Origin: Bacillota bacterium
Lineage (GTDB): Bacteria > Bacillota > UBA4882 > UBA10575
DNA length: 44,105 nt
Direction of reading: 5' to 3'
Assembly: GCA_012839115.1 (NCBI GenBank)
Contig: DUNX01000063.1
Span: 1-44,105 of the forward strand
Below are positions 1-44,105 of the stretch, piece by piece. Numbering within the stretch: the stretch's first letter is position 1; the number at the start of each line of letters is the position of its first letter. The notes under the pieces were generated by a model. It was not told the DNA's origin. It was given only the letters and a program-made list of their open reading frames with translations, and did no database searches. Made by a program: the position numbers and the translations under genes.

Positions 1-15
1 GACAGGAGGGGTAAA

Positions 16-420
16 ATGCCGGGACTAATCCAACCCCAATGGAGTGAGAAGAACGGGACTGTACGTATAGCCAATGAAGTGGTGGGAATTATTGCCGGCC
101 TGGCTGCCACTGAGGTCAGGGGAGTAGCCGGGATGAGCGGTGGTGTTGTCGACGGTATTTCTGAGTTATTAAAGAAAAAAAGTCTTTCCAAAGGCGTCCG
201 GGTTGAAGTCGGCGAAAAAGAAGCAGCTGTCGATCTTTATGTGGTAATTGAATACGGGGCCCGTATTCCGGATGTGGCTATTGAAATACAGGAAAATGTA
301 AAACGGGCGATTGAAGGTATGACCGGGTTAAAAGTGGTGGAAGTAAACGTTCATATCCAGGGGGTACAATTCCAACAAGAAGAGGCTCCCCCTGAGGAAG
401 AAGAAAGCAGAGTAACCTGA
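16..420 (+). CDS. Asp23/Gls24 family envelope stress response protein
   Basis: This 134-residue protein has the Asp23/Gls24 pattern: an N-terminal segment reading IANEVVGIIAGLAATEVRGV, then GMSGG, a VEVGEKEAAVDLYVVIEYG strand pair, and a C-terminal VNVHIQGVQF strand before an acidic tail. Family members are abundant cytoplasmic proteins that collect under the membrane through AmaP and are linked to cell-envelope stress. The ATG follows a clear ribosome site (GGAGGGG, positions 5-11). The next two genes encode AmaP and a DUF2273 membrane protein, which is the usual company for this family in Firmicutes. The family assignment is firm; the molecular role is poorly defined in all bacteria. Confidence 0.93.
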   Translation: MPGLIQPQWSEKNGTVRIANEVVGIIAGLAATEVRGVAGMSGGVVDGISELLKKKSLSKGVRVEVGEKEAAVDLYVVIEYGARIPDVAIEIQENVKRAIEGMTGLKVVEVNVHIQGVQFQQEEAPPEEEESRVT

Positions 421-479
421 TTTTGTGCAACATGCGCGCAATTGCGTTAGCGCATCTATGCGTGGAAGGAGAGATCCTA

Positions 480-1013
480 ATGCAGGCATCGTACCGGTTG
501 GTGCTCATTATCAGTTCCCTGGTGATGTTGGCTTTGGCCATATTCTTCTTTGGTCTGCTTATGGGCAAGGACCCCGCAGGTCTTACAGAGATCATAACCG
601 TCGGGGAAGAAATGAACCTTTATAAATTGGTTGGGTTCACCATCTTTTTCATCCTTTTTCTTTTGTTGATTATGACCGGTTTAAGCGGGAAAAAAAGCCC
701 CCGTACGGTTATTCATGAGACAGAAATGGGGGAAGTGAGGATCGCCTGTACGGCAGTGGAGAGCCTCGCCCTGCGGGCGATCGATAAGATCCGCGGCGTT
801 AAAGAAGCCGCAGTAGTCGTAGAGGCCGAGAGTGACGGGCTTCGGTTTGAGGTGGAGATTGTCAGCAACCCGGATCTAAACCTTCCCCAGTTAATTAGTG
901 AGATCAGGAGTAAGTTGGCGGATTATATCCATGAGACAGTGGGGATTCCCGTTATTGGTTCTACTGTTACCGTGACAAAGATCACCACCGAAACCCGGGC
1001 CAGGGTAGAGTAA
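480..1013 (+). CDS. amaP: Alkaline shock response membrane anchor protein AmaP
   Basis: The 177-residue protein has two N-terminal membrane helices (about residues 6-28 and 48-68) and a soluble C-terminal domain with a hydrophobic strand pattern (TAVESLALRAIDKIRGVKEA). AmaP proteins anchor Asp23 to the cytoplasmic membrane. The frame is open from 423, but the ATG at 480 has an AAGGAGAG ribosome site just upstream. The 423-479 stretch carries a TGCGCGCAATTGCG-type alternating purine-pyrimidine tract and would add an uncharacteristic leader. The gene lies between asp23 and the DUF2273 gene in an apparent operon. The assignment rests on topology and neighbourhood together. Confidence 0.85.
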   Translation: MQASYRLVLIISSLVMLALAIFFFGLLMGKDPAGLTEIITVGEEMNLYKLVGFTIFFILFLLLIMTGLSGKKSPRTVIHETEMGEVRIACTAVESLALRAIDKIRGVKEAAVVVEAESDGLRFEVEIVSNPDLNLPQLISEIRSKLADYIHETVGIPVIGSTVTVTKITTETRARVE

Positions 1014-1044
1014 GCGTGCGCGCCGAAAAAAGGAGGTTCAGGTG

Positions 1045-1278
1045 ATGGAGGACCGTTGGGCCCGGCTTTTCGATGCGATCTGGGCAAACAAGGGGAAGAT
1101 TTTTGGTATTTTGCTAGGAATTACCACCGGGGCACTGGTTTTAAAATACGGGTGGTTAAAGGCTTTTTATTTCATCTTCTGTGTTGGTACCGGCTATTAT
1201 TTGGGGAAAAGGGTAGACAATAAAGAGAGTTTGGCGGAGCTTATGAAAAAAATATTTCCAGCGCCAAAGGAGAAGTGA
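1045..1278 (+). CDS. DUF2273 family small membrane protein
   Basis: This small protein of about 77 residues has a central hydrophobic region with two close membrane segments (IFGILLGITTGALVLKYGW and AFYFIFCVGTGYYLG) and a charged C-terminus. That is the DUF2273 pattern seen beside Asp23 and AmaP. A strong AGGAGG at 1031-1036 serves either GTG 1042 or ATG 1045; the ATG has the better 8-nt spacing and was chosen. It probably helps localise the Asp23 complex at the membrane. That role is inferred from co-occurrence, not from any catalytic feature. Confidence 0.85.
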   Translation: MEDRWARLFDAIWANKGKIFGILLGITTGALVLKYGWLKAFYFIFCVGTGYYLGKRVDNKESLAELMKKIFPAPKEK

Positions 1279-1290
1279 GGACCGGCGGCC

Positions 1291-1782
1291 ATGAGCAGGC
1301 GGTTGGCCAGAGAACTTGTTTTTAAAATTCTCTTCCAGATTGATCTTGGACGTATTCCCTGGCAGGAGGCGGTCGACTACGCCCTGCCGGAATACGGACA
1401 AGGCTTGTCAGCGGGAGAGCATTCTTTTATTACCGGGTTGGTGCAGGGGGTTACCAGCTCGTGCCGGGAGCTTGATGATCTGCTTTCCCGGTTTTCCAGC
1501 GAATGGACGCTTAACCGGATGGCCGCTACGGACAGGAGCATTTTGCGGCTGGCCTTGTATGAGATTTTGTATAGGGAAGATATTCCGGTGGAAGTTTCAG
1601 TGAACGAAGCTGTAGAGCTGGCAAAGAAATACGGCGAGGAGGATTCCGGCCGTTTTGTCAATGGGATCTTAGGCGCTCTGATTAAGGAGCTTGATCATAA
1701 CGGCGCGCTAAAAAAAACCGGTGATTCCACGGATGGGGAGGAACCTCTGACAGGAGAAGGAACAAAGAGACGGGATTCATGA
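1291..1782 (+). CDS. nusB: Transcription antitermination factor NusB
   Basis: The 163-residue protein shows NusB hallmarks: an N-terminal RRLARELVFKILFQID helix, a central WTLNRMAATDRSILRLALYE block, and VSVNEAVELAKKYGEEDS followed by FVNGILG. NusB binds boxA RNA with ribosomal protein S10 (NusE) and supports rRNA antitermination. The family is usually 130-150 residues, so the last 20 or so charged residues are a lineage-specific tail. The gene starts 12 nt after the DUF2273 gene and ends just before polA, so it is probably co-transcribed with both. Confidence 0.95.
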   Translation: MSRRLARELVFKILFQIDLGRIPWQEAVDYALPEYGQGLSAGEHSFITGLVQGVTSSCRELDDLLSRFSSEWTLNRMAATDRSILRLALYEILYREDIPVEVSVNEAVELAKKYGEEDSGRFVNGILGALIKELDHNGALKKTGDSTDGEEPLTGEGTKRRDS

Positions 1783-1797
1783 AAGGTGGGGTCTGGG

Positions 1798-4566
1798 GTG
1801 CAAGAAAAGATAGTAATTATTGACGGACATAGCCTGGCACACCGGGCTTTTTTTGCTTTGCCCCCCTTGACCACCAGCCGGGGGGAGCCGACCAATGCCA
1901 TTTACGGCGTGGCCATGATGACCCTGCGGTTGCTGGAGGAGGAGACCCCCGGTTATTTTTTTGTCGCCTTTGATGTTGGCCGGACCTTCCGGCACGAGGC
2001 TTATGAGGGCTACAAAAAAACGCGGCGTCCCCCGGATCCGGATTTTTTGGCCCAACTCCCCGGGGTTAAAGAGTTCTTTAACGTCCTGGGCGCCCCGGTG
2101 GCGGGTGTTGAGGGCTACGAGGCCGATGATGTGATCGGCGCCATGAGCACCCTTGCCCGCAATGCCGGCCTTGAAGTGGTGGTGGTTAGCGGGGACAGGG
2201 ATCTCTTTCAACTGCTGGACGAGGGGATCACCGTCCTTTACACACGGAAAGGCATCTCCGAGGTGGAAAGGGTGACCGTCGACTGGATTCAGGAAAAATA
2301 TGGGCTGACGCCGGAGCAACTGATTGATCTGAAAGCGCTCACTGGCGACCCGTCGGATAATGTACCGGGGATCCCCGGAATCGGCGAAAAGACAGGCCTC
2401 CGGTTGATCCGAGAGTTCGGCGGGTTGGAGAACCTCCTTGCCCGCCTGGACGAGGTAAAAAGCCCCCGTGAACGGGAACTTTTATCAACCTATGCGGAAC
2501 AGGCGCGATTAAGCAAGAGATTGGTTACGATCGTGCGCGATTTGCCTCTCCCGGTTTCTCTCCAGGAATGCCGGCGGCCGGAAACGGGTCCGGAGGTTCT
2601 GGCCGGGTTCTTCCGGCGGATGGAATTTAAGTCACTGCTGAAAAGGGTGGTGGCTAAAGCCATGGCAGCTAAACCGGGTGAAACTGTTACGGCTCAAGCC
2701 GCACGGGCCGGGGAGACGGCAGCTGAAGCCGGTCCGGTCATCTCCCGGTTGGAGGCTCCTGAATTCCAGCGCTTAACCCCGGAAGATCTGCCGGAATTTC
2801 TGGCCAGGGCAGGAGAGGAACCGGTTGCCGTCCAGTTTTTGGCTGGACGCAGCCGGGAGAAAGGCCGTGTGCCCGCAGTTTTTGGGGTAGCTTTGGCACT
2901 GGCGGCTGGCGGGGATTCCCGGGGGTATGCCTTTCTCCCTTTGGATCCGGAAGATTTCCCCGGGCCGCTCAGAGAGTGGTTGGCCGATCCTAAAGCATTG
3001 AAGGTTGCTCATAATGCAAAACCCCAGATGACCCTGGCCTGCCAGTACGGGACGGTTTGGGAAGGACTGGTATTTGACACGGAAATTGCTGCTTACTTGC
3101 TCCGCGGGGGAAGAGGCGGACCGGCTCTGGAAGGACTTTATGCCGATCTGATTGGCGGACCGGATTTGCCGGTCCTCGCCGATAAAAAAGGAAAAGACCT
3201 GGATCTTTTAGCCCTGCCGGAAGAGTTCACCGTCAATTCCGGCGCAGCCGCGGCAGTGGCGGTAACCAGGGCCATGGCCCTCCAGCAACTCCAACCGGTC
3301 TGCAGGGAAAGGTTGCGCCAGGATGGTTTGGAAAAGCTCTTTTTTGATGTGGAGATGCCTTTGTTGCCGGTACTGTTACGGATGGAAAGGAAAGGGATCA
3401 GGGTTTCCCCGGAACGCCTCCGCCGCTACGGGGAGAAGCTGACAGAAAAGATCGGGCTTCTCCAGGAGAAGATCTATACCCTGGCCGGCGAGGAGTTTAA
3501 TATTTCCTCCCCGAAGCAGTTGGGAGTAATCCTCTTTGAACACTTGCAACTGCCGAAAGGGAGGAAGACCAAAACCGGGTATTCGACGGACGCCGCGGTC
3601 TTGGAGGAACTGGCCGTAAGGCATCCCGTGCCCCGATTGGTTTTGGAATACCGGGGTTTGCTTAAGCTGAAAAACACCTATGTGGAGTCATTATTGGCTT
3701 TGGCCGCTCCGGAGACCGGCCGGGTGCATACGACTTTCCACCAGACGCTTACCGCCACGGGCCGGTTGAGCAGTACCGATCCGAATCTCCAGAATATACC
3801 GGTCAAAACCGGGGAAGGCCGGGAGATCCGTTGTTGTTTTTTACCCGGTTCGGAGGGGGAAGTCTTTGTCAGTGCTGATTATTCCCAGATTGAGCTGAGA
3901 GTTTTGGCCCACTTGGCGGAGGACGAGCGACTGGTCACCGTCTTTCAAGAGGGCGGTGATATCCACAGCCGTACGGCAGCGGAGATTTTTGGCCTTGCCC
4001 CGGAGGAAGTGACGCCGGTCTGGCGGGACCGGGCCAAAGCCGTCAACTTTGGGATTATTTATGGGATCAGCCCCTTTGGTTTAGCCCGGCAGACCGGGGT
4101 TTCCCAGCGGGAGGCCGAGGAGTATATAACCGGATATTTCCAACGCTACCACGGGGTTAAGGAATTCTTCGACGATTTGCTGATAAGCGCCCGGGAGAAG
4201 GGCTATGTTACCACCCTTTTCCAGCGCCGCCGCTACCTTCCGGAATTGTGGAGCAAGAATTTCCAGCAGCGTTCTTTTGGCGAACGGATGGCGAGAAATA
4301 CGCCGATTCAGGGTACAGCCGCCGACCTGATCAAGTTGGCCATGGTCCGGGTGGATGAACGGCTACGCCGGGAGGGAATTCCCGCCGCCCTTTTGCTCCA
4401 GGTCCATGATGAACTTTTGGTCGAGACAAAACGGGAGGAACAGGAAGCGGTGGCAATGGTTCTCCGGGAAGAGATGGAATCCGTTTACCCGCTGCGTGTC
4501 CCGCTTTTGGTGGAAGTTAAGGCCGGGACCAATTGGGGGGAGATGGCGCCGGTTCCCCACGGATAA
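1798..4566 (+). CDS. polA: DNA polymerase I (proofreading site degenerate)
   Basis: This 922-residue polymerase fills DNA gaps and removes RNA primers. Its N-terminal 5' nuclease domain (about residues 1-290) contains KIVIIDGHSLAHRAFF, GYEADDVIG and SGDRDLFQL. The middle 3'-5' exonuclease-like domain lacks the catalytic Asp-x-Glu of proofreading enzymes (AVQFLAG occupies that place), so proofreading is probably lost, as in Bacillus and Thermus relatives. The polymerase domain has motif A (SADYSQIELRVLAHL, near 692), motif B (RDRAKAVNFGIIYGIS, near 743) and motif C (QVHDELLVE, Asp near 871). The frame also allows GTG 1786, but GTG 1798 has AAAGGTGGG at good distance and matches the usual family N-terminus. 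An unusual purine-rich tract follows the stop. Confidence 0.95.
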   Translation: MQEKIVIIDGHSLAHRAFFALPPLTTSRGEPTNAIYGVAMMTLRLLEEETPGYFFVAFDVGRTFRHEAYEGYKKTRRPPDPDFLAQLPGVKEFFNVLGAPVAGVEGYEADDVIGAMSTLARNAGLEVVVVSGDRDLFQLLDEGITVLYTRKGISEVERVTVDWIQEKYGLTPEQLIDLKALTGDPSDNVPGIPGIGEKTGLRLIREFGGLENLLARLDEVKSPRERELLSTYAEQARLSKRLVTIVRDLPLPVSLQECRRPETGPEVLAGFFRRMEFKSLLKRVVAKAMAAKPGETVTAQAARAGETAAEAGPVISRLEAPEFQRLTPEDLPEFLARAGEEPVAVQFLAGRSREKGRVPAVFGVALALAAGGDSRGYAFLPLDPEDFPGPLREWLADPKALKVAHNAKPQMTLACQYGTVWEGLVFDTEIAAYLLRGGRGGPALEGLYADLIGGPDLPVLADKKGKDLDLLALPEEFTVNSGAAAAVAVTRAMALQQLQPVCRERLRQDGLEKLFFDVEMPLLPVLLRMERKGIRVSPERLRRYGEKLTEKIGLLQEKIYTLAGEEFNISSPKQLGVILFEHLQLPKGRKTKTGYSTDAAVLEELAVRHPVPRLVLEYRGLLKLKNTYVESLLALAAPETGRVHTTFHQTLTATGRLSSTDPNLQNIPVKTGEGREIRCCFLPGSEGEVFVSADYSQIELRVLAHLAEDERLVTVFQEGGDIHSRTAAEIFGLAPEEVTPVWRDRAKAVNFGIIYGISPFGLARQTGVSQREAEEYITGYFQRYHGVKEFFDDLLISAREKGYVTTLFQRRRYLPELWSKNFQQRSFGERMARNTPIQGTAADLIKLAMVRVDERLRREGIPAALLLQVHDELLVETKREEQEAVAMVLREEMESVYPLRVPLLVEVKAGTNWGEMAPVPHG

Positions 4567-4750
4567 GCAGGCAGAGAAAAAAATAGAAGAGCTGGAGAGA
4601 AAAAAGGAAAAGAAGCGGAGAGTAAAGAAGAAAAGCAATCAGAGAGAAAGAAAGAAGAAAAAGAGGCGGAGAAAAAAAGAGGAAAGGGAAGAGGAGAGAA
4701 AAGGTAGAAGAAGCGGGCAAGAAAAGCAAAGAGAAAAAGCAAGAAAGAAA
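4567..4750 (+). repeat. Polypurine tract between polA and mutM
   Basis: Nearly all of the polA-mutM spacer is A or G on the plus strand; only about 15 pyrimidines fall between 4571 and 4745. Positions 4668-4704 form a 37-nt run with no pyrimidine at all. Most of the tract lacks the T needed for stop codons, so one frame is open across it and would encode a Lys/Glu/Arg-rich peptide. I regard that frame as incidental. Long purine tracts can form triplex DNA or stable RNA-DNA hybrids. No function is shown here. Confidence 0.75.
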
Positions 4751-4765
4751 GTAGTGAACTAAGCC

Positions 4766-5581
4766 ATGCCGGAACTGCCGGAAGTAGAAACGATCCGGAA
4801 AACCCTCGCACCATATCTTCCGGGGAAAGAGATTACCGGGGTAGAACCGCGCCTGGCCAAGGCGTTCCGGCCGGACCCGGAGACCTTTGCCCGGGAAGTA
4901 ACCGGGCGCAGGATCACAGGCCTCTCAAGAAGAGGAAAATATCTCATTCTCTCCCTTGACAGCGGCAAGAGAGTCGCTTTCCACCTGCGGATGAGCGGAC
5001 GGTTACTTTACTCCGAAAATCCTTCTCCTCCCCCCAAGCACACCACGTTGATCCTCCGGTTTAAGGGCGGGGAGGAATTATTGATGGAGGATCCCCGTAA
5101 ATTTGGGACGGTCCACCTTTTTACCGGGAAAAATCTCCCGCCGGGCCTGGCGGCCTTGGGCCCCGAAGCCACGGAGAAAAAGGAGGCGCTGGCCAATTTA
5201 AGGGCGGCGGGAGAAAGACGGAAAGCGCCGGTCAAAACGATCCTTCTCGACCAGACGGTTCTTGCGGGTTTGGGAAATATTTATACGGATGAAGCCTTGT
5301 TCCTTGCGGGAATTGATCCGTCCCGCCCGGTAAACCAACTCTCCCCTGATGAGTGGGAAAAGCTTTATACGGCGATCCGCCGGGTTTTGACAGAGGGGTT
5401 GGCCCACCGGGGGACGAGCCAGCGCGATTATGTGGACGGCAAGGGCGAACCCGGAACCCACCAAGAGTATTTACGGGTTTACGGACGGCGGGGCAAGCCT
5501 TGTCCCGTCTGCGGGCAGCCGGTCTCTTACAAGCGGGTGGCCGGCCGCGGCACTCATTATTGCCGTTTTTGCCAGCAGTGA
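4766..5581 (+). CDS. mutM: Formamidopyrimidine-DNA glycosylase (Fpg/MutM)
   Basis: The 271-residue enzyme excises 8-oxoguanine and other oxidised purines and nicks the abasic site. The start MPELPEVETIRKTL is diagnostic: Pro2 is the Schiff-base nucleophile and Glu3 a catalytic acid. Internal landmarks are FHLRMSGRL, the DPRKFGT loop, and the helix-two-turn-helix region with GLGNIYTDEALF. The C-terminal zinc finger has CPVCGQP, then GRGTHYCRFC. Length is normal for the family. No strong ribosome site precedes the ATG, because the upstream sequence is the purine tract, so translation may depend on its GA-rich character. It sits after polA, a common Firmicute arrangement for base-excision repair. 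Confidence 0.97.
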   Translation: MPELPEVETIRKTLAPYLPGKEITGVEPRLAKAFRPDPETFAREVTGRRITGLSRRGKYLILSLDSGKRVAFHLRMSGRLLYSENPSPPPKHTTLILRFKGGEELLMEDPRKFGTVHLFTGKNLPPGLAALGPEATEKKEALANLRAAGERRKAPVKTILLDQTVLAGLGNIYTDEALFLAGIDPSRPVNQLSPDEWEKLYTAIRRVLTEGLAHRGTSQRDYVDGKGEPGTHQEYLRVYGRRGKPCPVCGQPVSYKRVAGRGTHYCRFCQQ

Positions 5582-5670
5582 GCATTATGGAGTAGTCATC
5601 TTTCAGTAGTCACCTCCTGGAATCGGCGGTAGTAATATAATCAAGTAGACCGGGGACAGGAGGGACGGCG

Positions 5671-6306
5671 GTGAATTTTTTCTTTCTGCTGCTGCTGGCG
5701 ACAGCGATCAGCCTGGACGGTCTGGGTGTGGGTGTGACTTACGGTCTAAAAGGAACAATCATCCCCTGGCAGTCCCGGCTCTTAGTGGCGATGGTCTCTA
5801 CCACCACGGTAACACTGGCGTTTTTCTTCGGCGGCAGCCTGCATTGGCTCTTTCCGCCGGGGGTTGCGGTAACCATGGGCCGGGTTATTCTGGTCCTTGT
5901 TGGAATCTGCCTCTTTTTCCAAGGCTGGCTGGCAGTGAAGAATAACGCCGACCCCGACGGCGAGAAGCTCCAATTAGCCTCTTTACCCCTGAAAAGCCTG
6001 GGAATTGTCATATTAATCATGCGCCAGCCAGCTTCGGCGGATTTGGACCGTTCCGGAAGGATCAGTGCGGGAGAAGCGTTATTGCTTGGCCTAGCATTGG
6101 CCACCGATGCTTTTGGGGCCGGCGCAGGCGCGGGCGCCGTCCGGGATTGGCCTTTTTACACCCCCGTTCTGGTGGGACTGGTCAAATTTCTCTTTCTCAG
6201 TGCCGGGTGGAGTCTTGGCAGAAGATGGGCAAAGAATCTCTTGCTACCCTGGATAAACTACCTGCCCGGGTTATTACTGGTCCTCCTGGCCCTGACCGGT
6301 TTTTGA
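5671..6306 (+). CDS. ytaF: Sporulation membrane protein YtaF (MntP-like)
   Basis: This 211-residue integral membrane protein has about six hydrophobic segments and the MntP/YtaF signature: ISLDGLGVGVTYGLKG near the N-terminus and a second repeat half, LLLGLALATDAFGAGAGAG. The soluble loop DLDRSGRISAGEALLLG before the second half is typical of YtaF. YtaF-type proteins are associated with sporulation; ion export is possible from the MntP relation but unproven. The GTG start at 5671 follows GGACAGGAGGGA. A TATAAT hexamer at 5636-5641 may be part of its promoter, but no good -35 box accompanies it. coaE follows after 17 nt. Confidence 0.88.
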   Translation: MNFFFLLLLATAISLDGLGVGVTYGLKGTIIPWQSRLLVAMVSTTTVTLAFFFGGSLHWLFPPGVAVTMGRVILVLVGICLFFQGWLAVKNNADPDGEKLQLASLPLKSLGIVILIMRQPASADLDRSGRISAGEALLLGLALATDAFGAGAGAGAVRDWPFYTPVLVGLVKFLFLSAGWSLGRRWAKNLLLPWINYLPGLLLVLLALTGF

Positions 6307-6323
6307 CCGCGGTAAAGGAGGAG

Positions 6324-6935
6324 ATGGGTCTGGTTATCGGTGTGACCGGCGGCACCGGCGCCGGAAAAACAACGGTGGTTTCTGTCTTAAGCCAACTGGG
6401 GATGGAACGGCTGGATGTCGACCGGGTCGCCCATAAGTTTCTCCATCCCGGCAGCCCGGTTTTTAGGACGCTGGTTGCCGTTTTTGGCGAAGAATACCGG
6501 CAGGAGTACGGGATTGACCGGAAACGTCTGGGACGGCTGGTTTTTTCTTCCCCCGCCCACCGGCGGAAGCTGGAAGAGTTGGTCCATCCTTTGCTCAAAA
6601 GAGAGGTAGCCCGGGTTGTCCGGGCCGCCCGGGAAACCGGCAGGGATCTGGTGCTTGATCATCCTTTACTTTTTGAGATGGGTATGGAAGGCCTGGTTGA
6701 CGAGGTGTGGGCCGTCACTGCCCCCAGGGAGCTACAGGTGGCGCGGATTTTGAACCGGGACAAGCTCACCCGGGAGGAAGCTGAGGCAAGGATTGCCGCA
6801 CAGTTATGTCCGGAGGAAAAAGCCGCCCGGGCCACGGTGGTAATTGTGAACACTGGTTCCCTGGAGGAACTGGCGGCAACAGTCAAGAAGCTATGGGAGG
6901 AAAGGGTAAGAAACCGCAACACCGGTAGGCCGTGA
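6324..6935 (+). CDS. coaE: Dephospho-CoA kinase
   Basis: The 203-residue P-loop kinase catalyses the last step of coenzyme A synthesis, phosphorylating the 3' hydroxyl of dephospho-CoA. The N-terminus IGVTGGTGAGKTT is the Walker A motif. LDVDRVAHKF matches the conserved D-D/x-A-H substrate loop, and DHPLLFEMGME corresponds to the usual DVPLLFE segment. The late INRD-like block reads ILNRDKLTREEAEARI. The frame is open from 6147, inside ytaF, but the ATG at 6324 with AAAGGAGGAG upstream gives the standard N-terminus and length. Confidence 0.95.
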   Translation: MGLVIGVTGGTGAGKTTVVSVLSQLGMERLDVDRVAHKFLHPGSPVFRTLVAVFGEEYRQEYGIDRKRLGRLVFSSPAHRRKLEELVHPLLKREVARVVRAARETGRDLVLDHPLLFEMGMEGLVDEVWAVTAPRELQVARILNRDKLTREEAEARIAAQLCPEEKAARATVVIVNTGSLEELAATVKKLWEERVRNRNTGRP

Positions 6936-7040
6936 CTTGTTCGCCGGCGTGGAGAATAATTGAAGATGGGCACACTGAACCAAATACCCGTGTGGTAAGC
7001 GCAAGGGACCATAGTGTGGCAAGATATTAACAGGTGCGCC

Positions 7041-7068
7041 GAATATTCCGCACAGGAAAGCATAAAAT
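7041..7068 (+). promoter_or_regulatory. Putative sporulation sigma-E promoter for the transglycosylase gene
   Basis: GAATATT (7041-7047) and CATAAAAT (7061-7068), separated by 13 nt, match the mother-cell sigma-E consensus (ATATT-type -35, CATAnAnT -10). They lie about 55 nt upstream of the transglycosylase ATG in the 187-nt spacer after coaE. I see no sigma-A promoter there. This is a visual match to a short consensus and has not been tested statistically. Confidence 0.4.
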
Positions 7069-7122
7069 GAATCTTGGCATATCCGGTTTGTCCATGGTAC
7101 CCGAAGATATTGGGGGGCGAAA

Positions 7123-7791
7123 ATGTTCTATTTATTGCTCAGCCGCCGGCTGGTAAGAAGAGCCATAATAATCCTGCTTTTGCTGGCCCTCGTTTTTACC
7201 TATAAAGATGTGGGGCGATTTTTTTTCCCCTTCCCCTACCGGGAGATAATTGAGGAAAAAGCGGAAAATACCGGGGTTGATCCGCGGCTGGTGGCAGCCT
7301 TGATTTATGTGGAAAGTAAATTCAACCACTTGGCAGTCTCCAAAAAAGGGGCGGCCGGGTTGATGCAGTTGATGCCGGAAACAGGGGAGTGGGCCGCCCG
7401 GCAACAGGGGATGGATTTTGTCCATGACCACCTCTTTGAACCAAAGAAAAATTTGGAGTTGGGCATCTGGTATCTGGGTTATCTCCACCAAGTCTTTGCG
7501 GGAGAGACCATATTGGCGCTGGCTGCCTATAATGCCGGTTGGCCCAAGGTCAGGCAGTGGTTGGATGCCGGCCGGTGGCAGGGGAGTTACGGCGATCTGC
7601 ACAAGATCCCGTATCCGGAGACCCGGCAGTACGTTACCAGAGTTCTCCGGATCTACTATTGCTACAGACATCTTTATTCGCCCGCCGGAGGTGAAGACGG
7701 TGCTGAAAATCGGCTGGGTGGCGTTGGGCTGCCCAAAGAATCAGGTGGATACGGAATTTATGATCGGACTGATGAAAGAGTCGGGCTATGA
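7123..7791 (+). CDS. Membrane-anchored lytic transglycosylase (SLT domain)
   Basis: The 222-residue protein has one N-terminal membrane helix (about residues 12-27) and a Slt-type domain. Landmarks are LIYVESKFNHLAVSKKGAAG with the likely catalytic Glu64, GLMQLMPETG, NLELGIWYLGYL and LALAAYNAGWPKV. Such enzymes cleave peptidoglycan to 1,6-anhydromuramyl products outside the membrane. The domain should end near RVLRIYYCYRHLY, but the frame runs on for about 30 Gly-rich residues that overlap the start of rimO by 92 nt in a different frame. That tail looks like a by-product of the overlap. A sigma-E-like promoter upstream suggests use during spore formation. Confidence 0.9.
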   Translation: MFYLLLSRRLVRRAIIILLLLALVFTYKDVGRFFFPFPYREIIEEKAENTGVDPRLVAALIYVESKFNHLAVSKKGAAGLMQLMPETGEWAARQQGMDFVHDHLFEPKKNLELGIWYLGYLHQVFAGETILALAAYNAGWPKVRQWLDAGRWQGSYGDLHKIPYPETRQYVTRVLRIYYCYRHLYSPAGGEDGAENRLGGVGLPKESGGYGIYDRTDERVGL

Positions 7792-9085
7792 ACAAACAGC
7801 CCGGCCTGAAGAAGCAGATATACTGGCCATCAATACCTGCTGCTTTATTCAGCCTGCCACCGAAGAATCCCTGGACCGGATTGTCGAGTATGCCCGCTAT
7901 AAAAAGGAAAACTGCCGTTTACTTGTGGTCTTGGGCTGTCTGCCCCAGAGATACGGCAGGCAATTGCTGGACCTTCTTCCGGAGGTGGACCTTTGGCTGG
8001 GGACCGGCGGGTATTCCCGCCTACCGGAACTGATCGGCGCCGCTCTTGCCCGCGACCGGGAAAATGGGAAAAGACCCGGGCTTTTTACTGTGGAAAAGCC
8101 GGGATGGTTACCGGAACCCGGATTGGCGCGGGTACTTTCCACCGCGCCGTACACGGCCTATGTTAAGATCGCCGAGGGTTGTGAGAACCATTGCCGGTAT
8201 TGCGTAATCCCAAGGATTCGCGGGCCTTACCGCAGCCGCCCGCCGGAGGAGATCGAACAAGAAGTGCGGGAGCTTGTCGACAGTGGGGTAAAAGAGATCA
8301 ACCTGGTGGCTCAGGATACAACCGCCTACGGGGTCGACCGGGAGGGCTGTTCCGCCCTCCCGCAACTCTTATCCAGGCTGGACCGGATCGAGGGCGATTT
8401 TTGGCTCCGGGTTTTGTACGCCTATCCCGACCGGGTTTCCGATGAACTGCTGGCTGTTTTTTACGGGAGCGAGCACCTCTGTGCTTATCTGGACCTGCCG
8501 TTGCAGCATATAAGCGGGAAAATCCTGAAGGCAATGGGCCGGCACTCCACGCCCGAGGGTATCCTCCGCTTACTGGAGAGGATCCGGCAACTGGTACCAG
8601 GGATGGCGCTGCGTACCACTTTCATTCTGGGGTATCCCGGGGAGACGGAAGAGGATTTTGACGGGCTCCTCAGTTTTTTGGATGTGGCCCGTTTTGACTG
8701 GGTGGGTGCTTTTCCCTATTTCCCGGAGGAAGGTACCCCGGCGGCCGTTTTGAAACCCCAGATTCCCCCGGCGGTACGGGAAAGGCGCCGGCAGGAACTC
8801 CTGGCGAAACAGGAAGCGATTACAGCAGAGAAGAACCGGGCTCTCTGCGGGAAACACCTTAAGGTCCTGGTAGAAAAGAATACGGCCGACGGGTGGGTGG
8901 GCCGTTCCTACCGGGAAGCGCCGGAGATTGACGGCCTGGTGAGGTTGGCGCCGGTGAACTTGCCTGCGCGTACACGCGTCGCGCGTACCCGCGCGATTAA
9001 CCCCGGGGATTTTCTCACCGTTGAAGTGACCGGCGCTGAAACCTATGAGGTATATGCGCGCCTACCGGCGGTTATGCCCCCGTAA
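7700..9085 (+). CDS. rimO: Ribosomal protein S12 methylthiotransferase RimO
   Basis: This 461-residue radical-SAM enzyme adds a methylthio group to an Asp of ribosomal protein S12. The N-terminal UPF0004 domain has LGCPKNQVDTE and INTCCFIQPATEES. The radical-SAM cluster motif is Cys161-x3-Cys165-x2-Cys168 (CENHCRYC), followed by PRIRGPYRSRP; later come YAYPDR and DLPLQHIS. The C-terminal TRAM domain holds GRSYREAPEIDG. The GTG at 7700 has GGAGGTG at correct spacing; GTG 7691 is an alternative. In the TRAM domain an Arg/Ala/Thr-rich insertion (LPARTRVARTRAI) is encoded by a GCGCGTAC-rich alternating tract at 8965-8996, where relatives have a short loop. Confidence 0.95.
   Translation: MLKIGWVALGCPKNQVDTEFMIGLMKESGYEQTARPEEADILAINTCCFIQPATEESLDRIVEYARYKKENCRLLVVLGCLPQRYGRQLLDLLPEVDLWLGTGGYSRLPELIGAALARDRENGKRPGLFTVEKPGWLPEPGLARVLSTAPYTAYVKIAEGCENHCRYCVIPRIRGPYRSRPPEEIEQEVRELVDSGVKEINLVAQDTTAYGVDREGCSALPQLLSRLDRIEGDFWLRVLYAYPDRVSDELLAVFYGSEHLCAYLDLPLQHISGKILKAMGRHSTPEGILRLLERIRQLVPGMALRTTFILGYPGETEEDFDGLLSFLDVARFDWVGAFPYFPEEGTPAAVLKPQIPPAVRERRRQELLAKQEAITAEKNRALCGKHLKVLVEKNTADGWVGRSYREAPEIDGLVRLAPVNLPARTRVARTRAINPGDFLTVEVTGAETYEVYARLPAVMPP
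8965..8996 (+). repeat. CG-rich alternating tract inside rimO
   Basis: Two copies of GCGCGTAC followed by A/C-CGCG lie in tandem within the TRAM-domain codons of rimO and read as Arg-Thr-Arg-Val-Ala-Arg-Thr-Arg. Nearly every step is pyrimidine-purine or purine-pyrimidine. It resembles tracts elsewhere in the window (11831, 23872, 36690, 42943, 43036, 43076). Confidence 0.7.
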
Positions 9086-9337
9086 GCACGTTTTTACACG
9101 GCGCTAATATGGGGTACATACCATGTGTGCCGGCCGGCGCGGCGGCGTCGAGAATAAGGCCAACGCACGCAGGCCAGTGGCGAAGACAAGTGGCAGGCCC
9201 AGTTGGACCGGAGGGGGAAAGGGTGAGACGGGCGCAGATTAGGGCGCGCGCAGAAGAAATTTGCGAGCAGGAAAGGAGAACCTGGCCGGAGTGTCGAAGT
9301 AATTTCAGGGAGTGAATATTTTAGGCCTGGTGATAAA

Positions 9338-9886
9338 ATGAGTTTAGCGAACTTTTTTACATGGTTAAGAATCCTCTTGACACCGGTATTAGTCGGTTTT
9401 CTTTTTTTATCAATTCCATATAAGCAGTATTTTGCCGCCGGTGTTTTTATTTTAGCCTGCCTTACTGATGGCTTGGACGGATATTTTGCCCGTATTCGCC
9501 GGGAGGTTACGCCGTTTGGGAAATTCCTTGATCCCCTGGCCGACAAGATTTTGATCGGCGCCGCTTTAATCAGTCTCTGGAGTTTGCATAAAGTCAGCGG
9601 TTGGGTGGTCTTTTTGATCCTGGGCCGCGAGATCTTAATCACAATCTTGCGGGTTTTTGCCTCCAGACGGGGAATTTCTGTGGCTGCCAGTATTTGGGGG
9701 AAGGTAAAGACAGTCACCCAAATTCCGGCGGTCTTATGGCTCATCCTGGACTGGCCGGGGGCCACAATCCTTCTGGGGGTAGCGGTCTTTTTTACCTTAT
9801 ATTCCGCTTTTGATTATATTATTAAATGGCGGCGGCTTTTGGCCGGGGAGAAACGTACCCGGGTGCGACAGGTCCCGCCAACCTGA
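9338..9886 (+). CDS. pgsA: CDP-diacylglycerol-glycerol-3-phosphate 3-phosphatidyltransferase
   Basis: The 182-residue membrane enzyme makes phosphatidylglycerol phosphate, the committed step to phosphatidylglycerol and cardiolipin. The CDP-alcohol phosphatidyltransferase motif D-G-x2-D-G-x-x-A-R-x8-G-x3-D-x3-D is present as TDGLDGYFARIRREVTPFG followed by KFLDPLADK. Several membrane helices surround it, and the N-terminal NFFTWLRILLTPVLV is typical of PgsA. The 252-nt spacer after rimO holds an open frame (9109-9315) without recognisable features; I found no promoter or terminator there. The gene ends only 2 nt from the end of the convergent aminotransferase gene. Confidence 0.93.
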   Translation: MSLANFFTWLRILLTPVLVGFLFLSIPYKQYFAAGVFILACLTDGLDGYFARIRREVTPFGKFLDPLADKILIGAALISLWSLHKVSGWVVFLILGREILITILRVFASRRGISVAASIWGKVKTVTQIPAVLWLILDWPGATILLGVAVFFTLYSAFDYIIKWRRLLAGEKRTRVRQVPPT

Positions 9887-9888
9887 AA

Positions 9889-11286
9889 TCATAAGAAAAA
9901 GCTTTCCCGGTGCCGGTCAAGCCGGACCTGGTAATCCTCGCCCGGAGGCCGGTATTCCCCGGTTAACGGGTTTACGCGGTAACTCTTCTTTATTTTCTCC
10001 TCTTCTTCCCGCAAAAAGAATAAGGCGGCAATCAGCCGGTCCACTTCTTCCCTGGTGTTATAAAAGCCAAAACTAACCCTGACCATCCCCGGAAGATCCT
10101 GTTTTTTTCCGGCGGCGATCTGCTCTTCATAGGTGGTGATCGCTTCTGGCGAGAGCCGCAACAGGTGATGGACATAAGGCCGGGCGCAAAAACAGCCGTG
10201 ACGGACGCCGATTCCCGCTTCATAGGCCAGGGCCGCAGCAACAAGGCCATGGGGTATTCCTTCCAGATTAAAGGTGATCACCCCCACCCGGGGTGTAACA
10301 GTGGGCGGGGGGCCATAAAGGTGGATACCCGGCACCGTTGCCAGGCGGTTATAAGCATATTTGGTCAGGTTTTCTTCGTAGGTGGCCAGAGCGGGGAAAT
10401 CATGCTCCTGCAGCCATTGTAAGGCTTTGGCCACGGCATAAGCACCGATTAAATTGGGCGTACCGGCCTCTTCCCGTTCCGGAGGAGGGGCAAAAAGGAT
10501 GCGGGTTTTGGAAACAGCCGCCACCGTACCGCCACCGGTCAACTCGGGAAAACCTTTGGTAAAGGCTGTTGCCGGACCCAGGAGGACGCCGGCGCCAAAA
10601 GGGGCGTACAATTTATGGCCGGAAAAGGCGATAAAGTCCGGGGCTTCACCGGAACGGAGGTGAAGCGGCCGGTGGGGTACGAGTTGCGCCGCATCGACCA
10701 AGAAGGTGGCGCCGTAATAATGGGCCATTTCCGCAATGGTCCGCAGGGGGTTAATGATTCCTGTGACATTGGAGGCGCCGCAGAGTGTGACCAGGGCTAC
10801 CTGGTTATTTTTTAACTTGTTTTCCAGGTCACCCAGGTCCAGCCGGCCGTCGGGGGTCAATTCTGTAAAGAGGGTTTTCCGCTTTAGCCGCCAAGGGAGA
10901 TCGTTGGAATGGTGTTCCATACGTGAGGCCAGAATTACCTGGCCTCGCCGGGTTCGTAGACGATAGGAGAGCTTATTCAAGGCCTCAGTGGCGTTCTTAA
11001 CAAAAATCACCAAGTCCTTTCCGGGATCAGCCCCGAAAAAACGCGTAATATAATCGCGGGCGCGGTTGTAAATGCCGGTGGAGAGTTGGGATTTGTAACC
11101 AAATCCCCGGTGGACACTGGAATACCAGGGAAGAAGAGCATTGATCGCGTTAACGACAGCCTTTAGTGGCGGAGTGGTGGCGGCATTATCAAAATTTACA
11201 TAAACCAACCGGCGCCCGTCTCTGAGAGGGACATCTTCGTTAAGGCCTAAAAATTCCGAGCGCAAAAGTGCGACCTTGGCCGGCAT
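9889..11286 (-). CDS. Class V aminotransferase / cysteine desulfurase-like protein
   Basis: The 465-residue PLP enzyme resembles SufS/CsdA-type cysteine desulfurases: FDNAATTPP at the N-terminus, SRMEHHSNDLPW, VDAAQLVPH, and the PLP lysine in FSGHKLYAPFGAG (Lys225). The desulfurase loop reads RHGCFCARP, placing Cys367 where the catalytic Cys of SufS sits. It is longer than SufS (about 405 residues), with a C-terminal extension ending YRPPGEDYQVRLDRHRES. The ATG has a GCGGGGGG ribosome site. No Fe-S assembly gene is nearby, so it may instead be one of the stand-alone desulfurase-like or selenocysteine-lyase-like proteins. Substrate is unknown. Confidence 0.8.
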   Translation of the reverse strand: MPAKVALLRSEFLGLNEDVPLRDGRRLVYVNFDNAATTPPLKAVVNAINALLPWYSSVHRGFGYKSQLSTGIYNRARDYITRFFGADPGKDLVIFVKNATEALNKLSYRLRTRRGQVILASRMEHHSNDLPWRLKRKTLFTELTPDGRLDLGDLENKLKNNQVALVTLCGASNVTGIINPLRTIAEMAHYYGATFLVDAAQLVPHRPLHLRSGEAPDFIAFSGHKLYAPFGAGVLLGPATAFTKGFPELTGGGTVAAVSKTRILFAPPPEREEAGTPNLIGAYAVAKALQWLQEHDFPALATYEENLTKYAYNRLATVPGIHLYGPPPTVTPRVGVITFNLEGIPHGLVAAALAYEAGIGVRHGCFCARPYVHHLLRLSPEAITTYEEQIAAGKKQDLPGMVRVSFGFYNTREEVDRLIAALFFLREEEEKIKKSYRVNPLTGEYRPPGEDYQVRLDRHRESFFL

Positions 11287-11465
11287 TTTTTCCCCCCGCT
11301 TGCATACGTTTTTCCGGAGGTATTATCATATGCGGTTTTTATCATTGGGGGTACCGGGGATGGAATGACCGGCAGGTTACCCCGGAGTTTCCAGGGATTC
11401 AACGGATTATCTCCCCTCTAGCTGGACAAATTAAGGGTAGACCAAATAGAAAGGGGGGTCAAAAG

Positions 11466-11804
11466 ATGGCAGCCGGTCAAAAAAGTAATACTCTTGTCTA
11501 TGCCCAGGCCAAAAAGGCTCTCGATCAGATGAAGTATGAGATCTCCAGGGAATTGAATATTGATACTTCGCCGATTCAAGGGGACTACTGGGGTTACATG
11601 ACCGCACGGGACTGCGGGGCCATCGGCGGGCATATGGTGAAAAGGATGATTGAAGCCGCCGAACGGACCCTGGCTCAACAAACGGCCCAGAATGTTCAAG
11701 CCGGATTCCGGGCCGGACTGGCCGAGCAGAATAAGAACCAGCAGCAAACCCAATATAATCCCAATCCCAATCTCAATCTCTCCAATCTGGATCAGCAATA
11801 CTAA
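11466..11804 (+). CDS. Alpha/beta-type small acid-soluble spore protein
   Basis: The 112-residue protein carries the SASP alpha/beta core: MKYEISRELNI, with the Glu-Ile bond that germination protease would cut, and YWGYMTARDCGAIGGHMVKR followed by MIEAAE. These proteins coat spore DNA and protect it from UV and heat, then serve as an amino-acid store at germination. After the core comes an unusual Gln/Asn-rich tail (NKNQQQTQYNPNPNLNLSNL) of about 25 residues. The frame is open from 11268, but ATG 11466 follows AAAGGGGGG and gives the standard start. Expression would be expected from sigma-G in the forespore; I could not find a convincing sigma-G promoter. A clear terminator follows. Confidence 0.95.
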   Translation: MAAGQKSNTLVYAQAKKALDQMKYEISRELNIDTSPIQGDYWGYMTARDCGAIGGHMVKRMIEAAERTLAQQTAQNVQAGFRAGLAEQNKNQQQTQYNPNPNLNLSNLDQQY

Positions 11805-11830
11805 GCCGTATTTAAAGCAAACGGTAGTTT

Positions 11831-11848
11831 CGCGCGCGTGTGCGCGCG
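11831..11848. repeat. Alternating CG/TG tract, potential Z-DNA or hairpin
   Basis: CGCGCGCG-TGTG-CGCGCG is eighteen consecutive pyrimidine-purine steps and can fold into a 7-bp hairpin with loop GTGT. It lies between the spore-protein stop codon and its terminator. Confidence 0.75.
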
Positions 11849-11852
11849 GCAA

Positions 11853-11880
11853 GGCAGCCCCGTGCAGGGGCTGCCTTTTT
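11853..11880 (+). terminator. Rho-independent terminator of the spore protein gene
   Basis: A perfect 9-bp stem, GGCAGCCCC (11853-11861) with GGGGCTGCC (11867-11875), has a 5-nt loop and is followed by TTTTT (11876-11880). It ends the spore-protein transcript ahead of the convergent synthase gene. Confidence 0.93.
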
Positions 11881-11977
11881 GATTCCTTCCTCATCGCCGT
11901 GTTCGTTTGCCGTTTGCGCGCGCGTCTTGCCAAGATAAAAGGAAAACTATAAAATAAAGGGGACAAGGCACAAGGGG

Positions 11978-13225
11978 CTAAATCAGGCCATGCTTTTTCC
12001 CTGCTTTCTCCAAGACGGCCAGGGTGTCATCAAGGTCTTCCCGGGTGTGAGTGGCCATCAGCGACAGCCGCAGGCGGGAGAGTTTTTTTGGAACCGCCGG
12101 ATAGTAAACGGAGTTAACGAAGATCCCCGCCTCATGGATCTCCTTGCTCATTAATTTGAGGATCCTTTCGTCACCGACGATAATGGGGATGATGGCTGTC
12201 CGGGCGTTCCCCAGATCGAACCCCATTTTTTTCAGGTTGCCGAGCATATAATCGATATTCTGCCAAAGTTTTTCCCGGAGTTCCGGTTCGGTCTGGATAA
12301 CGTCAAGCGCGGCGATTAGCCCGCCGGTGACCGCCGGGGGCAAAGCGGTGGAGAACATGTAGGATCGGGCATAAAAGCGCAGGTAATTTACGACTTTACG
12401 GGAAGAAGCGACAAAACCGCCCACTCCGGCCAGGGCTTTGCTGAGTGTCCCGGCGACCACATCGATCTGGCCTTCCATATGGAAATGTTCGGGGGTGCCG
12501 CGCCCGTTTTCGCCGATGACCCCCGTGGCATGGGCTTCGTCAATCATTATTCTGGCGCCGTATTTATCCGCCAGTTTCTTGATTTCGGGCAGGGGCGAGA
12601 TATCACCGTCCATACTAAAGACCCCGTCCACAATGATCAGCTTGCCCTGGAACTCCCGGTCGCAACTGGCGAGGACTTTTTCCAGGCTTTCCATGTCATT
12701 ATGGCGGAAGGCGCGCAGGGTTCCCCCGGAAAGCCGGCAACCGTCGATAAGGCTGGCGTGGTTAAGCCGGTCGTTGATGGCGACATCATCCTTGCGCACC
12801 AGGGCGGAGACACAACCGACATTGGCGGAATAACCGGAGGTAAAGATGATGGCGTCTTCGCATCCTTTTATTGCCGCCAGTTTTTGCTCCAACTCCCTGT
12901 GCAGATCCAGGGTGCCGCCGAATAAAGGAACACTGCCCGCGCCGATGCCAAATTTTTCTAACGCACGGCGGGCCGCCTCTTTCACCCGCGGATGGGTGGT
13001 CAGGCCGAGATAATTATTGGAAGCCATCATCACCATTTCCCGTTCGGTATTGGTGTAATTGTCCAAAATTTTAACCCGGCGCTCTGAGGGACTGCTCAGA
13101 ATCCGGTGCCAGTGGTGGAATTTGTTGTTAATCAGATTTTCAGTAAAGGCAAAGAACGGGCGGGTCTTGGCCAGGATATCCCGGTCCGGAAGTTCAAGAA
13201 AGTCCGTTAGATTTTTGTCTTCCAA
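11978..13225 (-). CDS. Alpha-oxoamine synthase (KBL/BioF/serine palmitoyltransferase-like)
   Basis: This 415-residue PLP enzyme belongs to the family that condenses an acyl-CoA with an amino acid and releases CO2. Signatures are SNNYLGLTTHP, FTSGYSANVG, NHASLIDGCRLS (His156), VDGVFSMDGDI, the DEAH block at 229-232, and the PLP lysine in GTLSKALAGVGG (Lys263). Several segments (HNDMESLEK, YLRFYARSYMFS, RLSLMATHTREDLD) recall bacterial serine palmitoyltransferases as much as glycine acetyltransferase or BioF. An N-terminal extension of about 50 residues is also present. The start codon is TTG, with GGGGGAGAG upstream. No biotin or threonine-degradation gene is adjacent, so the substrate is open. 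Confidence 0.85.
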   Translation of the reverse strand: MEDKNLTDFLELPDRDILAKTRPFFAFTENLINNKFHHWHRILSSPSERRVKILDNYTNTEREMVMMASNNYLGLTTHPRVKEAARRALEKFGIGAGSVPLFGGTLDLHRELEQKLAAIKGCEDAIIFTSGYSANVGCVSALVRKDDVAINDRLNHASLIDGCRLSGGTLRAFRHNDMESLEKVLASCDREFQGKLIIVDGVFSMDGDISPLPEIKKLADKYGARIMIDEAHATGVIGENGRGTPEHFHMEGQIDVVAGTLSKALAGVGGFVASSRKVVNYLRFYARSYMFSTALPPAVTGGLIAALDVIQTEPELREKLWQNIDYMLGNLKKMGFDLGNARTAIIPIIVGDERILKLMSKEIHEAGIFVNSVYYPAVPKKLSRLRLSLMATHTREDLDDTLAVLEKAGKKHGLI

Positions 13226-13355
13226 ATTTATTGTGCTCTCCCCCTTTTCATTTTTATTCTGGCTTATCTTTTTGATTGTAACCCATTTTTTCCATCAGGG
13301 TCAAGGGGGCAAAAAAGAAAGAAGGCGCGTGCGCGCGACGGGAGGAGTGAAGTCA

Positions 13356-14489
13356 ATGCCTGTTTTTGAGTTGAATACCCGTTTGGTCTGGGGGTGGGAT
13401 GCCTTCCACCGGTTGCCGGAAGAGATCGCCCGTATTGGCCGGCGGCCCCTGGTCGTGGTTGGCTCCTCGGCCGCGGGAACCGGGCTCCAGGAAAAGTTGG
13501 ACTCTTTATGTAAAGATAACCTGGGCGAAGTTTTTATTGCCGGGAAAGGCGAACCGGACCTGGCAATGGTGAACCGGGGGGTGGCAACCGGGCGTTTGTT
13601 CCAACCCGATCTGCTGGTGGGGATCGGCGGCGGGAGCGTTATGGATACGGCTAAAGCCCTGGCCGCGTTGATCCCCAACCCCGGGGCGGTGGAGGAGTAT
13701 TTTTACGGCCGGGCGCTAAAAGAACCGCCACTACCGGTCATTGCCGTACCCACGCTTTTTGGCTCCGGGGCGGAGGTATCCTTTAACGCGGTTTTGCTGG
13801 ACACAAAAACCATGACCAAACAGAGCCTGCGGGATCCCAGGCTTTTGCCCCGCACGGCTGTGGTTGACCCGGAGTTGGGCCGTACGGCCCCGCAGGAACC
13901 GGTGGTCTATGCGGCCCTGGACGGGCTGACCCAGGGAATCGAGGCTTTTGTCTCCCGGCAGGCCAACTTCTTTTCGGATCTGTTTGCCCGGGAAGCCGTG
14001 GTCAGGTTCGGACAGGCCTTGGCCGGAATCAACCGGGGCCTTCCCCTCCAGGAGGTCCTGGCGGACCTGGCTTACGGAAGTACTTGTGGCGGTGTGGCCA
14101 TGGCCGCCGCCCGGCTGGGGGCGGTCCACGGTTTGGCCCACCCCGTAGGGGTTTTCTACGGCCAACCCCACGGGAAGGTTTGTGCTTCGCTTTTACCTGC
14201 TTTTATGCGGTTTAACCTCCCGGCGGCAGCCGGAAAATATGCGGTCTTAACCGCCGCCCTGGGTATAGAAGCCTACGGTGATGAACTGGACAAAGCAGCG
14301 GCGCTGGTCAAGTTCATAATTACGCTCAACCGGAAGCTGGGGATCCCCTTATCCTGGCGGGATTTGGGAGTAAAGAAAGAAGACTTCCCGGAGCTGGTGG
14401 AAAAAAGCCTGCCTTCCGGTTCGCTGCAGGCCAACCCAAGGCCGGTCGGGAGGGAGGACCTGTTTAAGATCTTGGAAGAGAACTGGTAG
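13356..14489 (+). CDS. Iron-type alcohol dehydrogenase family protein
   Basis: The 377-residue protein has the group III (iron-containing) alcohol dehydrogenase fold: VGIGGGSVMDTAKALA for NAD(P), PVIAVPTLFGSGAEVS, and the metal region. Of the four usual metal ligands, Asp189, His258 and His272 are present (DGLTQGIEAF, VHGLAHPVG, QPHGKV), but the position normally His in D-A-L-T-H is Gln193. Metal preference or activity may therefore differ. ATG 13356 follows GGGAGGAG; GTG 13347 is an alternative start. The gene is transcribed away from the alpha-oxoamine synthase. A GCGCGTGCGCGCG tract sits just upstream. The substrate cannot be read from the sequence. Confidence 0.88.
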   Translation: MPVFELNTRLVWGWDAFHRLPEEIARIGRRPLVVVGSSAAGTGLQEKLDSLCKDNLGEVFIAGKGEPDLAMVNRGVATGRLFQPDLLVGIGGGSVMDTAKALAALIPNPGAVEEYFYGRALKEPPLPVIAVPTLFGSGAEVSFNAVLLDTKTMTKQSLRDPRLLPRTAVVDPELGRTAPQEPVVYAALDGLTQGIEAFVSRQANFFSDLFAREAVVRFGQALAGINRGLPLQEVLADLAYGSTCGGVAMAAARLGAVHGLAHPVGVFYGQPHGKVCASLLPAFMRFNLPAAAGKYAVLTAALGIEAYGDELDKAAALVKFIITLNRKLGIPLSWRDLGVKKEDFPELVEKSLPSGSLQANPRPVGREDLFKILEENW

Positions 14490-14561
14490 ATTCCAGATGT
14501 AAGGCGGAGTTAAACAGGAGATCTTTTTCACAAAAAAATGATTTATTTTTCCGGTGTATTC

Positions 14562-14570
14562 TGGTATAAT
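14562..14570 (+). promoter_or_regulatory. Extended -10 promoter for the polyamine genes
   Basis: TG-G-TATAAT (14562-14570) is a perfect extended -10 element, 70 nt before the arginine decarboxylase ATG. The -35 region is poor (TTTATT at 14542), as is common for extended -10 promoters. Confidence 0.6.
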
Positions 14571-14640
14571 CATTTGGATATTACAACTCTTATCATCAGG
14601 GATCAGCGCACATGCGACTGAACAAGGAGGATGAAAACGG

Positions 14641-15108
14641 ATGTTACCTACTTTACCTACCCCCAGAAAATTTACCCTACTGGCAGGCGCCGCGGAAGGT
14701 GGTACGAAGCTCAACGCCTTTGACAATGCCCTGCTGGCAGCAGGGATTGGCAATCTGAACTTGCTGAGGGTCAGCAGCATTCTTCCTCCTGAGGCGGAAT
14801 ATGTTGAAAAACTGAATATTCCTCCCGGGTCGCTGACACCTACAGCTTACGGCGCCCTCGCCAGCGACCAGCCGGGGGAAGTGATCTCCGCTGCGGTGGG
14901 GGTTGGTTTTTCCACCAATTCTTTTGGTGTAATCATGGAGTATTCCGGCTGTTGCGAACAGACAGAGACGGAAGAAAAGATCCGGTTTATGCTGGAGAAC
15001 GCCTTCCGGCAACGGGGGATTAAGTTAGAGAAGACCATGGTCAAGGGGATCCAGTGGAAAGTGGAGAAAATCGGCGCGGTCTTTGCCGGCGTTGCCCTTT
15101 GGTACTAA
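14641..15108 (+). CDS. pdaD: Pyruvoyl-dependent arginine decarboxylase
   Basis: The 155-residue proenzyme decarboxylates arginine to agmatine. It is typical in size and shows FTLLAGAAEGGTKLNAFDNA, the self-cleavage site NLLRVSSILPP (between Ser45 and Ser46, which becomes the pyruvoyl group), PTAYGALASDQPGE, and the late EKTMVKGIQWKVEKIG. No PLP is needed. The gene begins a polyamine set: spermidine synthase follows 27 nt after its stop, and agmatinase lies further on. Together they give the arginine-agmatine-putrescine route. An AACAAGGAGGATG ribosome site precedes the ATG. Confidence 0.95.
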   Translation: MLPTLPTPRKFTLLAGAAEGGTKLNAFDNALLAAGIGNLNLLRVSSILPPEAEYVEKLNIPPGSLTPTAYGALASDQPGEVISAAVGVGFSTNSFGVIMEYSGCCEQTETEEKIRFMLENAFRQRGIKLEKTMVKGIQWKVEKIGAVFAGVALWY

Positions 15109-15135
15109 TTTGGTACTAAAAAGAGGTGATTGATG

Positions 15136-15963
15136 ATGGAGTTATGGTTTACGGAGAAACAAACGCCCAGCCTTGCCCTGTCTTGTCTGGTGAAGAGCAC
15201 GGTTTACCGGGAGAAAACCAAATATCAGGACCTAGCCATATTGGATACGGTTGAGTACGGACGGATGCTGGCCCTGGACGGGATCATCATGACCACCGAA
15301 AAGGATGAGTTTTTTTACCATGAGATGATCACCCATGTTGCCATGCATACGCATGCCCGTCCGGAACAGGTATTGGTGGTGGGAGGCGGTGACGGCGGCA
15401 CGGTCCGGGAAGTGTTGAAGCACCCGACGGTCTCCCGGGTAGTCCTGGCGGAGATTGACGAAGGTGTGGTCAACGCCGCCCGTAAATACCTCCCCACCTT
15501 GGCACAGGGCCTTTCCGACCCGCGGGTGGAGATTCAGATCACCGACGCCATCGTCTATGTCCGGGAACACCCTGGTGAATTTGATGTGGTGATTGTGGAC
15601 TCCACGGACCCAATCGGGCCGGGGGTGGGCCTCTTTACCAGGGAGTTTTACCAGGACGTGGCTAAAGCCTTAAAAGACGGAGGCATTATGGTGGCACAGA
15701 CCGAATCGCCGGTTAACAATAAGGATTTAATCCAGAAAATCCACCGCAACCTGCAGGGGGTTTTCCCGCTGATCCGCCTTTACCTGGGGCCGGTCCCGAC
15801 CTACCCCAGCGGTTTATGGAGTTATACTCTATGCTCGAAAGGCCCGGATCCGGTGGCCGTACCCGACGGGAAGTTTTTGGCTTTGGAGACCAAATATTAT
15901 ACACCGGAAGTCCACCGGTCGGCTTTTGCCCTTCCCCTGTTTGTCAAGGAGTGGTTGGGCTGA
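15136..15963 (+). CDS. speE: Spermidine synthase (polyamine aminopropyltransferase)
   Basis: The 275-residue enzyme transfers an aminopropyl group from decarboxylated S-adenosylmethionine to putrescine. The N-terminus MELWFTEKQTP matches the Bacillus SpeE start, so ATG 15136 is preferred over ATG 15133 and TTG 15130. Other landmarks are LDGIIMTTEKDEFFYHEM, VLVVGGGDGGTVREVLKH, and VIVDSTDPIGPGVGLFTREF, which holds the catalytic Asp. AdoMet decarboxylase (SpeD) is not in the window. Because agmatine is made next door, the enzyme could also aminopropylate agmatine, as some thermophile homologues do; the sequence alone does not decide. The 90-nt spacer downstream contains small GC-rich stem-loops but no T-run. 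Confidence 0.94.
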   Translation: MELWFTEKQTPSLALSCLVKSTVYREKTKYQDLAILDTVEYGRMLALDGIIMTTEKDEFFYHEMITHVAMHTHARPEQVLVVGGGDGGTVREVLKHPTVSRVVLAEIDEGVVNAARKYLPTLAQGLSDPRVEIQITDAIVYVREHPGEFDVVIVDSTDPIGPGVGLFTREFYQDVAKALKDGGIMVAQTESPVNNKDLIQKIHRNLQGVFPLIRLYLGPVPTYPSGLWSYTLCSKGPDPVAVPDGKFLALETKYYTPEVHRSAFALPLFVKEWLG

Positions 15964-16053
15964 TCCCAGCGGCTAGGCACCGCTAGTCAAAGGCTAACAC
16001 AGACCGGCCACGGGCCGGCAGTGGGGTGGCCGTAGGATAGCCGTAGTCATAGG

Positions 16054-16581
16054 CTAGATGAAAAGATGCAGGCGGGAGTTTTCCGCGGCGTTAAGAAAGT
16101 CTTCGGCGTCTCCGGGCTGTAGATGTTCATAGGCGATCAATTCTTCCTGCCGGAGACCGAGGATCTTTAAGGAAGCTTCACAGGCGATAAAATTGACCTT
16201 TCGCTCCATGGCTAGGGCCATAAGTTCTTCGAGGGTTTGGGCTTGGCGTTGTGCCAGGAGGCGGCGGAAGAGGAGACCGCCCAGGCCGGCAAAGTTCATC
16301 CGGGAGAGGCGCGGCTTGGCCGGTCCTGTAGGGAGCAGTGTTTTGAAGACCCTTTCCAGCAGGCTGTTGTTGCCGTTACGGCTACGCCGGAGAAGGGCTG
16401 CACCCCAGAAGGTAAAGAAGATCTGGACCCGGTAACCCCGGCCGGCGGCAGCGCAGGCCAGTGTGAAGGCGGCCATTGCCTTGTCCATATCCCCGCTGAA
16501 AAGAATGATGCTGAATTGTTTTTCTTCTTGACCCGGCAAGGGCGGCAATCCTCTCTTTAAGGAGGGAGTGCGCACGCGCAC
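16054..16581 (-). CDS. DsrE/DsrF-like family protein
   Basis: The roughly 175-residue protein resembles the DsrE/DrsE-like fold, often annotated near sulfur-relay and peroxiredoxin-like proteins. Recognisable parts are FSIILFSGDMDKAMAAFTLA, RGYRVQIFFTFWGAALLRR, LEELMALAMERKVNFIACEASLKILG, and a C-terminal DAEDFLNAAENSRLHLFI. Cys in FIACEASLKILG is at the position of the family's conserved Cys. The frame begins at GTG 16581 inside an alternating GTGCGCGTGCGC tract. A TTG about 14 codons in, after AAGAGAGGA, may be the real start. It is antisense to the surrounding polyamine genes and separates speE from speB. Role unknown. Confidence 0.7.
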   Translation of the reverse strand: MRVRTPSLKRGLPPLPGQEEKQFSIILFSGDMDKAMAAFTLACAAAGRGYRVQIFFTFWGAALLRRSRNGNNSLLERVFKTLLPTGPAKPRLSRMNFAGLGGLLFRRLLAQRQAQTLEELMALAMERKVNFIACEASLKILGLRQEELIAYEHLQPGDAEDFLNAAENSRLHLFI

Positions 16582-16591
16582 TTTTTTTTTA
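16567..16591 (+). terminator. Possible plus-strand terminator at the start of the DsrE-like gene
   Basis: AGTGCG (16567-16572) pairs with CGCACT (16577-16582) around a 4-nt loop, followed by T at 16583-16590. On the plus strand this looks like an intrinsic terminator for read-through from speE, antisense to the DsrE-like gene. It is also one of the alternating purine-pyrimidine tracts, so the hairpin may be incidental. Confidence 0.45.
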
Positions 16592-16765
16592 TCCCTTTTA
16601 CTAGTTTAACCCCTTTTTCCCGGATTATTGTGGCTGCAGCCAAAATCGTACCAGTGCATCTTATGGAGACCACACCGGAAAAAGGAGGGTAAAATAGAGG
16701 AGAAAACCGGCAAGCCGCAGAAAAGATAAAAACGGCTGAAAGATAGGGACTGGAGGAATAGGGAG

Positions 16766-17641
16766 TTGTTTAGTAAGATCGAGCGGATACAAAAGGCCCC
16801 GTTTTTGGCGGCAGGCGTAGAAGACCGGGCTGAACTGGTCTTGCTTGGCGTGCCCCTGGACCATACCACATCCTTCCGGCCTGGCGCCCGTTTCGGTCCG
16901 GAGGCGGTGCGCGGGGTCTCCGAGAGCCTTGAAGAATACAGCTATTACCAGGATGCGGATCTCAGGGAGATGAACTTTGCCGACCTGGGGGACCTGCTGT
17001 TACCGCCGGGAAACGTTTCCCGCGCTTTAGAACTGGTTGAAGAGGCAGCGCGGGTGTTTTTTCGTGCCGGGAAGGTCCCCTTTTTCCTCGGCGGTGAGCA
17101 TTTACTCAGTTACGCAACGGTCCGGGCGGCAACGGAGGTTTTTCCCGATCTTGTTGTGCTCTGCCTGGACGCCCATACCGATCTACGCCCGGCCTATTTA
17201 GGGGAAGAACTCTCCCATGCTTCAGCCTGCTATTTGATGAACCGTTGTTTGCAGCCGGGGTCATTATACCAGTTTGGCGTCCGTTCCGGACCCCGGGAAG
17301 ATTTTCTCTATGCCCGGGAGCAGACCAAGGTTTTTCCGGAGCGTGTTTTGGAACCGTTGCACCGGGTTTTACCGGAACTCAAAGGCAAGCCCGTCTATTT
17401 CACCCTTGATATCGATGTCCTGGATCCGGCCTTTGCGCCGGGGACCGGGGCTCCAGAACCGGGCGGCCCGGACTTTCAGGAGATCCTCTCCTCCGTTCTG
17501 CTCCTTTCCGGGTTGCATGTGGTCGGGCTGGACCTGGTGGAAGTGGCGCCGGCCTACGACCCTTCGGGCATTACCAGCCTGGCCGCGGCCAAGTTGGTCC
17601 GGGAGGCAATCATTTCCGTCCTAAAGGCGCGCCAGCATTGA
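16766..17641 (+). CDS. speB: Agmatinase
   Basis: The 291-residue ureohydrolase converts agmatine to putrescine and urea. The binuclear manganese site is fully present: FFLGGEHLLSY, LDAHTDLRPAY and DIDVLDPAFAPGTGAPEPGG. EVAPAYDPSGITSLAAAKLV matches the conserved end. The start is TTG 16766, preceded by GGAGGAATAGGGAG. It completes the agmatine pathway begun by the pyruvoyl arginine decarboxylase. A full-consensus promoter for the next gene overlaps its stop codon. Arginase is an alternative only in principle; with an arginine decarboxylase nearby, agmatinase is favoured. Confidence 0.93.
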   Translation: MFSKIERIQKAPFLAAGVEDRAELVLLGVPLDHTTSFRPGARFGPEAVRGVSESLEEYSYYQDADLREMNFADLGDLLLPPGNVSRALELVEEAARVFFRAGKVPFFLGGEHLLSYATVRAATEVFPDLVVLCLDAHTDLRPAYLGEELSHASACYLMNRCLQPGSLYQFGVRSGPREDFLYAREQTKVFPERVLEPLHRVLPELKGKPVYFTLDIDVLDPAFAPGTGAPEPGGPDFQEILSSVLLLSGLHVVGLDLVEVAPAYDPSGITSLAAAKLVREAIISVLKARQH

Positions 17642-17666
17642 CAAATCCCTGATAAAAGCATATAAT
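17638..17666 (+). promoter_or_regulatory. Consensus sigma-A promoter for the MsbA-like gene
   Basis: TTGACA (17638-17643), a 17-nt spacer and TATAAT (17661-17666) match the sigma-A consensus at every position. The -35 box overlaps the agmatinase stop codon. Transcription would start near 17673, leaving a leader of about 145 nt before the MsbA-like ATG. Confidence 0.85.
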
Positions 17667-17671
17667 TTTTA

Positions 17672-17740
17672 CTTGAGCTTTAACTGGGCCTCCTGTTACG
17701 ACCGGGGGATAAAAGCACGTGGCGGACGATTGGGCTCAAG
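17672..17740 (+). other. Possible structured 5' leader of the MsbA-like gene
   Basis: CTTGAGC at 17672-17678, right at the predicted transcription start, is complementary to GCTCAAG at 17734-17740. An inner CCTCC/GGGGG pairing (17689-17707) is also possible. This would close a domain of about 69 nt. I do not recognise a known riboswitch class, and a 7-bp match over this distance could be chance. Confidence 0.25.
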
Positions 17741-17817
17741 CAAAACAGAGAATATTAAATCCCTGGTCGAGCCTGCCAACAGTTTATCCTGAACTCCATA
17801 ATGAAAGGTAATTTTTG

Positions 17818-19614
17818 ATGGAAAAGACCAATAAAAAAGCATCCACCGCCAATAAAAAAACATCCACCGGATTACGGCTTCTTGCTTATTTAAAGCCCTA
17901 CTGGAAGCGGTTGGCCGTGGGCGTAGCGGCGATGCTTGTTGTCACGGTGATCAACCTTTCCTACCCCTATATTGTCGGTGTGGGCATATTTGACCATGTG
18001 CTGACAATAAAAAAGAGCCAGGCCTTGTTGAACCTGGCGGTCCTTGCGGCGCTGGTTATTATCATCAGCAAGCAACTTTTTACTTTTCTCCAAAACTACT
18101 CCCTCCATTATGTCGGGCAACGGATCGTGACCGATCTCCGGTTCCAGCTTTTCCAGCATTTGCAGAACATGTCCATTGGTTTTCATGAAACGCGGCGGAC
18201 CGGAGAGATGGTCTCCCGGATGATTAATGATATCACCTTAATCCAAAGCAGTCTCTCGGTGGGTTTAATCCAGACCATATTCATCAGTGTCGAGTTGGCC
18301 GGGATTGTGGCCATCACTTTTTACCTCCATTGGCGCCTGGCTTTTCTGGCTTTTATTGTTTTTCCCCTGGCGGTCCTGGTGGCTTCACGGGTCGGTAATC
18401 TCATCAGAACCGTCAGCCGCCTGGCCCAGGAAAAAACAGCGGATCTGGCCTCCATTCTCCAGGAGACCCTCTCGGGGATCCGGATTATTAAGGCCTTTAC
18501 CATGGAAGAACAAGAGAAAGACCGGTTCCGGCGGAAGAATGAAGCGAATTTCCAGGCCAATCTTCGTTCGGCCAAGGCCTCAGCCTTGCTCACCCCGCTG
18601 GTGGAGTTTTTTTTCCTCTTAGCCATTGTGGTTGTCCTCTGGTATGGAGGAAGGGAAGTCATCCTGGGAAAGCTGACCGTTGGGGAGCTAATCGCTTTCT
18701 TTGGGTATATTGCCATGATTACGGCGCCGATCACCAAAATGACGCAGCAATTCAGCCTTTTCCAACAGGCTTTTGCCGCTGCCGACCGGGTATTTGAGAT
18801 TATGGATCAGGAGCCGGAGATTAAAGAGGCCCCCGGCGCCATCGTCCTCCCCAAAATCAGGGGCGAGATGGTTTTTTCCGGGGTTTCCTTTGCCTACCCC
18901 AAGGGCGAGGTGGTTTTATCCGATATCAACCTGCATATCCAGCCCGGTGAGATTGTCGCGCTGGTTGGACCGAGCGGGGCGGGAAAGACAAGCCTGGTCA
19001 ATCTGATCCCGCGTTTTTATGACCCGATTACCGGTTCGATCTACATCGACGGCCATGATATCCGGAAGCTCCAGCTGGCTTCGTTACGCGAACAGATCGG
19101 CCTTGTCCCACAGGACCCCATCTTGTTCGGGGTGAGTATCAGGGAGAATATTTCTTACGGGCGGGTTGGCGCCACCGACGAGGAGATAATCGCTGCGGCG
19201 CGGGCGGCCAATGCCCATGATTTCATTATGAAATTTCCCGACGGCTATGAGACGGTCCTCGGTGAACGGGGGCAGACGGTTTCGGGCGGGGAGAGGCAAC
19301 GGATCGCCGTTGCCCGCGCGTTGCTGCGGAACCCGGGGATTCTCATTCTTGATGAAGCAACTTCCGCCCTGGATGTAAAATCAGAACAACTGGTCCAAGA
19401 GGCTCTCGAGCGCTTGATGAAAGGGCGAACCGCCTTTATCATCGCCCACCGGCTCTCCACCATCCAATTTGCCAATAGGATTGTGGTTTTGGATCGGGGC
19501 CGGATCATCGAAGAAGGCACCCACAGCCAGTTGCTGGCGGGGGATGGGTTATACCGGAGACTGTATAACCGTTGGCTGAAGGATACCGGGAAAAGAGGTG
19601 ATACTGGTGGCTGA
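17818..19614 (+). CDS. MsbA-like lipid exporter: ABC transporter, permease fused to ATPase
   Basis: The 598-residue half-transporter has six membrane helices (to about residue 310) followed by a nucleotide-binding domain. That domain has Walker A GPSGAGKTSL (near 385), signature SGGERQRIAVARALL, Walker B ILILDEATSALD, and the switch His in IIAHRLSTI. The exporter type matches the lipid A flippase MsbA or multidrug relatives. The neighbouring gene, overlapping by 8 nt, is LpxB-like, which favours a role in moving lipid A or a related glycolipid across the inner membrane. ATG 17818 (after AAAGG) is chosen over TTG 17815. It has its own strong promoter. Confidence 0.85.
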   Translation: MEKTNKKASTANKKTSTGLRLLAYLKPYWKRLAVGVAAMLVVTVINLSYPYIVGVGIFDHVLTIKKSQALLNLAVLAALVIIISKQLFTFLQNYSLHYVGQRIVTDLRFQLFQHLQNMSIGFHETRRTGEMVSRMINDITLIQSSLSVGLIQTIFISVELAGIVAITFYLHWRLAFLAFIVFPLAVLVASRVGNLIRTVSRLAQEKTADLASILQETLSGIRIIKAFTMEEQEKDRFRRKNEANFQANLRSAKASALLTPLVEFFFLLAIVVVLWYGGREVILGKLTVGELIAFFGYIAMITAPITKMTQQFSLFQQAFAAADRVFEIMDQEPEIKEAPGAIVLPKIRGEMVFSGVSFAYPKGEVVLSDINLHIQPGEIVALVGPSGAGKTSLVNLIPRFYDPITGSIYIDGHDIRKLQLASLREQIGLVPQDPILFGVSIRENISYGRVGATDEEIIAAARAANAHDFIMKFPDGYETVLGERGQTVSGGERQRIAVARALLRNPGILILDEATSALDVKSEQLVQEALERLMKGRTAFIIAHRLSTIQFANRIVVLDRGRIIEEGTHSQLLAGDGLYRRLYNRWLKDTGKRGDTGG

Positions 19615-20857
19615 AGCCGGAACCAGGAAAAAGCTTTTGCTAATCAGTAACGGGCACGGCGAAGACTTGCTCGGCGCAACGCTGGCGGAGAGACTGCTCG
19701 GTATTTCCGGCCTTGAGTTGACCGCCTTCCCTTTGGTGGGGAAGGGGAGGGCCTATACCGCCCTGGGGATACCCCTGGTCATACCGGGGAGGGAGTTTCC
19801 CAGCGGCGGTTTTCTTCGTAACAGCCTAAAAAACCTCCTGCTGGACCTGGGGAGCGGGATAATCGGTTATACCAGAAAACAGGTGCAGGCGCTCCGGGCA
19901 AACAGGAACCGGTTCGATCTGGCGGTTTGCTTGGGGGATCTCTACGCCCTGTTCCTTGTGGGGACTTCTTTGCGGCCACCGGTATTTTTTTTACCGACCG
20001 CCAAATCCGATTATATTCGGCCCCACTGGTGGTTGGAGGTCAAGTTAATGCGGCGTTTTGCCGCAAAGGTTTTTCCCCGTGATGCCCTAACCGCGGCTGC
20101 CCTGGCCGGGCAGGGGTTGCCGGCGGAGTTTGCCGGGAATTTGATGATGGATGCTTTGCGGTTTACAGACCCGGGTTTTCCGCCCCGGAAAGAAGGGGAA
20201 TGGATCGTCGCCTTCCTTCCCGGGAGCCGGCAGGAAGCTTATATAAATATGGAGGATTTGGCCACAGTGGCAGTAGCCTTTCAGGGTCTCCTCGCCCGCA
20301 AAGGGGAGCGGCGTACCGCCGGTTTTTGGGTGGCCCTCTCCGGCGGGCTCGACTTTGCGGAAGTGGCAAGACACCTTGAACCCTTGGGTTGGTCGGTGCG
20401 ACCCCTTGTCCCCGGTGAAGCAGAAAATGGTGTTGCCGGTTGCTTACAGCATAAGGGCGGCGGCTACCCGGGAAGTGAGGGTCAAAGCGGCGGGGGAACG
20501 ATCCGGATGACCGTTGTCAAGGGGCGGTTTGCCGATATCCTGGCTGCCTGCGATGGCGTGGTTGGCCTGGCGGGGACGGCCAATGAGCAAGCCGCCGGCC
20601 TCGGGAAACCGGTGGTCACTTTTCCCGGACGCGGGCCCCAGTTCACCGCGGAGTTTGCCCGGATGCAAAAAAGGCTGCTCGGAGAAGCGGTGGCGCTTAC
20701 GGAAAGGGAGCCGGCCCTGGTTGCAACCGAGCTTTATTCGGTCTTGACCGATGATAAACGCCGGGCGGCAGTGGTCCGGGCCGGCCGGGAACGGATGGGA
20801 GAACCGGGAGGAGCGGAACGGATTACCGGTATAATCAAGGATTATTTAGGCGTGTAG
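19607..20857 (+). CDS. Lipid-A-disaccharide synthase-related protein (LpxB-like 1)
   Basis: The 416-residue protein is a GT-B-fold glycosyltransferase of the LpxB-related type. Evidence is the N-terminal LLLISNGHGEDLLGATLAER, FDLAVCLGDLYALFLVG, the substrate-loop FFLPTAKSDYIRPHWW, FLPGSRQEAYINMEDL, and GVVGLAGTANEQAAGLGKPV near the nucleotide-sugar site. It differs from classical LpxB at the N-terminus (SNGHGED in place of AGEASGD), as in the 'LpxB-related' group. GTG 19607 has AAAAGAGGTG at good spacing; GTG 19598 is less likely. Overlap with the MsbA-like gene indicates translational coupling. The exact sugar donor and acceptor are uncertain. The 190-nt spacer downstream holds a TGGAATAA/TTATTCCA hairpin and a GCGCACGCACGC tract. 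Confidence 0.8.
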   Translation: MAEAGTRKKLLLISNGHGEDLLGATLAERLLGISGLELTAFPLVGKGRAYTALGIPLVIPGREFPSGGFLRNSLKNLLLDLGSGIIGYTRKQVQALRANRNRFDLAVCLGDLYALFLVGTSLRPPVFFLPTAKSDYIRPHWWLEVKLMRRFAAKVFPRDALTAAALAGQGLPAEFAGNLMMDALRFTDPGFPPRKEGEWIVAFLPGSRQEAYINMEDLATVAVAFQGLLARKGERRTAGFWVALSGGLDFAEVARHLEPLGWSVRPLVPGEAENGVAGCLQHKGGGYPGSEGQSGGGTIRMTVVKGRFADILAACDGVVGLAGTANEQAAGLGKPVVTFPGRGPQFTAEFARMQKRLLGEAVALTEREPALVATELYSVLTDDKRRAAVVRAGRERMGEPGGAERITGIIKDYLGV

Positions 20858-21048
20858 TCTTGGCAAAACTCCATCTTGTACATGGAATAATTTTATTCCA
20901 GGAAAACACTCAAAAATCTTCAGGCAGAAAAAACCACCGGGCTTAATGCGCACGCACGCATAATCGCGCACCAGTCATCATACCAGATAAAGAGGGAAAT
21001 TACCGGAAACGGGGCGGGATCGATGATAACCGGTGGAGGATGGCCAGG

Positions 21049-21936
21049 GTGAAGATTTTGCTTACCGGCGCCAGTGGCCAGCTGGGGAAGGCACTTATGG
21101 CGCAGATTGGCTCAGGCGATCTTCCAGCCGGGACGCATCATTTGCTCCCGGTGGATTTGCCTGAATGGGATATTACCAACCAGGCGCAAGTCTTCTCCAC
21201 TGTCCTGGAGTGGCAGCCGGATGTGGTCATAAACTGCGCCGGCTACACCGATGTGGACCGGGCGGAAGCAAATGAAAAGGAGGCCTTTCGCGTTAACGCC
21301 CTGGGAGCACGGGACCTTTCCGCCGTGGCTTTTCGTGTGGGCGCGAAAATGCTCCAGATCTCCACGGATTATGTATTTGACGGAAAGGCGGCCACGCCCC
21401 GGCGGGAATACCATCCGGTCAACCCGGTCAATGCTTACGGCCGGAGTAAAGCCTGGGGGGAGCGGCTAGTCCGGGAGACCAACCCCTGTCATTTTATTCT
21501 CCGCACCGCCTGGCTCTTTGGGGAGGGGCAAAATTTTGTCCGGAAAATAATCGCCTTGAGCCGGGAAAAAGAGGAGATTTCCGTGGTTGCGGACCAATTC
21601 GGGACCCCTACCAGTGCGGTGGATTTGGCGAGATGTATTTTACGCCTGCTCCAAACCGAAAGCTACGGAACATACCATGCGACCAATGAAGGGGAGTGCA
21701 GTTGGTTTAGTTTTGCCCGGGGAATTCTGGCCTTAACCGGCATAGAATGTAGGGTGAAACCGGTAACCAGCCGGGAACTGGCCCGGCCGGCCCCCCGTCC
21801 GCACTATACAGTCTTGGAAAACTACATGCTCGAATTGAGCGGCCTCTTTAGATTCCGCCATTGGGAGGAGGCCCTTGCCGAGTACCTGCAGGCAGAGGCG
21901 GGTACACGTGCGCAAGAACGGAAGGCGCGTCTGTAA
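21049..21936 (+). CDS. rfbD: dTDP-4-dehydrorhamnose reductase
   Basis: The 295-residue NAD(P)H-dependent enzyme performs the last step of dTDP-L-rhamnose synthesis. It has the Rossmann motif LLTGASGQLGKAL, CAGYTDVDRAE, ISTDYVFDG, the catalytic YGRSKAWGE, and RTAWLFGEG. GTG 21049 gives the standard start KILLTGASGQLG with GGAGGA at 8 nt. ATG 21040 abuts the ribosome site and is less likely. The C-terminus after YLQAEAG is encoded by a GTACACGTGCGCAAG tract (residues GTRAQERKARL) and looks like a recent extension. It starts the rfbD-rfbB-rfbC set; the thymidylyltransferase RfbA is not present here. Confidence 0.93.
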   Translation: MKILLTGASGQLGKALMAQIGSGDLPAGTHHLLPVDLPEWDITNQAQVFSTVLEWQPDVVINCAGYTDVDRAEANEKEAFRVNALGARDLSAVAFRVGAKMLQISTDYVFDGKAATPRREYHPVNPVNAYGRSKAWGERLVRETNPCHFILRTAWLFGEGQNFVRKIIALSREKEEISVVADQFGTPTSAVDLARCILRLLQTESYGTYHATNEGECSWFSFARGILALTGIECRVKPVTSRELARPAPRPHYTVLENYMLELSGLFRFRHWEEALAEYLQAEAGTRAQERKARL

Positions 21937-21984
21937 TGAAAAAAGTTCCGGGGCCGCCGGGGATAAGGAAAATGAGGTGGCAGG

Positions 21985-23031
21985 ATGAAAACGGTCCTGG
22001 TAACCGGCGGCGCAGGCTTTATTGGGAGCAATTTCCTTCTTTACCTGGCAAAGAAGTATCCTTCTTACCGTCTGCTCAATCTGGATAAACTTACTTATGC
22101 CGGGAACCTTGAGAACTTAAAGGAGATTGAAGAGAGAAAAAACTATCGTTTTATCCGTGGCGATATTGCCGATAGCGCCGTGGTGAGCAAGGTCTTTGCC
22201 GGGGAAGAGATTGACTGGGTGGTAAATTTTGCTGCAGAAAGCCATGTTGACCGCAGTATCCTTATGCCCGCGCTTTTTGTCCGTACCAACATAATAGGGA
22301 CGACAAACCTGTTAAACGCGGCTTTAGACCGTTGGGAGGGGGCTTGGGAAGAAAAGAGGTTTCTGCAGATTTCCACCGATGAAGTCTATGGTTCCCTGGG
22401 CGAAACCGGCTATTTTACAGAAACAACACCGCTGGATCCGCATACTCCCTATGCCGCCAGTAAGGCGGGGGCGGATTTGATCGTCAAGGCCTACCATGAC
22501 ACCTATGGGCTGCCGGTGATTATCTCCAGGTGTACCAATAACTACGGGCCTTATCAATTCCCGGAGAAACTGATCCCCCTGGTGATCAATAATGCCCTGC
22601 ACCGGAAGAAACTGCCGGTTTATGGGAAAGGCCGGCAGATCCGGGATTGGCTCTATGTGGAAGACCATTGCAAAGCCTTGGATTTAATATTGCACAGGGG
22701 GAAAACAGGCCGGGTATATAATATTGGTGGTCATAATGAACGGACCAACCTCTCGGTGGTGCGGACCGTCGTCAGGTATCTCCGGGAACATGTGGATCCG
22801 GGGATCACCGAGGAGTTAATCACTTTTGTCCCGGACCGGAAGGGCCATGATTTCCGCTACGGAATTGACCCGGCAAAGATCCGCAACGAGCTGGGCTGGC
22901 GGCCGGAGACCCCGTTTGCCGAAGGGATTGTCCGTACCATCCGTTGGTACTTGGAGAACAGGGATTGGCTGGAGCGGGTGACCGCCGGGGAATACCAGGA
23001 ATATTACCGCCGGGTCTACGAGGGGAGGTAA
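21985..23031 (+). CDS. rfbB: dTDP-glucose 4,6-dehydratase
   Basis: The 348-residue extended short-chain dehydrogenase converts dTDP-glucose to dTDP-4-keto-6-deoxyglucose. It is close to textbook: VLVTGGAGFIGSNF, LDKLTYAGNLENL, NFAAESHVDRSI, ISTDEVYGSLGE with the Asp-Glu acid/base pair, YAASKAGADLIV, SRCTNNYGPYQFPEKLIPL, and DWLYVEDHCKALDLIL. Length is normal. It follows rfbD after 48 nt, and rfbC starts 4 nt after its stop. The product feeds the rhamnose pathway for LPS or other surface glycans. Confidence 0.97.
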   Translation: MKTVLVTGGAGFIGSNFLLYLAKKYPSYRLLNLDKLTYAGNLENLKEIEERKNYRFIRGDIADSAVVSKVFAGEEIDWVVNFAAESHVDRSILMPALFVRTNIIGTTNLLNAALDRWEGAWEEKRFLQISTDEVYGSLGETGYFTETTPLDPHTPYAASKAGADLIVKAYHDTYGLPVIISRCTNNYGPYQFPEKLIPLVINNALHRKKLPVYGKGRQIRDWLYVEDHCKALDLILHRGKTGRVYNIGGHNERTNLSVVRTVVRYLREHVDPGITEELITFVPDRKGHDFRYGIDPAKIRNELGWRPETPFAEGIVRTIRWYLENRDWLERVTAGEYQEYYRRVYEGR

Positions 23032-23035
23032 GGCG

Positions 23036-23611
23036 GTGGGCTTTTTCCGTTTTCGCGCCCTGAAAATCCCCGGCCTTTTCCTGATCGAACCGGAAGTCTA
23101 TGGTGACCGGCGGGGTTTTTTCTTTGAGGCTTACAATTACCGGGAGTTTAAGGCCATCGGGCTGGATGCCCCCTTTGTCCAGGATAACCATTCCCGGTCA
23201 AAAAAGGGCGTCCTCAGGGGGCTGCATTTTCAGGTGAAGCACCCCCAGGGTAAACTGGTGCGGGCCGTTGCCGGCGAGATCTTTGACGTTGCCGTGGACC
23301 TGCGGGTTGATTCGCCTACTTATAAGAGATGGTACGGGGTCGTCCTTTCCAGTGAAAACAAACGGCAGTTGTATATCCCCGAAGGCTTTGCCCACGGTTT
23401 TTTTGTGCTCTCCGGTGAAGCGGAGGTTATTTATAAATGCACGGAATACTATTATCCGGAAGATGAAGAAGGGATCATCTGGAACGATCCGGAAATAGGA
23501 ATCAAGTGGCCTTTACCGGCGGGAGAAACTCCCATTCTTTCCGAGAAGGACAGGGGGTTTAAAAGCCTGGCCGCGATTAAGGGCTTGACCGGCCGGGAGA
23601 TCACTACGTGA
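23036..23611 (+). CDS. rfbC: dTDP-4-dehydrorhamnose 3,5-epimerase
   Basis: The 191-residue cupin-type epimerase inverts C3 and C5 of dTDP-4-keto-6-deoxyglucose. It has PEVYGDRRGFFFEAYN, the catalytic His in GVLRGLHFQ, the Asp in VAVDLRVDSPTY, and IPEGFAHGFFVLSGEAEVIY. GTG 23036 is the start. The 104-nt spacer downstream has three imperfect GATTACRCG copies and a perfect GCGCC-TGT-GGCGC mini-hairpin, with no T-run. Confidence 0.95.
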   Translation: MGFFRFRALKIPGLFLIEPEVYGDRRGFFFEAYNYREFKAIGLDAPFVQDNHSRSKKGVLRGLHFQVKHPQGKLVRAVAGEIFDVAVDLRVDSPTYKRWYGVVLSSENKRQLYIPEGFAHGFFVLSGEAEVIYKCTEYYYPEDEEGIIWNDPEIGIKWPLPAGETPILSEKDRGFKSLAAIKGLTGREITT

Positions 23612-23715
23612 TTACGCGCCTGTGGCGCTGTGATTACACGGTATGGTTATATGCCGATTACACGCTGCCGTTAAAGCCGCGGTTAACGCTGTAGTAAAAG
23701 GAGAATTATAAGCCC

Positions 23716-25083
23716 ATGGAAAAGCGATCCGGCAGATGGGAACTGGTTATCACCGTTAACAGCCCGGGAGAGGTCTCCGGCTGGCTTGCCCCTGTGCTCG
23801 ACAGGATCGCACGCGCACGCGCCGGTGAAAAGCTGGACGGGCGACCGGTGACGAGTGATGAGCGACGAGACTGTGCGCACGCATGCGTGGGCGAAGAGTG
23901 GGACTGCCGGATAACTGTCTTTGTCCCACCTTGTCCATTTGCCAGCGGTGCAGAGTGCCGGGTGATCCGGGCGATCCCCGGGGTGGACCTGGTGGCCGGC
24001 CCGGCGGAGACCTTCGCCTATTTGCTGCTTGGGAAGAAACCACAGGGGTTTACCCCTTTACCAAAGGGCGCAGTGCTTTTTTTAGGGGGAGACCTGGCTT
24101 ATGCCGCCCTCCTGGCTAAGCGCTTAAAATACCCGGCCCTCGCTTATACCGAAGGGGTGGCCGGTTGGTCCGGTTCTTTTGCCCGTTTCGCCGTTCCCTA
24201 CCCCTATGTAGGGGACAAGCTGCTGGCAAAGGGCGTTGCCAAAGAAAAGATCCGGCTGGTCGGAAACTTAATGCTGGATGCGGTTGCACCCCGGGAAACA
24301 AAAGCCGGGATACGCAGGCGCCTGGGGGTAGAGGAGGGAACCCCGCTCTTATTATTAATGCCGGGCAGCAGGCCGGCTCATTTTGAAGGGATGCTCCCGT
24401 TTTTCCTCCGCACAGCGGAACTGGTGGCGCAGGAGATTCCCGGGGTCAAGGTGGTTTTGAGCCTCTCGCCCTTTATTGCCGACGCCCAGGTGACCGGGGC
24501 GCTCCGGGGAGAATTGGCTGTTTTGTTCGGGGCCACCGGTGAGTACCACCCGGTGGGAGCGGTGGCGGATAAGGGAGAAGATGCAACCCTTTCCGGCCGG
24601 CTGGTCACTGGAGAAGGGTTATCCATCACCGTCAGCCGTGGCCGGTACGAGCTGATGTCTGCCGCGGATTTGGCCCTCACGATCCCCGGCACCAATACCA
24701 TGGAATTATCTTTTCTCGGCACACCGATGGTGGTCACCCTGCCTTTGCTTTATCCGGAGCGGATCCCCTTGGAAGGTTTGGCCGGATTACTTGGCGGCCT
24801 CCCCGGAGTCGGGAAATTCTTAAAACGCCGCCTCATCCCAAAACTCCTGGAAAAAACGGCCTTTACTGCCTGGCCCAACCGGCTTGCCGGCGAATATATC
24901 GTCCCCGAAATCCGGGGAATGGTGCGACCGGAGGATCTGACCGGAAAAACCGTGGCGTTATTACGGGATGAAGAGGAACGGAAAGCGACGGCTGCGAGGT
25001 TAAAGGCAATAGCAGGAGAGACCGGGGCTGCCTGGAGATTGACGGAACTGCTCCACGAGGTGCTGGCAGAAAGGTATGGATAA
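23716..25083 (+). CDS. LpxB-like glycosyltransferase 2
   Basis: The 455-residue protein has a GT-B/GT19-like layout: ELVITVNSPGEVSGWLAPV at the N-terminus, IPGVDLVAGPAETFAYLL, YPALAYTEGVAGWSGSFARF, IRLVGNLMLDAV, LLLMPGSRPAHFEGMLPFFL, and ADLALTIPGTNTMELSFLGT. It is a second LpxB-family protein near the first and may act on a different acceptor. Residues about 36-67 are an odd Arg/Ala/Cys-rich insertion coded by CGCACGCGCACGCG and TGTGCGCACGCATGCGTG tracts. That insertion falls between the first strand-helix unit and its second strand (RITVFVPPC), where relatives have a short loop. Position after rfbC supports a role in surface glycolipid synthesis. Confidence 0.75.
   Translation: MEKRSGRWELVITVNSPGEVSGWLAPVLDRIARARAGEKLDGRPVTSDERRDCAHACVGEEWDCRITVFVPPCPFASGAECRVIRAIPGVDLVAGPAETFAYLLLGKKPQGFTPLPKGAVLFLGGDLAYAALLAKRLKYPALAYTEGVAGWSGSFARFAVPYPYVGDKLLAKGVAKEKIRLVGNLMLDAVAPRETKAGIRRRLGVEEGTPLLLLMPGSRPAHFEGMLPFFLRTAELVAQEIPGVKVVLSLSPFIADAQVTGALRGELAVLFGATGEYHPVGAVADKGEDATLSGRLVTGEGLSITVSRGRYELMSAADLALTIPGTNTMELSFLGTPMVVTLPLLYPERIPLEGLAGLLGGLPGVGKFLKRRLIPKLLEKTAFTAWPNRLAGEYIVPEIRGMVRPEDLTGKTVALLRDEEERKATAARLKAIAGETGAAWRLTELLHEVLAERYG
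23872..23889. repeat. Alternating TG/CA/CG tract inside LpxB-like 2
   Basis: An eighteen-base pyrimidine-purine alternating tract contains the perfect palindrome CACGCATGCGTG (23878-23889). With a similar tract at 23808-23823 it brackets an in-frame insertion in the LpxB-like gene. Confidence 0.7.
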
Positions 25084-25147
25084 TTATTTTACAGCGGATA
25101 ACGGACTTGGGAAAGAATAAAACCCTTGTAACAATAGAGCGAAGGGG

Positions 25148-26089
25148 ATGGTACAGGTGAAGGCGAGTATCGTCATTCCCACCCGTAACAGAAGGAAGGT
25201 GTTGGAGAGAACCCTCAAATATTTGTTCTTTCAAGATTACCCGCAGGACCAGTACGAAATCATTGTGATTGACGACGGCTCAACCGATGGTACCCACGAG
25301 ATGGTAAGGGCACAGGAATCCCGCTGTAAACTGGTATGCCTGCGGCATGAGGAAAGGAAGGGACAGGCGGTAGCCAGGAACTGGGGGATCCGGGAAGCCC
25401 AGGGCGAGGTGGTCATTTTTATTGATGATGATATTTTTTGTCCCCCGCAATTCATCAGTGAACACGTAAAATACCATGAAAAGGAAGACAACCTCATTGT
25501 CGACGGCCCGGCAATCAACATCGGGGAGGGTGATTTTTCCTTTACGGACAGAGACAAGCTGCTCCTGGCCTTCTTTAATTTCTTCGGCTCGGTTTTTGTG
25601 ACCGCCAATACTTCCTGCCGGAAAGAGCATCTGCTGAAAGCGGAGGGGTTCGATGAGAAGTTCGGTACCGGCTTTGGCTGGTACGACTTGGACCTGGGTT
25701 TTCGCTTAATGGCAATGGGCCTGAAGAGGAAAAAGAACCGGCGGGCCTTTGCCTTTCATTATAAACCCGCCAAAATCCAAAAGGTGGGGTTTAGCTTTCA
25801 GCAGCGGCTGAATAAACAGAAGGACAGGGGGAAAAATGCGGTCTATCTTTATAAAAAGCACCAGTCCAAAAAAGTCGGGCGGCGGGTACGCCTTCATTAT
25901 CGTTGGTATGGCCGGCTTCTCCCTTTAAAAGGGCGGGTAACAGAGAGGGAGGAACCGGTTTTTGAGGCAATGAGCCGGAAAAAGCTCCTCTGGCCATTTT
26001 TATGGAAAATCTATATGATTAAGGCCTATGCTGAAGGCCTGGAAGAGGGGTTCGCGCACACGCGTACAGGCAAGCAAAAAGACGGCTAA
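25148..26089 (+). CDS. Family 2 glycosyltransferase
   Basis: The 313-residue protein has a GT-A domain: SIVIPTRNRRKVLERTLKYL, IIVIDDGSTDGTHE, GQAVARNWGI, and the metal-binding VIFIDDDIF. A GFGWYDLDLGFRLMAMGL segment is typical of the acceptor region. No membrane helix is obvious, so it is probably cytoplasmic or peripheral. GTG 25157 is an alternative start to ATG 25148. It resembles the convergent glycosyltransferase at 26172-27149, suggesting duplication. The acceptor is unknown; LPS or capsule assembly is likely from context. The last codons carry a CGCGCACACGCGTAC tract. Confidence 0.88.
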   Translation: MVQVKASIVIPTRNRRKVLERTLKYLFFQDYPQDQYEIIVIDDGSTDGTHEMVRAQESRCKLVCLRHEERKGQAVARNWGIREAQGEVVIFIDDDIFCPPQFISEHVKYHEKEDNLIVDGPAINIGEGDFSFTDRDKLLLAFFNFFGSVFVTANTSCRKEHLLKAEGFDEKFGTGFGWYDLDLGFRLMAMGLKRKKNRRAFAFHYKPAKIQKVGFSFQQRLNKQKDRGKNAVYLYKKHQSKKVGRRVRLHYRWYGRLLPLKGRVTEREEPVFEAMSRKKLLWPFLWKIYMIKAYAEGLEEGFAHTRTGKQKDG

Positions 26090-26110
26090 CCGCAGGTTAA
26101 CCGTCTTTTA
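26079..26110. terminator. Bidirectional terminator between the two glycosyltransferase genes
   Basis: AAGACGGCTAACC (26079-26091) and GGTTAACCGTCTT (26095-26107) form a 13-bp stem with one mismatch and a 3-nt loop. A-rich sequence lies before it and T-rich sequence after it, so it can serve both convergent genes. The left arm includes the stop codon of the plus-strand gene. Confidence 0.85.
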
Positions 26111-26171
26111 TCCTTCATAACCTTTTATTTTGAGCTGGTTGCCGCCTCGAACCGGATTTTATTTACTGGTT

Positions 26172-27149
26172 TTATTTATCTGCCTTCTCCAAACCTTTTT
26201 TCCGCGCAGCAGCCCGCGCCCGCTGGGTTTCTAGCTTGACCTCGAGATAGGCCTTGTTTATTACACCCGACAGCCACATTTCTTCCAGGGCTTTCAGCCG
26301 GTGGCGGCGTGCCCACTCCGCCCATTTCAAGACATTCTCCTGGTTTATCAGCCCGCCGGACCGGGAGATCCAGTTCAAAAAGTGGTGGAACTTCGTATCC
26401 TGGGTGCTGAGGCGGGTTTTTAGCCCGGGATGCCTTTCCAGGAAATAGACGGCGGTTTTCCCCCGCTCCCTCTCTTTTTGCACGCGCGCCGCCAGTTGCT
26501 CCGGGGAACGCAGGGGCGGTTGAATATGGTAGGTGATGGCGGTGTCGATAAAGACCTTTTCCAGCCCGTACTGGAGCAGGCGGTACCCCAAATCCAAATC
26601 GTGCCAGCCCATCCCTTCAAACCCGGCATCAAACCCTCCTACCGCCTCCAAGTGTTCCTTTCTAACCGACGCATTTCCCGTATCCATTGTCGAGCCGGAG
26701 TAATCCCAGATCGTGGGCTCGGGGTGATTTTTGGCTGCCTCCAGCGAAGGAACGGAGATTATTCTGCCAAGGCCATAGACCAAAGGCCCTTTTTCCCGGT
26801 GCATGGCAAGGTGAGCGCGGAAAAAATCCTCCACAACCACTTCATCGCTGTCCACAAAGATTATTAGTTCTCCTTTGGCGTTTTTGATGGCCAAATTACG
26901 GGCGTGGCCCGGTCCGTGCCTTTGCGGACTGGTAAGGAGCTTAATTGGTGTGGGGCTTTTTTGGGCAATCCCGGCGACTACCGCCGGGGTATCGTCGGTA
27001 GAAGCGTCATCAGCCACCAAGATTTCCACGTCAACATCGGGGTCCAAACGATTAGCCGAATTGAGCAGACTCGATAAGCACTCGGCGATTAAAAGGGCCC
27101 GGTTTCGTACAGGGATAATAATAGAAAGGGAAGATAAGTTTTTAAGCAT
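26172..27149 (-). CDS. Family 2 glycosyltransferase
   Basis: The 325-residue protein has SIIIPVRNRALLIAECLSSL, LVADDASTDDTP, GHARNLAIKNAKGE, and IIFVDSDEVV as the metal motif. GMGWHDLDLGYRLLQYG follows in the acceptor region. This layout and the phrase W-x-D-L-D-L-G-x-R-L are shared with the neighbouring GT2, so the pair is probably paralogous. The C-terminal third is Lys/Arg-rich and soluble. The 263-nt spacer upstream contains the divergent PadR promoter and no other gene I can support. Confidence 0.88.
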   Translation of the reverse strand: MLKNLSSLSIIIPVRNRALLIAECLSSLLNSANRLDPDVDVEILVADDASTDDTPAVVAGIAQKSPTPIKLLTSPQRHGPGHARNLAIKNAKGELIIFVDSDEVVVEDFFRAHLAMHREKGPLVYGLGRIISVPSLEAAKNHPEPTIWDYSGSTMDTGNASVRKEHLEAVGGFDAGFEGMGWHDLDLGYRLLQYGLEKVFIDTAITYHIQPPLRSPEQLAARVQKERERGKTAVYFLERHPGLKTRLSTQDTKFHHFLNWISRSGGLINQENVLKWAEWARRHRLKALEEMWLSGVINKAYLEVKLETQRARAAARKKGLEKADK

Positions 27150-27364
27150 CCATATCCAGCCTCCAACAGGATCTCAGTAGCCATAATTCTCATAACGAAT
27201 CGCGCTGCCGGGATCGGCTTTATCCCTGTCAAGTATAGCAGAGGGCGGTTTGACTGTCAAACGGTTTTCCGTGCAGAGCATCTTTTAAATACCCCCACCT
27301 TGGCGGAGTATTATTTGTGCTTGGTAATGGTGCGGGCGGGTCGTTTGAGCGGCAATTATAGTTA

Positions 27365-27393
27365 TTGACAGATAATATTGTTTAATGTATAAT
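27365..27393 (+). promoter_or_regulatory. Consensus sigma-A promoter for padR
   Basis: TTGACA (27365-27370), 17 nt and TATAAT (27388-27393) match consensus exactly, 20 nt before the PadR ATG. Two copies of the self-complementary ATAATATT, at 27372-27379 and 27389-27396, lie within it and could be a regulator site. That second point is speculative. Confidence 0.85.
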
Positions 27394-27412
27394 ATTATTC
27401 GTAGGTGATGAT

Positions 27413-27742
27413 ATGGATCCGCAGTTAAAGAAAGGCATTCTTGATGCACTGGTCTTGTCAATCCTTGAGGAAGGGGATACCTATGGATACCAGCTTTCCG
27501 AGCGGGTGGCCAGGATCCTGGAATTGTCTGAAACTGCGCTTTACCCGGTTTTACGCCGGCTGGAGGCCCAAGGATGGCTGGGTACATATGCGGTGGAACA
27601 CAATGGAAGGTTACGCAAATATTATCATCTGACTGTGGCAGGGCAAAAAAGACTCCGCCAATATGTGGAGGAACTCACTGAATTGGAGAGGATCATCCGT
27701 ATTATCGCGAAAGGGGCCGGGAACCATGGGGAGCAGAATTGA
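27413..27742 (+). CDS. PadR family transcriptional regulator
   Basis: The 109-residue winged-helix protein is a compact PadR regulator: KKGILDALVLSILEEGDTYG, ETALYPVLRRLEAQGWLG for the recognition region, and RLRKYYHLTVAGQKRL for the wing, ending with a dimerisation helix. It overlaps the next gene by 17 nt. That gene encodes a HAAS-domain membrane protein, and PadR/HAAS pairs are common in Firmicutes. It probably controls its own operon from the consensus promoter upstream. The inducer is unknown. Confidence 0.93.
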   Translation: MDPQLKKGILDALVLSILEEGDTYGYQLSERVARILELSETALYPVLRRLEAQGWLGTYAVEHNGRLRKYYHLTVAGQKRLRQYVEELTELERIIRIIAKGAGNHGEQN

Positions 27743-29063
27743 CCGGGTGATGGAGAAGATCCGTGCCGGGCTGGCCGGTTTGCCGGAAGATACTATCCGC
27801 CGTGCTCTTGACTATTACCGGGAATTTATTGCAGAAGCCATTGAAGCGGGGCGCTCCGAGGATGAAATTTTGCAGCGGCTCGGTGACCCCGGGGAAATTA
27901 TCGAACAGATCCGGGCAGAGGCTTCGTTTGATAAGGAGAAGACATTCACGGAGACGCCCAGCCCGGGACTGGGCGGACCGTCCCGGACAGGTGTAACGAA
28001 AAACAGGGATGTACGTGGGCGGGTTTTTTCTAGTGTCGCCCGCGCGTGTGCGGGCAAGATCCTTTTGACGCTTGGCGTTTTTTCCCTTTATGTATTGGGC
28101 ATAGGGTTTTATATTATAGCTGTAGGCGCCTTCATAAGCGCCCTGGTTGCTGTCGGTTTGATGGTAAACGGTATTTCGGAGATTGCCCCCGGTTATACCT
28201 GGGAGAAAATTGGTACGGCCGGCGCCGGAATCTTTGTTGCAGGGTTTATGGCTGCTACCGGGTTTTTACTGTGGATGGGAGCTAACGGAATCACCCGCTT
28301 TGCCCATGGATTATGGCGGGGGGATATACGGCGGGAACTTGAACAGGACCGGGAAACCGCCGGGCTTAAGCAGGGGGACGACAGGATCAAGAAGGGGCTT
28401 ACGGTCTTTGCCACCGTCGCCCTGTTCGGCTTGGGGATTTCCGTTCCCACCGGCCTGCCATTACAGTACTTTCTCATCTGGAACAGCGTGAAACCGGCGT
28501 GCGAGGTTCATACTGAAAACTATAATGCCGCAGATATCCGGGAAATAGAGGTTAAGACACTCAACTCCATGATCATCGCAGAGGTGGGGGAGAAGTCCGT
28601 GGATAATGAGATCCGTATTATCTACGAGGAAGCCGGTTGGATGCGTGGGACATTTACAGTCAGCGGCGACAAGTTTATTTTCAGGGAGGAATCCCGTCGC
28701 AGATTACCGTTTTTGGATTTTGTCGCCAGGCATGAAGGGATGACAGCGGTAAAGGTAGAGGTCCCGCCGGGATACCGCGCGCGGGCGATGGCCTTGACCA
28801 GTAAAGGCGGTCACATAGCAATAGCCCTGCCTGCCGGGGATATTAAGACCCGGACTCTTACCGGCAACATACGGTTTGATGCCAGGGGCAGTTCTTATGC
28901 GCTCCGGGCTGTAGTGAAGAACGGAAAGATTATTGCCGGGGGCAGGCCGTTGGCGGGCGGCTCCTATACCGCCGGAACCGGGGCGGAAAATACTATAGAG
29001 ATCGAGAGCGCCGGCGGGACGGTGACCATTGAAGGGGTGGAGCTGCAGCATGACAACTACTAA
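27726..29063 (+). CDS. HAAS-domain membrane protein with DUF4097-like C-terminus
   Basis: The 445-residue protein starts with a HAAS/DUF1700-type helical domain (LPEDTIRRALDYYREFIAEA, then EDEILQRLGDPGEIIEQIR). Several membrane segments follow (about residues 115-165, 172-198 and 230-250). The C-terminal repeat-like beta region (VEVPPGYRARAMALTSKGGH, LTGNIRFDARGSSYALRAVV) resembles DUF4097 adhesin-like beta-helix domains. ATG 27726 lies within padR. Residues near SVARACAGK are coded by a GCCCGCGCGTGTGCGGGC hairpin tract. Such proteins are thought to respond to PadR-linked envelope stress; the function is not established. Confidence 0.8.
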   Translation: MGSRIDRVMEKIRAGLAGLPEDTIRRALDYYREFIAEAIEAGRSEDEILQRLGDPGEIIEQIRAEASFDKEKTFTETPSPGLGGPSRTGVTKNRDVRGRVFSSVARACAGKILLTLGVFSLYVLGIGFYIIAVGAFISALVAVGLMVNGISEIAPGYTWEKIGTAGAGIFVAGFMAATGFLLWMGANGITRFAHGLWRGDIRRELEQDRETAGLKQGDDRIKKGLTVFATVALFGLGISVPTGLPLQYFLIWNSVKPACEVHTENYNAADIREIEVKTLNSMIIAEVGEKSVDNEIRIIYEEAGWMRGTFTVSGDKFIFREESRRRLPFLDFVARHEGMTAVKVEVPPGYRARAMALTSKGGHIAIALPAGDIKTRTLTGNIRFDARGSSYALRAVVKNGKIIAGGRPLAGGSYTAGTGAENTIEIESAGGTVTIEGVELQHDNY

Positions 29064-29088
29064 AGAGAAACGACCGGAGGGGAAGAAG

Positions 29089-29997
29089 ATGGAGCATGTG
29101 GGTGCACGCAGAGAAAAAACGGAAAACACCACCGGGAAAAATACCACCGGAAAAACCGCGGTTATCACCGGCGCCACTTCCGGAATCGGGCTGGCGGCCC
29201 TGAAAGAACTGGCGGGTTTGGGATTCCGCGTTATTGGGGTGGGCCGCGCTGCAAAACGCTGTGCGGAGGCGGAGGCAAGTATCCGCAGTGAAATGCCGGG
29301 GGCACGGGTGGACTACCTTGTTGCGGATCTCTCTTCCCAACGGCAGGTGCGGGATTTGGCAGCGGCAATCAGCCGGTTGCTGGAGACGGAGAACGGGGGC
29401 TGCCTTGATCTCCTGGTCAATAATGCCGGGACAGTTTCCAGTTGGTACGTGACGACTGAGGATGGATACGAGATGCAATTTGCCGTGAATCATCTGGCGC
29501 CTTTTCTTTTAACCCGGGAACTCCTGCCGCTGCTAAATAAGGCCGGATTTGCCCGGGTAATCACCACCAGTTCAGGTTCGCACTATAATACGCGTATGAA
29601 CTGGCGTGACGTGATGTACCGCAGGGGCTACAATTGTTTACTTGCCTATAAACAGTCGAAGCTGGCCAATGTTCTTTTCACCAGTGAATTCAACCGCCGG
29701 CAGGGGCCGGGCTCCCGCATTCGCGCCTATGCCGTGGATCCGGGCTTGGTGAATACGGGGATTGGTGAAAAAGGGACAAATGGCTTTGTCTGTTGGTTCT
29801 GGCGAATCCGGCGGCAAAGAGGTGTTGCCCCGGAGATTGCCGCCAGGACCATTATCCACCTGGCAACCACCCCCGGGCTGGAAGACCCGGAGGCGGTTTA
29901 CTGGAAGGACTGCCGGCCCAAGCGGCCCAGCGGCTATTCCCAACGGGAGGATGCCGGGCGGCGGTTGTGGGAATTGTCGGAACGGTTGACCAGCTAA
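29089..29997 (+). CDS. Short-chain dehydrogenase, retinol dehydrogenase-like
   Basis: The 302-residue SDR has the cofactor motif TGATSGIGLAAL, LVADLSSQRQVRDL, DLLVNNAGTVSS, catalytic Ser in TTSSGSHYNT, and YKQSKLAN. The pattern is closest to retinol dehydrogenase/WW-oxidoreductase-like SDRs. ATG 29089 with GGAGGGGAA upstream is preferred; ATG 29050, overlapping the previous gene, is possible and would add a charged leader. It appears to belong to the padR operon and is followed by another SDR. Substrate unknown; a lipid ketone is plausible but unproven. Confidence 0.88.
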   Translation: MEHVGARREKTENTTGKNTTGKTAVITGATSGIGLAALKELAGLGFRVIGVGRAAKRCAEAEASIRSEMPGARVDYLVADLSSQRQVRDLAAAISRLLETENGGCLDLLVNNAGTVSSWYVTTEDGYEMQFAVNHLAPFLLTRELLPLLNKAGFARVITTSSGSHYNTRMNWRDVMYRRGYNCLLAYKQSKLANVLFTSEFNRRQGPGSRIRAYAVDPGLVNTGIGEKGTNGFVCWFWRIRRQRGVAPEIAARTIIHLATTPGLEDPEAVYWKDCRPKRPSGYSQREDAGRRLWELSERLTS

Positions 29998-30042
29998 GAG
30001 AAGGTTACAGTAGAGAAGGGTACGATAGGAGAAGGGAGCGGG

Positions 30043-30858
30043 GTGTTATCTTCCATGCGCAGCTTCGTTTTGATTACCGGCGCCACCGGAGGCCTGGGCA
30101 AGGCTTTTGCTGCGGAATGCGCCGCCAGGGGCTGGGATCTCTTCCTTACCGATCTCTCCGAATCCCGGCTGGCGCTCTTGGCCGTGGGTTTGTCACGCCT
30201 CCATAATGTAGAGGTTAAATACCGGGCCTGTAATCTGGCAGACCCCGCGGCACGGGAGGAGTTTCTAAAATCCCTGGAAACTGCCGGTCTCCAGTTTCAT
30301 TTCTTGATTAATAATGCCGGCCTTGACTTTGAGGGCCCGTTTGCTGAAAGAACCCCGGAGGAACTGGCGACAGTCGTCCGTCTTAATGTTGAGGCGACGG
30401 TGGCCATAACCCGGTGGGTGCTGAGATTACGGGATCAGGCACGGACATTCCGGATACTAAACGTATCCAGCCTGGCGGGGTTTTATCCTATGCCCGTCAA
30501 AGCGGTTTATGCCGCGTCCAAACGGTTTCTCCTCCAATTCTCCCTCGCCCTCCATTGCGAACTCCGGGGTGATGACATAACTGTGACCGCGCTTTGCCCG
30601 GCCGGGATGCCTTCGAACCCGGGGGTAATTCGTTCAATTAACGCCCAGGGTTTCATGGGCCGGGTAACCGCCAAAAACGTTGGGTTTGTTGCGGCGAAAG
30701 CGATTGACCGCGCCCTGGCCGGGCGCGCCGTTTATATCCCCGGTCTGCTTAATCTTTTCCTGAGCCGGCTGGGCAGCCTGGTACCCTCATCCGTGGCAGC
30801 CGCTTTAATTAACAGGCGATGGCGGGAGACCAGTAAGCGTTGCACGCCGAGTAACTGA
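30043..30858 (+). CDS. Short-chain dehydrogenase/reductase
   Basis: The 271-residue SDR has FVLITGATGGLGKAFAAECA, FHFLINNAGLDFEGPF, NVSSLAGFYPMP and YAASKRFLLQFS, so the Ser-Tyr-Lys triad is complete. TALCPAGMPSN follows the active site. The C-terminal region (IPGLLNLFLSRLGSLVPSS) is hydrophobic, as in membrane-associated lipid-type SDRs. The start is GTG 30043; ATG 30055 is possible. It lies directly after the other SDR. Acyl-lipid or 3-ketosphinganine reduction could be considered because an alpha-oxoamine synthase is in the window, but they are 17 kb apart. Confidence 0.85.
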   Translation: MLSSMRSFVLITGATGGLGKAFAAECAARGWDLFLTDLSESRLALLAVGLSRLHNVEVKYRACNLADPAAREEFLKSLETAGLQFHFLINNAGLDFEGPFAERTPEELATVVRLNVEATVAITRWVLRLRDQARTFRILNVSSLAGFYPMPVKAVYAASKRFLLQFSLALHCELRGDDITVTALCPAGMPSNPGVIRSINAQGFMGRVTAKNVGFVAAKAIDRALAGRAVYIPGLLNLFLSRLGSLVPSSVAAALINRRWRETSKRCTPSN

Positions 30859-30922
30859 TAAAACCCGTTGCGCCCATGCGTACGTCATGCAAGAATTACC
30901 TGCTCACCATGGGAAAACGATG

Positions 30923-30931
30923 TGTTATAAT
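30923..30931 (+). promoter_or_regulatory. Extended -10 promoter for the large membrane subunit gene
   Basis: TG-T-TATAAT (30923-30931) is an extended -10 element, predicting a start near 30938. It lies inside the longer open frame, which supports the downstream ATG at 30954 as the true start. Confidence 0.55.
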
Positions 30932-30953
30932 CGTAACCATGGGGGAAAGGGTT

Positions 30954-33419
30954 ATGTTAAGAATAGGCCAGGAGAGTTTTCTCAAAGACCTGTTAATCTG
31001 GTTTTTGGTCAGTCTCATCGTGGCTTCTTTATTGTCCGCGGCCGGCGGCGCCCTGGCCGACCGGTACTTTTCCCGGGCGGTCAGCGGCATAATCGGCGAA
31101 GCCGGTGAGTACGACCTTTTATTCCAGGTCCGCAGCGATCTGCAGGAGGCCGCCTTTTCCCGGCTGGAAGAGATCATTACCGAAAACTTCCCCGGCTCGG
31201 TCTTGAAGGCCGGGGTACGGGTAGCCGGCCAGAGCACCATTTTTGTGGGGCTCGCCCCCCAATACCGGACGAAAGATGTCTTCAACAACCTGCGGCTTTA
31301 CTTTCAAGATATCCCTGGAAACAGCGGTTACAGTTTAATGACCGAACCGCGGCTGACCCTTTCCGGAATACCCGGGCAGGTCCATGATGTTTTTATCCGG
31401 GAGGCGGAACGGATCCCCGGGGTGGTATTCGCCTTTTCGGAGAGCGGCAGGATTCAAGTGCTCTTCCGGCACAGGCGGGATGAGGAAAAAGTCAAAAAAG
31501 AACTGGAAAAACTCTTAAAGGATTATTGCTTGATCGAGGTAGGCTTTGCCGGGGAACCGGCGACGGAAGGACGGACCAGCAAAGGTTTGGTGGATCATCT
31601 GGCCGGAAAGGCCGGTATCTCCTATATCCGTGATGTCAGCACCGAAGAATCCGGCGACCAACAAGCCCTCTTGGCAACGATGGCAGAGATGAAAAGGTTT
31701 TTGCTCTCTTTTGCCGGGCAGGTGAAGGTGGAGCCGGAACCCGGCTGCCGGTTGGCAGAGGGGACCCTTTTGATTTTACAAGGAAAGGCCGGTACACCCC
31801 TGGAAAAAGGAGAACCGGTTAAGCCCGGGCATGTGGTGGTCAAACTGGTAAAGCTGGAAGGGGAAGTAGAGGCGGAAGGGGAATTAACCGGCGTGGTCGT
31901 TCAGGGTGAGACTTCCTGGATCAAAAACCGGCAAGCTTTTTTTCTCACCGGAGGTGGCACCTCCGGACAGAAAATTGGCGCCCCGGCGGCGGTAGTCACT
32001 CCTGAGAATCCTAGAGAGAAACTGCACGCCGCCCTGGAAGAAGCAGGGGCTATCTTGGGCCAACTTCATGATCTCCAGAATCTTTCCGCACAAGCGGAGG
32101 CTGTTTTAACGACGGCGGAGACAATCCAGACTGCCCTGACTACTGTGGATTCGGTCTTTTCTGGGCCGGAGGGGAAGACCGCCCGGGAACTGGCAAAATT
32201 GGCGCATCTTTTTGCCGGTATCGGTGAAGAATTGGAGATCATGGCCAACACCTTGGCCCGGCTCCGTTATTTCGAGAGACGGCTGGAGGACGCGGTTACC
32301 GGTCTGGAAGGCCTTCACCTCCTGGTCCGTTTGGGGATTCTCCCGGAATTACCCGGGGTTTACGGTGATTTAGGGCGGAAAATCAATGTGTTGGACGGGC
32401 AGATGGAACAGGTGGTTGAGACATTGCGCCGTCATGCCCGCGCCCTTGATGACTTTATTAACCGTTTTAACCCTTTGGTTCGCACATTGATGGCCTGGCG
32501 GGAACAGTCACTGGCTATCTCCGACAGCCTGGCGACTTTTCACGGTTTGGCCGGGGAGGATGGCTCGGGACTGGCGGAACTAACCGCCGAGAGCCTGGAG
32601 GCCTTTGCCCAACTGGACTCCTCCGGCCTGCGGACGGAGATTGACACCCTTGCCAACGGATTGGGGGGAGAAGGCCTTGATTTCGGAATGGTCCTGGAAC
32701 AACTGAAAGGATTCGAAGAGGCCCTGCCCCGGATGGAAGATGAGGAGATTGGCCGTACCCTTTCATTGCTCGACGGGTATTTGGGAGGAGAGACGGCTTC
32801 CGGCGAGACGATCCGGGTTTTTGTCAATTCCGGCCACAATGAAGCAAAGGTCCACAAAGCCATTAAAGAGTATTTTACCGCCGACCCGGTGGAGATCGAG
32901 GTATTACCGTCCGGTGTGATCCAGCCGGATATCCGTGGTGAACTAACCCGGCTCTTGCAGGATATCAGGGGGGTTGTTGCCGCCCTTCTTGTGGTTATCT
33001 TCGGGTTGTTAACCCTTTTGCTGGACCAGGCGCCGGTAATGTCCGCCTTTCACCATATGGCACTGGTTTTCCCCTTGGCCACCGGGGAGAAAACCGAGAT
33101 AAAAAGGGTGTTTTATCACCGGCTATTACCCCGTTTGTACGCTTTGGTCAGCGGCGGTCTCTGGTTTTGGCTGGTTTATCACCTTTCCGGCGCTCATATC
33201 CCCTATCTCTCCGGCAAAGACTTTCTTATTGCCGGGGCCCTTTTGGGGTGCGGGTTCTTCCTGGCCGCTGAGAAGTTTCACCGCCTGAACCTGGAGGAGA
33301 TCACCGCCGGGTGCTCATTAGGTCTTTCTTTTACCTCCATCATGCGAGAGATCGTAATTCCGGCCGGGCGTCCGGGTCTATTACAGTTTCTTAACCGCTG
33401 GAAGATGGTGATGAAGTGA
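30954..33419 (+). CDS. Large ABC-system membrane subunit with giant extracytoplasmic domain
   Basis: I do not recognise a named family for this 821-residue protein. It has one N-terminal membrane helix (about 12-33), an extracytoplasmic region of about 640 residues, and three or four C-terminal membrane helices starting near 672 (RGVVAALLVVIFGLLTLLL). The extracytoplasmic part includes a beta-rich stretch near 270-340 with repeated EGTLLILQG, PLEKGEPVKPGHVVVK and GELTGVVVQG phrases, reminiscent of barrel-sandwich folds. A long helical, probably coiled-coil stretch lies near 360-600. ATG 30954 follows GGGGGAAAGG and the extended -10 site. The ATPase gene overlaps its end by 4 nt. It may be the permease of an envelope-spanning exporter; the substrate is unknown. 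Confidence 0.65.
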   Translation: MLRIGQESFLKDLLIWFLVSLIVASLLSAAGGALADRYFSRAVSGIIGEAGEYDLLFQVRSDLQEAAFSRLEEIITENFPGSVLKAGVRVAGQSTIFVGLAPQYRTKDVFNNLRLYFQDIPGNSGYSLMTEPRLTLSGIPGQVHDVFIREAERIPGVVFAFSESGRIQVLFRHRRDEEKVKKELEKLLKDYCLIEVGFAGEPATEGRTSKGLVDHLAGKAGISYIRDVSTEESGDQQALLATMAEMKRFLLSFAGQVKVEPEPGCRLAEGTLLILQGKAGTPLEKGEPVKPGHVVVKLVKLEGEVEAEGELTGVVVQGETSWIKNRQAFFLTGGGTSGQKIGAPAAVVTPENPREKLHAALEEAGAILGQLHDLQNLSAQAEAVLTTAETIQTALTTVDSVFSGPEGKTARELAKLAHLFAGIGEELEIMANTLARLRYFERRLEDAVTGLEGLHLLVRLGILPELPGVYGDLGRKINVLDGQMEQVVETLRRHARALDDFINRFNPLVRTLMAWREQSLAISDSLATFHGLAGEDGSGLAELTAESLEAFAQLDSSGLRTEIDTLANGLGGEGLDFGMVLEQLKGFEEALPRMEDEEIGRTLSLLDGYLGGETASGETIRVFVNSGHNEAKVHKAIKEYFTADPVEIEVLPSGVIQPDIRGELTRLLQDIRGVVAALLVVIFGLLTLLLDQAPVMSAFHHMALVFPLATGEKTEIKRVFYHRLLPRLYALVSGGLWFWLVYHLSGAHIPYLSGKDFLIAGALLGCGFFLAAEKFHRLNLEEITAGCSLGLSFTSIMREIVIPAGRPGLLQFLNRWKMVMK

Positions 33420-34168
33420 AATATGACCGGGTTGAACCATTGGTAGAGATCAGGGGCTTGACCAAAAGCTACCGGAAAAAGACGGTCCTTTCCGGGGTGG
33501 ACTTGACCATCCATCCCGGGGAGACGGTGGTTCTGATGGGCCCGAGCGGCTGCGGGAAGTCTACTTTGGTCCGGTGTATTAACCGTTTGACGGAACCGGA
33601 CGGCGGCGCCATTTATTTCGAAAACCGCCTTGTTACCGCTCTTTCCGCTCACCAATTGGCTACAGTCCGCCGGAAAATGGGCTATGTCTTTCAACAGTTC
33701 AATCTGATCCAAAGGCTAAATGTGATCGACAATGTCACCCTGGCGCTGCGGATAAACGGGTCGCCCCCGGTAGAAGCCAGGGAACGGGGGATGGAAGCCC
33801 TTGCGCTGGTGGGGATGGCCGGGAAGGCCACTGATTACCCGGACGAACTCAGCGGCGGAGAACAGCAGCGGGTGGGGATTGCCCGCGCTTTGGCCCAAAA
33901 ACCCCGCTTAATGCTTTGGGACGAGCCTACGGCGTCGTTGGATCCGATTTTGGTAGGAGAGGTGCTTGAGGTGATGGAAAAGGTGATCGGAACAGAAGAA
34001 ACCACCATGCTTATTGTCACCCACGAAGTCGACTTCAGCCGCAGGGCGGCGGACCGGATTCTTTTTTTGGCGGAGGGAAAGATTATTGAAGAGGGCCCGT
34101 CGGCTAAGGTTTTGGAGAACCCCCAGTCGGAAATTGGGAAAAAATATAAAAGCCTCCTAAAAAAATAA
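33416..34168 (+). CDS. ABC transporter ATP-binding protein
   Basis: The 250-residue ATPase has Walker A GPSGCGKSTLVR, Q-loop FQQFNLIQRL, signature LSGGEQQRVGIARALAQKP, Walker B LMLWDEPTASLDP and H-loop IVTHEVDF. Sequence style is that of polar amino-acid importers (GlnQ type), yet no binding protein or classical permease lies nearby. The GTG start overlaps the stop of the 821-residue membrane subunit (GTGA), so the two are translationally coupled and very likely form one complex. It is therefore named by family only. Confidence 0.93.
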   Translation: MKYDRVEPLVEIRGLTKSYRKKTVLSGVDLTIHPGETVVLMGPSGCGKSTLVRCINRLTEPDGGAIYFENRLVTALSAHQLATVRRKMGYVFQQFNLIQRLNVIDNVTLALRINGSPPVEARERGMEALALVGMAGKATDYPDELSGGEQQRVGIARALAQKPRLMLWDEPTASLDPILVGEVLEVMEKVIGTEETTMLIVTHEVDFSRRAADRILFLAEGKIIEEGPSAKVLENPQSEIGKKYKSLLKK

Positions 34169-34218
34169 GAAAAAGTTTTATGAAAAGAAGAAAAAGCCTT
34201 AAAAAAACAAGAGAAAGA

Positions 34219-34227
34219 TGGTATAAT
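34219..34227 (+). promoter_or_regulatory. Extended -10 promoter for lpxC
   Basis: TG-G-TATAAT (34219-34227) gives a start near 34234, about 30 nt before the lpxC GTG. The A-rich stretch upstream (34168-34218) could act as an UP element. Confidence 0.6.
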
Positions 34228-34263
34228 GAAAAAGTTAAGGCAAGTTTTAACGGGGGTGACCCG

Positions 34264-35100
34264 GTGGGAGACCAGCAACAGACATTGAAGCAAACACTAT
34301 CAATCCAGGGCGAGGCTCTGCATACCGGAAAGATGGTTACCATGACACTGATTCCGCAACCAGAGGATACGGGGGTCAGGTTTTGCCGTTCCGATCTCCC
34401 GGGGAAACCCGTCCTTCCCGCCCAACCGGAACATGTGGTCGATACTTACCGTTGTACAACGCTCGGCAACAACGATTGGCGAATAAGAACTATCGAACAC
34501 TTAATGGCCGCCTTGCATGGTTTGGGTGTGGACAACCTCCTGGTGGAGGTGGAAGGGGAAGAATTGCCAATGGGTGACGGCAGTGCCTGGTATTTTGCCC
34601 GGGCTATCCTTGAGACCGGCCTGGAAGCACAGGCAAAACCTAGACGGACACGGAAGGTTACCGCCCCCGTTTGGGTGGAAAATGGGAACTCACCCCGCTC
34701 GTACCTGCTGGCTTTACCTGGAGAGCAGCTTCATATCAGTTATTTCTTTACTTCAAATAACAACAATGTCGGGAACCAGTTTTATCAGTTGTCAGTGACA
34801 CCGGAGACCTTTCAGAAAGAGTTGGCTTCAGCCCGGACCATCGCCTTTACTTACGAAATTGAGGCGTTACGCCGGCAGGGGTTGGCCCAGGGCGGCAATT
34901 TTGATGTGGCGGTGGTAGTGGGTGAAGAAGGGTACCTAAGCGATCTGCGGTATCCGGATGAAATCGCCCGTCACAAAATCCTGGACATGCTGGGAGACCT
35001 GTATCTGTTGGGGCCGGTAACCGGCAAGATTATTGGGATCGGGTCCGGGCACAAAATGGATTTGGAACTGGTATTAAGATTAAGAGAAAACTTACGATAA
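34264..35100 (+). CDS. lpxC: UDP-3-O-acyl-N-acetylglucosamine deacetylase
   Basis: The 278-residue zinc enzyme commits to lipid A synthesis. The zinc ligands are His79 in [11 protein letters not shown], and His237 and Asp241 in [11 protein letters not shown]. His263 in [10 protein letters not shown] is the catalytic base position. These numbers nearly coincide with E. coli Lpx[15 protein letters not shown] is also conserved. The frame is open from 34180, but the promoter lies inside that extension; GTG 34264 with GGGGGTGA upstream is the supported start. fabZ follows. Presence of LpxC is strong evidence for an LPS-bearing outer membrane. Confidence 0.96.
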
Positions 35101-35122
35101 TATAGAACAGGGGGGGAGCACA

Positions 35123-35551
35123 TTGGATATTGGCCGGATAAAACAGCTCTTACCGCACAGGTTTCCATTTTTACTGGTGGACCGGGTGCTTGCTTTTGAA
35201 CCGCGAAAGAGTATTGTTAGCTTGAAAAATGTCACTGTGAACGAGAGCTTTTTCAACGGTCATTTCCCGCAACATCCGGTAATGCCGGGGGTGCTGATTA
35301 TTGAGAGTATGGCGCAAGCCGCCGGTTTAATGATGTTAAACGAAGAAGAACACAAAGGGAAGATTCCGTTTTTTACCGGAATTGACCACGCCCGGTTCCG
35401 GAGGCCGGTCGTTCCCGGAGACCAACTCCGCATGGAAGTTGAGGTTTTGAGGATAAAAGGAAATGCCGGGAAGGTGAAAGGCCGTGCCACAGTCAACGGG
35501 GAATTGGTGGCCGAGGCGGAATTGATGTTTGTTCTAGGTTCCGTTCAATAA
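35123..35551 (+). CDS. fabZ: 3-hydroxyacyl-ACP dehydratase FabZ
   Basis: The 142-residue hotdog-fold enzyme dehydrates 3-hydroxyacyl-ACP in fatty acid synthesis. It competes with LpxA for hydroxyacyl-ACP, which explains its position between lpxC and lpxA. The signature is [14 protein letters not shown], then [20 protein letters not shown] with His47 and Glu61. The start is TTG 35123 after GGGGGGGAG. The 213-nt spacer that follows has a weak CCCAT/ATGGG plus T6 element (35581-35614) and an ACGCGCCGCGCG tract, but no gene. Confidence 0.95.
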
Positions 35552-35764
35552 AAGGTCGTTTGCTAATAATTTATGTTTTTCCCATTTAAAACTGGAAGGG
35601 ATTATGGGTTTTTTGGTGAATCGCAATAATTTAGTGGATTGGTAACGCGCCGCGCGATCCAGCATGATGTTATCCCAGTTAACGCAATCCTCGCGCATAG
35701 AAATGAAAACGGCTGTTCTTATTCGGTAAGTTATTGAACGCCGGAATGATTTGGAGGTTTTAGG

Positions 35765-36580
35765 ATGGAAGTTGTAGAGAAAAAGACAAAGAAAGTTGTA
35801 GCCCTGAGAAAGATTCATGAAACAGCCGTTATCCACCCGGGCGCGGAAATAGGGAAGGATGTGGTCATCGGTCCTTATGCGATAATCGGGGAGCATGTGG
35901 AGCTGGGCGATGGATGCGTTGTCGGGCCCCATGTGGTTATTGACGGTTGGACCAGGATTGGCTGTAACAATAAATTTTATCACGGCGCGTCCATCGGCTG
36001 CGATCCGCAGGATCTGAAGTTTAAGGGTGAAAAAACCTTCCTGGTTATTGGTGACAATAATATCTTCCGGGAGCATGTAACGATCTCCCGGGGAACCGGT
36101 GAAGGAGGCGGGGAGACGCGCATCGGTAATGATAATTTCTTTATGGCCTACAGTCATGTGGCCCATGATTGCCGCGTTGGAAATCATGTGATCCTAACCA
36201 ACGCCGCTTCCCTTGGCGGCCATGTCATCATCGAAGACCGGGTAAATATCGGCGGGCTCAGCGGTGTACACCAGTTTACCAAGGTTGGGAAAATGTCTAT
36301 GATCGGCGGGTGCACCAAGGTGATCAGAGACGTCCCACCTTTTGTCATTGTTGACGGGGTTCCGGCCCGGGTAGCCGGGATCAACGTGGTGGGCTTGCGG
36401 CGTAACGAAATTCCGCCGGAAATCAGGGACGAGATAAAGAAAGCTTACCGCATTTTGTACCGTTCCAATCTAACCATTGCCCAGGCGATTGAACAGATGG
36501 AACAGCAATTGCAAGGATACCCGGAGATCGATCACTTTATCCGTTTTCTACGGAACGTGGAACGGGGAATATGCCGGTAG
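35765..36580 (+). CDS. lpxA: UDP-N-acetylglucosamine O-acyltransferase
   Basis: The 271-residue left-handed beta-helix enzyme performs the first acylation of lipid A. Hexapeptide repeats run from about residue 22 to 195. The catalytic His134 lies in SHVAHDCRVGNHV, and the GASIGCDPQDLKFKGE and FREHVTISRGTGEGGGETRI blocks are standard. A helical C-terminal domain ends ERGICR. It has a 12-residue Lys-rich leader not found in most homologues. The ATG follows TTGGAGGTTTTAGG. A perfect hairpin terminator lies just downstream, separating it from lpxI. Confidence 0.96.
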   Translation: MEVVEKKTKKVVALRKIHETAVIHPGAEIGKDVVIGPYAIIGEHVELGDGCVVGPHVVIDGWTRIGCNNKFYHGASIGCDPQDLKFKGEKTFLVIGDNNIFREHVTISRGTGEGGGETRIGNDNFFMAYSHVAHDCRVGNHVILTNAASLGGHVIIEDRVNIGGLSGVHQFTKVGKMSMIGGCTKVIRDVPPFVIVDGVPARVAGINVVGLRRNEIPPEIRDEIKKAYRILYRSNLTIAQAIEQMEQQLQGYPEIDHFIRFLRNVERGICR

Positions 36581-36599
36581 CAGCCGGGAAACACTTTTA

Positions 36600-36632
36600 A
36601 AAACTAGACGTTCCCGTCTAGTTTCCTTTTTT
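36600..36632 (+). terminator. Rho-independent terminator after lpxA
   Basis: AAACTAGACG (36601-36610) and CGTCTAGTTT (36615-36624) form a perfect 10-bp stem with loop TTCC, followed by CC and T6 (36627-36632). Confidence 0.92.
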
Positions 36633-36689
36633 CTACTCAGGTTTTATTTCTATCAAGCGCGTGCAGCGTATGAACGCACGTAGCGCCAA

Positions 36690-36705
36690 AACGCGCTAGC
36701 GCGTT
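36690..36705. repeat. Perfect 16-bp CG-rich palindrome upstream of lpxI
   Basis: AACGCGCTAGCGCGTT is a perfect palindrome just 16 nt before the lpxI start codon. It lies within a 60-nt stretch rich in GCGCG, GCACG and TGCAGCG elements. Confidence 0.75.
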
Positions 36706-36721
36706 AGAAAGCGGTGGGAAC

Positions 36722-37552
36722 TTGGAAAGATGGGGATTAATAGCCGGCCGGGGATTGCTTCCTTTAGAAGCGGCAAAAGGCATGAGGCTGATGGGGATTT
36801 CCCCTGTTATTCTCGGCGTGAAGGAAGAGACGGACCCGGCGTTGGCGGAGGCGCTTAATAAGGCGGGGTTTACGGTGGCCTGGGAGAGCCTGGGACAATT
36901 GGGGGCTATCCGCCGTTTTTTTCAAGAACAAAAGGTAGCAAAGGTTGTTATGGCCGGTAAAGTAGGTAAAGAGGTTGTTCTTACCGGGATCGAAATGGAT
37001 GCGGATTTAAAGACCGTCCTGGCAGGGCTCCAGGCAAAACATAATGACGCAATCCTACTGGCCTTGGCGGAATACTTTGCGAAACATGGAATAGAAGTGG
37101 AAAAGCAAACCGTTGTCCTTTCCCACCTGTTACCGGGGAAAGGATGCCTGACCGGACGGGTTCCTACCGCCCGGGAAGAAGCTGATATCCGTTTTGGTTA
37201 CCGGACCGCAAAAGAGGTCGCCGCGCTCAACATCGGCCAGAGCGTGGTAGTAAAGAACGGGATGGTTCTTGCGGTAGAAGCAATGGAGGGGACCGATGCC
37301 ACGATCTTGCGCGGCGGGCAACTGGCCGGCGGGGGAGCGGTCGTGGTAAAGGTGGCCAACCCCCGCCAGGATTTGCGTTTTGACATACCGGTTATCGGTC
37401 CGAGTACGGTCGCGGCGGTGATTCAGAGCCGGGCCGCGGTTTTGGCGTTCGAGGCTGCCGCCGCTTTTCTTCTGGAGAAAGAAGCAACAATTGCCCGGGC
37501 AAAAGCGGAGAATATCTCCCTGGTGGCGGTGGCTGATGACTTTCCGAACTGA
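36722..37552 (+). CDS. lpxI: UDP-2,3-diacylglucosamine diphosphatase LpxI
   Basis: The 276-residue protein is of the LpxI (DUF1009) type, which releases UMP from UDP-2,3-diacylglucosamine to give lipid X, the role LpxH plays in E. coli. Evidence is WGLIAGRGLLPLEAAKG, VMAGKVGKEV, LLPGKGCLTGRVPT, NIGQSVVVKNGMVLAVEAME and GTDATILRGGQL. The C-terminus has DIPVIGPSTV. The start is TTG 36722 after GCGGTGGGA. In Negativicutes lpxB usually follows lpxI; here an array of small hairpins and then lptC follow instead. Confidence 0.92.
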   Translation: MERWGLIAGRGLLPLEAAKGMRLMGISPVILGVKEETDPALAEALNKAGFTVAWESLGQLGAIRRFFQEQKVAKVVMAGKVGKEVVLTGIEMDADLKTVLAGLQAKHNDAILLALAEYFAKHGIEVEKQTVVLSHLLPGKGCLTGRVPTAREEADIRFGYRTAKEVAALNIGQSVVVKNGMVLAVEAMEGTDATILRGGQLAGGGAVVVKVANPRQDLRFDIPVIGPSTVAAVIQSRAAVLAFEAAAAFLLEKEATIARAKAENISLVAVADDFPN

Positions 37553-37554
37553 TC

Positions 37555-37669
37555 CCCCTGTGAAACAGGGGTTCATACGAAGTAGGCCCCCTACAAAGTA
37601 GGGGACCCCTACAAAGTAGGGGACCCCTGCGAAGCAGGTACCTGCTGAAAGCAACACCTGCGAGAGCAG
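37555..37669 (+). repeat. Array of about seven mini-hairpins, 15-18 nt apart
   Basis: Most of the lpxI-lptC spacer is a tandem series of small hairpins whose centres lie about 15-18 nt apart. They are CCCCTGT-GAA-ACAGGGG (37555-37571); a weak TAC-GAA-GTA (37576-37584); CCCCTAC-AAA-GTAGGGG twice (37588-37604, 37606-37622); CCTGC-GAA-GCAGG (37626-37638); TGCT-GAA-AGCA (37643-37653); and CTGC-GAGA-GCAG (37658-37669). Stem sequences differ but remain complementary, and most loops are GAA or AAA. GCGAAGC is known as an unusually stable DNA mini-hairpin. No coding frame explains the array. Confidence 0.85.
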
Positions 37670-37718
37670 CGGATGGCGGCATGGGGTAAAGGGCTAAAGG
37701 AAAAGGGGATTTGTTCTA

Positions 37719-38330
37719 ATGAAGGCGAGAACGGGGGTTATTTTAACCACCGGGGTTATTTTGGCCGCGGTGTTTCTCGGCTATCTGCTCTACACCAGCT
37801 TTCAGCCGGTCTCTGACTTGGCGCAGGTTTTTCCTCAAGAGAAAGAAAAAAGTCTTGCCTCTTCCGGGTCTCCATCTGGTTCCCCAGACGGGGACTACTC
37901 CGACACGTCCCATCCGGCCTTACGTCTCGAGCAAACAGAAGTTACCTTGGTGGATCAGGATAACCGCACTTGCTGGCAACTGCGGATCAGGACCATGGAA
38001 AGAGAAGGAACCGCCTTTGCCCTGGGAAAAGTAACCGGCGAGTATTTTACCCCTGACGGGGAGGTATTGGCGGTACAGGCGAAGAAAGGTATGTTAGGTG
38101 CTGATTTTTCCCGCCTCTCTTTGCAGGAGGTGGTGATCACCGGGGAGAAACTGGCGGTTAACGCCGGGAGAATGGAATGGACGACGGCGCCGGGCGGAAT
38201 GCTTTCCGGGGAAGAAATTGTCCTGAAAAAGCAGGGGATTGAGGTTTATGCCGACCGCTTCCAGACGGATCCCGGCCTGGAAAAGGTGGTTTTCGACGGT
38301 CAATCCCGTTGGAAATTTCCCGCCAGATAA
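37719..38330 (+). CDS. lptC: LPS export periplasmic protein LptC
   Basis: The 203-residue protein has a single N-terminal membrane helix (residues 6-26) followed by a Ser-rich linker and a beta-jellyroll-like LptC domain (LEQTEVTLVDQDNRTCWQLR, VTGEYFTPDGEVLAVQAKKG, ADRFQTDPGLEKVVFDG). LptC receives LPS from LptBFG and passes it to LptA. The identification rests on topology, domain pattern, and position before lptA-lptB-lptF. No other plausible reading exists. Confidence 0.85.
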   Translation: MKARTGVILTTGVILAAVFLGYLLYTSFQPVSDLAQVFPQEKEKSLASSGSPSGSPDGDYSDTSHPALRLEQTEVTLVDQDNRTCWQLRIRTMEREGTAFALGKVTGEYFTPDGEVLAVQAKKGMLGADFSRLSLQEVVITGEKLAVNAGRMEWTTAPGGMLSGEEIVLKKQGIEVYADRFQTDPGLEKVVFDGQSRWKFPAR

Positions 38331-38347
38331 CAGGTGGGAGGTGGCTA

Positions 38348-39079
38348 ATGATTCGATCATCTGTGGTAATCCGGTCATTAATGATAAAACCATTAGTAAT
38401 GAGAAGATTTGTTTGTTTTAGCGGTCTGCTCCTGTTGGCGCTGGGCATGTCGTTAATAAGCCCGGGGCCGGCCGCTGGTACGGTGTCCACCGGCACGGCT
38501 GAGGAAGGGCTGGGACTGGAGATCATCGCGCCGGAGGGAAGCGATCTTGATCTGGAGAAAGAGTATTTTTCTTATTTCGGCAGTTCTGAACAGCCTGTAA
38601 TAATGCGGAACCCTAAATTTTCTCTTACTGCCCGCCGGATTGATTACGACCGGAAACAACAGGAACTAACTGCCCGGGGGGACGTTTTCTTAGTAAGTGA
38701 GGAGATGGAATTACGCGCAGAGAAACTCCTGGTCGAACTGGAACGGGAATCTCTCACAGCGACCGGAGGTTTTACATTAACCACAGGGGAGATGGAACTT
38801 ACCGGCCGGATGCTCACCGCCAGCCTTCTGGGAGGGGTGTTGACTGCTACAGAAGAGATAAACTGGCGTTTCCGCGATTTTTGGGGGAAAGCGGAGCAAC
38901 TGGTCTACCGGAAAGACGAGGAAAAGGTCTACCTTTCCGGTACACCCGTGGCGTACTTGGGAGAGAACTACATTGAGGGGACCATGATGGTCTTGCACTT
39001 GGAAACAGGAAGGATCATTATAACCGGGCCGGTTAAGTCAAAAATGCAACCGCAAGGGGGAGGAACCGGTGTCGATTGA
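38348..39079 (+). CDS. lptA: LptA/OstA-like LPS transport protein
   Basis: The 243-residue protein has a signal sequence (hydrophobic GLLLLALGMSLI, cleavage possible after AAG) and an OstA-type beta-jellyroll with alternating strands: NPKFSLTARRIDYDRKQQEL, TARGDVFLVSEEMELRAEKL, LTATGGFTLTTGEMELTGRM. It would form the periplasmic bridge carrying LPS to the outer membrane. ATG 38348 follows GGGAGGTGG; the basic leader is long (about 22 residues), so a start at an internal Met is possible. lptB overlaps its end by 11 nt. Confidence 0.85.
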   Translation: MIRSSVVIRSLMIKPLVMRRFVCFSGLLLLALGMSLISPGPAAGTVSTGTAEEGLGLEIIAPEGSDLDLEKEYFSYFGSSEQPVIMRNPKFSLTARRIDYDRKQQELTARGDVFLVSEEMELRAEKLLVELERESLTATGGFTLTTGEMELTGRMLTASLLGGVLTATEEINWRFRDFWGKAEQLVYRKDEEKVYLSGTPVAYLGENYIEGTMMVLHLETGRIIITGPVKSKMQPQGGGTGVD

Positions 39080-39788
39080 AGCCAGGAACCTGGTGAAAGA
39101 GTACAATAAGCGCCGGGTGGTGAATGATGTCAGTCTCCGGGTGGGCCCCGGTGAAGTCGTGGGCTTGCTGGGACCGAACGGCGCGGGGAAAACCACGACC
39201 TTCTATATGATCGTCGGTCTGGAACGGCCGAAAAGCGGTACCATCACCATTGGCGGGCAGGATGTCACCAATCTCCCCATGCATATGCGGGCCAGATTTG
39301 GCGTTTCCTATCTGGCGCAGGAACCTTCGGTTTTTCGCCGGTTATCAGTAGAGGATAATATCAAGGCCATTTTGGAACTGCGCCCGGGAAAGAGTACAGA
39401 CAGGGACGAAAAATGCCGGCAATTATTGGAGGAATTTGATCTTTACCGCCTGCGGGCGCAGAAAGGATATATGCTTTCCGGGGGCGAAAGAAGACGGGTG
39501 GAGATTGCCCGGGCTTTGGCGATGGAACCCTCCTTTGTTCTGCTGGATGAACCCTTTACCGGGGTGGATCCCATCGCCGTTTCCGATTTGCAGGATATTG
39601 TCAGGAGATTGAAAGAGAAGGGGCTTGGCGTCCTGATTACCGACCATAATGTCCGTGAGACTTTGGCCATCACCGACCGGGCTTATATAATGTACGACGG
39701 TAAGATCCTGGTTGCCGGGGAAGCACAGAAAATCGCCGATGATGACATGGCCCGCCGTTTTTACCTCGGCGACCGGTTCAGTATTTAG
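39069..39788 (+). CDS. lptB: LPS export ABC transporter ATP-binding protein LptB
   Basis: The 239-residue ATPase powers LPS extraction from the inner membrane. It has GPNGAGKTTTFYMIVGL as Walker A, VSYLAQEPSVFRRLSVEDNI (the LptB-specific coupling segment), LSGGERRRVEIARALAM, VLLDEPFTGVDPIAV and ITDHNVRETLAITDRAYIM. Length and motifs are typical. The GTG start overlaps the end of lptA. A single LptF/G-family permease gene follows. Confidence 0.97.
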   Translation: MSIEARNLVKEYNKRRVVNDVSLRVGPGEVVGLLGPNGAGKTTTFYMIVGLERPKSGTITIGGQDVTNLPMHMRARFGVSYLAQEPSVFRRLSVEDNIKAILELRPGKSTDRDEKCRQLLEEFDLYRLRAQKGYMLSGGERRRVEIARALAMEPSFVLLDEPFTGVDPIAVSDLQDIVRRLKEKGLGVLITDHNVRETLAITDRAYIMYDGKILVAGEAQKIADDDMARRFYLGDRFSI

Positions 39789-39833
39789 GGGCCTGAACAA
39801 GGAAGGTATCGCCCTTCAGTTGGGGAGGATAGG

Positions 39834-40919
39834 ATGAGGATAGTTACCCGTTATATACTCCGGGAATTGTTGGGACCGTTCTTTTTTGGGTTATTTCTTT
39901 TCAGTGGGATTCTCATCGGGAATATCTTTGTTTCCCTGACACAGCTGGCGCAGAATTATGGCTTGCCGTTCTCCACAGTTTTGCGTCTTTTGTTGTACCA
40001 GATCCCTGAAAACCTGGCTTACGGCACGCCGATGGCCATATTGCTGGGGACGCTGATTGGCTTGGGGAAAATGACTGGACACAGCGAAACCATAGCCATG
40101 CAGGCCGGCGGGGTCAGCTATTTCCGGATCGCCCTGCCGGTTCTGCTTACCGGCTTACTCGTGAGCGGGGCAACCCTTGTTCTAAACGAAAATGTGGTGC
40201 CTGTAGCCAACAGGGCTTACCGGGAGGAGAGGGCCACGGTGACCGGATCCGCACCCAAAGGAGTAATCCGGCACCATTTTATTACCGATTCCAGTTCTGC
40301 GGTGAAAAGGTTGGTTTATGCTGAAAGATATTATCCGGCAGAAGAAAGAATGGTTAATGTTCTTATTCAAGAAGTTAAGAAGGACCGCGTAGTCCGGACC
40401 ATCCAGAGCCAGGAGCTTTTTTGGAGTGAACCGGATTACGGCTGGTTTTTCCGGGAGGGGCAGATCTACCAGTACGAAGGAGAGAAAGTCTTCCCGATCC
40501 GGGTCGGGAAGGGTTTTTCCGGTTTGACCCGGACCCCCCGCGAGGTGGTACAGCTGGCCCGGCAGAAACCGACGGAGATGTCCTGGTCTGAGTTGCAATG
40601 GTATATTATGAACAAACCCAAACTTAGTGAAGGTGAAATCCGAAACCTCCAAGTACAACTCCATTTGAAAATTTCGGTTCCTTTTGCCTGTTTTTTCTTT
40701 GCCCTGCTGGGTACCCCTTTGGGCTTGCAGCCACAGCGCCGGACCTCTTCCGCCGGTTTCGGCCTGAGTTTTCTCTTTGTCTTTATTTACTATCTTCTGA
40801 TGGGGGTCGGTAGTGTGCTGGGAAGGGCCGGAACAATTCCGCCGGCTCTTGGCGCCTGGTTTCAAAATATCATCTTTGGGATTTACGGCGGATGGCAACT
40901 GTTACGAAAGATAAGATAG
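39834..40919 (+). CDS. LptF/LptG family LPS export permease
   Basis: The 361-residue membrane protein has three helices before a periplasmic beta-jellyroll domain (about residues 130-260) and three after it. RYILRELLGPFFFGLFLFSG, YQIPENLAYGTPMAILLGTL, MSWSELQWYI and the LGTPLGLQPQRRTSSAGFG segment are family hallmarks. Most proteobacteria have two paralogues, LptF and LptG, forming a heterodimer; only one is in this window. A homodimer or a distant partner is possible. It follows lptB after 45 nt. Confidence 0.93.
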   Translation: MRIVTRYILRELLGPFFFGLFLFSGILIGNIFVSLTQLAQNYGLPFSTVLRLLLYQIPENLAYGTPMAILLGTLIGLGKMTGHSETIAMQAGGVSYFRIALPVLLTGLLVSGATLVLNENVVPVANRAYREERATVTGSAPKGVIRHHFITDSSSAVKRLVYAERYYPAEERMVNVLIQEVKKDRVVRTIQSQELFWSEPDYGWFFREGQIYQYEGEKVFPIRVGKGFSGLTRTPREVVQLARQKPTEMSWSELQWYIMNKPKLSEGEIRNLQVQLHLKISVPFACFFFALLGTPLGLQPQRRTSSAGFGLSFLFVFIYYLLMGVGSVLGRAGTIPPALGAWFQNIIFGIYGGWQLLRKIR

Positions 40920-40937
40920 GTTGAAGGGTGGACTGAA

Positions 40938-42155
40938 TTGTACGGCTTCGTCTTGATTCTTACCATCGCTGTTTTGGGCGGCCTCCTCGCTCTCCTGGGC
41001 GACCGGGTGGGAATGCGTATGGGCAAAAAGAAGCTGACCCTTTTTGGTTTACGCCCTAAGTATACGTCGATGGTGATTACGGTCCTTACCGGGCTCGCCA
41101 TCTCCGGTCTTACTCTAGTGCTTATGGCGGTTGTCTCGGATGATGTCCGTACCGCGTTATTTCATATGAAACAGATCCGGAGGGAATTGACTGTCCTGAA
41201 AATCGAATACCAGGAAACCCAGGAAAAACTGGGGGAAGTCCTGGCAGAACAGGAAAAAACCGAAGAACTACTGGTTGCGACGGAAGCCTACTACCGGGAA
41301 GCCGCCGCCACCCTTGAGCGGACCAGAAAAGAGTTGCATGAAAACAAAGAAGAACTGGCCTATAACCAGAAACGGCTCCATGCTCTGGAAGAGGTAATCC
41401 AGGGTCTGGAGGAGACAAAGGTCGGTTTGGAAGTGGAGAAGGAACGACTCCATAAAGAAGTGCAGGTATTGGCGGCGGAAGCTTCGACGCTCCGTGACAA
41501 TCTGGAAATAACCAAAACCGGGCGTTTGATCTTTCTGAGCGGGGATATTTTAGCAGCCCGGGTTGTTGAGGGCGGGAAGGAACCGGAAGAGGTTATTGCC
41601 GAGGTCTTTCACCCTATGCTGGCCGCAGGAAACAAGATCGCCCTGGAGCGGGGGGCCCGGCTCCGGGGAAAAGAAGAATATTCGCTCAAGGTGAAAGACG
41701 ACCTTTCTGTACTGGCAAAAGAAATTGCCGGTTTGGAAGGGCCGGCAGTCTTGCGACTGGTGGTCGACCATAATACGGTGCTCTTTGAACCTTTATATAC
41801 TTCCTTTCAGGTTTTTCCCGATCAACGTATCTTCTGCCAGGGAGAAATAATCGCGGAAGACCGGATCGAACCGGACCTGGAAGAGGAGGAGATCCTTGAC
41901 CGGATCCTCCGCCTCTTATTGGTTGTCCGGAAAAAGGCTTTGGATAAGGGAATGATCTCCGAGGGGCAGTATATAGGGGAAGTTGCCTCCCTGCAGGAGG
42001 CGCCGGAATTGATTAAGAAAATCCGGGAGGGGGGGCAAATGGTCACCGTGCAGCTGGTGGCGGTTGAGGATGTCTGGAGAACCCGGGGACCCTTGAAAGT
42101 GGAGATCAAGTTGGAGGAGGAAATCCCCCATGTCGCAGGTGATTATGGCCGTTGA
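40938..42155 (+). CDS. DUF3084 domain protein with coiled coil
   Basis: The 405-residue protein has two N-terminal membrane helices (1-22 and about 38-64). A long coiled-coil stretch follows (about 75-200: IEYQETQEKLGEVLAEQEKT, ELHENKEELAYNQKRLHALE), then a globular C-terminal DUF3084-like domain (RLIFLSGDILAARVVEGG, LLLVVRKKALDKGMISEGQY). DUF3084 proteins are found in cyanobacteria and diderm Firmicutes with unknown function. The TTG start follows AAGGGTGG. The 26-nt overlap with the YqgF-like gene suggests one operon with the LPS export genes. Confidence 0.85.
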   Translation: MYGFVLILTIAVLGGLLALLGDRVGMRMGKKKLTLFGLRPKYTSMVITVLTGLAISGLTLVLMAVVSDDVRTALFHMKQIRRELTVLKIEYQETQEKLGEVLAEQEKTEELLVATEAYYREAAATLERTRKELHENKEELAYNQKRLHALEEVIQGLEETKVGLEVEKERLHKEVQVLAAEASTLRDNLEITKTGRLIFLSGDILAARVVEGGKEPEEVIAEVFHPMLAAGNKIALERGARLRGKEEYSLKVKDDLSVLAKEIAGLEGPAVLRLVVDHNTVLFEPLYTSFQVFPDQRIFCQGEIIAEDRIEPDLEEEEILDRILRLLLVVRKKALDKGMISEGQYIGEVASLQEAPELIKKIREGGQMVTVQLVAVEDVWRTRGPLKVEIKLEEEIPHVAGDYGR

Positions 42156-42576
42156 CCCCGGACGCCGGAAATTTGGCTACGCCGTACTGGAAAAAGACGA
42201 AAGCAAGCAGCGGGTTTCAGTTTTACGAAAGGGAGTTGCCCAAGCTGAAGCAGTAGAGCAAGTGGTCCGGGAGATCTGTACCGGTTTTTCCGTAGCCGCT
42301 GTGGTGATTGGTGATAAAACCGGCAGCCGGGAGATGCTGGCCCGTGTGGATAGAACCCTGCGCGGGCAGGCGACTGCTGTCCGGCGGATCGATGAGGCCT
42401 ATTCAACGATGGAGGGAAGACGCCGTTACCTTCAGGAACACCGGCGGGGCTGGCGGAGGTGGTTGCCCCTGGGATTGCAGGTCCCGCCTGAACCTTATGA
42501 TGATTATGTTGCGGTGGTTCTGGGAGAGCGTTTTTTTGCCAAAAAAACCGGCGGTCCAGGGATGGAGACGGTGTAA
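42130..42576 (+). CDS. YqgF/RuvC-like RNase H-fold protein
   Basis: The 148-residue protein has the RuvC/YqgF-like fold: IMAVDPGRRKFGYAVLE with a metal-binding Asp, VVIGDKTGSREML, VRRIDEAYSTMEGRRRYL, and a closing PEPYDDYVAVVLGERFF with another Asp. YqgF proteins act as RNases in 16S rRNA maturation, but this one is a divergent member and may be a distinct subfamily linked to DUF3084. It overlaps the preceding gene by 26 nt, with its ATG after GGAGGAAATCCCCC. Confidence 0.8.
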   Translation: MSQVIMAVDPGRRKFGYAVLEKDESKQRVSVLRKGVAQAEAVEQVVREICTGFSVAAVVIGDKTGSREMLARVDRTLRGQATAVRRIDEAYSTMEGRRRYLQEHRRGWRRWLPLGLQVPPEPYDDYVAVVLGERFFAKKTGGPGMETV

Positions 42577-42587
42577 AGGAGCAGGGG

Positions 42588-43661
42588 ATGGTAATGAATA
42601 GATTTTTTCCTTGTCTGACCATTTTCATCTTGATCTTTTCCCCTTTAACCATGGCTGTGGAAGAGTTGTTTCTTTCTTGCAGCCACCAGGCCTATGAGGA
42701 CCTGGCCGAGTTGGCCCGGGGCGGTTTATTACCGGGATATCCCTGGCAATACATAAGCGAACAACAGAAAGTATTGACCAGGTACGAAATGGCTTATTAT
42801 CTCAAAGGCCTTATTATTCGTTTAGATGATGACCATTCGCCGCCCGTCCTTACCGCCCAGGAAAAATACATATTGCAAAGATTGGTCCAAGAATTCGAGC
42901 GGGAGTTGACAACCCTTGGCCTGGATATGGCTGAGTTTGAACGGGTCGCGCGCGCGCGCGCGACCCCTGTGAAATTGGCATCGGTCTCCGGTTTCAGCGA
43001 CGGATACCTGGAGGTAGACCTGATCCTGCAAGCAAATCGTGCGCGCGCGCACGATACCGTACGCCAACAAGCTGACGCGTATACGCATGCGTATACGCGA
43101 CCTTTCACTCTTTACAGGGATTTGGAGAGAAGGCAGCAGGAGGGGCTGGCGGCCGGCGAGATCTTGCAAGCCACGGCAGGCATTCAGATCGGCAATTTAT
43201 CCCTGGCTACCGGTTATATATATAAAAATCCCCATCCGGGCTTAACCGGGGGAAACTGGCAAGACGCCGGTTTTTTCAGTGGGTCCGACCTGCTCCGGCC
43301 GGAAAAAGAAGAGGATGGAATAGAGAATTATTGGCATATTGATTTTCAGGGAAGGGTCTCCCTTTTTGGGAACACCTCTGTTCATGCGGGTTTACAGTGG
43401 AATCTCCAGCAAGGGCACGACCGCCCATACCATTTTTTCCTCTTTAATCCCCGGGTGAATGCGGGTGTTTCTTTCCAACTCAGCGATTATTTGCGGATGG
43501 TTGTTGATTATCAATGGTATAACGAGTCCACTAGAGGAGAGCAGATGTTACAGACCTTGTTGGGGTTGGAATGGGGGGGCCATGCGCTTTTAACCTTGAA
43601 ATACCAGGCGCTTTCCCTGGAACCGGCATTGATCAGAGGGGAACTGATTTTCCGGTTTTAA
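42588..43661 (+). CDS. SLH-domain outer-membrane beta-barrel protein (OmpM-like)
   Basis: The 357-residue protein has a signal peptide (FFPCLTIFILIFSPLTMA), a single S-layer-homology-like domain (AYEDLAELARGGLLPGYPWQ to TRYEMAYYLKGLI) and a helical linker. A C-terminal region of alternating aromatic/hydrophobic strands follows, ending GELIFRF. The terminal Phe fits the beta-signal read by the BAM machine. OmpM-type proteins in Negativicutes use SLH domains to tether the outer membrane to peptidoglycan; this protein is somewhat smaller. Between linker and barrel the gene contains three perfect alternating palindromes encoding VARARAT, RARAHD and AYTHAYTRP. ATG 42588 follows AAAGGAGCAGGGG. Confidence 0.75.
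   Translation: MVMNRFFPCLTIFILIFSPLTMAVEELFLSCSHQAYEDLAELARGGLLPGYPWQYISEQQKVLTRYEMAYYLKGLIIRLDDDHSPPVLTAQEKYILQRLVQEFERELTTLGLDMAEFERVARARATPVKLASVSGFSDGYLEVDLILQANRARAHDTVRQQADAYTHAYTRPFTLYRDLERRQQEGLAAGEILQATAGIQIGNLSLATGYIYKNPHPGLTGGNWQDAGFFSGSDLLRPEKEEDGIENYWHIDFQGRVSLFGNTSVHAGLQWNLQQGHDRPYHFFLFNPRVNAGVSFQLSDYLRMVVDYQWYNESTRGEQMLQTLLGLEWGGHALLTLKYQALSLEPALIRGELIFRF
42943..42966. repeat. 24-bp perfect palindrome with eight CG steps
   Basis: GGGT, sixteen bases of alternating CG, then ACCC form a perfect palindrome inside the OmpM-like gene. Within the protein it reads Val-Ala-Arg-Ala-Arg-Ala-Thr-Pro. Confidence 0.9.
43036..43055. repeat. 20-bp perfect palindrome with alternating GC core
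   Basis: ATCGT, ten bases of alternating GC, then ACGAT form a perfect palindrome within the same gene, coding for Arg-Ala-Arg-Ala-His-Asp. Confidence 0.9.
43076..43099. repeat. 24-bp perfect palindrome, alternating throughout
   Basis: The half-site CGCGTATACGCA is followed by its exact reverse complement. Every one of the 24 bases alternates pyrimidine-purine. It is the third such element within 160 nt of the OmpM-like gene. Confidence 0.9.
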
Positions 43662-43716
43662 CCATACCCGCGGCCGGCCGGTGATAAAGCCTGAACCCTG
43701 TGGGAGGGGTTAATAA

Positions 43717-44105
43717 ATGAATGATCTTGAAAAACAGCGTAAATTAAGAGAAGCGGTTGAGTATGCTATCAGAACCCATGAAATAGAAGGGTTTGTTTTT
43801 ACTGAGGAAGATAAAGAAGAATTTGAAAGAATAATCAGGGGAGAGATAACCCTCGAAGAGAGCATTAAGAAACATCTTGAAGCAGCTTATGCGGAAGGTA
43901 AAAAATATAAAAAAAAGATAAAAGCTATGAATAACATTGACTCTTATGTTTATCCCGGCACTTATATACTTAGGAATAAATTTGATATGATTTCCCATGA
44001 AGAATTGAGCCGGTATGAACGGGTAATTGCTGCGGCAAGATTAATGCAATTCTATATAAATCCAGTAAAAGGCAATTTTGATTTTGAACATTTCAAAAAA
44101 ATCCA
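43717..44105 (+). CDS. Fic family protein with fused VbhA-like antitoxin segment (partial)
   Basis: The frame is open to the window edge (129 codons seen). Residues 1-57 match VbhA-type Fic antitoxins: LREAVEYAIRTHEIEGFVF, then FERIIRGEITLEESIKKHL. They contain the inhibitory motif (S/T)xxxE(G/N) as Thr20-His-Glu-Ile-Glu24-Gly25. After a Lys-rich linker, DSYVYPGTYILRNKFDM, then RVIAARLMQFY and FDFEHFKKI, match the start of a Fic domain. Fic enzymes usually transfer AMP to proteins; the motif blocks ATP binding until relieved. The catalytic HxFxxGNGR-type loop lies beyond the window. The DNA is visibly richer in A+T than its neighbours, suggesting recent acquisition. GGGAGGGG precedes the ATG. 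Confidence 0.85.
   Translation, partial: MNDLEKQRKLREAVEYAIRTHEIEGFVFTEEDKEEFERIIRGEITLEESIKKHLEAAYAEGKKYKKKIKAMNNIDSYVYPGTYILRNKFDMISHEELSRYERVIAAARLMQFYINPVKGNFDFEHFKKI

Follow-up and report, generated by a model that had tools for sequence, protein, structure and literature searches.

A tandem array of mini-hairpins downstream of lpxI in a Bacillota genome: a candidate quasi-palindromic minisatellite

Compensated changes in the stems of hairpins are routinely read as proof of a conserved RNA. In PMC8794818, template switching during replication is described as yielding perfect stems and compensated changes without selection, and PMC3733652 describes the GTAG and CGTC super-families of REP/BIME elements by a GTAG or CGTC tag that flanks the hairpin on one side and stays unpaired. 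A literature search covering few subscription journals returned no short-period hairpin arrays at fixed bacterial spacers. Here we analyze an array with textbook-looking compensated stems that is frayed in one sister species and absent from another, and which thereby constitutes a small natural test case of how far a mutational process can counterfeit the signal of a conserved RNA.

The stretch of DNA analyzed (44,105 nucleotides; hereafter the window) is contig C28 of a genome of 2.35 Mb in 148 contigs (97% complete; G000), which we compared with two other species of the same genus (G001 and G002); three wholly masked stretches were excluded from all counts. A first-pass annotation of the window had reported about seven hairpins between lpxI and lptC, with centers 15-18 nt apart, stems that differ among units while staying complementary, and loops resembling GAA or AAA. 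We located these stems at 37555-37669 as seven hairpins, one of them of 3 bp, with centers 15.5-18 nt apart, in the 166-nt spacer that follows the lpxI stop codon. The spacer belongs to an LPS gene cluster with the order lpxC, fabZ, lpxA, lpxI, a gene in the lptC position, an LptA-like gene, an ABC ATPase gene and LptF/G. Of the two flanking assignments, that of lpxI is upheld by Pfam; the lptC label is one of gene position only, the gene matching no Pfam or NCBIfam family. The features of the locus are as follows.

36722-37552, plus strand: lpxI, upstream of the array (open reading frame with Pfam LpxI_N and LpxI_C; stop codon at 37550-37552)
37555-37571, plus strand: u1, hairpin CCCCTGT-GAA-ACAGGGG (hairpin search)
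37576-37584, plus strand: u2, weak 3-bp hairpin TAC-GAA-GTA (by eye)
37588-37604, plus strand: u3, hairpin CCCCTAC-AAA-GTAGGGG (hairpin search)
37598-37612, plus strand: inter-unit palindrome GTAGGGG-A-CCCCTAC, an alternative fold whose register is kept in G001
37606-37622, plus strand: u4, hairpin, exact tandem copy of u3 with period 18 (hairpin search, Tandem Repeats Finder)
37626-37638, plus strand: u5, hairpin CCTGC-GAA-GCAGG, holding GCGAAGC (hairpin search)
37643-37653, plus strand: u6, hairpin TGCT-GAA-AGCA (hairpin search)
37658-37669, plus strand: u7, hairpin CTGC-GAGA-GCAG (hairpin search)
37719-38330, plus strand: gene in the lptC position, downstream of the array (open reading frame)

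The gene at 37719-38330 is kept across the genus despite its lack of a family match, and the gene after it (38309-39079) has a match to LptA/LptD_N and a weak one to LptC.

The units run head-to-tail, each a near-palindrome, in the manner of a tandem quasi-palindrome; Tandem Repeats Finder reports a period of 18, and shuffled units fold less well than the consensus unit (p = 0.02). Chance is excluded by shuffle tests. The hairpin score of the array is 31, against a mean of 4.4 in dinucleotide shuffles (sd 3.3, maximum 19.5; none of 3000 reaches it), and its short-span folding has z = -5.5, with none of 1000 shuffles as good; for reference, 300 random 110-nt stretches of the genome gave a mean short-span z of -0.26 (sd 0.98). 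The array is the top hairpin cluster in 479 kb of G000 and, among 262 sequences (the window and 261 loci), was outscored by one GC-rich acidobacterial locus (28 versus 22.5). A scan of whole-fold energy placed it 17th in about 700 kb, so it is the short-span hairpins, and not total fold strength, that are distinctive of it. When about 0.93 Mb of the three genomes was rescanned for short-span folding it ranked 8th, the mltG spacers of G000 and G002 described below ranked 9th and 11th, and the others among the top 26 look by eye mostly like terminators or coding sequence. The motif GCGAAGC, singled out in the first-pass annotation, is indeed present at 37629-37635 (u5); it also occurs at 31096 (plus strand) and 14184 (minus strand) of the window, and is therefore not special to the array.

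The mini-hairpins are not the sole fold of this sequence, since arms also pair between units. The minimum-energy RNA structure of a 120-nt stretch is mostly nested or mixed, with z = -5.4 for the array, and in folds computed with DNA parameters the mini-hairpins dominate, both strands beating their shuffles (z = -6.2 and -6.8). Several identities were examined and rejected. An intrinsic terminator is ruled out, the array having no T-run and none being called there, as is a known RNA family, with no Rfam 15 match at the gathering threshold in the window and none at L265, L002 or L071, three loci with arrays, up to E = 1. The units abut at 16-18 nt with no constant repeat and no spacer, unlike a CRISPR or TIGR-type guide array, and the loops are mostly not GGA, the loop looked for in a CsrA-type sponge. 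Minus-strand open reading frames over the array (175 and 96 aa) lack a Pfam match and lie antisense to lpxI; the apparent likeness of their peptide to G001 follows from homology of the array.

The first-pass annotation took compensatory change to imply that the hairpin itself is conserved and proposed that the same spacer be compared in relatives. Related spacers do hold hairpins; the orthologous spacers nonetheless do not support the implication. In G001 the lpxI spacer aligns with that of G000 over u3-u7 and carries a frayed array in a different pairing register, u1 being missing from its start in the alignment. The counterpart of u3 has one extra T in its 5' arm and that of u4 one extra A in its 3' arm, single-base insertions that break both mini-hairpins; the two bases are mutually complementary, and the block consequently folds as one long hairpin (CCCTTAC-ACA-GTAGGG-GAT-CCCTAC-GGA-GTAAGGG). 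Short-span hairpins in this spacer are matched by 412 of 1000 shuffles and the whole fold, not clearly better than chance, by 23 of 200. The G002 spacer, of about 75 nt, is without an array, and 329 of 1000 shuffles fold as well. Only u7 has a recognizable counterpart in the same place in all three congeners. Two metagenome-assembled records, both named 'Bacillota bacterium', have lpxI spacers matching G001 (L071) and G002 (L070), and by eye no such array is seen in the 11 lpxI spacers inspected from other genera of the family.

All 12 family loci from outside the genus (L013-L024) carry a different, conserved element just after the lpxI stop codon, GAAGG followed after 15-16 nt by GCGAAT or a near variant; it is found at none of the three loci in the genus, its place there being taken by the hairpin array or by a short spacer. 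The looser GAAGG...CGAA motif recurs elsewhere in the three genomes 5, 2 and 2 times, and its reverse once in each.

A search of the genome for further tandem units, also proposed with the original observation, brought to light arrays in two other spacers. A DNA search of G000 returned one other locus (C124:108521-108601; 75% identity, E = 3e-4), which lies between two genes that Pfam recognizes as DUF1292 and YceG (the latter mltG) and ends in a terminator. A covariance model of the window array (R1), run over 61 genomes with strict filters under which further degenerate arrays may exist, matched in G000 and G001 only. Its match in G001 beyond lpxI is the orthologous DUF1292-mltG spacer, with about nine units of 16-21 nt and stems like CCCCTGT/GCAGGGG; its weakest match (G000 C121, E = 0.25) falls in a coding open reading frame. 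A two-unit model (R2), applied to 15 genomes and scoring 150 of about 375 candidates per genus genome, so that here too degenerate arrays may exist in addition, identified a third site, located in G001 with a Clp ATPase gene (NCBIfam) on one side and radA (assigned by eye) on the other.

The arrays thus found in three spacers (lpxI, DUF1292-mltG and clp ATPase-radA) have diverged in sequence and share a period of about 16-18 nt; each spacer lies just past a stop codon, and on the sense strand of each the C-rich arm precedes its partner. Counted by eye in G000, G001 and G002, respectively, the lpxI spacer has 7, about 4-5, and none or 1 unit; the mltG spacer 5-6, about 9, and 3, the terminator included in the last; and the clp-radA spacer 5-6, about 6, and 2, the hairpins of G000 being different ones from those of G001. 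The count is lowest in G002 at every spacer, and unit number differs among close relatives, as in a minisatellite. With spacer limits set by eye and 1000 shuffles for each of the nine spacers, short-span hairpins are in strong excess (at most 2/1000) at lpxI and mltG in G000 and at clp-radA in G000 and G001, borderline at mltG in G002 (24/1000) and G001 (73/1000), and without excess at clp-radA in G002 (260/1000), as at lpxI in G001 and G002. The mltG-spacer arrays of G000 and G002 end in an intrinsic terminator; in G001 two contig ends (L265:1665 to the contig end; start of L177 reversed) suggest that an insertion, probably an insertion sequence, has split the apparent terminator upstream of mltG.

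Beyond the genus, covariance-model searches gave no convincing match: in 9 of 12 genomes R2 gave matches, all of them weak (E = 0.07 to 5), and no array was seen in the two matches inspected (G016 and G006). A DNA search of the 61 relatives at E up to 1 returned, outside G000, short weak matches only (best E = 0.02). The pattern GTAGGGG-N0-4-CCCCTAC occurs in 2 of 61 genomes, its match outside the genus being in G027, and an exact 17-mer of the array has 10 matches in viral contigs.

The presence of similar units in three spacers would be accounted for by a low-copy mobile hairpin element, copied between spacers in the manner of REP/BIME. The two G000 arrays are in fact collinear over u1-u4, with a local score of 38 in the pairwise alignment on which this comparison rests, whereas 2000 Markov shuffles reached 23 at most; 2.5% of unit orders score as well. 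No sign of copying between loci other than this collinearity emerged. REP-like membership, raised in the first-pass annotation, nevertheless failed on copy number, tag position and transposase. Instead of many dispersed copies there is one other locus by DNA search and three spacers by the models, with 150 of about 375 candidates scored by R2 in each genus genome, and the spacers occupy the same places in sister species; GTAG is no unpaired end tag, since GTAGGGG is the 3' arm that pairs with CCCCTAC; and the proposed search for RAYT/TnpA-REP proteins found no Y1 transposase (PF01797) in G000 or G001, with 5 of 15 genomes having one and G002 a partial match. An empty site is offered by G002 alone, where loss is equally likely. 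We therefore regard a mobile element as distinctly improbable.

The dominance of mini-hairpins in DNA-parameter folds and the GAA and AAA loops on the sense strand of the window array would favor a different proposal, namely that stable DNA mini-hairpins with GNA loops form a binding array for a protein or serve single-stranded-DNA processes. Such loops are not kept in G001, where those of the mltG spacer read TAT, GAT, ACT, AGT, AAT and GGT and those of the lpxI spacer include ACA and GGA; there is no constant operator word, and the array is missing in G002. We consider a binding array very improbable indeed.

Evidence on selection was sought in the pairing of the units. In the longest array, the mltG spacer of G001, the share of cells with standard pairs is 77.8%, compared with 74.8% in shuffles, and 93 of 500 shuffles are as high, so that covariation does not rise above shuffles. 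Two-unit rows pooled from three arrays pair at 85.3% against 81.0% (0/500 as high) and hold nine doubly changed cells against 4.9 (7/500 as high), an excess that is overstated because pooled rows share units. If the sense-strand RNA were selected, T-G mispairs should exceed C-A mispairs; among 22 hand-picked hairpins, which left out two bulged units of the G001 lpxI spacer, one degenerate G002 unit, all clp-radA units, and the broken and first units of the G000 mltG-spacer array, the counts were 10 and 7 (p = 0.63), with no G-U asymmetry. Given that the perfect mini-hairpins are not kept between orthologues, that shuffles pair about as well as the longest array does and that wobble pairs show no asymmetry, the compensated stems are no proof of a conserved hairpin.

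These results weigh on the proposal that the arrays are an mRNA element indifferent to sequence, in which a cluster of stem-loops blocks 3'-to-5' nucleases or marks cleavage and so makes the upstream and downstream messages differ in stability, any stem sufficing and both sequence and unit number being left to drift. The position of the three spacers just past stop codons and the orientation of their C-rich arms agree with it, as do the RNA folding of the window array and of the G000 mltG spacer with its terminator (z = -5.6), the short-hairpin excess in four of nine spacers, and the intercistronic stem-loops that set message stoichiometry in the cip-cel operon (PMC10311766). Set against these are the missing short-hairpin excess at lpxI in G001, the missing array there in G002, and the two null results on wobble and covariation just described. 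On balance we hold an mRNA element to be a tentative alternative, which we do not favor; such a possible role of RNA, needing stems and not their sequence, would explain why the same three spacers keep hairpins.

A related reading is that what is inherited is the row of hairpins in its place: if so, three spacers would stay filled with hairpins that act as a generic RNA or single-stranded-DNA stop or processing device, stem sequence, loop and unit number would turn over, and template switching would supply paired stems faster than point mutation. We think this unlikely. Were the row of hairpins what is kept, it would represent an unusual case of function by structure with almost no sequence memory, in three spacers.

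The explanation that we favor, at about even odds, is that the array is a quasi-palindromic minisatellite, grown by slippage, re-perfected by template switching and passively transcribed. A repeat arranged in tandem with a period of about 16-18 nt, each unit being quasi-palindromic, would gain and lose copies through replication slippage; in hairpins formed on single-stranded DNA one arm would serve the polymerase as template for the other, and such template switching could occasionally re-perfect a stem, so that compensated changes arise with no selection at work. Given its place in a spacer of the LPS cluster, the array would presumably be transcribed and tolerated, with no function required of it. 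This minisatellite reading is supported by the exact u3/u4 copy, by the mini-hairpin folds under DNA parameters, by the change of register in G001 and the absence of the array from G002, and by units that differ in number and sequence at three loci. It is further supported by the lack of covariation or T-G excess, by the similarity of neighboring units in the longest array (p = 0.018), and by palindromic tandem arrays of unrelated sequence elsewhere: about 0.93 Mb of the three genomes contains 28 tandem arrays, and palindromic units at p < 0.05 are seen in 6 of them against 1.4 expected, a count that includes the window array and one that, judged by eye, is probably in part coding. The loops AAA and TTTT stand in corresponding units of two arrays, and ACT stands beside AGT; with three species to compare, these pairs are no more than suggestive of the loop inversions described for template switching.

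Other observations argue against a minisatellite. Neighbor similarity is non-significant in the window array (p = 0.2) and reversed in the G000 mltG-spacer array (p = 0.99), and the pooled rows do pair above shuffles. The minisatellite explains less well why two or three species have hairpins at the same three spacers, an outcome not required of a neutral process, and why two G000 arrays are collinear over four units, for which local growth alone is insufficient.

Further repeats were observed in the same genomes. In G001, L211:4350-4700 is a hairpin array of about 40-nt tandem units with a palindrome of the GGAGGGGG-CCCCTCC type, ending in a terminator-like stem and T-run. In G000, tandem units in or beside spacers fold clearly better than shuffled units at L155:1661-1790 (39 nt; p = 0.01), marginally so at L172:2266-2320 (15 nt; p = 0.05) and not better at L163:8400-8566 (16 nt). 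L164:11456-11717 (G000) comprises five copies of a 39-nt, or 13-codon, unit that is partly open in one frame. A single palindrome occurs in this unit in both imperfect and perfect form (CATCTTAAAGAATG and CATCCTTAAGGATG), and the locus may be a protein repeat in decay. L156:6838-6892 (G000) has two close copies of the palindrome ACAGGGAACCGTCCCCTGT, which we take to resemble intergenic repeats of clostridia.

Among known systems, the repetitive hairpin and double-hairpin elements of organelles resemble the array in being small GC-rich hairpins that turn over fast and lie in intergenic spacers; those elements are mitochondrial, dispersed and present in many copies, whereas the array is bacterial, tandem and confined to few loci. 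REP/BIME elements (PMC3733652) are likewise short extragenic palindromes, often grouped and in some clusters tandem, with stems of 5-13 bp and short loops; they differ in that the present arrays were found in three spacers, carry GTAG within the stem and reside in genomes without a Y1 transposase. The cip-cel operon (PMC10311766) also has stem-loops between the genes of a cluster, in one anaerobic member of the Bacillota; processing events were mapped at six spacers there, and the feature here is an array. Template-switch quasi-palindromes (PMC8794818) have perfect stems and compensated changes around stable small loops, as here, and loop inversions are a possible footprint common to both; the stems described there are rRNA stems under selection, whereas here a tandem array lies in a non-coding bacterial spacer and it is from its pattern that we infer switching.

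What the first reader, a model, noticed from the sequence alone, without database searches (positions are those of the whole stretch)
42943..43099. Three perfect alternating palindromes of 20-24 bp packed into one gene
Within 157 nt of the OmpM-like gene lie three exact palindromes (42943-42966, 43036-43055, 43076-43099) made almost wholly of alternating pyrimidine-purine steps. Such DNA favours Z-form or cruciform structure and is normally avoided. They are in frame and code for RARA/YTHAYT-like peptides in a linker that should tolerate insertion. They look like inserted elements, comparable in concept to the Rickettsia palindromic elements found inside coding genes.
Basis: partly seen in the sequence, partly recalled or inferred. 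Interest (0 to 1): 0.75.

Follow-up and report, generated by a model that had tools for sequence, protein, structure and literature searches.

The report
Genus-wide alternating-DNA insertions inside bacterial genes
Three short mirror-image DNA stretches in an outer-membrane protein gene are real in-frame insertions, and they are the most palindromic examples of hundreds of strictly purine-pyrimidine-alternating tracts that have piled up across the genomes of one uncultured bacterial genus, where such DNA is normally avoided.

Summary
In detail: perfect palindromes of 24, 20 and 24 bp lie at the stated coordinates. Aligned with two congeners (80% and 77% protein identity) they are clean in-frame insertions. 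P1 (net 15 nt) and P3 (24 nt) are absent from both. P2 (15 nt) is absent from one and present in the other with two mirror-symmetric changes that keep the palindrome. They are not a repeat family: no copies occur elsewhere in the genome. They belong to a genus-wide excess of strictly purine/pyrimidine-alternating tracts. In 589 kb sampled there are 54 runs of >=14 nt, against 2-7 expected. The window's genome and one congener rank first and second of 398 Bacillota genomes. Other alternations and mono-/dinucleotide repeats are not enriched. About 10% of indels of >=8 nt between congeners are such alternating blocks, about 20 times chance. New inserts are G+C-rich (86%); shared tracts diverge mainly by transitions, so alternation persists while letters change. 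Best reading: recurrent block insertion of CG-rich alternating DNA, filtered for reading frame. MutS is intact, Ku and LigD polymerase are present, and canonical SbcD is missing family-wide. None is genus-specific, so the generator is unknown.

The parts
42588..43661 (+). OmpM-like gene (signal peptide, SLH-like domain, linker, beta-barrel), 357 aa, carrying all three palindromes
   Evidence: ORF; profile match to OmpM structures 8bys/8bym, E 7e-6; AF2 model
42943..42966 (.). Palindrome P1: (CG)8 flanked by GGGT/ACCC; net 15-nt in-frame insertion present only in this species. The C-to-G difference at 42945 relative to both congeners is the base needed to complete the outer arm.
   Evidence: gap in both congeners; no RARA at this place in any of 15 homologues
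43036..43055 (.). Palindrome P2: 15-nt in-frame insertion shared with congener G001, absent in G002. G001 carries ATCGCGCGCGCGCGCGCGAT, i.e. two mirror-symmetric changes that keep the palindrome.
43076..43099 (.). Palindrome P3: clean 24-nt in-frame insertion, only in this species
   Evidence: unique in the genome with up to 3 mismatches
8965..8989 (.). Alternating tract (TGCGCGTACACGCGTCGCGCGTAC) near the 3' end of ORF 7418-9085; 15 nt longer than in congener G001, which has a shorter alternating tract in place
11831..11848 (.). Alternating tract CGCGCGCGTGTGCGCGCG between genes, next to a terminator-like hairpin; 17-nt insertion relative to G001
16568..16581 (.). Alternating tract GTGCGCACGCGCAC followed by a T run (intrinsic-terminator-like); G001 has GCGCGCTTGCGCGC, stem kept by paired changes
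21902..21914 (.). Alternating tract whose congener copy is also alternating but differs by 6 transitions and no transversion
23808..23889 (.). Pair of alternating tracts 50 nt apart in an ORF (CGCACGCGCACGCGC and TGTGCGCACGCATGCGTG)
26053..26068 (.). Alternating tract CGCGCACACGCGTACA at the 3' end of ORF 25148-26089

Best explanation
In this genus a process, probably still active, repeatedly inserts short blocks (about 9-25 nt, sometimes more) of CG-rich, strictly purine/pyrimidine-alternating DNA at non-homologous sites. SHOWN: tracts of >=14 nt are missing in a congener in about half of scorable comparisons, against 1-2% for short runs. They make up about 10% of indels of >=8 nt. Coding inserts keep frame. 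New inserts are G+C-richer than shared tracts. Shared tracts change mostly by transitions, so alternation survives. INFERRED: the blocks are laid down in one step by low-fidelity, partly self-templated (snap-back) DNA synthesis, probably at breaks or stalled forks, because net lengths such as 15 nt and the lack of a CG seed argue against dinucleotide slippage. Hairpin-templated copying then makes some of them perfect palindromes, as in P1-P3. They are tolerated because alternating DNA holds no stop codon in any frame and because canonical SbcD, part of the SbcCD hairpin nuclease, is absent from the whole family. Inside ORFs only in-frame blocks in linkers and ends survive. Here they add RARA- and YTHAYT-type peptides to the OmpM linker.
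For: In-frame gaps at all three palindromes. 19 of 188 indels of >=8 nt are alternating against 0.96 expected; by my count these are 15 distinct loci, and 9 of 10 coding loci have lengths divisible by 3, five of them 15 nt. 54 vs 2-7 tracts of >=14 nt. Genus outlier among 398 Bacillota and against same-family genera. Only R/Y alternation is enriched, not other alternations or mono-/dinucleotide repeats. Gapped fraction rises from 1% (4-5 nt runs) to 35% (>=12) and 56% (>=14). New tracts 86% GC vs 63% in shared tracts, p about 0.001 at >=12 nt, but p about 0.25 at >=14 nt. Transition/transversion ratio 3.1 in shared tracts vs about 1.1 in short alternating runs, p = 1.3e-4. Mild excess of self-complementarity beyond letter shuffles, p = 0.002 and 0.006; P3 palindromic with p = 0.0014 given its letters. 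Ku and LigD polymerase present, SbcD above cut-off absent in all same-family genomes tested, MutS intact.
Against: No polymerase or repair gene tested is specific to the genus: Ku, LigD polymerase, MutS and the lack of canonical SbcD are shared with same-family genera that have almost no tracts. Polarity of most indels is not established (three genomes, no close outgroup); only P1 and P3 are clearly derived. Tracts are enriched between genes (17 of 42 against about 10% of sequence), which neutral tolerance can explain but so can function. No template or target signature was found. Kept alternation (transition bias) could reflect selection.
Confidence: 0.5

Rival explanations
1. The tracts are functional DNA-structure elements (Z-DNA or cruciform formers) kept by selection, for example as supercoil sinks, terminators or sites for a structure-reading protein. 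Insertion is the birth step, and alternation, not sequence, is what is selected.
For: R/Y alternation is kept while letters change (ts/tv 3.1 vs 1.1). P2 changes are mirror-symmetric. A terminator-like stem at 16568 is kept by paired changes. Tracts are enriched between genes and near ORF ends.
Against: Many tracts sit inside ORFs and are absent at the same place in congeners, so no fixed positions. Transition bias also follows from cytosine deamination. Related genera do without them.
Confidence: 0.25
2. CG-dinucleotide slippage (microsatellite expansion) followed by point mutation.
For: P1 is a pure (CG)8; new inserts are CG-rich.
Against: Exact mono- and dinucleotide tandem repeats are not enriched. 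Tracts are no more tandem-like than letter shuffles. Most coding inserts have odd net lengths (15, 9, 17 nt). The congeners have no CGCG seed at P1 or P3. MutS is intact.
Confidence: 0.08
3. A family of mobile palindromic elements like Rickettsia palindromic elements (RPE) or miniature transposable elements.
For: Clean, in-frame insertion of palindromic DNA inside genes.
Against: No copies of P1-P3 elsewhere in the genome (P3 with up to 3 mismatches). Inserts share only R/Y alternation. They are 15-25 nt, and no target duplication was evident by eye in the inserts listed.
Confidence: 0.05
4. Assembly or amplification artefact of metagenome-assembled genomes.
For: At least the two congener genomes are metagenome-assembled. 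DNA polymerases are reported to make alternating palindromic repeats without a template (from memory).
Against: P2 is shared by two species. Coding inserts keep frame. The excess is confined to one genus, with two congeners assembled separately.
Confidence: 0.03

Closest known systems
Rickettsia palindromic elements (RPE)
   Same: Palindromic DNA inserted in frame inside protein-coding genes, adding a short peptide, with in-frame survivors (PMC10969869, PMC4316617)
   Different: RPEs are about 100-150 nt, fall in about ten sequence families and encode a conserved peptide. Here the inserts are about 9-25 nt, share no sequence, and only R/Y alternation is common.
Z-DNA-promoting RY tracts surveyed in prokaryotes (patterns RY12, RY18e2; Bohlin 2009, Huang and Mrazek 2014)
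   Same: Same sequence property: alternating purine-pyrimidine runs of >=10-12 nt (PMC2728739, PMC4060949)
   Different: Those surveys find such runs suppressed in most prokaryotes. This genus has about 8- to 24-fold over-representation at >=14 nt and shows insertion as the cause.
Quasipalindrome-associated template-switch mutation
   Same: Makes imperfect inverted repeats perfect by copying one arm from the other; fits the mirror-symmetric P2 changes and the flank change at P1 (PMC7202029, PMC3820800; titles and abstracts only)
   Different: Known events are small changes at an existing quasipalindrome; they do not by themselves create alternating blocks across a genome.
CG dinucleotide microsatellites
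   Same: P1 core is (CG)8
   Different: Most tracts are mixed-letter; tandem repeats are not enriched and net lengths are often odd.

Membership tests
Rickettsia palindromic element or miniature transposable element | Multiple copies sharing sequence in the genome | tested here: not met
   Whole-gene search of own genome finds only the gene itself and the reverse-strand self-matches of P1 and P3; P3 unique with up to 3 mismatches
Rickettsia palindromic element or miniature transposable element | Insertion into coding genes preserving the frame | tested here: met
Rickettsia palindromic element or miniature transposable element | Length about 100-150 nt with conserved encoded peptide | tested here: not met
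   15-24 nt inserts; no common sequence in the inserts listed
Rickettsia palindromic element or miniature transposable element | Target-site duplication and a transposase acting in trans | tested here: inconclusive
   No duplication evident by eye at inserts; transposase not searched
Dinucleotide microsatellite (slippage) | Exact period-2 repetition beyond composition | tested here: not met
   Period-2 tandem runs at or below expectation in three genomes at 8-12 nt, one or two runs of >=14 nt; tandem score not above letter shuffles
Dinucleotide microsatellite (slippage) | Length changes in multiples of 2 | tested here: not met
   Net lengths 15 (five coding loci), 9 and 17 nt
Z-DNA-promoting RY tract | Alternating purine-pyrimidine run of >=12 nt | tested here: met
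Z-DNA-promoting RY tract | Adopts Z form in the cell | not testable with these tools
   Needs chemical probing or anti-Z antibody mapping
Quasipalindrome correction | Changes that increase arm identity, paired across the dyad | tested here: inconclusive
   P2 differs between congeners by one mirror pair of changes; P1 flank change completes the arm; only a mild genome-wide excess of self-complementarity
OmpM outer-membrane tether/porin | SLH domain, linker and C-terminal beta-barrel | tested here: met
   Profile hit to OmpM structures 8bym/8bys over residues 32-132; AF2 strands from residue 199 (low overall confidence)

The most novel reading that the evidence does not exclude
A bacterial genus carries a DNA-synthesis activity that writes untemplated, purine/pyrimidine-alternating, stop-free blocks into its genome at a rate high enough to make up about a tenth of its larger indels, feeding new alternating-residue (beta-strand-like) peptides into its proteins.
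Probability: 0.2. Interest if true: 0.9.

Novelty: new variant of a known kind. Interest (0 to 1): 0.6.

Why it matters
Alternating purine-pyrimidine DNA is suppressed in most prokaryotes (PMC4060949, PMC2728739). A lineage that gains it by block insertion, and keeps the alternation while the letters change, offers a natural test of whether Z-DNA-prone tracts are harmful, tolerated or used. Because such DNA has no stop codon in any of six frames and encodes alternating polar/nonpolar residues, its insertion is an unusually permissive route to new in-frame peptide segments.

Tried and rejected
Dinucleotide slippage and mismatch-repair loss: tandem repeats not enriched, net lengths often odd, MutS intact. 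Mobile repeat family: no copies. Substitution-patch origin: clustered multi-base substitutions are not enriched for alternation, although one example exists at the G001 gene start. Genus-specific NHEJ or reverse transcriptase: Ku and LigD polymerase occur family-wide; RT absent in the genus. SbcD loss as sole cause: it is missing in the whole family, including genera without tracts. Strict palindromy as the general hallmark: only a mild excess over letter shuffles outside this gene. A first DNA alignment with G001 in the wrong orientation was replaced; a first statistics script timed out. The AF2 model has low confidence overall (pLDDT 59).

Full report
WHAT IS THERE. The window (contig C28 of a 2.35-Mb, 97% complete genome) ends with LptA-, LptB- and LptF/G-like genes, a DUF3084 gene, a RuvX/YqgF-like gene and an OmpM-like gene at 42588-43661, so it comes from a diderm Bacillota. 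Inside the OmpM-like gene are three perfect palindromes at the stated coordinates. Folded as single-stranded DNA they form hairpins of -13.9, -8.3 and -10.3 kcal/mol.

ARE THEY INSERTIONS? The alignment shows three clean, in-frame length differences exactly at the palindromes. P1 is a net +15 nt against both congeners, P2 +15 nt against G002 only, and P3 +24 nt against both. In a 16-sequence alignment no other OmpM homologue carries RARA at P1. P2 in G001 reads ATCGCGCGCGCGCGCGCGAT against ATCGTGCGCGCGCGCACGAT here: one mirror pair of transitions, with the palindrome intact. At P1 the C-to-G left-flank change at 42945 is the one that pairs with the right arm. The insertions lie in, or at the edge of, a segment (residues 125-246) that AlphaFold2 leaves at pLDDT < 50, between the SLH-like domain and the barrel strands (the model is poor overall). 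Simple reading of the code shows that alternating DNA has no stop codon in any frame and yields (H/Y/R/C)(T/A/M/I/V) repeats, which explains the RARA and YTHAYT peptides.

IS IT MORE THAN THIS GENE? Yes. The window alone has 11 alternating runs of >=14 nt against about 0.6 expected. In sampled sequence G000 has 54 in 589 kb, G001 57 in 733 kb and G002 13 in 227 kb, against 0-7 expected under Markov nulls of order 1, 3 and 5. An 18-nt alternating pattern occurs 123 times in G000 and 93 in G001 (overlapping matches, one strand). These are the two highest counts among 398 Bacillota genomes, and about 45-50 per Mb against at most about 11 per Mb elsewhere; most same-family genomes have 0-3 (similar with 16 nt). 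Strong/weak and amino/keto alternation and mono- and dinucleotide tandem repeats are not enriched; short period-3 runs and purine-only or pyrimidine-only runs are raised, as is usual for genomes with coding bias. The tracts are mixed-letter, about 67-70% G+C, with nearly independent letters. Densest clusters were seen in G001 (L060:1-130, a 37-nt tract with a 13-bp stem at L060:15247-15283, and L069:15300-15570).

HOW DO THEY ARISE AND CHANGE? In syntenic alignments (162, 71 and 80 kb), 19 of 188 indels of >=8 nt are alternating against 0.96 expected from random segments. By my count of the listed rows these are 15 distinct loci; nine of the ten coding loci have lengths divisible by three and five are 15 nt (the insert at 11827-11843 was called coding by the automatic ORF caller but lies between genes). 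The chance that a run is gapped in the congener rises from 1.1% (4-5 nt) to 35% (>=12 nt) and 56% (>=14 nt), while runs present in both diverge by 21-23% with ts/tv of 3.1-3.4 against about 1.1 (Fisher p = 1.3e-4). Tracts missing in the congener are 86% G+C against 63% for tracts alternating in both (p about 0.001 at >=12 nt); the trend is not significant at >=14 nt. Clustered substitutions are not enriched for alternation. Self-complementarity is slightly above letter shuffles in G000 and G001 (p = 0.002 and 0.006); the three in this gene are extreme, P3 having p = 0.0014.

MECHANISM. Shown: block insertion, frame filtering, and maintenance of alternation while letters turn over. Inferred: one-step, low-fidelity, partly self-templated synthesis of CG-rich alternating DNA at breaks or stalled forks, later altered by transitions such as cytosine deamination. 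Slippage is unlikely given odd net lengths, absent seeds and normal tandem-repeat counts. A permissive background is plausible: canonical SbcD (hairpin nuclease) is below cut-off in every same-family genome tested, while Ku and the LigD polymerase domain are present. All of that is shared with tract-poor genera, so the generator remains unidentified. Selection for DNA structure is the main rival.

LITERATURE. Surveys report RY tracts as suppressed in most prokaryotes (PMC4060949, PMC2728739). RPEs are 100-150-nt sequence families inserted in frame in genes (PMC10969869, PMC4316617). In six searches of the held open-access library I found no description of lineage-specific insertion of RY-alternating blocks; that library lacks most subscription papers, so this is weak evidence of novelty.

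VERDICT. The RPE analogy is conceptual only. The broader finding is a genus-level accumulation of alternating-DNA insertions with an unknown source.

Noticed in passing
16568-16581: Alternating tract forms the stem of a terminator-like hairpin followed by a T run; the congener keeps the stem through paired changes (GTGCGC..GCGCAC vs GCGCGC..GCGCGC).
   Followed up: partly
36640-36705 (approx.): About 65 nt present here and absent in both congeners between two ORFs, ending in the 16-bp palindrome AACGCGCTAGCGCGTT (36690-36705).
   Followed up: no
L060:1-130 and L069:15300-15570 (congener G001): Very dense clusters of alternating tracts separated by a few non-alternating bases; L060:1-130 reads through as the end of an open frame.
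   Followed up: partly
L156:674-735 (G000): 62-nt insertion, 84% alternating steps, at an ORF edge, containing repeated GCATGCAC words.
   Followed up: no
L043:3118-3145 (G000): Tandem duplication of an alternating block (ATGCGCACGCGCA ATGCGCACGCGCGTA) between genes.
   Followed up: no
43717-44103: Gene cut by the contig end; its N-terminus matches the VbhA antitoxin family.
   Followed up: no
same-family genomes G000-G012: No genome of the family has an SbcD hit above the curated cut-off; only a partial match, perhaps from a YhaO-like nuclease.
   Followed up: partly
genome G005 (same family, other genus): Second, weaker excess of alternating tracts (28 matches of the 18-nt pattern in 2.5 Mb); origin not examined.
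   Followed up: no
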